This document shows, piece by piece, positions 1 to 34,767 of a DNA stretch of 34,767 nt (within the stretch, counting starts at the first letter, position 1; every line of letters begins with the position of its first letter). A program made the translations under genes and the position numbers. The DNA comes from Chitinophagales bacterium (GTDB lineage Bacteria; Bacteroidota; Bacteroidia; Chitinophagales; Chitinophagaceae): NCBI GenBank assembly GCA_015654695.1, contig JAATGJ010000157.1, forward strand, positions 1 through 34,767, in the 5' to 3' direction. The notes beneath the pieces are model-generated. The model saw only the letters and a program-made list of their open reading frames with translations. It had not been told where the DNA came from and did not search any database.

Positions 1-33
1 CATAGTTTGTATCTTTATTGCTGCAAATGTAAT

Positions 34-61
34 AACAAGGAACAAAGAACAAGGAACAAGA
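34..61. repeat. Four tandem copies of a 7-bp AACAAGG-like repeat
   Basis: The units are aacaagg, aacaaag, aacaagg and aacaag, one after another and directly upstream of the arfB start codon. The tract is purine-rich and could help ribosome loading, but that is inference. It may equally be slipped-strand low-complexity sequence. Confidence 0.6.
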
Positions 62-64
62 ATC

Positions 65-469
65 ATGATAGACTTTTCTTTAGAAATACAATTCCAAACC
101 ACCCGCAGCGGAGGAAAAGGCGGGCAAAATGTGAATAAAGTGGAGACCGCTGTTATTGGATCATTGCCAATAGACAATTCTTTGTTGCTAACAGAGGAAC
201 AAAAAATACTTATCCATGAAAAATTGGCTAACCGGATAACCGGTGATGGTTTTCTGCAGGTAAAATCTCAAACCCATCGCACACAATTGTCCAACAAAGA
301 AGAAGTAATAGAAAAGATCAACCAACTGGTAGCCGATGCGTTAAAAAAGAAGAAACCCCGTATAGCCACCAAAGTAAGTAAAGCAGCAAAGCAACGACGG
401 ATAGAGTCTAAAAAGAAAAAAGGAGAGATAAAAGCAGGCCGTAAGGGTTTCAGGCCGGGGGATTATTAA
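65..469 (+). CDS. arfB: Alternative ribosome-rescue factor ArfB (release-factor-like peptidyl-tRNA hydrolase)
   Basis: The 134-residue product is a single-domain relative of class I release factors. It should enter ribosomes stalled on broken mRNA and hydrolyse the peptidyl-tRNA. The catalytic GGQ is visible at residues 19-21 within a GGKGGQNVNKVET context, and the C-terminal third is very basic (KKKKPR, ESKKKKGEIKAGRKG), as expected for the tail that senses an empty mRNA channel. The length is typical of the family (about 130-140 residues), and the protein lacks the codon-recognition domain of full release factors. The ATG at 65 is the natural start because the conserved N-terminus begins there. 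No matching TAnnTTTG box is seen before it. The gene appears to stand alone. Confidence 0.93.
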   Translation: MIDFSLEIQFQTTRSGGKGGQNVNKVETAVIGSLPIDNSLLLTEEQKILIHEKLANRITGDGFLQVKSQTHRTQLSNKEEVIEKINQLVADALKKKKPRIATKVSKAAKQRRIESKKKKGEIKAGRKGFRPGDY

Positions 470-575
470 AGACCCTCTATCTTCCTAAAGAGAGTATTTA
501 AGCGGCAGCCTATTTTATTTACCGCATATTTTTTATACATAAACGTTTATAATACCAGTATTCTTTACAGTTAAA

Positions 576-1616
576 ATGGTTAAAGCCCTCCTGACTATAC
601 TCATAATAATTGGTTCCGTGATCCTGCTGGCTTACGGGCTGGGGTCTTGCCGAAAGGATAATCCCAACAATCTTAACATGATGGATCAGCAAATACCAGC
701 AGGCTTTCCTGATCCCGCTTACAGGTTTGCGGACAATCTACTCAGCAAAGAAGGTTTTGAACTTGGCCGGAAATTATTTTATGATGGTGCATTATCCTTG
801 GATGGAAATTTTCCCTGCGCCTCCTGCCACCAGCAGATAGCTGCATTCGGCACGTTTGAGCATGACCGCAGTCATGGCTATAACGGTTCGCATACCTTAC
901 GCAATGCCCCGGTACTTTTCAATCTTGCATGGCAAAAAAGTTTTCACTGGGATGGTGAATTCAAATCATTGTTTGATGAAGCAGCACAGCCTATCAATGG
1001 ACATATTGAAATGGCAGAATCTTTTAATGGTGTGATCAATAAATTATCAAAGGATGCAGCTTACAGGAAGGAATTCAAAAATGTTTTCAGAAGCGAATTT
1101 ATCAGGCCGGAATTTATTTTAAAAGCGCTGGCGCAATTCACAGGGAATATGGTATCTGCCAATTCAAAATATGACCGGTATAAAAAAGGACAGGTAAGTT
1201 ATAGTGTACAGGAATTAAATGGCTATCAAATCTTCAAGGCCAATTGCGCTACCTGTCACCCTGAACCTATGTTCACAGATTACAGCTTTCGTAACATCGG
1301 TCTGCCGGTTGATAACTTTTTGAATGATTATGGAAGAATGCGGGTGACGAAGGACAAGTCAGATTCACTTAAATTCAAAGTGCCGACATTGCGCAACGTT
1401 TATATCTCCTCTAATTATATGCACGATGGCCGCTTTAATACACTGGCGCAATGTATCAATCATTACCGTACCGGTATTCAGCAAAGTGTAACGCTTGATC
1501 CGTTATTGACGGGCGGAATTGCATTGACCAACTCACAGGCCGCAGATCTCAGTCTTTTTTTACGAACGCTGACAGATTCTTCATTCCTGGTTGACCCCGG
1601 GTTCAAAAAACCATAA
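576..1616 (+). CDS. Di-heme cytochrome c peroxidase (MauG/CcpA family), predicted lipoprotein
   Basis: This 346-residue exported protein should reduce hydrogen peroxide using electrons from small cytochromes, or perform a related MauG-type oxidation. Two heme c attachment motifs are visible, CASCH at residues 81-85 and CATCH at 224-228. A methionine in YMHDG near residue 282 is a candidate axial ligand. The N-terminus has a hydrophobic stretch (about residues 4-22) followed by a lipobox-like LGSC with Cys25, so it is probably a lipoprotein facing the periplasm. Its 3' end lies six bases from the end of the convergent gene downstream. Family assignment is firm; whether the true substrate is peroxide cannot be read from sequence. 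Confidence 0.9.
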   Translation: MVKALLTILIIIGSVILLAYGLGSCRKDNPNNLNMMDQQIPAGFPDPAYRFADNLLSKEGFELGRKLFYDGALSLDGNFPCASCHQQIAAFGTFEHDRSHGYNGSHTLRNAPVLFNLAWQKSFHWDGEFKSLFDEAAQPINGHIEMAESFNGVINKLSKDAAYRKEFKNVFRSEFIRPEFILKALAQFTGNMVSANSKYDRYKKGQVSYSVQELNGYQIFKANCATCHPEPMFTDYSFRNIGLPVDNFLNDYGRMRVTKDKSDSLKFKVPTLRNVYISSNYMHDGRFNTLAQCINHYRTGIQQSVTLDPLLTGGIALTNSQAADLSLFLRTLTDSSFLVDPGFKKP

Positions 1617-1622
1617 CTATTT

Positions 1623-2285
1623 TCAGGAAGCTTTTCTTTTACCTTTGAACGCATCCAGTGCCAGTTTTTGCGCTTCTATTTCCTTTTGCTGGTTCTCCTG
1701 GTTTTTGGCATTATCTATCAGGTCTTCCTGCAGCTTCTTTATTTTCTTCTCCATACTAGTTTGGTCATCTTTCAGGTTGCTTAATTTTTTTTCAGCTTTG
1801 GTTACTGTCTCTTCCTGGTTTTTGATCTGTAGTTCCAGGCCGGCTTCTTCCATCAGCGGCAGCAGGTTATTCAAAAATGATTTGCCTTTTTCAACACCAG
1901 CAGCTTCAAAGGTGGACTTTGCATTTTCACCATCTTTTATCAGGACCAGGTAAACAACAGATTGGTCTTTGTCCTTTTTCCCTTTCGCCTCTACTTTGAA
2001 AGCATAATCCATACTGCTTTCGCTGATATCTGTAATAAAAGCAGATTTATACACACGAAAACCTTTATCCTTGTTGAACAAACCTCTTTCCTCTTTGCTT
2101 TTATAACCGAGCTGTTCCATTTTTTTTACCAGGGCATTTTCTACCGCTTCCGGCGGGTAAGGGTAGTCAATCATAAAAGCCTGCTGCTTTTTTTTACTGT
2201 ATTCAATAGTGCCTTCATAGGCCTGTGAAAAAACAGTGGCTGAAAAAACAGGAATCATCAGCAAAAAAAGAAACGTTCTTTTCAT
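1623..2285 (-). CDS. Secreted coiled-coil protein of unknown function
   Basis: The product has about 220 residues and a clear Sec signal peptide (MKRTFLFLLMIPVFSATVFSQA). The middle is mixed alpha/beta with no recognised domain. The last 80 residues are a charged, heptad-like helix rich in K, E and Q, which suggests a coiled coil. A longer reading from a GTG at 2303 is possible, but it overlaps a good -7 promoter box (2303-2310), so the ATG at 2285 is chosen. The protein probably sits in the periplasm or at the outer membrane. It is convergent with the peroxidase gene and divergent from the flippase gene. I do not recognise the family. Confidence 0.75.
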   Translation of the reverse strand: MKRTFLFLLMIPVFSATVFSQAYEGTIEYSKKKQQAFMIDYPYPPEAVENALVKKMEQLGYKSKEERGLFNKDKGFRVYKSAFITDISESSMDYAFKVEAKGKKDKDQSVVYLVLIKDGENAKSTFEAAGVEKGKSFLNNLLPLMEEAGLELQIKNQEETVTKAEKKLSNLKDDQTSMEKKIKKLQEDLIDNAKNQENQQKEIEAQKLALDAFKGKRKAS

Positions 2286-2302
2286 ATTAAATGAATTTTG
2301 CA

Positions 2303-2310
2303 CAAAGATA
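2303..2310 (-). promoter_or_regulatory. Bacteroidota -7 promoter box (TATCTTTG)
   Basis: This is an exact match to TAnnTTTG on the minus strand, 17 bases before the ATG at 2285. A TTG lies 21 bases upstream as a candidate -33 element. The predicted transcription start is near 2297, which supports the ATG at 2285 over the GTG at 2303. Confidence 0.6.
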
Positions 2311-2390
2311 GAGGAAAGGCAAAATCAGTTGCAAGGCTGTTAAAGAAAGTAATTAGCAGCAGCTCATTCGTTTTTTGAACAACCATACTT

Positions 2391-2398
2391 TACATTTG
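2391..2398 (+). promoter_or_regulatory. Bacteroidota -7 promoter box (TACATTTG)
   Basis: This is an exact TAnnTTTG match 20 bases before the TTG start of the flippase gene. The nearest upstream TTTG (2374-2377) is only 13 bases away, so the -33 element is not convincing. It forms a divergent promoter pair with the box at 2303-2310. Confidence 0.5.
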
Positions 2399-2418
2399 CT
2401 GACAAATATCCAATCCTT

Positions 2419-3939
2419 TTGAGTGGTATAAAAAAACTGGCCGGGCAAACTCTATGGTATGGCATACCCACCATTGCGAGCCGCTTTCTCGGCTACCTGA
2501 TGAACCTGTCGCTGCCGCTTATTTTCGCACAGCCTTCTAAAACAGCTGACCTGACACAGGTCTATGCCATTATCCCTTTCCTGAATGTGTTATTTACTTA
2601 CGGTTTAGAAACCGCTTACTTCAGGTTTTCCCGGGAGATTGACCAAAAAAAATTATACGACACGCTTTCCGTTTCACTCATCGGTTCCACTATCTTTCTT
2701 ACCAGCTTAGTTTTCATTTTCAAAGACAATATTGCACATGCGGCCAATCTTGACAAACACGCAGAATATATCAACTGGATGGCCGGTATTATTTTCTTTG
2801 ATGCTATAAGTACGCTGGCTTTTGCAAGGTTGCGGCAGGAAAACCGGCCCAAACGTTATGCTTTTGCCCGGATAGCCGGGATAGTGATGAATATCCTGGT
2901 GGTGATTTTATTTCTCGGGATCATTCCTAAATATGCGCAGAATAACCCGGATAGTTTTTGGGGGCAATTTTATAACGGAAAAGACCCCATCGGCTATTAC
3001 CTTATTGGCAACCTTTGCGGCAGCATCTTTACATTCCTTATACTCTGGAAAGAATTCAAGCAGATACGTTTTCATTTTGACGGTGGTCTCTGGAAAAAGA
3101 TCATGCACTATGCTTATCCGCTGGTAATAGTAGGTATGGGTGGTATGGTAAATGATATGCTGAGCCGGCTGATCTACCAGCATGTGGTGGATCTTCCGGA
3201 GCAGCAGGCCAAACATGAACTCGGTATTTTTGGAAATATCTATCGGTTGGCTGTTCTTATCACTATCATGATACAGGCTTTCCGTATGGCCGCCGAGCCA
3301 TTCTTTTTTAATCAAAGCAAAGAAGAGAATGCACCAAAGACTTATGCAAGGATCATGAAATTTTTTGTGATCGCCTGTTGCTTTATGTTTCTTTTTATCA
3401 GCTTATACATAGATGTATTTGGATGGTTCTTTATGGCTATTCACAAACCGGCCTGGGTAGAAGGATTAAATATTGTTCCTTTACTGGCACTAGGCAATGT
3501 CTTTCTGGGTGTTTATTACAACCTGAGTATCTGGTACAAACTAACCAATAAGAATATGACAGGCGCTATGATCACTATTGCCGGCGCTGTTATCACGATT
3601 GTATTGAACATCCTGCTGATACCAAAGTTTCACTACCTCGGTGCAGCCATTGCCACTTTCTGTTGTTACCTGTTTATGATGATCATCAGCTATCTTATGG
3701 GACAGAAATATTATCCTGTACCCTATGCAAGAAAAAAACTGATCGCTTACCTGGTGCTGGTAGTATTAATGTATGGGGCACACCGCGGTTTGACTTATGT
3801 ATGGGACAATCGCTGGTTCAATATTGGTTCGGCTACTTTGCTGTTATTGTTCTTTACTTTCTTTGTTTCGAAAATTGAAAGGAAGGAACTGGAGAGAATG
3901 CCTGTTATTGGAAAGTTTTTTAAACCGAAAATTTCTTAG
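2419..3939 (+). CDS. Polysaccharide/lipid-linked oligosaccharide flippase (Wzx/MATE-like, MOP superfamily)
   Basis: The 506-residue polytopic membrane protein has roughly 14 predicted hydrophobic segments. It opens with IKKLAGQTLWYG, typical of the RfbX/Wzx branch found in Bacteroidota. It should move lipid-linked sugar units, or possibly a peptidoglycan precursor, across the inner membrane. The start is a TTG: the conserved family N-terminus begins exactly there and no ATG lies nearby in frame. A -7 box 20 bases upstream fits. No glycosyltransferase genes surround it, so the cargo cannot be inferred from context. Its TAG stop overlaps by two bases the TAA of an orphan hydrolase gene tail on the other strand (3936-3992). 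Confidence 0.88.
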   Translation: MSGIKKLAGQTLWYGIPTIASRFLGYLMNLSLPLIFAQPSKTADLTQVYAIIPFLNVLFTYGLETAYFRFSREIDQKKLYDTLSVSLIGSTIFLTSLVFIFKDNIAHAANLDKHAEYINWMAGIIFFDAISTLAFARLRQENRPKRYAFARIAGIVMNILVVILFLGIIPKYAQNNPDSFWGQFYNGKDPIGYYLIGNLCGSIFTFLILWKEFKQIRFHFDGGLWKKIMHYAYPLVIVGMGGMVNDMLSRLIYQHVVDLPEQQAKHELGIFGNIYRLAVLITIMIQAFRMAAEPFFFNQSKEENAPKTYARIMKFFVIACCFMFLFISLYIDVFGWFFMAIHKPAWVEGLNIVPLLALGNVFLGVYYNLSIWYKLTNKNMTGAMITIAGAVITIVLNILLIPKFHYLGAAIATFCCYLFMMIISYLMGQKYYPVPYARKKLIAYLVLVVLMYGAHRGLTYVWDNRWFNIGSATLLLLFFTFFVSKIERKELERMPVIGKFFKPKIS

Positions 3940-3992
3940 CACAACTTCACGTACGGATTATTCATTTTCTCAAAACCTACCGTCGTTACCGG
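3936..3992 (-). pseudogene. Orphan 3' tail of a second metallo-hydrolase gene
   Basis: Read on the minus strand, this stretch encodes PVTTVGFEKMNNPYVKLC followed by TAA. Seventeen of its 18 residues match the last 18 residues of the intact hydrolase at 4732-5376. Positions 3941-3992 align without gaps to 4737-4788 with 47 of 52 bases identical. All five differences are transitions, and all are synonymous in the hydrolase frame. Homology stops abruptly at CCGG, where an in-frame stop appears two codons upstream. This is therefore a fragment of a once-functional homologue, left on the far side of the vapBC pair. Confidence 0.85.
3941..3992. repeat. 52-bp direct repeat, left copy (vapBC flank)
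   Basis: The partner copy is at 4737-4788 with 47 of 52 bases identical. The two copies are in the same orientation and bracket the whole toxin-antitoxin pair, so the unit is about 796 bp from one copy to the other. Confidence 0.9.
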
Positions 3993-4004
3993 AAATCATT
4001 ACTC

Positions 4005-4391
4005 CTACAATTGATGTAAGCTTTCTATTTCCGAGAAATGTTTATCAGTGGTATATAATGGCAGGTTATGCTGTATAGCCACCGCAGCGATCCATATATC
4101 ATTTTCAGGTATGGGTTTGCCTTTCTTTTTAAGCGCTGCTTTTATTTTCCCATAAATATCAGAAGTAGTATTATCTATGTACGCAGTCTTGCAGTGCAGT
4201 AAAAAATCCTCTATTTGTTTGATATGCCTGGCAGGATCACCAGAGGCATAGGCCCCATAACTTAATTCGCCTACAACAACCGGTGTTACATATATTTCTT
4301 TAAACGTATCTAACCTTGCAGCTATTATTTTATCCTGTTTAAAAACATGGAGAATCACACTGGTGTCCAAAAGGCAGTTATTTCCAGTCAT
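4005..4391 (-). CDS. vapC: PIN-domain toxin, VapC type
   Basis: The 128-residue PIN-domain ribonuclease is the predicted toxin of a type II toxin-antitoxin pair; VapC enzymes usually cleave tRNA or rRNA loops. The four acidic residues of the metal site are visible: Asp9 in LLDTSVIL, Glu42 in GELSYGAY, Asp98 in ENDIWIAA and Asp116 in TTDKHF. I place the start at the ATG at 4391, which overlaps the antitoxin end by 14 bases (ATGACTGGAAATAA); a longer reading to 4421 would run deeper into the antitoxin gene. The overlap implies translational coupling. The active site looks complete, so the toxin should be functional. Confidence 0.9.
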   Translation of the reverse strand: MTGNNCLLDTSVILHVFKQDKIIAARLDTFKEIYVTPVVVGELSYGAYASGDPARHIKQIEDFLLHCKTAYIDNTTSDIYGKIKAALKKKGKPIPENDIWIAAVAIQHNLPLYTTDKHFSEIESLHQL

Positions 4392-4605
4392 CAGGATTGA
4401 TTTGTTCACATCCGTCTTCAATGATCTTTTCCAATTCCTCAGCCTCTTCTTTACTTATGCTATTGGTAAGTTCTGTAAAACTTTTGCGGGGCACGGCTTT
4501 TAATGCAGATTTGGAAAGAGCCATTTCCACTTCATTTAATACCGCATCATTATTCTCCCGAAGAAGGGCTTCTATTAAATATAATTTCCTGGCTTCGCCG
4601 TGCAT
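4378..4605 (-). CDS. Antitoxin partner of the PIN toxin (VapB-like)
   Basis: This small acidic 75-residue protein precedes and overlaps the toxin gene in the normal antitoxin-first order. The N-terminal half (MHGEARKLYLIEALLR and on) looks helical and could hold the DNA-binding or dimer part. The C-terminal half is strongly acidic (EEAEELEKIIEDGCEQ), as expected for the segment that wraps the toxin. I cannot assign it to a named antitoxin family; the call rests on context and size. A promoter box at 4626-4633 sits 20 bases before the start, and antitoxins of this kind normally repress their own promoter together with the toxin. Confidence 0.8.
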   Translation of the reverse strand: MHGEARKLYLIEALLRENNDAVLNEVEMALSKSALKAVPRKSFTELTNSISKEEAEELEKIIEDGCEQINPDDWK

Positions 4606-4625
4606 GGTAAGATGTTTGACTCCTA

Positions 4626-4633
4626 CAAATTTA
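4626..4633 (-). promoter_or_regulatory. Promoter of the vapBC pair: -7 box TAAATTTG
   Basis: This is an exact TAnnTTTG match on the minus strand, with a TTG at 4658-4656 lying 22 bases upstream as the -33 element. The predicted transcript starts about 15 bases before the antitoxin ATG. It is one of the best-formed promoters in the window. Confidence 0.65.
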
Positions 4634-4731
4634 CTTTTTCTTTTTATTATTTAAGCAATTACCGGTAAAGCTTCCCGAACCGCCCGATCAATGTATCAGA
4701 TCTGCTTAAAACTAAAAGTCCATTGCTTTTA

Positions 4732-5376
4732 TCAATACAGCTTCACATACGGGTTATTCATTTTCTCAAAACCCACCGTCGTCACCGGCCCATGACCGGA
4801 ATACACTTTGGTTTCATCCGGGAGGGTAAAGAACTGTGTTTGGATGCTATTTATTAAAGTTTTGAAATCCCCGCCCGGCAGGTCAGTCCTGCCGATGCTG
4901 CCATTAAACAAAACATCACCGCCGATCACAAAACCACCTGCTTCATAGTAAAATGCAACACTGCCCGGCGAATGACCCGGTGTGAAAAATATTTCCAGTT
5001 CATCATCACCCACCCTGATGCTTGTTCCTTCTTTTAACCAGGCCAATGGGCCATCGTAATTATCAAAAGGCAGTTGCCACATTTCCCCGGACTGCGGGGC
5101 GAAATCCAGTACCGGCTTCTCTTTCGCATGGATATGGAGTGTTAGTCCCCAGGTATCATGCACGAATTTATTGCCAAAAACATGGTCGAGATGGCAATGG
5201 GTATTGAGCAGCAAAACCGGCGCCAGGCCTGCTTTTTCAATATCCTTTTTTAATTTATCTTTTTCTTCCGGAAAATAACAACCGGGGTCTATAATGCAGC
5301 AGTCCCCTTTTTCGTTATGCAGGATATAAGTGTTCTCCTGCACCGGGCTAAATGTGAACGCCTTAACGCTTAACAT
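4732..5376 (-). CDS. MBL-fold metallo-hydrolase, glyoxalase II-like
   Basis: The 214-residue enzyme has the complete zinc-binding set of the metallo-beta-lactamase fold: THCHLDH (His60, His62, Asp64, His65), His135 in FFTPGHSPG, Asp154 in GGDVLFNGSIGRTD and His195 in YSGHGP. The FNGSIGRTD-type stretch is typical of the glyoxalase II-like (YcbL/GloB-type) branch, which hydrolyses thioesters. It should be cytosolic. Its last 17 codons are duplicated at 3941-3992, on the far side of the toxin-antitoxin pair. The upstream TATATTTA (one base off the -7 consensus) might be its promoter. Confidence 0.88.
   Translation of the reverse strand: MLSVKAFTFSPVQENTYILHNEKGDCCIIDPGCYFPEEKDKLKKDIEKAGLAPVLLLNTHCHLDHVFGNKFVHDTWGLTLHIHAKEKPVLDFAPQSGEMWQLPFDNYDGPLAWLKEGTSIRVGDDELEIFFTPGHSPGSVAFYYEAGGFVIGGDVLFNGSIGRTDLPGGDFKTLINSIQTQFFTLPDETKVYSGHGPVTTVGFEKMNNPYVKLY
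4737..4788. repeat. 52-bp direct repeat, right copy (within the 3' end of the hydrolase gene)
   Basis: This is the partner of 3941-3992. It is the functional copy because it forms the coding end of the intact hydrolase gene. Confidence 0.9.
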
Positions 5377-5587
5377 GGATGGTTTTTTGTACTTTTAAAT
5401 ATAAATCACCGGGTGAACGGTACTGAGAAATGAAGATACATCCTCATTAACCGATTCATCGTAATTTGAATAGTATTTTGGGATGCCCCTGCGGATAAAC
5501 CCATTTTTTATTCAATAATAACCACAACCGGCAACAGTAAGGATAACTGGAACGATTATTATAGAGCTTAGAAACAGCAATGATTTT

Positions 5588-8500
5588 ATGAAGAAACTAT
5601 CAACCCTGATCGCCTGCCTTTCCGTTCTTTGGTGTATGAATGCTGCCGCACAGGTAAGCACGGTGGAATTTGGAAAGAACCGGGTTCAATACCAGAAATT
5701 CAAATGGAAGTATTACCAGACAGAAAATTTTAATACCTATTTCAGCCAGGATGGCCTTGGACTGGGAAAATATGTGGCCCAGATTGCTGAAGACCAGTTG
5801 CCGGGCCTGGAGGAATTTGTTGAGTATGGATTACAACGCCGGACGAATATTGTGGTGTATAACAATTTTGATGAGATGCAGCAATCCAATATCGGTCTCG
5901 GTATAGAATGGCAGAATACAGGCGGTATCACCAAACTGGTGAATAACAAAATGCTGGTCTATTTTGATGGCAATCATGATAATCTTCGCCGCCAGATACG
6001 CCAGGGTATTGCCCGCGTACTGGTAGAAAATATTTTGTTTGGTGATGATCTTGGTGAGTTTGCCGCTAACCAGGCTTTGCTTGATCTTCCCAAATGGCTG
6101 ACTGATGGCTATATCGAATATGCAGCGGAGAACTGGAGCCCGGCACTGGATGATGATCTCCGCGGGATCATGCTTGCCGGCAAATACAATAATTTTTACC
6201 AGTTCGCTTTTGATAAACCCAATCTTGCGGGGCATGCTTTCTGGAAATATATCGCTGATAAATATGGTAAAAGCAAAACGACTTATTTATTATACCTCTC
6301 CCGTGTGTACCGCAACCTCAACAGCGCTTCACAAAAAGTAGCGAAGAAAAAATTCAAAGAGGTATTGAAAGATTTTATGATCGAAGTGCCGCAGGGATAT
6401 TATAAAGATCTCCGGGGCCGCCGTAATTCACCGAAGGGACAATTATCCATTAGTGAAGTGATCGGGAAAAAAGATTTTATCCGGTTCAACGCCAACCCCC
6501 AGCCGAAAAGTTTTACATATGCGCTGGTGGAATTTTTCCAGGGAAAATATTCCGTAGTACTGATGGAAAATTTTGTGAGCCGCAAAGTACTGCTCAAGTT
6601 TGGTACCCGGTCAAAAGGCGATGAAAAAAATCCCAACTACCCCATTCTTGCCTGGGACGGAAAAGGAACCAGACTGGCTGTTATATACAGCGAAGAAGGT
6701 AAACTAAAGCTGTTTGTATATGATGTGGTGAATCGTTTCAAGATCACGAAGCAGCAGCTTCCCATGTTTGACCAGATAGAGGATGCTAAGTACATGCTGG
6801 ATGCCAATACGCTTTTATTAAGCGCTATTCGCAGCGGGCAAACGGATATTTACACCTATAAAATAGATAAACAAAGTTTTGACCAGGTGACCAATGATGT
6901 ATATGATGACCTTGATCCTTCGTTCGTAGCATTTCCGAATAAGACAGGAATTATTTTTTCCAGTAACCGCCCGTCGGCCAATGCCGCCAGCACCGATGAT
7001 TCATTGCCGGCTCCTCATTTCAATATTTTCCTGGTTGATAACTGGAACAAATCCGAGTTCAAACAAATATCCCAGCTCTCTTCATTAAGGTATGGTAACG
7101 CAAGGTTCCCTTCACAATACAATACCTCTCACTTCACTTTCGTCAGTGATGAGAACGGCGTTAACAACCGCTATGCAGGATTTTTCAGAACAGAAAGAGC
7201 GGGGCTGGATACATTGGTATTTATAGGTGATGAAATATTACGCAACCCGCCAATAAGTGAAGTGGACAGCGTATTGAAGGAATGGAATAAAACTGATATT
7301 GATTCAGTAGGTTTCGTCTCCGTTACCAATGATTCTTCTTACGTATTCCCGCTGACCAATTACCAGAGCAGTTTGCTGGAAACAAGAACGGCGGGGGATA
7401 ATCAACAGGTAAGTGAAGTAGTAAAACTGGGCGATGTAAAATTGCTTTATCGTTTAAAGGTGGACGAGAATGTTCTCCGTCGACGGAATATTTCCGCAAG
7501 ACCGACTGAATATATGAAACAGATGATAGATGCCGACAGGAGAACACTATTGAAAAACGCGGCGCAGGAAGAAGAAACTAACCAGGATACTACCAGTAAA
7601 CAAACCGATTTTTTTCAGAATGAATTTCAAAATGAAAAACCTGATACGGCGAGTAAAACAGGTACAGTGATAGAATCAACGGAGATAGCGAAAACAACAG
7701 TATTACGAAAAGCAAAAGTATATGAGTACCGTCCGCCGAAATTCTTTGCGGATTATGTAGTGACAGGATTCAGCAATTCAGTATTACCTGTCAATAAGTT
7801 TCAACCTTATGGCGGCGGTTACGGACCTGTATATATGTCAAATGGCAATGACTTCAATGGCCTGATCCGGATGGGCACATCCGACCTTATGGAAGATGTG
7901 AAATTTTCAGGTGGTATCAGGATCGCTCCTAATCTTAAGGATAATGACGTGCTGTTTGAGTACACAAACCTTCGCAAAAGACTTGACTGGGGATTGTTAT
8001 ATTACCGCATGAGCAACAATGACGGTATTATTAAAAATAATAAACAGTACGACAAAGTATTTTCCAATTACTACCTGGCACGATTAAAATATCCTTTCAG
8101 CAGGACAAGAAGCCTGCGTGCTACTGTTGGCCCGCGCTTTGAAAGGGCAGTACAGGTTTCTGTCAACCCTTCTTCGTTAAAAGAACCAGATGAGAAGTCA
8201 ATATATAGCCAGGTGAGTCTCGAATATGTATATGATAATACCCTTAACCCTGCAACCAATATATGGCATGGGCTCCGTTATAAAGTATTCGCAGATTGGT
8301 TCACACAGTTAAGTGGTGTAAACGTTACGGATGGAAAATTTGTTTTCAATGCAGGCTTTGATGCACGTCATTACCTGCCATTATACCGCAACCTGATATG
8401 GGCAGTAAGAGCCGCCGGGGATTTTTCATGGGGCAGCCAGAAAGTTATTTATTACTTAGGTGGTGTTGATAACTGGTTCACCCCAAAATTCAATGATGCC

Positions 8501-8938
8501 AATACACCTGACCCTGATGTTTCCTATACCTATCAATCACTGGCTGTGAACCTGCGCGGGTTTAATCAAAACGTAGCCAATGGCAGTAACGCTGTTGTAC
8601 TCAACAGTGAGTTCAGGGTGCCTGTATTTTCCACCTTCTTTAATAAACCTATTAATAACGCATTCCTGCGCAACTTCCAGTTAACGCAGTTCTTTGATCT
8701 TGGTACTGCCTGGAATGGCCAGTTTGATAAAATAGAAAGACCATCGGTTATCTATGGCACACCACCAGTGACAGTGAGAATAAAGGCCGGTGGTATCGGG
8801 CCATTTGTAGGAGGATATGGATTTGGCGCCAGGAGTACTTTACTGGGTTATTTCCTTCGTGTAGATGCAGCCTGGGAAATGAATGGATTCTTCAGGGGAA
8901 AACCGATGTGGTATTTTGCAATGGGGCTTGATTTCTAA
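5588..8938 (+). CDS. Secreted TolB-propeller protein with degenerate peptidase-like N-domain and C-terminal beta-barrel
   Basis: The 1116-residue protein is of the type often annotated in Bacteroidota as TolB or PD40-domain protein. Residues 1-21 are a signal peptide (cut near AAA-QVS). Residues 30-280 resemble a gluzincin peptidase fold: LPKWLTDGYIEYAAENW near 167-183 fits the region after a zinc helix. However, the helix itself reads QGIAR (139-143) where HExxH would be expected, so no catalysis is predicted. Residues about 300-560 carry propeller-like repeats (DPSFVAFPNKTGIIFSSNRP). The region from about 740 to the terminal Phe resembles an Omp85-type outer-membrane barrel (GYGFGARSTLLGYFLRVDAAW). 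It is monocistronic. Its cellular role is unknown; surface anchoring with a periplasmic propeller is inferred. Confidence 0.8.
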   Translation: MKKLSTLIACLSVLWCMNAAAQVSTVEFGKNRVQYQKFKWKYYQTENFNTYFSQDGLGLGKYVAQIAEDQLPGLEEFVEYGLQRRTNIVVYNNFDEMQQSNIGLGIEWQNTGGITKLVNNKMLVYFDGNHDNLRRQIRQGIARVLVENILFGDDLGEFAANQALLDLPKWLTDGYIEYAAENWSPALDDDLRGIMLAGKYNNFYQFAFDKPNLAGHAFWKYIADKYGKSKTTYLLYLSRVYRNLNSASQKVAKKKFKEVLKDFMIEVPQGYYKDLRGRRNSPKGQLSISEVIGKKDFIRFNANPQPKSFTYALVEFFQGKYSVVLMENFVSRKVLLKFGTRSKGDEKNPNYPILAWDGKGTRLAVIYSEEGKLKLFVYDVVNRFKITKQQLPMFDQIEDAKYMLDANTLLLSAIRSGQTDIYTYKIDKQSFDQVTNDVYDDLDPSFVAFPNKTGIIFSSNRPSANAASTDDSLPAPHFNIFLVDNWNKSEFKQISQLSSLRYGNARFPSQYNTSHFTFVSDENGVNNRYAGFFRTERAGLDTLVFIGDEILRNPPISEVDSVLKEWNKTDIDSVGFVSVTNDSSYVFPLTNYQSSLLETRTAGDNQQVSEVVKLGDVKLLYRLKVDENVLRRRNISARPTEYMKQMIDADRRTLLKNAAQEEETNQDTTSKQTDFFQNEFQNEKPDTASKTGTVIESTEIAKTTVLRKAKVYEYRPPKFFADYVVTGFSNSVLPVNKFQPYGGGYGPVYMSNGNDFNGLIRMGTSDLMEDVKFSGGIRIAPNLKDNDVLFEYTNLRKRLDWGLLYYRMSNNDGIIKNNKQYDKVFSNYYLARLKYPFSRTRSLRATVGPRFERAVQVSVNPSSLKEPDEKSIYSQVSLEYVYDNTLNPATNIWHGLRYKVFADWFTQLSGVNVTDGKFVFNAGFDARHYLPLYRNLIWAVRAAGDFSWGSQKVIYYLGGVDNWFTPKFNDANTPDPDVSYTYQSLAVNLRGFNQNVANGSNAVVLNSEFRVPVFSTFFNKPINNAFLRNFQLTQFFDLGTAWNGQFDKIERPSVIYGTPPVTVRIKAGGIGPFVGGYGFGARSTLLGYFLRVDAAWEMNGFFRGKPMWYFAMGLDF

Positions 8939-8964
8939 TCGGGTTAAAAAATTTATTAGTAGTG

Positions 8965-8993
8965 CAGGCATGTAGCGAACTAATCGCTGCCTG
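8965..8993 (-). terminator. Bulged hairpin, possible terminator between convergent genes
   Basis: CAGGC (8965-8969) and AGCGA (8974-8978) pair with GCCTG (8989-8993) and TCGCT (8984-8988) around an ACTAA loop, with a four-base bulge. On the minus strand it is followed about 10 bases later by a TAAATTTTTT tract. The T-run is not adjacent, so termination activity is only possible, for the symporter transcript. Confidence 0.3.
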
Positions 8994-9003
8994 TCTGCTC
9001 ACA

Positions 9004-9171
9004 TCAGCTTAGTGTATATAGCGAATTGAACCACGTTTTAATTCGTTCTTCATAATCGTTCGCCCGATATTTTAATTCAGGATTTAAATTGATTTCCCGT
9101 ATAATGATATGTGCATCTTCCGATGAAGAAAAGGTAAATTGAAGAATGCCGCAACGGGATGTTGAGGTCAT
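9004..9171 (-). CDS. Possible small ORF of 55 codons, unknown
   Basis: An open frame starts at an ATG 32 bases after the symporter stop and runs to TGA at 9004-9006. The product is charged and soluble-looking, with ILQFTFSSSEDAHIIIREIN in the middle and NDYEERIKTWFNSLYTLS at the end. Codon usage looks like that of neighbouring genes, and the frame fills almost the whole gap before the convergent hairpin. It could be a true last cistron of the symporter transcript, or the worn C-terminal tail of a lost larger gene. I do not recognise it. Confidence 0.4.
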   Translation of the reverse strand: MTSTSRCGILQFTFSSSEDAHIIIREINLNPELKYRANDYEERIKTWFNSLYTLS

Positions 9172-9202
9172 TCTGCTTTAATCTGCTGATCATTACCAGC
9201 AT

Positions 9203-10849
9203 CTAGTAAAACACCGTATAGAGCGCTGCAAGTATGCCAATGATAATAAATGATCCTACTATAAATCCGGGTGAAGCGCGGAACATGCTTTTATCTATAA
9301 GCACCATCCTGGGTTTGTCTTTACTCTTTGGATCAGCAAGGCTCATTACTATCATCAGCAGCATAAGAAAAACAAAAACAATGGTCATCCTATCCATAAA
9401 AGGAAAATCCGGGAAAGCGCCATTTGTCCATCCCGGAAGAAATTTTAAAACAGTTGAAAGAGGTATGGTGATAATGGCTGAAGCAAGCGCTGCGGCAGAT
9501 GTGGTTCTCTTCCAGAAAAATCCTAACAGGAAAATGGAAAGTACACCCGGTGAAATAAAACCTACATATTCCTGTATGAACTGGTAAGCCTGGTCAAGAT
9601 TTCGTAAAGCAGGCGCTACACCGCATGCAAGCAGCATGGCAACTATCACAGTGATACGGCCTGTGCGCACCAATTGTTTTTCAGTTGCGTCTTTCTTAAA
9701 GAATTTTTTATAAATGTCAAGTGAAAAAATGGTTGAAATGCTGTTTGCCTTACCCGCCAGCGAAGCTACGATCGCGGCGGTGAGCGCTGCAAATGCAAGT
9801 CCTTTTAAACCGTTAGGCAAAAGGTTCATAAGTGTTGGGTAGGAATGATCGGGTTTCAACATTCCATTTACATCTGTCATCTCTGCCTGGTACATTCCGT
9901 TCTGGTACATGACATACATGGTAATGCCGGGGATGACAACAATAAGGGGGATCAGCAATTTTAAGAAGGCTGCGAAAAGAATACCTTTTCGTGCTGTATG
10001 CAGATCGGCCCCCAGGGCCCTTTGTGTGATATATTGATTACAACCCCAGTAATTAAGATTGTTGATCCACATACCTCCTACCAATACCGACAAACCCGGA
10101 AGATCTGTATAATGAGGATTTGATTTGTCGAAGATCATGTGAAAATGTGAAGGCGCCTTGTCTTTTATCACACTTAAGCCTTTTAAAATGTCTCCGCCAA
10201 ACCCAAACTTTTCCGATACCAGTGTGAGTGCCAGGTAGCAGGTTACCAACCCGCCCATGATGAGCACCAGCACCTGTATCACATCGGTATAGCCAATTAC
10301 CTTCATACCACCCAATGTTACTACGATTGAAAAAATGCCAAGGCCCACCATGCACCATTCGAAGCTGATCCCGGAAATGGAATTGATAGCAAGAGCGCCG
10401 AGATAAATGATAGAAGTTAAATTGACAAATACATATACCAGCAACCAGAATATCGCCATTAACGTAGCTACAATCTCGTTATACCGCTTCGCTAAAAACT
10501 GCGGCATGGTAAATATTTTATTCTTCAGGTAAATGGGAATGAAGAATACGGCAACAATGATGAGCGTAGCTGCTGCCATCCACTCATAACTGGAAATAGC
10601 AAGCCCTAAAGCAAAACCAGAGCCCGACATGCCAATGAAATGCTCAGCAGAAATATTTGATGCAATCAATGAAGCGCCTATGGCCCACCAGGTAAGAGAA
10701 CCTTCGGCAAGAAAAAAGTCTTTTGAATCCATTTCCCCGGATCTCTTTTGGTGATACATCTTGCGATGATAAACCCGGTATCCATACCCGGCTACAATAA
10801 TAAAATAAATGAAAAAGATTACATAATCCAGGGATTGTAAATGGTTCAT
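9203..10849 (-). CDS. Sodium:solute symporter (SSS/SLC5 family), sugar or polyol type
   Basis: The 548-residue inner-membrane protein has about 13-14 hydrophobic segments and the SLC5 signature regions (ASNISAEHFIGMSGSGFALG near residues 62-81, and a TAAIVASLAGKANSISTIFSLD segment in the middle). It should couple sodium entry to uptake of a small organic solute. SLC5 relatives carry glucose, galactose and myo-inositol. The inositol oxygenase gene upstream in the same cluster makes inositol a reasonable guess, but sequence alone does not fix the substrate. A strong terminator separates it from the SusD gene, so it is partly or wholly transcribed on its own. Its upstream TATTTTTA is one base off a -7 box. 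Confidence 0.88.
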   Translation of the reverse strand: MNHLQSLDYVIFFIYFIIVAGYGYRVYHRKMYHQKRSGEMDSKDFFLAEGSLTWWAIGASLIASNISAEHFIGMSGSGFALGLAISSYEWMAAATLIIVAVFFIPIYLKNKIFTMPQFLAKRYNEIVATLMAIFWLLVYVFVNLTSIIYLGALAINSISGISFEWCMVGLGIFSIVVTLGGMKVIGYTDVIQVLVLIMGGLVTCYLALTLVSEKFGFGGDILKGLSVIKDKAPSHFHMIFDKSNPHYTDLPGLSVLVGGMWINNLNYWGCNQYITQRALGADLHTARKGILFAAFLKLLIPLIVVIPGITMYVMYQNGMYQAEMTDVNGMLKPDHSYPTLMNLLPNGLKGLAFAALTAAIVASLAGKANSISTIFSLDIYKKFFKKDATEKQLVRTGRITVIVAMLLACGVAPALRNLDQAYQFIQEYVGFISPGVLSIFLLGFFWKRTTSAAALASAIITIPLSTVLKFLPGWTNGAFPDFPFMDRMTIVFVFLMLLMIVMSLADPKSKDKPRMVLIDKSMFRASPGFIVGSFIIIGILAALYTVFY

Positions 10850-10920
10850 GTGGCAATGTTAGTTGAATGGATTTTTAAAAATAGATCATTTAGTACTATT
10901 TCTGTTTAACCCGTAATAAC

Positions 10921-10958
10921 AATAAAAAAAGGCTGTCTCATATTCTTAAAACAGCCTT
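10921..10958 (-). terminator. Rho-independent terminator after the SusC-SusD pair
   Basis: On the minus strand AAGGCTGT (10958-10951) pairs perfectly with ACAGCCTT (10936-10929) across a 14-base loop. A run of T follows directly. It lies about 20 bases after the SusD stop and separates that transcript from the symporter gene. Confidence 0.88.
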
Positions 10959-10977
10959 TACTCCAAAAAAATATTCC

Positions 10978-12678
10978 TTAGTACCCGGGATTTTGTACTA
11001 AATAACCGGGTAAATTAGATGCCCCATCAATAGCTGTTTGCGGGATCGGGAAAATCCTTTTTTGTTTATCCGCATTATTTTTCTCTGTCCAGGTGCCTTC
11101 ATATTTTCCAAAACGAATCATGTCCGTACGCCTGAGCATTTCCCAGTATAGTTCAAATCCGCGTTCACGGAACAGAATATCCAATGACATAGTCGTCAAT
11201 GGAGCAGCAGGCGTAGTAGCTGTCCTGGCAGCTCTTATTATGTTTACATCAGCCAACGCTGCCGCTTCGCCGCCGCCTTTTCTCAGTTTTGCTTCGGCAC
11301 GCATCAAATAAACATCAGCCAGGCGCAAAATGACAATATCATGCTCGCCAAAATTTCTTCCACTTACTGATCCGCGGCTGAATTCATACTTCTCCACCCT
11401 GTAGCCAGTATTATAATTACTACCCGCTACTGTAAAATCTATAAATTCTGTAAACTCAACAGGCAACGTTGGTCTTGACCGGGTTACATTGAACAACATA
11501 CTTACTTTCATTTTTCCATCCGGGCATTTTTTAAATGAGCCGTCAGGATTTTTAGTCAACCCATATTGTTGCCCTCTTAGTATTCCACGATTAATATTAA
11601 AAGCGGCAGCATCAACACAGGAATCAGCCGGATTGGTATAGACAGATAAGTTTTGCTTATAAAAACGCGGATCTGCGGCGGCAGGATCTAATGGTGCATT
11701 AGCTGTTACCCAGGTTTGATAAAAATCAGGAGTAATGCCCGGGCCATCTGTTCCGTTAGCAGCGGTATAGGCTGGTAAAGGAAACTGATCACCGGATAAA
11801 GAAAAATAAGCCATCCGGTTATGACCATTCAGATCGGCACGCTGGTCAACGGCGAAGATCAATTCTTTATTCGTGTGATTATTATCATTAAAGATGGAAA
11901 AGTATTCAGGCGCTAATGCATACTGACCGGAGCTGATGATCTTATCACAATACTCGGTCACTTTATCCATATCTTCCGGCTTGTGAGTAAAGGTGGCGGC
12001 GTAGGGATCCCTGTAAACAGCAGCATTCAGATGAAGCCTTGCCAGCAGACCCCAAACAGCGGCCTTAGTTATCCGTCCCGGACCTGCGCTATTATCCAAT
12101 ACAGGTTCTATGGCCAGCAGTTCTGATTTAATATACTCGATAGCTTCTTCGCCCCTGGTAACTTTTGATATACCACTTGGGTCATCTTTTATAAATATTA
12201 CACCGAAAAGGTCAAGGGTCATTAACGAATAATAAGCCCTCATTCCTCTTGCTTCAGCCAAAAAGATCTTCGCATTGGGATCCGTATTAGTAGCCAATGA
12301 GGCGATGGCTGTAACTGATCTGGACAACCCCAGCACAATATTATTCCAGGTATTTCTTACGTTAGGATCGCCGCTGGTGGTTTCATGTTTATGTAATGAA
12401 ATATAGATACCGTTATCACCCCAGTCTGTTCCGCCACGATAAGGCAGGATCGCTTCATCGGTAGAAATTTCCTGCAAAGCAAAATAGAGGGTATGCTGAT
12501 AAATAGTAGGAAGCACATTGTACACCGGGGCAATGGTTCCTTCCGCAAGTTGTTTATCGGTTAAGCCGGTTACCGAAGACTCATCTAATATTTTTTCGTC
12601 AAGTTTTGTGCAGCTATTTATCGTAGCAATACTTACAAAAAGGAAGAAGCAATTTAAAATTTTCTTTTTCATTTTCAT
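10978..12678 (-). CDS. SusD-like surface lipoprotein (RagB/SusD family nutrient-binding)
   Basis: The 566-residue lipoprotein is predicted to form the lid over the partner SusC channel and capture the substrate at the cell surface. The signal peptide ends in a lipobox (INSC), so the mature protein begins at Cys23 followed by TKLDEK. The TPR-rich SusD core is recognisable: NNIVLGLSRSVTAI, AEARGMRAYYSLMTLDLFGVIF, AVWGLLARLHLNAA, and the C-terminal ADVYLMRAEAKLRKGG and ERGFELYWEMLRRTDMIRFGKYEG motifs. I use the ATG at 12678, six bases after the SusC stop; a TTG at 12681 is also in frame. Tight spacing indicates one SusC-SusD transcript, closed by the terminator at 10921-10958. Confidence 0.95.
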   Translation of the reverse strand: MKMKKKILNCFFLFVSIATINSCTKLDEKILDESSVTGLTDKQLAEGTIAPVYNVLPTIYQHTLYFALQEISTDEAILPYRGGTDWGDNGIYISLHKHETTSGDPNVRNTWNNIVLGLSRSVTAIASLATNTDPNAKIFLAEARGMRAYYSLMTLDLFGVIFIKDDPSGISKVTRGEEAIEYIKSELLAIEPVLDNSAGPGRITKAAVWGLLARLHLNAAVYRDPYAATFTHKPEDMDKVTEYCDKIISSGQYALAPEYFSIFNDNNHTNKELIFAVDQRADLNGHNRMAYFSLSGDQFPLPAYTAANGTDGPGITPDFYQTWVTANAPLDPAAADPRFYKQNLSVYTNPADSCVDAAAFNINRGILRGQQYGLTKNPDGSFKKCPDGKMKVSMLFNVTRSRPTLPVEFTEFIDFTVAGSNYNTGYRVEKYEFSRGSVSGRNFGEHDIVILRLADVYLMRAEAKLRKGGGEAAALADVNIIRAARTATTPAAPLTTMSLDILFRERGFELYWEMLRRTDMIRFGKYEGTWTEKNNADKQKRIFPIPQTAIDGASNLPGYLVQNPGY

Positions 12679-12684
12679 CAATTT

Positions 12685-15672
12685 TTAGAATGATACATTT
12701 ATACCAAAGATGACAGACTTTGCTTTGGGATAACTTAAATAATCAATACCATAAGAGCTGACGCTGCCTATGTTCCTGTCAATATTCACTTCCGGATCAT
12801 AGCCATCATAATCAGTTATAACAAACAAATTCTGACCTGTAACGGATAAACGGATAGCAGAGGCCCATTTGCTTATTCCGAGTGCTTTGGTATTGAAATT
12901 ATAACCCAATGAAAGATTATTGAGGCGCAGGTAACTTCCGTTTTTAAGATACCTGGTACTGATAGGAGCGGCATTGTTGTTGGATTCATTCAAATTCAGG
13001 CTTGCTTCACTGGTAGTATTAGTGCTCTTTGCCAGTTTAGCTTTATAAAAAAGAGAATTGGCGGTATTATCATAAATTTTATTCCCCGAAACGCCGTTGA
13101 AATTAATGGCCAGGTCAAACCCTTTAAAATCTACATTTCCATAAAAGCTATACAAACGATTGGGTAAAGCGGTACCGGATGCAACCCTGTCTTTGTCGTT
13201 GGATATCGTCCCGTTCTTATCCGCATCAAGGTAGGCGCTCAGGCCATCATTTCCTATGCCGGTATATTGCAGCAAATAAAATGTACCGATAGGCTCGCCA
13301 TTAATATATCCGTTAAGTGTAGCAGAAGTCAGCCCTGATCCTTGCGCAGAACCGGATGGAATGATAGTGTACGGCGAATTTTTTATGTTGTTTTTAATAA
13401 ACGTAACATTCCCTCCTATGCCAAAATTCAAATCATTATTGATCTTCTTGCGGTAGTTCAGTTCAATTTCTAATCCTTTATTGGTAATGGTCATGTCTTT
13501 TACATTGGTCCAGACCTCTGATGAAGGCTGAACAGGATCTGCTGGTGTAACCTGCAAAAGAATGTTAGTGGATTGTTTATTGAAATAATCAATAGTACCG
13601 GTAAGATCACCATTCAATAAACCAAACTCCACACCGATATCCGTTTGCTCAGATACTTCCCATTGTATATCAGGATTAGCCAATCTTACATAAGTATAGC
13701 TCACCGGGTAAGTACCGGAAGGATAAAGAGGGTAACTTCCCCCGGTTGACTGAAACAAAGCCTGGGTTATTTTGGATGGTATTTCCTGGTTGCCGGTCCT
13801 GCCCCAGCCTGCTCTTAATTTTAAATTGCTGAATATGGGAGAGTTTTTTAAAAAATCTTCTTCGGAAACCTTCCAGCCCAGCGAGAAAGAAGGGAAATAA
13901 CCATATTTGTTGTTCTCACCGAATTTGGATGATCCATCCGCCCTGAAGTTGACAGTAGCCAGGTATTTGCTGTTGTATTGATAGGTTACTCTCCCAAAAA
14001 ATGATTGCTGTTCATTGACCACGGCATAGCCGCCCGGGCGATTATTTACCAATGTAAGCTCTTGCCCAACACCAGGATTATAAATGGGCTCCACTCCTCC
14101 TACAGGAAATCTATTGATACTAAAGTTTCTTCCCTGTATATTAAATTTCTGGTAGGAATGACCTGCCAGTGCAGAAACATTGTGTTTGGATTTTACCCAG
14201 TTGTAGGTAAGGTAATTTTCGACCAGGGTATTCCTGTTATAATTCAGGTATGTATCCAATCGCCCATCGCGGGGAGGACTTGTACTTGCTAAGCCCTGGA
14301 TATCCCGTACGCCATTCGAGTTATCAATACCAAAATTGAGCTTATAGACCAGTCCTTTTATTATTTTGAAGGATGGAGATATATTACCGATAAACCGGTT
14401 GATGGTACCAACATCCTTATCAAGGTCAAAATAGATCAATGGATTATTTAACACATTCTGGTATATCGCCGGTTTACCATTAGCATCGTAGGCCGGGTAA
14501 GTGGGGTTGTTACCGAGAGCTTCACCAATTATACTGGTAATAGGGGGTCTTTCATTTTTTGTATGGGCAATACTCAGGTTGGCTTCAACGATCAACCTGT
14601 CATCTAAGAATTTTTGTGTTGCATTAAAACGTCCCGTGTATCTGTCCAATGAATTGTTCTTTATAATGCCTTCTTGCCGCTGTGCGCCAAATGATGCGTA
14701 ATAAACTAATTTATCAGTCCCGCCGCTAAGTGTTACATTATAATTTTGCGTAAGCGCTGTTCTTGTTACCAGGTCCTGCCAATCAGTGGAGCCGCCCTTG
14801 TCATCTAAAAGACCACCTACTCTTACCACCTCCCTGCGAAACTCATCGGCTGAAAAAACAGGTATCTTATTGGCCAGGTTAGAAACACCAAGGTTAGCTG
14901 ATAATGTAAGTAAAGACGAGCCTGCTTTTCCTTTTTTAGTGGTGATGATAACCACACCATTCGCACCCCGTGCTCCATAGATGGCAGTAGCCGACGCATC
15001 TTTTAATACGTCAAAGGATTCAATATCCTCCGGGTTAATAAAGTTTAGCGGATCACCACCCCCGGTACTGGAATTATCAAGCGGCAAACCATCCACTACA
15101 AAAAGCGGTGTACTGCCGGATCTTACACCACCCGGTCCCCTGATCGTTATACCTAATGCTCCGCCCGGCTCACCCGTTGCAGAAGTAACATTTACCCCTG
15201 CTACTTTACCCTGTAAAAGTTGTTGAGGGCTATTGATGATACCCCTGTTAAAGTCTTCGCTTTTCAATGATTTTACGGAGCCTGTTATATCTTTTTTTCG
15301 TTGCGTGCCATAGCCCACCACCACCACCTGGTTTAATTCAGCGGAACTGGGTTGTAATGTTATTTCAAGATTATCACCTGTTCCTGCGGGAACATCCTGA
15401 GTTACATATCCAACATAACTGATGGTAAGAATGCTTTTATTGTCAGCTACTGCTATTGTAAAAACGCCATTAGCGTCTGAAACGGTGTTTTTGGATCCTC
15501 CTTTTATGGCTATAGTTGCTCCCGATAACGGAGCGCCATTGGCAGCATCCCTGACCTTTCCGCTGATTGTTTGCTGGGCAAAAGCATTTTGGGGCAGGAA
15601 AAAACAAATACCGGTTACCAGTACTACAGAAAATAATTTTAAACAGCGCTGAGAAAAATGGATTTTACTCAT
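12685..15672 (-). CDS. SusC-like TonB-dependent outer-membrane transporter
   Basis: The 995-residue importer (from the ATG at 15672) is predicted to pass substrate across the outer membrane using TonB energy. A signal peptide ends at about residue 32 (NAFA-QQ). A carboxypeptidase-like regulatory domain follows (about 35-118; ISGKVRDAANGAPLSGATI and SYVGYVTQDVPAG), then the plug (VVVGYGTQRKKDITGSV; PLFVVDGLPLDN; ATAIYGARGANGVVIITTKKG) and a long 22-strand-type barrel ending in Phe. An upstream reading to 15744 adds 24 residues with no signal-like character, so I prefer the start at MSKIHFSQRC. A -7 box at 15808-15815 implies a leader of about 130 bases. No anti-sigma pair is adjacent, so control is more likely through the LacI-type protein or the leader. 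Confidence 0.95.
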   Translation of the reverse strand: MSKIHFSQRCLKLFSVVLVTGICFFLPQNAFAQQTISGKVRDAANGAPLSGATIAIKGGSKNTVSDANGVFTIAVADNKSILTISYVGYVTQDVPAGTGDNLEITLQPSSAELNQVVVVGYGTQRKKDITGSVKSLKSEDFNRGIINSPQQLLQGKVAGVNVTSATGEPGGALGITIRGPGGVRSGSTPLFVVDGLPLDNSSTGGGDPLNFINPEDIESFDVLKDASATAIYGARGANGVVIITTKKGKAGSSLLTLSANLGVSNLANKIPVFSADEFRREVVRVGGLLDDKGGSTDWQDLVTRTALTQNYNVTLSGGTDKLVYYASFGAQRQEGIIKNNSLDRYTGRFNATQKFLDDRLIVEANLSIAHTKNERPPITSIIGEALGNNPTYPAYDANGKPAIYQNVLNNPLIYFDLDKDVGTINRFIGNISPSFKIIKGLVYKLNFGIDNSNGVRDIQGLASTSPPRDGRLDTYLNYNRNTLVENYLTYNWVKSKHNVSALAGHSYQKFNIQGRNFSINRFPVGGVEPIYNPGVGQELTLVNNRPGGYAVVNEQQSFFGRVTYQYNSKYLATVNFRADGSSKFGENNKYGYFPSFSLGWKVSEEDFLKNSPIFSNLKLRAGWGRTGNQEIPSKITQALFQSTGGSYPLYPSGTYPVSYTYVRLANPDIQWEVSEQTDIGVEFGLLNGDLTGTIDYFNKQSTNILLQVTPADPVQPSSEVWTNVKDMTITNKGLEIELNYRKKINNDLNFGIGGNVTFIKNNIKNSPYTIIPSGSAQGSGLTSATLNGYINGEPIGTFYLLQYTGIGNDGLSAYLDADKNGTISNDKDRVASGTALPNRLYSFYGNVDFKGFDLAINFNGVSGNKIYDNTANSLFYKAKLAKSTNTTSEASLNLNESNNNAAPISTRYLKNGSYLRLNNLSLGYNFNTKALGISKWASAIRLSVTGQNLFVITDYDGYDPEVNIDRNIGSVSSYGIDYLSYPKAKSVIFGINVSF

Positions 15673-15696
15673 TAGAAGTAGTTTTGTTTTGGTTAC

Positions 15697-15747
15697 AAAA
15701 AAATGTGGAAGAAAATCAACCTGTTCCTTGTTAAAGCTTACCACATT
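15697..15747 (-). promoter_or_regulatory. Terminator-like hairpin in the SusC leader (possible attenuator)
   Basis: On the minus strand AATGTGG (15747-15741) is complementary to CCACATT (15708-15702), and a T-run follows at 15701-15697, about 25 bases before the SusC start. The loop is long (32 bases) and the stem only seven pairs, so this may be chance. If real, it would attenuate SusC expression. Confidence 0.3.
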
Positions 15748-15807
15748 AAAAGCTCATTTTGGAAAATAAAAACTATACAAAAAGAACACTTAATTATTTT
15801 GGAAGCG

Positions 15808-15815
15808 CAAAGGTA
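15808..15815 (-). promoter_or_regulatory. Promoter of susCD-like genes: -7 box TACCTTTG
   Basis: This is an exact TAnnTTTG match on the minus strand, with a TTG 23 bases upstream as a loose -33 element. The predicted start of transcription is near 15802, giving the SusC mRNA a leader of about 130 bases. Confidence 0.55.
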
Positions 15816-15915
15816 TTGGCCCCATGTTTCCCTATTATCAACAGTATGTTACTTTACTATTAACACGACTCAGGCATCTCACAATAACCAGGATTTCAAT
15901 ATTGTTTTTCAGTTA

Positions 15916-16806
15916 TTAAAACTTTAATGACGCAGGGAGATATTTTGCCACAAGGTCTTCGTAATATGGCTTTAACTTATTCCAGTCGGGGGGCTCGGGG
16001 TTTTTTGAATACAGGTCGTACGGGTTAAACAATTTTACCCATTTCAGCATATTCCTGTCCTGGTCATCCAGCAGGTATTCATATTGCCCCTCACGGTGCC
16101 ATGCATAAAATGAATGATAACGGAGCATATACAATCCGCCTTCGGGTATGTGATCTTTCAGCATTTGGTAAACATATTCATCATGGCCCCACGACATATT
16201 CACGTTGCGTAAACCACAACCTTTTTTATAAACGCCATATTGTGTTTGGTATTCAGTATTGGAAAAATCAGGATTGTGCTTAAAAAACTCAGGGTACACA
16301 ATTTTATCTGACCACGCACAACCCACCGGGAAAGTATCGCCCACTACAGCCCATTGTGGTTCTCCAAATAAACAAAGTACTTTTCCCATATCATGCATCA
16401 GGCCTACGAGCACCATCCAGTCAGGATGACCATCGCGGCGTATGGCTTCGGATGTTTGCAGCAAATGCTGAAACTGGTCAAGATCCGTATCCGGATCTGA
16501 ATCGTCTACTAACTGATTTAAGAACTGAAACGCTTCCCAGACAGGCATTTCCTTTTTATCAAACTTTAAAAAGTTGTTGCGTTTTTCCTGCACAAATCCA
16601 TAGGTTTGATAAGTATGGTTTAACCGGTAAAACTCTTTTACTGTATCTCTCGCAGGTTCATCATAATTGCGGTATTCTTCTGTTTTTTTTGCAGTGGCAA
16701 TGCTGTCCGGGTCAGGATAACGTTCCAAAACATCATCTTCCCATACATCAAGACTGGCTAAAGGATTTATTTCTTCCGGTGTGAAAGTTTTTTGTACTGA
16801 AGACAT
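15916..16806 (-). CDS. Myo-inositol oxygenase (MIOX)
   Basis: The 296-residue enzyme is a homologue of eukaryotic myo-inositol oxygenase. It should use a di-iron centre and O2 to convert myo-inositol to D-glucuronate in the cytosol. All six expected iron ligands are present in order: His114 (FQHLLQT), His138 and Asp139 (LMHDMGK), His208 (SWGHDEY), His231 (RYHSFYAWH) and Asp264 (NPYDLY). The DDSDPDTDLDQFQH stretch matches the family. Length is typical (about 285-300). It is divergent from a LacI-type regulator with a palindromic operator between them, and the SusC gene lies downstream on the same strand. This points to an inositol-degrading locus; the enzymes that would use glucuronate are not in this window. 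Confidence 0.95.
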   Translation of the reverse strand: MSSVQKTFTPEEINPLASLDVWEDDVLERYPDPDSIATAKKTEEYRNYDEPARDTVKEFYRLNHTYQTYGFVQEKRNNFLKFDKKEMPVWEAFQFLNQLVDDSDPDTDLDQFQHLLQTSEAIRRDGHPDWMVLVGLMHDMGKVLCLFGEPQWAVVGDTFPVGCAWSDKIVYPEFFKHNPDFSNTEYQTQYGVYKKGCGLRNVNMSWGHDEYVYQMLKDHIPEGGLYMLRYHSFYAWHREGQYEYLLDDQDRNMLKWVKLFNPYDLYSKNPEPPDWNKLKPYYEDLVAKYLPASLKF

Positions 16807-16896
16807 GGCAATTAGTAGTTAGTTATTGAAGAGATCAATCGCAGCCCTAAATTGAAGTTTTTTTGACATACTATTTACATAATGGCTTAGCTTTAT

Positions 16897-16916
16897 TTAC
16901 GAAACCGTTTTCGTAA
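16897..16916. promoter_or_regulatory. LacI-family operator TTACGAAACCGTTTTCGTAA
   Basis: The 20-bp inverted repeat has one mismatched pair and a GAAAmCG/CGTTTTC-type core, typical of LacI-family operators. It sits in the divergent gap, about 90 bases before the inositol oxygenase start and 70 before the regulator start. It could control both genes. Confidence 0.7.
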
Positions 16917-16918
16917 CC

Positions 16919-16946
16919 CGCAGCTTTTTACCTGCATTTAGCTGCG
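16919..16946. repeat. 7-bp perfect inverted repeat in the regulator leader
   Basis: CGCAGCT (16919-16925) and AGCTGCG (16940-16946) are perfect complements across a 14-base spacer, directly beside the operator. This may be a leader hairpin of the regulator mRNA or a second half-site pair. Confidence 0.4.
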
Positions 16947-16985
16947 TAATATTGCTAAAGATGACAGGCTCTGAAGATTTAGTCC

Positions 16986-17996
16986 ATGAAAAATATCAAT
17001 ATTAAAGAACTTGCCCGCGAACTGAAACTATCGGTTTCCACCGTCTCAAAAGCATTACACGACAGTCATGAAATAAGTGAAGAAACCAAGCAGCGTGTGC
17101 TGAAAGCAGCAGCCAGACTCAATTATGTTCCTAATCCTTATGCCAGCAGTTTACGCGGCAGGAAAAGTAAAAATATTGGTGTAGTAATACCTGAAGTAGC
17201 GGATAGTTTTTTTTCACTGGCGATCAATGGCATTGAATCAGTAGCTCATGAAAAAGGTTACCATGTATTGATTTGTTTGACACATGAAAGTTTTGAAAAC
17301 GAAAAAACCATTTTAAAGGAATTCCAGGGAGGAAGAGTGGATGGCGTGCTGATGTCGGTTTCAGGAGAAACATCTCAAAGCGGCCACATTAATGATTTAA
17401 TTTCAAAAGGGGTGCCCCTTATTTTATTTGACAGGGTTTGCGAAGACGTAGAAACAGCGAAAATTACTACTGATGATTTTGCAAGCGGTTACAGGGCCAC
17501 GGAGCACCTGATACAACAAGGTTGCGACGAAATCGCTTTTCTCGATATTTCAAAGAGTTTATCCATCAGCCGCAAAAGACTGGAAGGATATTTACAGGCT
17601 ATTGGGGATCATCAATTGAAAGCAGATAAAAAGAATATTATTCTTTGCACTAACGATACAAACAAAAATTACCCGTTAATAAAAAAAATGCTGCAACAGG
17701 AAAACAGGCCGAACGGCGTTGTATCATCAGTTGAAAAACTAACTATGCCTGTTTACAAGGCTTGTGCAGCGTTAAAATTGAAAATACCCGGTGATGTAAA
17801 AGTTGTTTGTTTCTCCAATCTTGAAACGGCCCCTATTCTGAACCCATCGCTCACTACCATAACACAGCCTGCTTTTGAAATGGGAAAAATAGCTGCTACA
17901 CTTTTATTCAAAGTGCTGGGTAAATCTAATTTTGATTTAGCAAAAGAAAGCCTGGTGATTTCGTCTGCGCTTGAAGTAAGGGATTCAACGGGTTAA
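16986..17996 (+). CDS. LacI/GalR-family transcriptional regulator
   Basis: The 336-residue regulator has an N-terminal LacI helix-turn-helix (IKELARELKLSVSTVSKALH) and hinge helix (residues about 45-58, NPYASSLRGRKSKNIGVVIP). A periplasmic-binding-protein-like effector domain follows (SFFSLAINGIESVAHEKGYHVLI; GVLMSVSGETSQ; ITTDDFASGYRATEHLIQQG). It should bind the palindrome at 16897-16916. Its divergent position to the inositol oxygenase makes inositol or a breakdown product the likely effector, which is inference. The C-terminal motif (TTITQPAFEMGKIAATLLF) is complete and the length is normal. Confidence 0.95.
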   Translation: MKNINIKELARELKLSVSTVSKALHDSHEISEETKQRVLKAAARLNYVPNPYASSLRGRKSKNIGVVIPEVADSFFSLAINGIESVAHEKGYHVLICLTHESFENEKTILKEFQGGRVDGVLMSVSGETSQSGHINDLISKGVPLILFDRVCEDVETAKITTDDFASGYRATEHLIQQGCDEIAFLDISKSLSISRKRLEGYLQAIGDHQLKADKKNIILCTNDTNKNYPLIKKMLQQENRPNGVVSSVEKLTMPVYKACAALKLKIPGDVKVVCFSNLETAPILNPSLTTITQPAFEMGKIAATLLFKVLGKSNFDLAKESLVISSALEVRDSTG

Positions 17997-18205
17997 TCTT
18001 GCAGAATTGAAAAATCATTACCGTTGCAACTTTTTTATAAACTGTAACTTTTTTTATACTCTTATAATAATACTATGTTTACTTACCGTTAATACGCCTG
18101 TGTTACTTTGGCGGCATTAAGTCTGCCTATGGTTCCGGGTACAAATAATAAACATCATTTTTTAAACCGTTATGGACTGAACCCTGTTCAACACCAGTAA
18201 TAAAA
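17997..18205. other. AT-rich intergenic region with an 18-bp-period direct repeat
   Basis: The segment holds two imperfect copies of AACTTTTTTATA spaced 18 bases apart (18028-18039 and 18046-18058). Next comes a stretch (about 18062-18101) that resembles part of the SusC upstream region (about 15831-15870). TTACTTTG near 18107-18114 is one base off a -7 box. No clear terminator follows the regulator gene. Confidence 0.4.
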
Positions 18206-19222
18206 ATGTTCTTCATGAAACATTGTTGGAATTATAAACAGACCATGCTTGTACCCGTATTATTTTTATTCTTCATTCAATCGTCTGCACAGGCGCCTGT
18301 TATTGATGATGGAGGTTATCGTGGCGGTTCAATAAAAGGAATAAAAAGCCTTGACCAATCGTTGAATTTTGTTGTGATAGGAGATTGGGGGCGCAACGGC
18401 GAAAACTATCAGAAAGAGGTGGCAACTGCCATGGGCCAGGCTGCCCGTGATATCGGGGCGCAATTTGTGATTGCAACGGGAGATAATTTTTATCCTTACG
18501 GTGTAAAAAGTACTGCCGATTATCATTGGATAGCGTCATTTGAAACCATTTACAGGGCCCAGTCATTACATGTGAAATGGTTTCCCGTTCTCGGCAATCA
18601 TGATTATATATCCAATCCTGATGCGGAGGTCGAATATTCGCAGATCAGCAGCCGCTGGGATATGCCTTCACGTTATTATTCTAAAAAATACTTTATAAAC
18701 GGAGATACAACACAGGGTGTTCTTTTAGCTTTCATAGATACCGATCCGTTTGAGAAAAAAATGCAGGGAAGAAAAACAGATAGTGTTAAATATACAGTCA
18801 GCTCGACAGAAGACCAGCAGAAATGGCTGGAGCAGGTGTTAAATGATAACACTGTAAAATGGAAGATTGTTGTGGGGCATCATCCTGTTTATACCGGTGG
18901 CTGGCGATCCGGCACCCAGGAAACAAAAAAAATGCGTGCTTTTTTGGAACCTATGTTTCAAAAGTATGGGGTCAACTTTTATATCGCCGGGCATGAACAC
19001 CATTTAGAGTACACCAAACCGGAAGGAATTACACATTACATTATATCAGGTTCCGGCTCCGAAGCACGCAAGACTGCTATGCATCCCGAAGGCGGAAAGT
19101 TCGCAGCCTCTGAGCAGGGCTTTGTGACTTTCTCCTTTTCCGGCAACCAGGCCATGCTTCAATTCATCAACTATACCGGAAAGATCATTTACAATACTAT
19201 AATAGATAAAAACAGTAAATGA
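18206..19222 (+). CDS. Secreted purple-acid-phosphatase-like metallophosphoesterase (TRAP/Acp5 type)
   Basis: The 338-residue protein has a signal peptide (cut near SSAQA) and resembles the small tartrate-resistant acid phosphatases. All metal-site motifs are present: GDWG (Asp60), GDNFYPYG (Asp93, Tyr96), GNHDY (Asn131), GHHPVYTGG (His225) and GHEHHLEY (His263, His265). The tyrosine after GDNF is the residue that ligates Fe(III) and gives purple phosphatases their colour. It should hydrolyse phosphomonoesters in the periplasm or outside. An inner ATG at 18215 is an equally good start. Inositol phosphates are a tempting substrate given the neighbouring inositol genes, but the gene is not in their operon, so this is only a suggestion. 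Confidence 0.9.
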   Translation: MFFMKHCWNYKQTMLVPVLFLFFIQSSAQAPVIDDGGYRGGSIKGIKSLDQSLNFVVIGDWGRNGENYQKEVATAMGQAARDIGAQFVIATGDNFYPYGVKSTADYHWIASFETIYRAQSLHVKWFPVLGNHDYISNPDAEVEYSQISSRWDMPSRYYSKKYFINGDTTQGVLLAFIDTDPFEKKMQGRKTDSVKYTVSSTEDQQKWLEQVLNDNTVKWKIVVGHHPVYTGGWRSGTQETKKMRAFLEPMFQKYGVNFYIAGHEHHLEYTKPEGITHYIISGSGSEARKTAMHPEGGKFAASEQGFVTFSFSGNQAMLQFINYTGKIIYNTIIDKNSK

Positions 19223-19254
19223 AGAGTTAGGTACCAATGAGTTTATAAGATTTC

Positions 19255-20619
19255 TTACTTTTTAAAAAAAGGCAGCAGTGTTTGTTGCTGAAATATAGTT
19301 TTAACCTCATTGCACAGTTTATCTTTTGATGAACAGGTAGCATTGACCAATACATAAGGACCCGATCCCTTCACCAGGTTCCAGCGCCATTCAAACTGAT
19401 GGGTAGTATGACTTATTCCATTGTCATACCACCAGGCTGAGTACAACTTATCATTCCCGTTCACCAGTGTTGCCGTAAAAACCTCTTTATCTCCTATACT
19501 TTCGTTTTGTATTTTTTCGAATTGATAGCCGCTGCCTGTCCAGCATATCATGGGATTATGATCTGTATCATAAAATCCGCGTATATACTTTACATATATC
19601 AGGGCGTTTGGCTTTTCAAGCTTTACTATTCCGGGAACAGGTGATGTTATGGAATATCCTGCCATCTCCTGCTGCGAAGGGATATTGAATTTATTGAAAG
19701 TATCTGTTGTAAAAACCTTCCACACCAGCAGTGAAACAGAGACAAGTACCAGCAGGTGAAACAGTAGCGGCTTATATGAAATGGTAACAGGAATTGCTGA
19801 TTCATTTATTTTTTCCTTCACAGGCGACCTTCTGACTATAAAAGAGGCAAGCAGTACAGCCGGTAAAAAAACATAGATCAGCAGGCAACCAATGCCTGCG
19901 ACATCGTGAGACACTGATTCCGGTGGTATGTTAAAAAGAACAAGTAGCAGGATACGGAAAAGATTAGCGATGATATTGAACAGGAGAATAACAAAAAGAT
20001 AAAGAATTATCCGCCAATTTCCGGCCTTACGGTTGAATTTTGTTTGATAAAAAGCGATCAGAATTACTCCCAGCAAAAGAGATGTTGTTATCATGTTCAG
20101 TCCCATACAGGCCGGGTCAACGGAAAACTCATTGCCGTGGTGTATGATCACGTTCCCCTGCACTTCCGCTGTATAGCCCAGAAGCTGAAAGATATACCCG
20201 GCAAGTTGGGTAAGCTGCATACGAATGGGAAAACTGAATGTATTTGCGAGGTAGTGAAACACCGGGGAAGCGAGCATGACAATCGCAGGCATTAGCATTC
20301 CTGTCCTGCCATAAAAACTTTCTTTGACAAAAATTAAAGCAAAACAGACCGTATAGAAAAATAAGGTTTTGACAGGCATAAAGAAGCAAAGCAACCCGGC
20401 AATAAAAGTTATCCATGCATACCGGTAACTTGCCGGGCGGCCGGCATAAGTCTGCAACACAAATGGCAATGCGATCATACCAAGCAAAAAACCGGGAGAT
20501 GAAACGGGCAGGTAATTATGCAGACCAATGACAGCGATAATGATATAGCTTGTTGCTATTAAAGCCGCTGGTTGCAGTACCTTGTTTTTTTTCAATAATA
20601 TGTTCAGTGATCCCGTCAT
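19255..20619 (-). CDS. xrtN: Exosortase N (XrtN), with C-terminal EpsI-like domain
   Basis: The 454-residue polytopic membrane protein of the exosortase/archaeosortase family acts as a transpeptidase-like sorting enzyme for proteins with a PEP-type C-terminal tail. The catalytic triad is visible: Cys171 in VDPACMGLNM, Arg222 in ANLFRILLL and His238 in VSHDVAGIG. About eight membrane segments lie before residue 262 and one more near 285-302. The remaining 150 residues form an exported domain containing HNPMICWTGSGY (His354, Cys359), which recalls EpsI/DUF3485 proteins. The gene follows the VIT-domain protein by one base, so enzyme and presumed substrate are made together. Subtype N rather than K is inferred from the VIT partner. 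Confidence 0.82.
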   Translation of the reverse strand: MTGSLNILLKKNKVLQPAALIATSYIIIAVIGLHNYLPVSSPGFLLGMIALPFVLQTYAGRPASYRYAWITFIAGLLCFFMPVKTLFFYTVCFALIFVKESFYGRTGMLMPAIVMLASPVFHYLANTFSFPIRMQLTQLAGYIFQLLGYTAEVQGNVIIHHGNEFSVDPACMGLNMITTSLLLGVILIAFYQTKFNRKAGNWRIILYLFVILLFNIIANLFRILLLVLFNIPPESVSHDVAGIGCLLIYVFLPAVLLASFIVRRSPVKEKINESAIPVTISYKPLLFHLLVLVSVSLLVWKVFTTDTFNKFNIPSQQEMAGYSITSPVPGIVKLEKPNALIYVKYIRGFYDTDHNPMICWTGSGYQFEKIQNESIGDKEVFTATLVNGNDKLYSAWWYDNGISHTTHQFEWRWNLVKGSGPYVLVNATCSSKDKLCNEVKTIFQQQTLLPFFKK

Positions 20620-20620
20620 G

Positions 20621-23119
20621 CTAACTAAACCGGATTTTTTTACCGTTCATAACATAAGCCAATACCAGTAATGCAATAATAATAAGCACCCATTCATGCG
20701 GCTCGGGTACAGCGCCTTTCGATTTCAGCGCAGCGTTTTTTAAACTGATATCAGCATCTTTGATATTAAACCGTTCATAGTCCTCTTGTGTTTCAAGCAC
20801 CACCAAACTGGAAACAGGGCTTACGACATAAGCTTTACGGGCATCTTCCACCAGGCTGTCATTGAGCGGCCTGTCAATAAGCAATCCACTTCCAAGCTTT
20901 TGCATGATATGGTTGTAAGTGAATAACCGCATCAAATGATCCGGCCCGGAAGAATTTCCTGCGCCACCCGTTCTTTGAATGACCATGTCTGATTGATGAA
21001 TAATTACCTGGTCATTATTCTCCAGGTCATCCGGGAAATTTCCTTTCACCAGCATATCAGTAAATGACTGTACATCTCCTTTATCATACTGAAAAACCCG
21101 GAACTCTTTCAATGACCGGAGGTAGGGAGATAATTCCTTTCCCATATCAAACAGTTTTACTTTTTGATCTTTATTGAGAAAAGCTTTGGTTCTTTTCATA
21201 AAATCCGTTTCCGCCAGGTCGTCTATATTGGGAGAAACAGCAGAACTTTTGGTAACCAGCAATGAATGAACGGGATCAGTAATTTCAAATAAAGGGAAAA
21301 GACTGAATTGTTTTACATGAAGCTTTCCCCATAATTCATCTTTGTTTCCTGGCTGTAGTTTTATTATCTCTGAGTCAAACACAAAAACATTTTTACCATT
21401 TGTGAGATCAGTAATCTTATTGAACTCATCCTTTGTCCATGATTTGTTGATATCAAGATATACAGCATCCATCTGAACAGGTGATAATTTCTTATGATAA
21501 GGAGCCAGAGAATAGGTAGTATTATCAAAACTAAAAGAGCAATCAGCCAAACCAGGATCTTTGATCTGCATGCTCCATATTGGTTCATACTTTCCTTTTC
21601 GTTTATAAGATTGTCCGCTCATTGAAACAAAAGAAGCAGGTAATTGATAATTGCTGACAGGTTGTTCAAAATCAAAAAGGATATTTTCATGGGCATTTTC
21701 AAAAGAAGGGCCTTTGAAATAAACGTTCTCGTATTGGAGTTTGCCATGTATTCTTTCTAAAGGAGCGGTGATACCAATCTTAAACATCCTGCTTTCTCCT
21801 GCAAAAACAGGAAACACTCTTACTGAAACGGTGTTTCCCTCCTGCCACTGTACTACTGAAGGGTCACGGTTTTCAACGCCCACAATTCTTTTATAGGCAG
21901 AATCAGCTTTTGCTTTTGTCGTCATAATTCCCTTTTCTTCTTTTCCATTTATCCACAGCGATAAAGAAGTAACAACGCCACCTTCCGGCAAATAGAAAGT
22001 ATAGATGGCCTCCTCCTGTCTTGTCCACGCTGTTTTTTCATTGCCATTCGTAACGGTGATCGTCTTTTCGGTATAAGCCATATTACAGGCAGGCCATAGC
22101 TTTACCTCTGTATTCACCTGTTCCGTATAAAGGTGATCTCCTATCCAGAGACGTTCCTGGCCTTCATGCCGAAGGCCCTGCATAGATTCAAGTATTTTGA
22201 TCCTGCTATCGGTTTCAACTTTTGGTGTTCCTGATAATAATGCCGCCGTCATAACCAATGGATCATGTTTTCTTTCTTCTCCAAAATTTTTAACCGGCAC
22301 CCGCCATAAAAAATCACCCGTCGCTGCTTCAGGTACGCTAAAGATCAATTCAGTTTTCATCATCTTATTTACAAAAAAACCGGGCGCTACTTTCTGCGTC
22401 ACATTTACCCACGCAGGAAGACCTGTCTTATTATTACTCTCCAGCCACGCATGGTCAATTTGTTTTTTTGAAGAATTCCATAAGCCGATATAACAAGCGA
22501 CGAAAGCGATGACCGATACAAGTCCTGCTGAAAAACTTACCCAATACTTTTTATCTGTCGCTGAAACCTTCTTCATTAAAACCAATGTATAGACCATGAA
22601 GAGCAGGGGAACAAAAACATGCAATGAAACACCGATAAGGAAAAAGCCAATGAGTCCAACGGGATACAATGGCAGTAAGTACAGGGACAAATAAAGGAAG
22701 GTGACAAAACTTACTCCCGCTGTAAAGGACATCAGGTGTGTTGCCCATTTTGGTAAAACCTCTTTATAAGCAAACGATATATAGTTTACACAAATAAGTA
22801 CTAGCAGGCCGGCAAACCAGTTAGCAGAATCTTCAAAAACAGTCATTTCCCTGTTCAATGACCAGGCGCTGATAAAGAATAAATTCATGAACAAAAAGGT
22901 ATTATGGATCTTATCTTCTTTTTGAATACTTTTCCTGTTAAAAAACAGGACAAAAAAATAAACCAGCGTCAGGAGGAAATTGGCGGTAAACAGGCCAAAA
23001 GCATTTTCTTCCTTTATATTGATAAAAAAGGGCAGGCAGAAAAAGAATAGCGAAACGGCTATACAAATAAGCCCGGCCAGGTACTCTTTGTTTTGAAGTT
23101 TTTGTTTAAGCAGGTGCAT
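20621..23119 (-). CDS. XrtN-system VIT-domain membrane protein with VPEP sorting tail
   Basis: The 832-residue protein is the probable dedicated substrate of the adjacent exosortase. Residues 10-215 contain about seven membrane segments. Residues about 345-455 form a VIT domain (EEAIYTFYLPEGGVVTSLSLWI; ADSAYKRIV; VRVFPVFAGESRMFKIGITAPL). Residues about 550-680 may be a degenerate von Willebrand A domain, with D556-I-N-K-S560 at the place of the metal-binding DxSxS. The tail is a sorting signal: VPEPHEW at 804-810, a hydrophobic helix, then NGKKIRFS. VIT-VWA proteins usually act in adhesion or complex assembly. The surface role here is unknown, and cleavage at the tail is inferred from the partner enzyme. 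Confidence 0.85.
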   Translation of the reverse strand: MHLLKQKLQNKEYLAGLICIAVSLFFFCLPFFINIKEENAFGLFTANFLLTLVYFFVLFFNRKSIQKEDKIHNTFLFMNLFFISAWSLNREMTVFEDSANWFAGLLVLICVNYISFAYKEVLPKWATHLMSFTAGVSFVTFLYLSLYLLPLYPVGLIGFFLIGVSLHVFVPLLFMVYTLVLMKKVSATDKKYWVSFSAGLVSVIAFVACYIGLWNSSKKQIDHAWLESNNKTGLPAWVNVTQKVAPGFFVNKMMKTELIFSVPEAATGDFLWRVPVKNFGEERKHDPLVMTAALLSGTPKVETDSRIKILESMQGLRHEGQERLWIGDHLYTEQVNTEVKLWPACNMAYTEKTITVTNGNEKTAWTRQEEAIYTFYLPEGGVVTSLSLWINGKEEKGIMTTKAKADSAYKRIVGVENRDPSVVQWQEGNTVSVRVFPVFAGESRMFKIGITAPLERIHGKLQYENVYFKGPSFENAHENILFDFEQPVSNYQLPASFVSMSGQSYKRKGKYEPIWSMQIKDPGLADCSFSFDNTTYSLAPYHKKLSPVQMDAVYLDINKSWTKDEFNKITDLTNGKNVFVFDSEIIKLQPGNKDELWGKLHVKQFSLFPLFEITDPVHSLLVTKSSAVSPNIDDLAETDFMKRTKAFLNKDQKVKLFDMGKELSPYLRSLKEFRVFQYDKGDVQSFTDMLVKGNFPDDLENNDQVIIHQSDMVIQRTGGAGNSSGPDHLMRLFTYNHIMQKLGSGLLIDRPLNDSLVEDARKAYVVSPVSSLVVLETQEDYERFNIKDADISLKNAALKSKGAVPEPHEWVLIIIALLVLAYVMNGKKIRFS

Positions 23120-23218
23120 AAAAATTGTTTATTGATAAGTATGTATTGTTTCGATGAAACTGGTTGCCCGTAACTGATTTTTCCCTATCCTGTTTTTCAC
23201 AACTTGTTTTTAAATGCT

Positions 23219-24565
23219 CTACCATTGAATTTTTTTGGAAAAGTGCATGATAACAGCGAGTGTCAGGAATAAACCAATACTGCCCAGAAGCAATGAGTAA
23301 TCCTGTAACTGGAGTATGGTGAATACATATGAATACATCAGCACCAGTATCACAGAAAGAACAGAAGTAAGCCTGGAGGATTGCAAAAGCCCTTTTACAA
23401 ACCAGCCTATCAATCCCACTGTTGCTATGGATGCAATGATATAAGCGATATTAAAACCGGTATATTCTGAAAAGGATAAGAGTAAGGTGTAGAAAAGTAT
23501 CAGCGCCAATCCTATCAGTGCATATTGAAAAGGATGCACCGATTTTTTATTGACGGTTTCAATAATGAAAAAAGCGGCAAAGGTCAGTAAGATACAAAGG
23601 ATGGCATACTTGACGGAACGCATGGTTTTCTGGTAACCATTTACGGGGACAAAAAGATCAGCGCCAAAAGCTTCGCTTGTGATACTGTTCATCGTATCTC
23701 CGCCATACTTTGGAATATAATCTGCAGTTGTGTATGCATTATCCTTCCATTGCTGGGGATATTTCCGGGTATGAGAAAGGCTTTTCCACCTGGCCGTAAA
23801 CCCTGTCTTCTTTATATCAGATGTGATGGGTAACTGGCTACCCGTAAAACTAGGATCAGGCCAGCCAGATTTTAACTCGACCGCAGTTTCTTTACCTACC
23901 GGGGTAAAAAGTAATTGTTCAGAACCATTCAGGCTGAGATCAGCTGAAAACGAAATATCTTTTTTTATATCTGCTTCTGTTAATGACAACGGAGCTGTAA
24001 ACGATTCACGTAAGGATGCATTGCCTGAAGCGGTGGGATTTAACCCCAGTAAGGAATCATTCCATTTCAGCTGAATTTCATTTTTTAGACCTTTGCTATC
24101 AGAAACTCCCATAGAAACATACGCTTCATTCCACAACATATCCGTATCTGACAACTTCATTTTATCCAATGGAAGCCGGGAAAATTTACCAGTCATTGTA
24201 GTATTGGATGAAAACAACATCACCTGGTAAATACCCCGGTATCTTTTTTCCGGGACAACGGTGGATTTAATGTCGAGTTTATCAGGAAGGAAATAAGCCT
24301 GGTGACGGATCGTCATTAACTTTCCATCGCTACTGGCTGTGTTTTCGTTGTAAGGAATAACCAATACAGGCCCGGTAAGGGTTTGCCTGCCTGCCCATTT
24401 ACTGCTTACTTCAGCTACCGCTTCTTTTTGCCTTTCTTCCCGTTCTTTAATAATATCCTGGACAAAATAAGCCGGTATGAGCAATAATAATACGAGGGCG
24501 CCTATCATAAGCCCCTTGATGAGCAGTTTACTTTTTTGCCAGATACTTGTCACAATTGTTTCCAT
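23219..24565 (-). CDS. creD: CreD-family inner-membrane protein
   Basis: The 448-residue protein of the CreD (CET) family begins with a membrane segment (residues about 15-35). A large periplasmic domain follows, with the family motif SSKWAGRQTLTGPVLVIPY near residues 49-67. The C-terminus has about six membrane segments (about 310-445). In enterobacteria CreD is linked to envelope stress and colicin tolerance; its biochemical role is not known. Here it lies in the exosortase operon, 24 bases after the DUF1361 gene and 99 before the VIT-domain gene. That supports a common envelope function rather than the CreBC regulon, since no CreBC genes are present. Confidence 0.9.
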   Translation of the reverse strand: METIVTSIWQKSKLLIKGLMIGALVLLLLIPAYFVQDIIKEREERQKEAVAEVSSKWAGRQTLTGPVLVIPYNENTASSDGKLMTIRHQAYFLPDKLDIKSTVVPEKRYRGIYQVMLFSSNTTMTGKFSRLPLDKMKLSDTDMLWNEAYVSMGVSDSKGLKNEIQLKWNDSLLGLNPTASGNASLRESFTAPLSLTEADIKKDISFSADLSLNGSEQLLFTPVGKETAVELKSGWPDPSFTGSQLPITSDIKKTGFTARWKSLSHTRKYPQQWKDNAYTTADYIPKYGGDTMNSITSEAFGADLFVPVNGYQKTMRSVKYAILCILLTFAAFFIIETVNKKSVHPFQYALIGLALILFYTLLLSFSEYTGFNIAYIIASIATVGLIGWFVKGLLQSSRLTSVLSVILVLMYSYVFTILQLQDYSLLLGSIGLFLTLAVIMHFSKKIQW

Positions 24566-24589
24566 TTTTGTTGATTTTGAGTGAATGAT

Positions 24590-25279
24590 TTATTTGCTGA
24601 CCTGGTTAAAATTTTCAGATAGCTTTTTAACAGTGATATATAATAATGTCATAAACACAGCGTAGCAGGATATCATGCCCCATTCCATTTTATTGGCAAA
24701 AGGGTATAGCAACATATCCAGCATTTCGCTGAACAGGGAAAATGGCTGGGTGATCACATCCCAGCTATTGTAGCGAAGGAAACGTCCGATATAGATACCA
24801 AACGCATTCAGCCACATAACAGCAAATACCATAAACAGGGAGGAACTTCTGCCGCTGACGGTTTGCAAAACCACTTCTATCTTTCGTAATGAAACGATAC
24901 CAAATAACAGACCATTCCAGGCAAAAGACAACAACAACAAAAGATCGAACCATTTGGGCGCTGAACGGATATACCTGAGATGAAAAAGATCGGTTAGTAT
25001 GTAAAAAGAATTAGGGATAAATAAAAGCCATACAACTAAAGTCAATGCAAGCATCCATTTATTCTCCATTACACGGATATTGCGCGACAACCAGTAACTA
25101 ACTGCATAAGGAACAAAAGCAAGAAACAAATTCCATAGCAGGAAAACATAGGTCAAATCACCTGTGGCCACTACCCTGGCACACAGCAGCAGGTAGCTAA
25201 AACTACAGGAGGCAATGAACCACTGGTGCAGTGTAAATGAAAGGGGAATCTTTTCTCTATGCGCTGATTGCTGTATCAT
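24590..25279 (-). CDS. DUF1361 membrane protein
   Basis: The 229-residue protein has about seven membrane segments. The DUF1361 signature is readable as LLFIPNSFYILTDLFHLR near residues 84-101, followed by a KWFDLLLLLSFAWNGLLFG segment. The function of this family is not known. The gene abuts the upstream kinase gene: the kinase TAA begins on the very next base after this ATG codon on the opposite end, leaving no gap. It is therefore surely co-transcribed with it and with creD downstream. Confidence 0.85.
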   Translation of the reverse strand: MIQQSAHREKIPLSFTLHQWFIASCSFSYLLLCARVVATGDLTYVFLLWNLFLAFVPYAVSYWLSRNIRVMENKWMLALTLVVWLLFIPNSFYILTDLFHLRYIRSAPKWFDLLLLLSFAWNGLLFGIVSLRKIEVVLQTVSGRSSSLFMVFAVMWLNAFGIYIGRFLRYNSWDVITQPFSLFSEMLDMLLYPFANKMEWGMISCYAVFMTLLYITVKKLSENFNQVSK

Positions 25280-25648
25280 TTAAAAAAGTTTAGGAATAAA
25301 AATGATCGCCCCGGTGATAAAGGCGATTAATGCCGATATGAATACTGCCGCCGCAGCGAGATCCTTAATCAATTTAACTTCGGGTTTGTGTTCCGGTGAA
25401 ATAAAATCCATGATCCTCTCAATGGAGGTATTGAAAATCTCGGCTGACCATACAAAGCCAGTAACAATAACCAGTAAAATGATCTCAGTACCGGATAACC
25501 TTAACCAACATGCTGCGATAACCACTGCGATGGTTGCTGCCAGGTGAATTCGGGCATTGTGTTCCTGCCGGAAAAATTCTTTGATCCCGTTAAATGCAAA
25601 TCGTAAACTACCGGCCCTTGCACGAAAGGAAAATTCTTTTGCTTTCAT
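25280..25648 (-). CDS. dgkA: Diacylglycerol/undecaprenol kinase (DgkA family)
   Basis: The 122-residue membrane kinase has three hydrophobic helices. The conserved RQEHNARIH (Glu30) and the active-site helix SAEIFNTSIERIMDF (Glu70, Asn73, Glu77) followed by VKLIKDLAAAAV are all present. Family members phosphorylate diacylglycerol or, in many non-enterobacteria, undecaprenol, the lipid carrier for envelope polymers. Its place in an exosortase operon fits a link to lipid-carrier recycling, but this is inference. The start lies one base after the upstream gene's stop. Confidence 0.9.
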   Translation of the reverse strand: MKAKEFSFRARAGSLRFAFNGIKEFFRQEHNARIHLAATIAVVIAACWLRLSGTEIILLVIVTGFVWSAEIFNTSIERIMDFISPEHKPEVKLIKDLAAAAVFISALIAFITGAIIFIPKLF

Positions 25649-25649
25649 T

Positions 25650-26108
25650 TTACTCAGTTATTTTAACGGGGTTATTCTCATCATTACTTACTTCATGCTG
25701 ATAACTTAAATTCATGAATTGCTTCCAGCGGATACCAATAGCTATCCATGTTGCAGCTATTGCAGGAAGTGAAAACAGTAAACCACGGATTTCGATTCGT
25801 TCGTTGATGATAAGACGAATTACCAGCACCTCAAGAACAATCAATAAAGCTGTGACTAATAGCCAGGTTATAACTTTCTCCAGCATTGTATCGCATGCTG
25901 AAACGATTATTTGTAACAGCCACCAGCTTAAGAAAAGGGAAGGAAGAGAACAAAATATAGAAAAGATAAAACCTAGCACCAATACGCTAAAAGATTCTGT
26001 ACTGAAAATATGAGTGTCATGTTTGTGGGTAGCAATCATCCCGGCAAGTAACATTAACGGATGCAGCAGATTGGCCAGGAACCATGTATTAAAAGCGTGT
26101 AGGAACAT
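25650..26108 (-). CDS. Small integral membrane protein, unknown
   Basis: The 152-residue protein has four predicted membrane segments (about 7-25, 41-70, 83-100, 108-126) and a short acidic C-terminal tail (HEVSNDENNPVKITE). I recognise no family or catalytic motif. Spacing of six bases after the previous gene and one base before the kinase gene places it firmly in the envelope operon. Confidence 0.75.
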   Translation of the reverse strand: MFLHAFNTWFLANLLHPLMLLAGMIATHKHDTHIFSTESFSVLVLGFIFSIFCSLPSLFLSWWLLQIIVSACDTMLEKVITWLLVTALLIVLEVLVIRLIINERIEIRGLLFSLPAIAATWIAIGIRWKQFMNLSYQHEVSNDENNPVKITE

Positions 26109-26114
26109 TGTATT

Positions 26115-26633
26115 TTACTTATAGTTAAACAATACTTCCTCTGTATTTTCTAATTCCTCATTTGTGGAAATGATGGATTCTAATTGCCGGATCTTTCCCA
26201 GGCAAATACCCAGGGGTATAATGCCTATGATTCCAAATGAACAATCAATAAACCGCCACCAAAGAGGTATGCCCCGGATGTGACCGGCAATGAGTGCGAA
26301 TGGAATGATGAGCAAACAGGCGATCATCGCAAACTCTATCACCCATTTATTGCGCACAGGGTTTCTTAACGGTCCAATAAAAAGAACAGCCAGTACGAAA
26401 TGAGCGAAGGCCAGCCAGTCATATCCATACGCGATAAAAGGATAATCTTTATTGGTATTGGCTACACCCCTGTACACCTTATCTATCCATGCTCCTAACA
26501 TCGTATCCGGTGAAAAACAACGGGAAAGAAATGCCAGTTCTGTTTCTGCCGGCATAGCTGTCAACCCGCTTACAAAAAGACTGATCATAAAAAAGATGAT
26601 CCAGCGCCTGGTGATGATAATTTGTCTTTTCAT
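26115..26633 (-). CDS. Membrane protein, unknown
   Basis: The product has 172 residues from the ATG at 26633. The frame stays open to an ATG at 26657, but that start would lie inside the palindrome at 26644-26660, so the inner ATG is preferred. It has an N-terminal membrane segment, a loop with PAETELAFLSRCFSPDTM and DYPFIAYGYDWLAF, three more membrane segments and an acidic C-terminus. No function is recognised. A palindrome of the kind found before the first gene of the operon sits between this gene and the upstream regulator gene, so it may head its own transcript. Confidence 0.75.
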   Translation of the reverse strand: MKRQIIITRRWIIFFMISLFVSGLTAMPAETELAFLSRCFSPDTMLGAWIDKVYRGVANTNKDYPFIAYGYDWLAFAHFVLAVLFIGPLRNPVRNKWVIEFAMIACLLIIPFALIAGHIRGIPLWWRFIDCSFGIIGIIPLGICLGKIRQLESIISTNEELENTEEVLFNYK

Positions 26634-26643
26634 ATTAGAAAGT

Positions 26644-26660
26644 GCTTTGTATTTCAAAGT
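26644..26660. promoter_or_regulatory. Palindrome GCTTTG-N5-CAAAGT (internal operator candidate)
   Basis: CTTTG TATTT CAAAG is a perfect 5-5-5 inverted repeat, and the flanking bases resemble the site at 27656-27672. It lies in the 43-base gap after the regulator gene and just before the next gene. Confidence 0.55.
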
Positions 26661-26676
26661 GTAAGTACAAAAAAAA

Positions 26677-26976
26677 TTATTTTACCCCTTTGATCATATT
26701 TTCCAACGCGGTAATATGATCCGTAAACGCCTTTTCTCCATTTCTTGTCACTGAATACGTGGTATTTGTTTTTCTTCCTATAAACCCCTTGTGTACTTTA
26801 ATGTACCCGTTCTCTTCCAGGCTCACCAGGTGAGTAGCCAGGTTGCCATCCGTTACTTCCAGCATTTGTTTCAGGTCGTTGAAGCTGATCTCATCATTCA
26901 CCACCAGGATGCTCATGACACCCAGGCGGATCCTGTTATCAAATACTTTATTTAAACCTGTTATCGGATTTTTCAA
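26677..26976 (-). CDS. Winged-helix transcriptional regulator (HTH_34, MarR/ArsR-like)
   Basis: The 99-residue DNA-binding protein has a winged-helix core: FDNRIRLGVMSILVVNDEISFNDL, then the recognition helix LEVTDGNLATHLVSLEENGYI, then a wing with GRKTNTTYSVTRNGEKAF. It should act as a dimer and control the operon it sits in. The start is a TTG: the conserved N-terminus MKNPITGLNK begins there, and the only nearby upstream ATG is followed at once by a stop. No ligand-binding domain is present. Two similar palindromes, before the first gene and after this gene, are its candidate operators. Confidence 0.85.
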   Translation of the reverse strand: MKNPITGLNKVFDNRIRLGVMSILVVNDEISFNDLKQMLEVTDGNLATHLVSLEENGYIKVHKGFIGRKTNTTYSVTRNGEKAFTDHITALENMIKGVK

Positions 26977-27003
26977 CGTTAAACTTTTAAACCATTAAAC
27001 AAC

Positions 27004-27648
27004 TTAATCCCTTTCGTATTTCCACCACATTACCACGCCATAAATAATATGCAGCACACCAAATCCCAGGGCCCAGAAGTATAAACCATAACCAATGAAC
27101 TGCATATTGATAAGACCAATTATTATTTCACAGTAACCAAGATACCGGATGTCTGTAAATGTATATTTACTTGCATTGACCAAAGCCAGGCCATAAAAAA
27201 TAAGACATGCCGGCGCTATGAACCGCCAATCGCTGTATTGCAGCATACCCAGGATAAACAAACCGCCTGTCACCAGGGGAATGGCCATATTCCATAATAA
27301 ACGACGGGAGGTATGATCCCAGAGCGACCGGCCCTGGCTGTTTGATTTCCGCCAGGTAAAATAAAATGCGGAAATAAATGCAGCAGCAAAGACAGCCGCA
27401 GCCAGTCCGAACAATTGTATTTTTAGTTTTACAAAGTCATTGCTGTCAAAGAACCTCCTGTCATTATACTCAGCGTAGTAATTTTTAAAAATAACATACC
27501 GGGCTATCCCCGCCCCGGCAAGTGCAAATAGCCCCGCGGCTATGCCGCTGAGGCCGCTGAGTGAAATAAAACGGCTGGACCGTTCCATCAGCCGGCGGAT
27601 GTCTTTTACCTCCTGGAGAGTATCTTGTGGTTGGTTTTGTTCGGTCAT
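27004..27648 (-). CDS. Multi-pass membrane protein, first gene of the envelope operon
   Basis: The product has 214 residues from the ATG at 27648. A longer frame to 27711 would run through the palindromic operator, so it is rejected. A short acidic head (TLQEVKDIRRLMERSSRFISLSG) leads into about six membrane segments, ending in WWKYERD. I recognise no named family. Similar proteins in Bacteroidota often precede a small winged-helix regulator, as here with a 27-base gap. The pair may form a sensing unit, the membrane protein being a possible signal partner, but that is inference. Confidence 0.78.
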   Translation of the reverse strand: MTEQNQPQDTLQEVKDIRRLMERSSRFISLSGLSGIAAGLFALAGAGIARYVIFKNYYAEYNDRRFFDSNDFVKLKIQLFGLAAAVFAAAFISAFYFTWRKSNSQGRSLWDHTSRRLLWNMAIPLVTGGLFILGMLQYSDWRFIAPACLIFYGLALVNASKYTFTDIRYLGYCEIIIGLINMQFIGYGLYFWALGFGVLHIIYGVVMWWKYERD

Positions 27649-27655
27649 AAAAAGC

Positions 27656-27672
27656 ACTTTGTATAACAAAGT
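27656..27672. promoter_or_regulatory. Perfect palindrome ACTTTG-N5-CAAAGT (operator candidate)
   Basis: ACTTTGTATAACAAAGT is a perfect 6-5-6 inverted repeat located eight bases before the ATG at 27648. Its minus-strand TTACTTTG is one base off a -7 box, so a bound regulator would block the promoter or early transcript. Confidence 0.6.
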
Positions 27673-27760
27673 AAATACACCTGTATCGCATTTCCAAATT
27701 AATTTTACCACCCGGCTTTACCACTCTCAAATTGCTGACAGAAAAATGGTCCGCTGTAAG

Positions 27761-27768
27761 TAAATTTG
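27761..27768 (+). promoter_or_regulatory. Promoter box TAAATTTG directly before the DUF5686 gene
   Basis: This exact TAnnTTTG match ends six bases before the ATG at 27775. The predicted transcription start falls at or beside that ATG, so the mRNA would have almost no leader. The nearest TTG upstream is 26 bases away, so the -33 element is uncertain. Confidence 0.55.
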
Positions 27769-27774
27769 CACCGC

Positions 27775-30261
27775 ATGGTCCTTTTGAAAATCATCCCCAG
27801 GGTTCTGTTTTTTTTCCTTTTTGTTTTTCCTGTTCTCCGGGCAAGTTCGCAGTACAAAGTAATCAATGGGATTGTAAAAGATTCCCACAGCGAGGAAGGG
27901 ATAGCTTTTGCTTCTGTAAAATTCAGGAATACTTCTACCGGCAAACTCACAGACTCATCCGGTGCATTTTACTTCGCCATGAAAGAATGGCCTTCCGATA
28001 CTTTAGAGTTTACCTGCGTAGGATACCAGCCATTCATATTTGTCATTGACCAAAGCAACGATTCGCTTCCGCTTGTTATAAGCATGGAAAGAGGAACTTT
28101 TAATGAAGGAGTAAAAATAAAAGCCAAAGTAAATAAAGGGTTATTAGTCTGGCGAAAGATCGTTCAAAATAAACCACGGAATGACCGGTACCGGTTTGAT
28201 AATTTTTCCTACGAACTCTATAACAAACTGGAAGTAGATATAAAAAATCTTAATTTCAAAAAGATCGCCCGGTTCAAACCGTTCAGGGCGGCCGGGGAGA
28301 TCATCAACCAGAATATTGATTCTTCCGAAGGAATAAAATACCTGCCCACCTACCTTACCGAAGCGTTGTCTGACTATTATTACCAGAAAAATCCCAAAAA
28401 AAGAAGAGAGATAATAAAAGCTGCCAATACCAATGGTATTAAGAATGAAAGCATGATCAAATTCCTGGGCGGTATGGACCAGGTCATAAATATCTATAAT
28501 AACTTCATTTTTGTCTTTGACAAACAACTGGTAAGCCCTGCCAGCGATAACGGCGACCTGTATTATAATTACAACGTGATTGATACGCAGCAGATGGGCA
28601 ACAACCGTTTTTATCATTTGGTGTTCGCGCCCAGGCGCAAAGGAACTGATACGTTTGAAGGTGACTGCTGGGTTCAGGCCGGTACTTTCGCTATACAGAA
28701 AATGAACCTGAGACTAGGGAAAGACGCTAACATCAATTTCCTGGAAACATTAAGCCTGGTGCAGGAATACAGCCTTGTCAATGATACTACCTGGTTTCTT
28801 TCAAAAGATAAATTTGTAGCGGATGTTTCACCTATCGGTAAAGAAAAGCCGGGTGTGATAGGACGTAAGACCACTACCTACAGAAACGTTGTTATTAATG
28901 ATACTTCCGTAACAACGGAGCTTGATAAAAATAAAAAGCTGGAGGAGATCATTACATTAGTTGGCGCTGATGAAAAAGAAAAAGCTTACTGGGAAGAATC
29001 CCGTCATGAAGAACTGAATAAATCAGAAAAAGGGATCATCAGTATGATTGATACCCTGATGAACGCACCGGTCTTTCAAAAATTCACCAACAGGCTCAAC
29101 TTTATTGCCACGGGTTATTTGAATATCGGCAATTTTCAAATAGGTCCCTGGTATAACTGGGTCACCTCTAATTCATGGGAAGGCACCCGGGTGCGTTTTG
29201 ACTTTGGGACCAATAAACATTTTGATAAAAAATGGTGGTGGCACGGTTATCTCGCTTATGGCTTTGGCGATAGAAAACTGAAAGGGAAAGGTGAATTGTT
29301 TTACCTCCCCAAGAAGCATCCCCGCTTTTATTTATATGCTTCTTACACCAATGATCTTGATTTTGGCCAGAACTATTACGGTGAAGTATCACAGGACAAC
29401 ATATTTGCTTTAGCCGTGCGCAAACAAAACATCCCCTTAAAGTTTTTAAAGGTCAATGAAAAACGGTTCGAATATTTTAATGAAACACGGTCAGGATTTT
29501 CTTCGCTTCTCGCCTTCACACATAAAATGTACACCCCTTTAAAAAATCTTTTGCCCAAAGATTCTTTCGCCACTGGTAATAACAGGACACCGTTGGCATC
29601 CGCAGAGGTTTCCCTGCGCCTGCGGTTTGCTTACCTTGAAAAGTTCCTGGAAAACACCTTCTTCCGTACAAGTCTTGGGAGTCCTTACCCCATCGGTGAA
29701 CTGACCTTTACCAAAGGCGTGTCGGGTATTTTTAAAAGCAGTTATGACTATGTAAAAATATCCGCTAGTGTGTCTGACTATATTAATACGCCTCCGTACG
29801 GGCATGTGTCTTTTCAGGTATATGGCGGAAAAACATTCGGTACTTTACCGTATGTATTGCTTGATATAGCCCCGGGCAACGAACTGTATTATTACAACAA
29901 GTATGCATTCAATATGATGAACCGTTTTGAATTCATACATGACCAGTATGCCGGTATTAATTTTGAGCATAATATTGGCAACGGTATATTCCGGTTATTC
30001 CCCAAATTGAAATTCCGCCAGTTCTGGACGGCGAAAGCGCTCTGGGGCGGCATCTCAGAAGCTAACAAAGCGCTGAACTTTAAAGGGGGTAATAATTTTC
30101 AAACGCTGGATGGAAAAACTTATTTGGAAATGGGTACCGGTATTGATAATATTTTCCGCGTACTCCGGGTTGACTTTGTATGGCGATTGCTGCCCTTAAG
30201 ATTGCCTAAATCCACAACTGATGGCTTTGGTGTATTTGGGAGTTTTCGGTTGAGTTTTTAA
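27775..30261 (+). CDS. DUF5686 outer-membrane protein with carboxypeptidase-like regulatory domain
   Basis: The 828-residue exported protein starts at the ATG at 27775; an in-frame TTG at 27766 lies inside the -7 box and cannot be the start. A signal peptide ends near RASSQ. A carboxypeptidase-like regulatory domain follows (VINGIVKDSHSEEGIAFASV; KLTDSSGAFYFA; LEFTCVGYQPF), then the DUF5686 region (LLVWRKIVQNKPRNDRYRFDNFSYELYNKL is part of its hallmark). The C-terminal half is a likely beta-barrel ending in FRLSF. These proteins are common in Bacteroidota and of unknown function; an outer-membrane transporter or assembly role is plausible. It is divergent from the envelope operon and monocistronic. 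Confidence 0.88.
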   Translation: MVLLKIIPRVLFFFLFVFPVLRASSQYKVINGIVKDSHSEEGIAFASVKFRNTSTGKLTDSSGAFYFAMKEWPSDTLEFTCVGYQPFIFVIDQSNDSLPLVISMERGTFNEGVKIKAKVNKGLLVWRKIVQNKPRNDRYRFDNFSYELYNKLEVDIKNLNFKKIARFKPFRAAGEIINQNIDSSEGIKYLPTYLTEALSDYYYQKNPKKRREIIKAANTNGIKNESMIKFLGGMDQVINIYNNFIFVFDKQLVSPASDNGDLYYNYNVIDTQQMGNNRFYHLVFAPRRKGTDTFEGDCWVQAGTFAIQKMNLRLGKDANINFLETLSLVQEYSLVNDTTWFLSKDKFVADVSPIGKEKPGVIGRKTTTYRNVVINDTSVTTELDKNKKLEEIITLVGADEKEKAYWEESRHEELNKSEKGIISMIDTLMNAPVFQKFTNRLNFIATGYLNIGNFQIGPWYNWVTSNSWEGTRVRFDFGTNKHFDKKWWWHGYLAYGFGDRKLKGKGELFYLPKKHPRFYLYASYTNDLDFGQNYYGEVSQDNIFALAVRKQNIPLKFLKVNEKRFEYFNETRSGFSSLLAFTHKMYTPLKNLLPKDSFATGNNRTPLASAEVSLRLRFAYLEKFLENTFFRTSLGSPYPIGELTFTKGVSGIFKSSYDYVKISASVSDYINTPPYGHVSFQVYGGKTFGTLPYVLLDIAPGNELYYYNKYAFNMMNRFEFIHDQYAGINFEHNIGNGIFRLFPKLKFRQFWTAKALWGGISEANKALNFKGGNNFQTLDGKTYLEMGTGIDNIFRVLRVDFVWRLLPLRLPKSTTDGFGVFGSFRLSF

Positions 30262-30400
30262 TAAAACAAATCAACTGTTATGTTATCCGGCGTTTATTGA
30301 AGTATGAGTTTCATTTCTATCATTAGTAGTATACATCATCTTCATGTAATTCAGTTCAGCTAAAAACTTTTTACTATCTTCCTTTCATAAATAAGATTGC

Positions 30401-31894
30401 ATGCCACATTTTATTCTTGCCCTTGACCAGGGTACTACCAGCAGCCGCAGTATGTTGTTTGATAAACAGGGCAACATCATCAGCGTGGCGCAAAAAGAAT
30501 TTAAGCAGATATTTCCTGAGCCGGGTTGGGTGGAACATGATGCGGAAGAAATATGGAGTACGCAATATGGTACGATGGCGGAAGCGGTGGCGAAAGCCAA
30601 TATCACGATGCGGCAAGTGGGGGGTATCGGCATTACCAATCAACGCGAAACGACAGTAGCATGGGAACGAAGCTCCGGCAAACCTGTTTACAATGACATC
30701 GTATGGCAGGACAGGCGAACAGCGGCCTATTGCGATGAATTGAAATCGGCAGGTAATGCCCAAATGATCCAGCAAAAAACAGGACTGATCATTGATGCTT
30801 ATTTCTCCGCTACCAAATTGAAATGGATACTAGATAATGTTCCGGGAGCAAGGAAGAAAGCAGGTAACGGTGAATTAGCATTCGGCACTATTGATACCTG
30901 GCTGGCATGGAAACTATCGGGAGGTGAATTGCATGTAACCGATGTGTCCAATGCATCGCGGACCATGTTGCTGAATATCCACAGCTGTGAATGGGATGAA
31001 GAATTATTAACGTTGTTTGATATTCCAAAAAATTTATTGCCGGAAGTAAAACCATCCAGCAAGATATATGGAACAACAGGAAGTTTTGTTCCTGATTCAA
31101 GGATACCCATTGCAGGGATCGCGGGTGATCAGCAGGCTGCTTTATTCGGGCAACTGTGTACGCAACCCGGTATGGTAAAAAATACGTATGGTACCGGTTG
31201 CTTTATGCTGATGAATACGGGTGAAAAAGCGATCACATCAAAAAATAATTTGCTGACAACTGTCGCCTGGAAAATAAATGATAAAGTAGAATATGCGCTG
31301 GAAGGAAGTGTCTTCATTGCTGGTGCAGTAGTACAATGGCTGAGAGATGAATTAAAGATCATCCGCAAATCCCCGGAGATAGAAAAATTATCACAGCAGG
31401 TGCAGGATACGGATGGCGTATATATTGTTCCGGCCTTTGCTGGTCTCGGTGCGCCACACTGGAATCCCTATGCAAGAGGAACGATATTTGGATTAACAAG
31501 GGGAAGCAACAATGCGCATATTGCAAGAGCCGCATTGGACAGTATCGCTTACCAGGCTTATGATGTGCTGAAAGCGATGGAAGCTGACGCCGGTATCAGT
31601 ATTAAAGAATTAAGGGTGGATGGCGGCGCTACTGTCAATAACCAGTTGATGCAATTTCAAAGTGATATACTGAATTGTAAAGTGGTGAGGCCAACAATAA
31701 CGGAGACCACTGCATTAGGAGCAGCCTACTTAGCAGGACTAGCTGTTGGATACTGGAAAAATATTGATGACATACAGGAACAATGGCAGGTGGACCGGAC
31801 TTTTTCTCCGGTGATGGACGAAGAAAAAAGAAAGAATTTGTTATATGGATGGCAACGAGCAGTGAAAGCTGCAATAAGCTGGGCGAATGGCTGA
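30401..31894 (+). CDS. glpK: Glycerol kinase
   Basis: The 497-residue FGGY-family kinase phosphorylates glycerol to sn-glycerol-3-phosphate. The N-terminal ATP/substrate region ([16 protein letters not shown]), the glycerol-binding [13 protein letters not shown] and IVWQDRRTA segments, and the C-terminal [20 protein letters not shown] and [13 protein letters not shown] motifs are all intact. Length matches the E. coli enzyme (502). It is the first gene of a glpK-glpD-glpF operon. The TGA stop is followed after one base by the left arm of the GxxExxY unit, which separates it from glpD by 570 bases. Confidence 0.97.
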
Positions 31895-31895
31895 T

Positions 31896-31936
31896 TTTTT
31901 CAACACAGAGTATAATGAGGTAAAGAGTTACACAGA
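31896..31936. repeat. Left inverted arm of the GxxExxY unit
   Basis: TTTTTCAACACAGAGT (31896-31911), 13 bases, then GAGTTACACAGA (31925-31936). Both blocks recur as reverse complements, with the same 13-base spacing, at 32424-32463. The arm begins two bases after the glpK stop codon. Confidence 0.8.
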
Positions 31937-31950
31937 GATAAAATTCAGGT

Positions 31951-32358
31951 ATGATAATAAAAAATGAAATCTGGTATAATTCTATAACTGAAAAAATCAT
32001 TAAGGCTGCTATTGAAGTCCATAGAGAGCTCGGGCCTGGTTTGATGGAATCGGTCTATGAGGTTTGCTTAAAAAAAATAATGAAAGATGAAGGATTGTTT
32101 GTCAAAAACCAGGTTATTCTTCCGGTCATATTCAAAGGCGTACAGTTAGAAAAAGAGTTTGCCCTTGACCTTATAGTGGAAGACGAAATTATCCTCGAAT
32201 TAAAGTCTGTCGAAGTCATACTGCCCGTTCATGAAGCGCAACTGGTTACTTATCTTAAATTATCCGGCAAGAAACTTGGTTTGTTAATCAATTTTAATGT
32301 AGTACTGCTAAAGGATGGAATCCGCAGAAGAATTAATGGTAAATTAAACCCTGTATAA
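31951..32358 (+). CDS. GxxExxY protein (PDDEXK_3, predicted PD-(D/E)xK nuclease fold)
   Basis: The 135-residue protein has the family motif G30-L-M-E33-S-V-Y36. The core of a PD-(D/E)xK-type site is also present: Asp73 (FALDLIVEDE) and Glu83-Leu-Lys85 (IILELKSVEV). So a metal-dependent nuclease activity is possible, although no member is known to me to have a defined role. Length is typical (about 120-140). It lies between glpK and glpD, has nothing to do with glycerol, and is bounded by inverted arms. Its last 14 codons are duplicated just downstream. The context is that of an inserted cassette rather than an operon gene. Confidence 0.9.
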   Translation: MIIKNEIWYNSITEKIIKAAIEVHRELGPGLMESVYEVCLKKIMKDEGLFVKNQVILPVIFKGVQLEKEFALDLIVEDEIILELKSVEVILPVHEAQLVTYLKLSGKKLGLLINFNVVLLKDGIRRRINGKLNPV

Positions 32359-32390
32359 CTCATATCCTCTGTAACTCCGGATTAAAAAAA

Positions 32391-32432
32391 GGAACTCGCA
32401 GAAAAATTAATGGCAAACTAAATTCTGTGTAA
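32391..32432 (+). pseudogene. Orphan tail of a second GxxExxY gene
   Basis: The segment reads GTRRKINGKLNSV then TAA, against GIRRRINGKLNPV at the end of the intact gene. Four of the seven changed codons are synonymous, and the other changes are conservative or mild. It is the remnant of a lost second copy, or a tail carried in by an insertion. Confidence 0.75.
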
Positions 32433-32463
32433 CTCATACTACTCTGTAACTCTGTGTTGAAAA
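32424..32463. repeat. Right inverted arm of the GxxExxY unit
   Basis: TCTGTGTAACTC (32424-32435), 13 bases, then ACTCTGTGTTGAAAA (32449-32463). It is the reverse complement of the left arm in both blocks and ends two bases before the glpD ATG. Confidence 0.8.
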
Positions 32464-32464
32464 T

Positions 32465-33964
32465 ATGAACAGAACACGAATGATACAACAACTTGAATCC
32501 GCTACTGAGTGGGACATCTGTATCATTGGTGGGGGCGCCACCGGCTTGGGTACAGCCGTTGATGCGGCAACAAGAGGATTAAAGACTGTTTTATTCGAAC
32601 AACATGATTTTGCCAAAGGCACTTCTTCCCGCTCTACCAAATTAGTGCATGGCGGCGTTCGCTATTTACAACAAGGCAATATCAAACTGGTGATGGAAGC
32701 TTTGAAAGAAAGAGGATTACTGATAAAGAACGCCCCGCATTTAGTACACAATCAAAAATTTATTGTTCCCAATTATAAATGGTGGGAAGGTCCTTTCTAT
32801 GGAATTGGTTTGAAAATTTATGATTGGATGGCAGGTAAGTTAGGATTAGGACCGTCCCAGTTTTTATCCAAAGAAGAAACATTGGGATTAGCGCCAACTC
32901 TCGATCCGGAAGGATTAAGAGGAGGCATTGCTTATCATGACGGACAGTTTAATGATGCAAGGCTGGCGATCAACCTGGCGCAAACCGCCGCATTGCACCA
33001 TGGCACATTACTGAATTATTTCCCTGTAACAGGATTATTAAAAGTGAATAAGAAAGTTTGCGGTGTGCAGGTAAAAGATTTTTTTACCGGGAAAGAATAC
33101 GCGGTAAAAAGCAAAGTGGTCATCAACGCTACCGGGGTTTTTACCGATGCGGTGATGAACATGGATGATCCGAAGCACAAGCAAATGATCTCGCCCAGCC
33201 AGGGGATCCATTTAGTGGTGGACAAAGAATTCCTTCCCGGCAATACGGGCATCATGATACCAAGAACGGATGATGGCAGGGTATTGTTTGCGGTGCCCTG
33301 GCATAATAAAATTGTATTGGGAACAACTGATACCCCGGTAAAAACAAAAGATCCTGCATCGCTGCTTGAACCGGTACCATTAAAAGGAGAAATTGATTTT
33401 ATCTTATCACATATTGGCCGCTATCTTTCAAAAGACCCTCAACTAAGCGATGTCAAAAGCATGTTCGCGGGACTAAGACCACTAGTGAAAGGAAGCAGTA
33501 AGAAAACGGCGGCATTATCAAGGGACCATTTAATTACAATAGCTGAGTCAGGTATGATCACCATTACCGGCGGCAAATGGACCACCTACCGGAGAATGGC
33601 GGAAGACGTAGTGAAAATCGCTATAGAAAAAAATGGGTTGCCGGATAAAATCTGCATCACGCAGGAACTAAAACTATACGGACATGACCAGCCGGCTGTG
33701 CCGGCTGAAATTTTTCAATTAACAACAGAAGAATTAAAAGCAGTCATTACAACATCCGTTGAAAAAGAAATGTGTATGACCGTAGAAGATTTTCTCTCGA
33801 GAAGAACAAGAAGCCTGTTGCTGGATGCCCAAGCAACTATTGCATCCGCGCCATTGGTAGCGGAGCTGATGGCAGCAGCCATGAATAAAGATGAAGCCTG
33901 GATAAAAGAACAAATAAATATCTTTAATTTAATCGCCAAAAACTATCTTCCCACTTCAAACTGA
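32465..33964 (+). CDS. glpD: Glycerol-3-phosphate dehydrogenase, FAD-dependent
   Basis: The 499-residue membrane-associated flavoprotein oxidises glycerol-3-phosphate to dihydroxyacetone phosphate and passes electrons to quinone. The FAD-binding N-terminus (DICIIGGGATGLGTAVDAATRG), the GTSSRSTKLVHGGVRYLQQG segment, VVINATGVFTDAV and the C-terminal ITITGGKWTTYRRMAEDV are intact. Length agrees with bacterial GlpD (about 500). Its ATG directly follows the right arm of the GxxExxY unit, so its ribosome-binding region is built from the inserted sequence. It is followed by glpF with a six-base gap. Confidence 0.96.
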   Translation: MNRTRMIQQLESATEWDICIIGGGATGLGTAVDAATRGLKTVLFEQHDFAKGTSSRSTKLVHGGVRYLQQGNIKLVMEALKERGLLIKNAPHLVHNQKFIVPNYKWWEGPFYGIGLKIYDWMAGKLGLGPSQFLSKEETLGLAPTLDPEGLRGGIAYHDGQFNDARLAINLAQTAALHHGTLLNYFPVTGLLKVNKKVCGVQVKDFFTGKEYAVKSKVVINATGVFTDAVMNMDDPKHKQMISPSQGIHLVVDKEFLPGNTGIMIPRTDDGRVLFAVPWHNKIVLGTTDTPVKTKDPASLLEPVPLKGEIDFILSHIGRYLSKDPQLSDVKSMFAGLRPLVKGSSKKTAALSRDHLITIAESGMITITGGKWTTYRRMAEDVVKIAIEKNGLPDKICITQELKLYGHDQPAVPAEIFQLTTEELKAVITTSVEKEMCMTVEDFLSRRTRSLLLDAQATIASAPLVAELMAAAMNKDEAWIKEQINIFNLIAKNYLPTSN

Positions 33965-33970
33965 TTGCTT

Positions 33971-34681
33971 ATGTCACCTTTTCTCGCCGAATTTACCGGT
34001 ACGGCCCTGCTCATCATCCTGGGCGCCGGGGTAGTAGCCAATGTCGTTCTTAGCAAAACCAAAGGAAATAACAGCGGATTAATAGTGATCGCATTCGGAT
34101 GGGCGATGGCTGTTTTTATTGGTGTATCCGCGTCGCTGACATTAGGTGGCAAGGGCCATTTGAACCCGGCTGTTACCATCGCATTAAGTGCATTTGGTGA
34201 TTTTGATAATTCGTTATTGCTCACGTATCTCGCTGCGCAATTTACCGGTGCGTTTACCGGTGCTGTTATTGCATGGATAGCCTATAAACAACATTTTGAT
34301 GAACCTGGCGATAAGGATCTGAAGCTCGCTGTATTTTGTACAGCGCCTGCTATCCGTAACCCTGTATTCAATTTACTGACAGAAATTATCGGCACCTTTG
34401 TTTTATTGTTTGGCGCATTGACCATGTCGAAGTCTGCACAAACATTAGGGGCATTGGATGCATTACCTGTTGCACTGCTGGTATTAGGAATAGGATTATC
34501 ATTGGGTGGTCCGACAGGTTATGCTATTAACCCTGCAAGGGATTTAGGCCCACGCATTGCACATTTTATTTTACCCATAAAAGGAAAAAGAGATAGTGAC
34601 TGGGGGTATAGCTGGATACCGGTTGTGGGGCCATTACTTGGCGGGATTCTCGCCGCTTTTGTTTTTTATAAAGTAATATAA
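33971..34681 (+). CDS. glpF: Glycerol facilitator (aquaglyceroporin, MIP family)
   Basis: The 236-residue channel has six membrane segments and two NPA half-helices: NPA at residues 65-67 in GHLNPAVTIA and at 187-189 in YAINPARDLGPR. The Asp after the second NPAR is typical of glycerol-conducting members rather than water channels. The start is the ATG at 33971; a TTG six bases earlier would overlap the glpD stop context. It is the last gene of the glycerol operon, supplying substrate to GlpK. No clear terminator is visible in the 86 bases that remain. Confidence 0.94.
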   Translation: MSPFLAEFTGTALLIILGAGVVANVVLSKTKGNNSGLIVIAFGWAMAVFIGVSASLTLGGKGHLNPAVTIALSAFGDFDNSLLLTYLAAQFTGAFTGAVIAWIAYKQHFDEPGDKDLKLAVFCTAPAIRNPVFNLLTEIIGTFVLLFGALTMSKSAQTLGALDALPVALLVLGIGLSLGGPTGYAINPARDLGPRIAHFILPIKGKRDSDWGYSWIPVVGPLLGGILAAFVFYKVI

Positions 34682-34767
34682 GATGAAGGCGATATAGGTA
34701 TTCATTATTGTCATTTAACATCTTATATTCATTAGTGTCCCGTAAAACTATATAAAAGTTCTTTGAA

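Follow-up and report, generated by a model that had tools for sequence, protein, structure and literature searches.

In a Chitinophagales genome, the gap between glpK and glpD is filled by a gene of the GxxExxY family, a predicted nuclease, enclosed between two inverted arms. We think it reasonably probable (roughly 60%) that this is a compact intergenic mobile element comparable to a REPtron or REPIN, or a long-settled copy of such an element, in which the arms serve as ends at the DNA level. Across the family, the two arms of a copy match each other and differ from those of other copies, they travel with the gene, they are absent from empty sites, and they also occur alone. Overall, the cassette appears to belong to a kind of small mobile DNA that has received little description. 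Below, "the window" means the whole stretch of 34,767 nt in which the cassette was first noticed.

The cassette between glpK and glpD

The features of the window cassette are collected in Table 1. In the left arm and in the right arm alike, exact blocks of 15 and 12 nt are separated by 13 nt, and throughout the arms a GAG/CACAGAG word recurs about every 8-9 nt. Given where the glpK ORF ends and where the glpD ATG begins (one base past the right exact block), just two bases and one base, respectively, lie outside the exact blocks. An earlier reading, made from the letters of this stretch without database searches, had described a predicted PD-(D/E)xK gene of the GxxExxY type between glpK and glpD, bounded by inverted blocks with equal 13-nt spacing and filling the gap, and this description was confirmed. 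The window also has a tandem duplication (32309-32438) that spans the 3' end of the gene and the beginning of the right arm; it was not seen by eye in the orthologues L026 and L031.

Table 1. Features of the cassette and its neighbors (positions in the window)
Feature	Position	Strand	Evidence and remarks
glpK, upstream neighbor	30401..31894	+	TIGR01311 751 bits, NF000756 842.5 bits; stop codon adjoins left arm
Left arm, outer to inner	31894..31936	+	Exact blocks TTTTCAACACAGAGT (31897-31911) and GAGTTACACAGA (31925-31936); local alignment with right arm, score 23
GxxExxY gene, 135 aa, PD-(D/E)xK nuclease superfamily (predicted)	31951..32358	+	TIGR04256 141.5 bits (curated cut-off 35), PF13366 137.8 bits (curated cut-off 22)
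Tandem duplication, copy 1 (gene 3' end and right-arm start)	32309..32364	+	Repeat search: 80% identity, 74 nt spacing
Tandem duplication, copy 2, running into right arm	32383..32438	+	Repeat search: 80% identity to copy 1
Right arm, inverted relative to left arm	32424..32466	-	Inverted copies of GAGTTACACAGA (32424-32435) and TTTTCAACACAGAGT (32449-32463)
glpD-like FAD-dependent glycerol-3-phosphate dehydrogenase/oxidase	32465..33964	+	NF033461 283.5 bits (below cut-off 840), PF01266 194.5 bits, PF16901 42.6 bits

In the profile search, matches of the window protein were confined to PF13366 and TIGR04256, both above their curated cut-offs, with no HUH Y1 (IS200-like) or other transposase family. 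Among 71 aligned GxxExxY sequences (rows with stops were left out beforehand), G28, E33, Y36, K85, and Y101 are invariant, and D73, E83, and Q97 are present in 90% or more. The conserved set corresponds to the residues that define the PD-(D/E)xK core fold (D73 as the catalytic D, E83 and K85 as the E-x-K), together with a Q-x3-Y motif, which we take to resemble that of RecB and Cas4 nucleases. A structure model of the window protein (pLDDT 93.7) has as its top Foldseek match 4ic1 (SSO0001; E 3.9e-4, TM-score 0.42-0.52), presumably a Cas4 and the sole match at E ≤ 0.001. Lambda exonuclease and an alkaline exonuclease follow, at TM-scores of about 0.4-0.5. The modeled fold is nearest, if weakly, to Cas4 and lambda exonuclease, and no sequence relatives of the protein were found in the PDB up to E 1. 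Taken together, the conserved catalytic residues and the modeled fold make it likely that the GxxExxY product is a nuclease, as predicted. Incidentally, a role in anti-phage defense was considered and rejected, given that the defense search yielded just a weak match to a Cas4 model (E 0.022). One excerpted account places a GxxExxY gene beside a reverse transcriptase, where cas4 was expected (PMC8934634).

The history of the site was followed through GlpD, which has matches in 41 of 59 genomes (this one and its relatives). Among the 30 of these loci that were read, 15 have glpK immediately upstream, and just three of the 15 (from this genome, G005, and G002) have the GxxExxY gene. Tight junctions that lack the cassette were found in L030 (three bases from the glpK stop to the glpD start) and L033 (nine bases); the sequence-only reading had suggested a test of whether the site is empty in sister strains. 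Further relatives have glpK-glpD spacers of varied length. In one related genome (L029), a gene-less inverted arm pair with period 7 and a score of 22 is present at this junction, and a short period-7 stretch occurs there in L028. The GxxExxY gene is also located between glpK and glpD in L084-L086. Among the glpK-glpD orthologues, pS is 0.78-0.82 (near saturation) and pN is 0.09-0.14, values that represent four distinct comparisons because L026 and L085, whose arms are identical, give equal values. Among these orthologues, the arm words can still be recognized. Near-saturated pS, low pN, and recognizable arms together indicate that the glpK-glpD copy in this genus is old and has been kept, under what the substitution pattern marks as purifying selection.

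Matched inverted arms across the family

We assembled 119 GxxExxY loci from this genome, its relatives, and public genomes, of which 117 have at least 150 nt of flank on each side (113 after removal of four duplicate rows). For the 117 loci, the mean inverted-flank score is 19.6, compared to 10.7 for mismatched left/right pairs, and 63 loci lie beyond the 95th percentile of the mismatched pairs (38 beyond the 99th). In direct orientation, 21 of the 117 are beyond the 95th percentile as well, an effect due at least in part to whole hairpins within some flanks. Inverted flanks with a score of at least 17 were found at 75 of the 113 GxxExxY loci (38 score lower) versus 5 of 332 control ORFs (other ORFs of the same loci and of the window), and two of those five proved to be PF13366 genes. 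The specific arms of the window did not recur: at up to two mismatches, a 17-nt pattern close to these arms has a single match in the genome, located in the window, a 601-nt stretch of the window also gave one match, and most cassettes use another word. Thus, the expectation that GxxExxY genes are repeatedly bounded by arms holds for arms of their own, at the 75 loci just noted, and fails for the arms of the window.

Counted over clusters, the commonest words are of the CRCNNAG type (CACAGAG with 85 occurrences, CACAAAG with 61, CGCAGAG with 60, CGCAAAG with 50), and CACGGAT is among the further, cassette-specific arm words. The spacing between words is most often 9 nt (102), then 8 nt (45), and the outer end of an arm tends to read TTT, one base, A, C or A, and then the word. 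Word clusters were found in both arms at 48 of the 113 loci, in one arm at 30, and in neither at 35. When both arms have them, the modal word is shared in 28 of 48 cases, versus 14% for cross pairs. Over GxxExxY flanks as a whole, the excess at lag 9 is weak (0.309 vs. 0.277), and lags 1 and 2 show one that is at least as strong. The stop codons of neighboring genes that face an arm are often very close to it, 41 of 94 being no more than 10 nt from the outer arm end, so exact filling of the gap is common.

Gene and arms recur together at sites with unrelated surroundings. Flanks were considered unrelated if they lacked blastn or tblastx similarity from 120 nt outward, and a laxer test gave the same trend. 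Between such sites, the median similarity of same-side arms is about 9 when the proteins are <50% identical and rises to 18 for 30 pairs with 75-80% protein identity and to 24 for 9 pairs with 80-85%, although many of the high-identity pairs involve one small cassette clade and so are not independent. One pair counted as unrelated, L101 and L102 (92% identical), shows similarity that extends past the arms and may well be one site. For comparison, the left and right arms of one copy have a median similarity of 17 (in 120 nt), and the same-side arms of cassettes with 70%-80% identical proteins are similar to about the same degree (median 15.8). On a quick tree of 67 proteins, of which the 51 with common words were used, the arm words change 20 times in 51 rows, whereas 300 shuffles gave 29.2 changes on average and never fewer than 24. 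In combination with the arm comparisons, the tree test indicates that the words go with the protein, that changes of word are frequent, and that the two arms of a copy tend to have the same word.

Other sites, empty sites, and arms without a gene

GxxExxY is present in 42 of the 59 genomes (0-14 matches per genome) and occurs under record titles from many phyla, and its cassettes were found at many junctions besides glpK-glpD. TIGR04256 matches this genome at 14 places, of which several are fragmentary or contain stops, and the four-helix-bundle family TIGR02436 matches it at eight. Inverted arms are present at many of the flanks of both, with words that vary from copy to copy, and 7 of the 10 tested GxxExxY loci of this genome score at least 17 (L004, L009, and L011 are below). 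The copies in pieces or with stops are L007, L010, and L012-L015; the first of these retains 24-nt exact arms despite the damaged gene copy.

Two further sites were compared with those of relatives. The L003 site is nearly empty in G005 (L244) and G001 (L245), where the flanks are 19 and 12 nt apart, respectively, and in G002 (L243) and G006 (L246) it holds gene-less arrays of short words, with the strongest period at 8. The L008 cassette has an orthologue in G003 (L255; 78% over gene and flanks), parts of it match two contigs of G005, and its site has short spacers in G006, G004, and G002. The pairs of empty and occupied sites are too diverged at the join for a target-site duplication to be resolved. 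Recent transposition was not seen for any gene-bearing copy. A candidate case (L160/L161) was rejected, as it is one 6,369-nt repeat, identical throughout, with pattern hits at a constant 701,564-base offset. At L160:2900-3900 (Sporomusa sp. KB1), a full cassette is followed by tandem gene-less mini copies, and, by eye, an apparent start of the gene is still present in the first of these. Carriage by phages was considered and rejected: the phage collection gave no match, and of 57 pattern matches in viral contigs, one was confirmed. Plasmid matches come from eight records. Empty junctions, matched arms at about two-thirds of loci (75/113), and the presence of gene and arms at unrelated sites support the proposal that this is a self-contained intergenic cassette with no known transposase.

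Arms can also be found without the gene. In Sporomusa sp. KB1, a search for ACCGCAGAGACACAGAG at up to two mismatches gives 29 matches, versus 0 for the reversed pattern. Because 28 of the 29 form 14 pairs at the constant offset of 701,564 bases, these correspond to 15 distinct places; at several, the arms form a short, hairpin-like pair that encloses no gene. Four (L201, L205, L210, and L214; one on contig C1 and three on C2) are copies of one gene-less element, 81%-95% identical over 73-145 aligned positions, and among the matches listed there is no longer match between their surroundings. Gene-less arm pairs have multiplied in this organism. The sequence-only reading had counted arms without the gene as evidence against a cassette; such arms do exist, but they fit a mobile element with miniature derivatives.

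We also scanned the window and 20 stretches of this genome (20 kb each) for inverted pairs within 900 nt of each other. The scan gave 10 pairs at a score of at least 18 (vs. 0 in one shuffle) and 22 at a score of at least 17 (vs. 2), in a sample that is neither neutral nor family-independent, as the stretches are from contigs with known GxxExxY or four-helix matches. Five of the top 10 pairs can be named (the window cassette, the L008 cassette, a RAYT-like unit, a CACGGAT pair, and a heptamer-like pair) and five cannot. For pairs up to about 230 nt apart, 16, 12, and 5 real pairs score at least 16, 17, and 18, respectively, compared to 3-5, 1-3, and 0-2 in each of five shuffles at the same distance. 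The CACGGAT pair (score 21, 92-nt gap) is gene-less, and there are weaker word pairs in the sampled stretches, with scores of 16-18, that are individually uncertain. The RAYT-type unit, whose recovery is a useful positive control, comprises an IS200-like/RAYT-type gene of 188 aa between inverted palindromes (L228:3294-3992). Its Y1_Tnp match (E 2.3e-4, 21.7 bits) is just below the cut-off of 23, and the gene-less CACGGAT pair and a GxxExxY cassette are located about 1.4 and about 3.5 kb away from the gene, respectively.

The four-helix cassettes have the same layout as the GxxExxY cassettes, with an unrelated protein and no nuclease. The TIGR02436 loci (L017-L024 and L164-L192) have inverted arms of 7-nt words (TTAGGCT, AGTTATA, GGATGTT, and others), and 27 of 37 are beyond the 95th percentile of mismatched pairs in inverted orientation, versus 3 of 37 in direct orientation. 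Their flanks have a period of 7 (0.374 vs. 0.282 shuffled), with further peaks at 14 and 21. In addition, a 113-aa ORF (L076:2692-3033) is located near strong inverted flanks with AATCATGA words (L076:2575-3100; score 31). This ORF has no Pfam match and is possibly another cargo family.

What may move the cassettes, and how they relate to known elements

If the cassette is a mobile element, each arm would be, in essence, a few copies of a short word that the encoded predicted nuclease recognizes and cuts as a DNA end, and the nuclease may itself move the cassette. The gene-less arm pairs would then be derivatives that the nuclease moves now or moved formerly, much as REP and REPIN sequences probably relate to RAYT transposases.

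The main rival is that the arms are mobilized by other machinery, either host repair or a RAYT-type transposase of the same genome, and that the GxxExxY gene came to lie between them as cargo or as a processing factor. Arm pairs that lack a gene and the RAYT-type gene between inverted palindromes in this genome are consistent with this, and the idea stays alive because four-helix cassettes share the layout and theirs is no nuclease family. However, the arm words track the GxxExxY protein tree, and the arm grammar is specific to the cargo (period 7 for four-helix genes, mostly 8-10 nt for GxxExxY), which points to recognition by the encoded protein; we consider the rival unlikely. That the arms are fixed regulatory or chromosome-organizing sites (for autoregulation, insulation, or termination), with the cassette as a stable intergenic gene, we judge to be quite improbable. 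The purifying selection on the gene fits this explanation, as do arms that can be recognized in glpK-glpD orthologues although synonymous sites are near saturation, but it must contend with the existence of empty sites, the patchy number of matches per genome, the occurrence of gene and arms in unrelated surroundings, and the dispersed gene-less copies.

An element that acts at the RNA level, with arms that base-pair once transcribed and serve as an RNase III substrate, is brought to mind by the 23S rRNA intervening sequence of Coxiella, which has a four-helix ORF and a 28-bp stem formed from terminal inverted repeats (PMC4990558, in excerpt). In the case studied here, the site is between protein genes, and GU-type mismatches between arms are not in excess of AC-type mismatches (117 vs. 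143 at 75 GxxExxY loci; 36 vs. 43 at 29 four-helix loci), so there is no sign of a selected RNA stem, and this explanation is very improbable. Finally, the suggestion that the protein is a homing nuclease specific for the glpK-glpD junction accords with the conserved nuclease residues and with the existence of empty sites. It is left without support because the cassettes sit in many other junctions, while the gene occurs in few of the glpK-adjacent GlpD loci; moreover, the same junction has a different, gene-less arm pair in L029. We give it hardly any credence.

The preferred reading, a mobile or long-settled cassette with arms as its ends, invites comparison with known elements. MITEs and simple insertion sequences also have inverted ends and gene-less derivatives, but the cassettes have no matched transposase family, and their ends vary between copies in one genome. 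RAYTs are HUH Y1 transposases, and in this the REPtron (RAYT/TnpA-REP) differs from the cassette, for which a PD-(D/E)xK nuclease is predicted. The cyanobacterial STRR repeats can be mentioned alongside these as short intergenic repeats. In several respects the REPtron, as described in excerpts of PMC3116915, is like the cassette. It links one gene to short intergenic repeats, these form inverted-repeat doublets that are also found apart from the gene (as are the gene-less arm pairs), and groups of repeats are tied to particular proteins (as are the arm words). An inverted-repeat-flanked gene with gene-less doublets elsewhere, by which a REPtron can be recognized, is also what is found for GxxExxY. 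However, a REP is itself a palindrome (PMC3116915, in excerpt), whereas an arm of the cassette consists of word iterations, with one end of the cassette inverted relative to the other.

The 23S rRNA intervening sequence with an S23/four-helix ORF is like the cassette in having a small ORF between terminal inverted repeats, and it has been discussed as a possible remnant of transposition, but it is located in rRNA, is removed as RNA, and involves another protein family (excerpts of PMC4990558). Intergenic iterations of 7-nt words include TAACTGA in Beggiatoaceae (PMC4679880) and the GGGAATC type in Xanthomonas and Nostoc, some of which form inverted pairs in Xanthomonas (PMC4692102). In the excerpts of these two papers, the heptanucleotide repeats are not tied to a gene family, whereas here period-7 arms flank four-helix genes. 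The GxxExxY family is named in just two papers of the literature searched, and a link of GxxExxY or four-helix genes to such arms was not found among the matches listed (most subscription journals and bioRxiv fell outside the scope of the search).

More tentatively, and at a little under even odds, the cassettes could represent a class of transposase-free mobile intergenic elements that includes at least two unrelated families (the GxxExxY nuclease and the four-helix bundle), each with its own arm grammar, in which the word of both arms is rewritten together. Joint rewriting would imply that some unknown arm-copying or recognition step keeps the ends of a copy matched.

Through its link to inverted iterated arms, GxxExxY, a widespread family, gains a role that can be tested, and the cassettes give a set of short intergenic repeats a possible origin. 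They may represent a second route, beside that of the HUH transposases, by which a single small enzyme can spread paired repeats. Arms that are matched yet ever changing pose a puzzle that is directly testable. If the idea of a wider class of cassettes is true, it would also explain many of the heptanucleotide and CACAGAG-type intergenic repeats of bacterial genomes.
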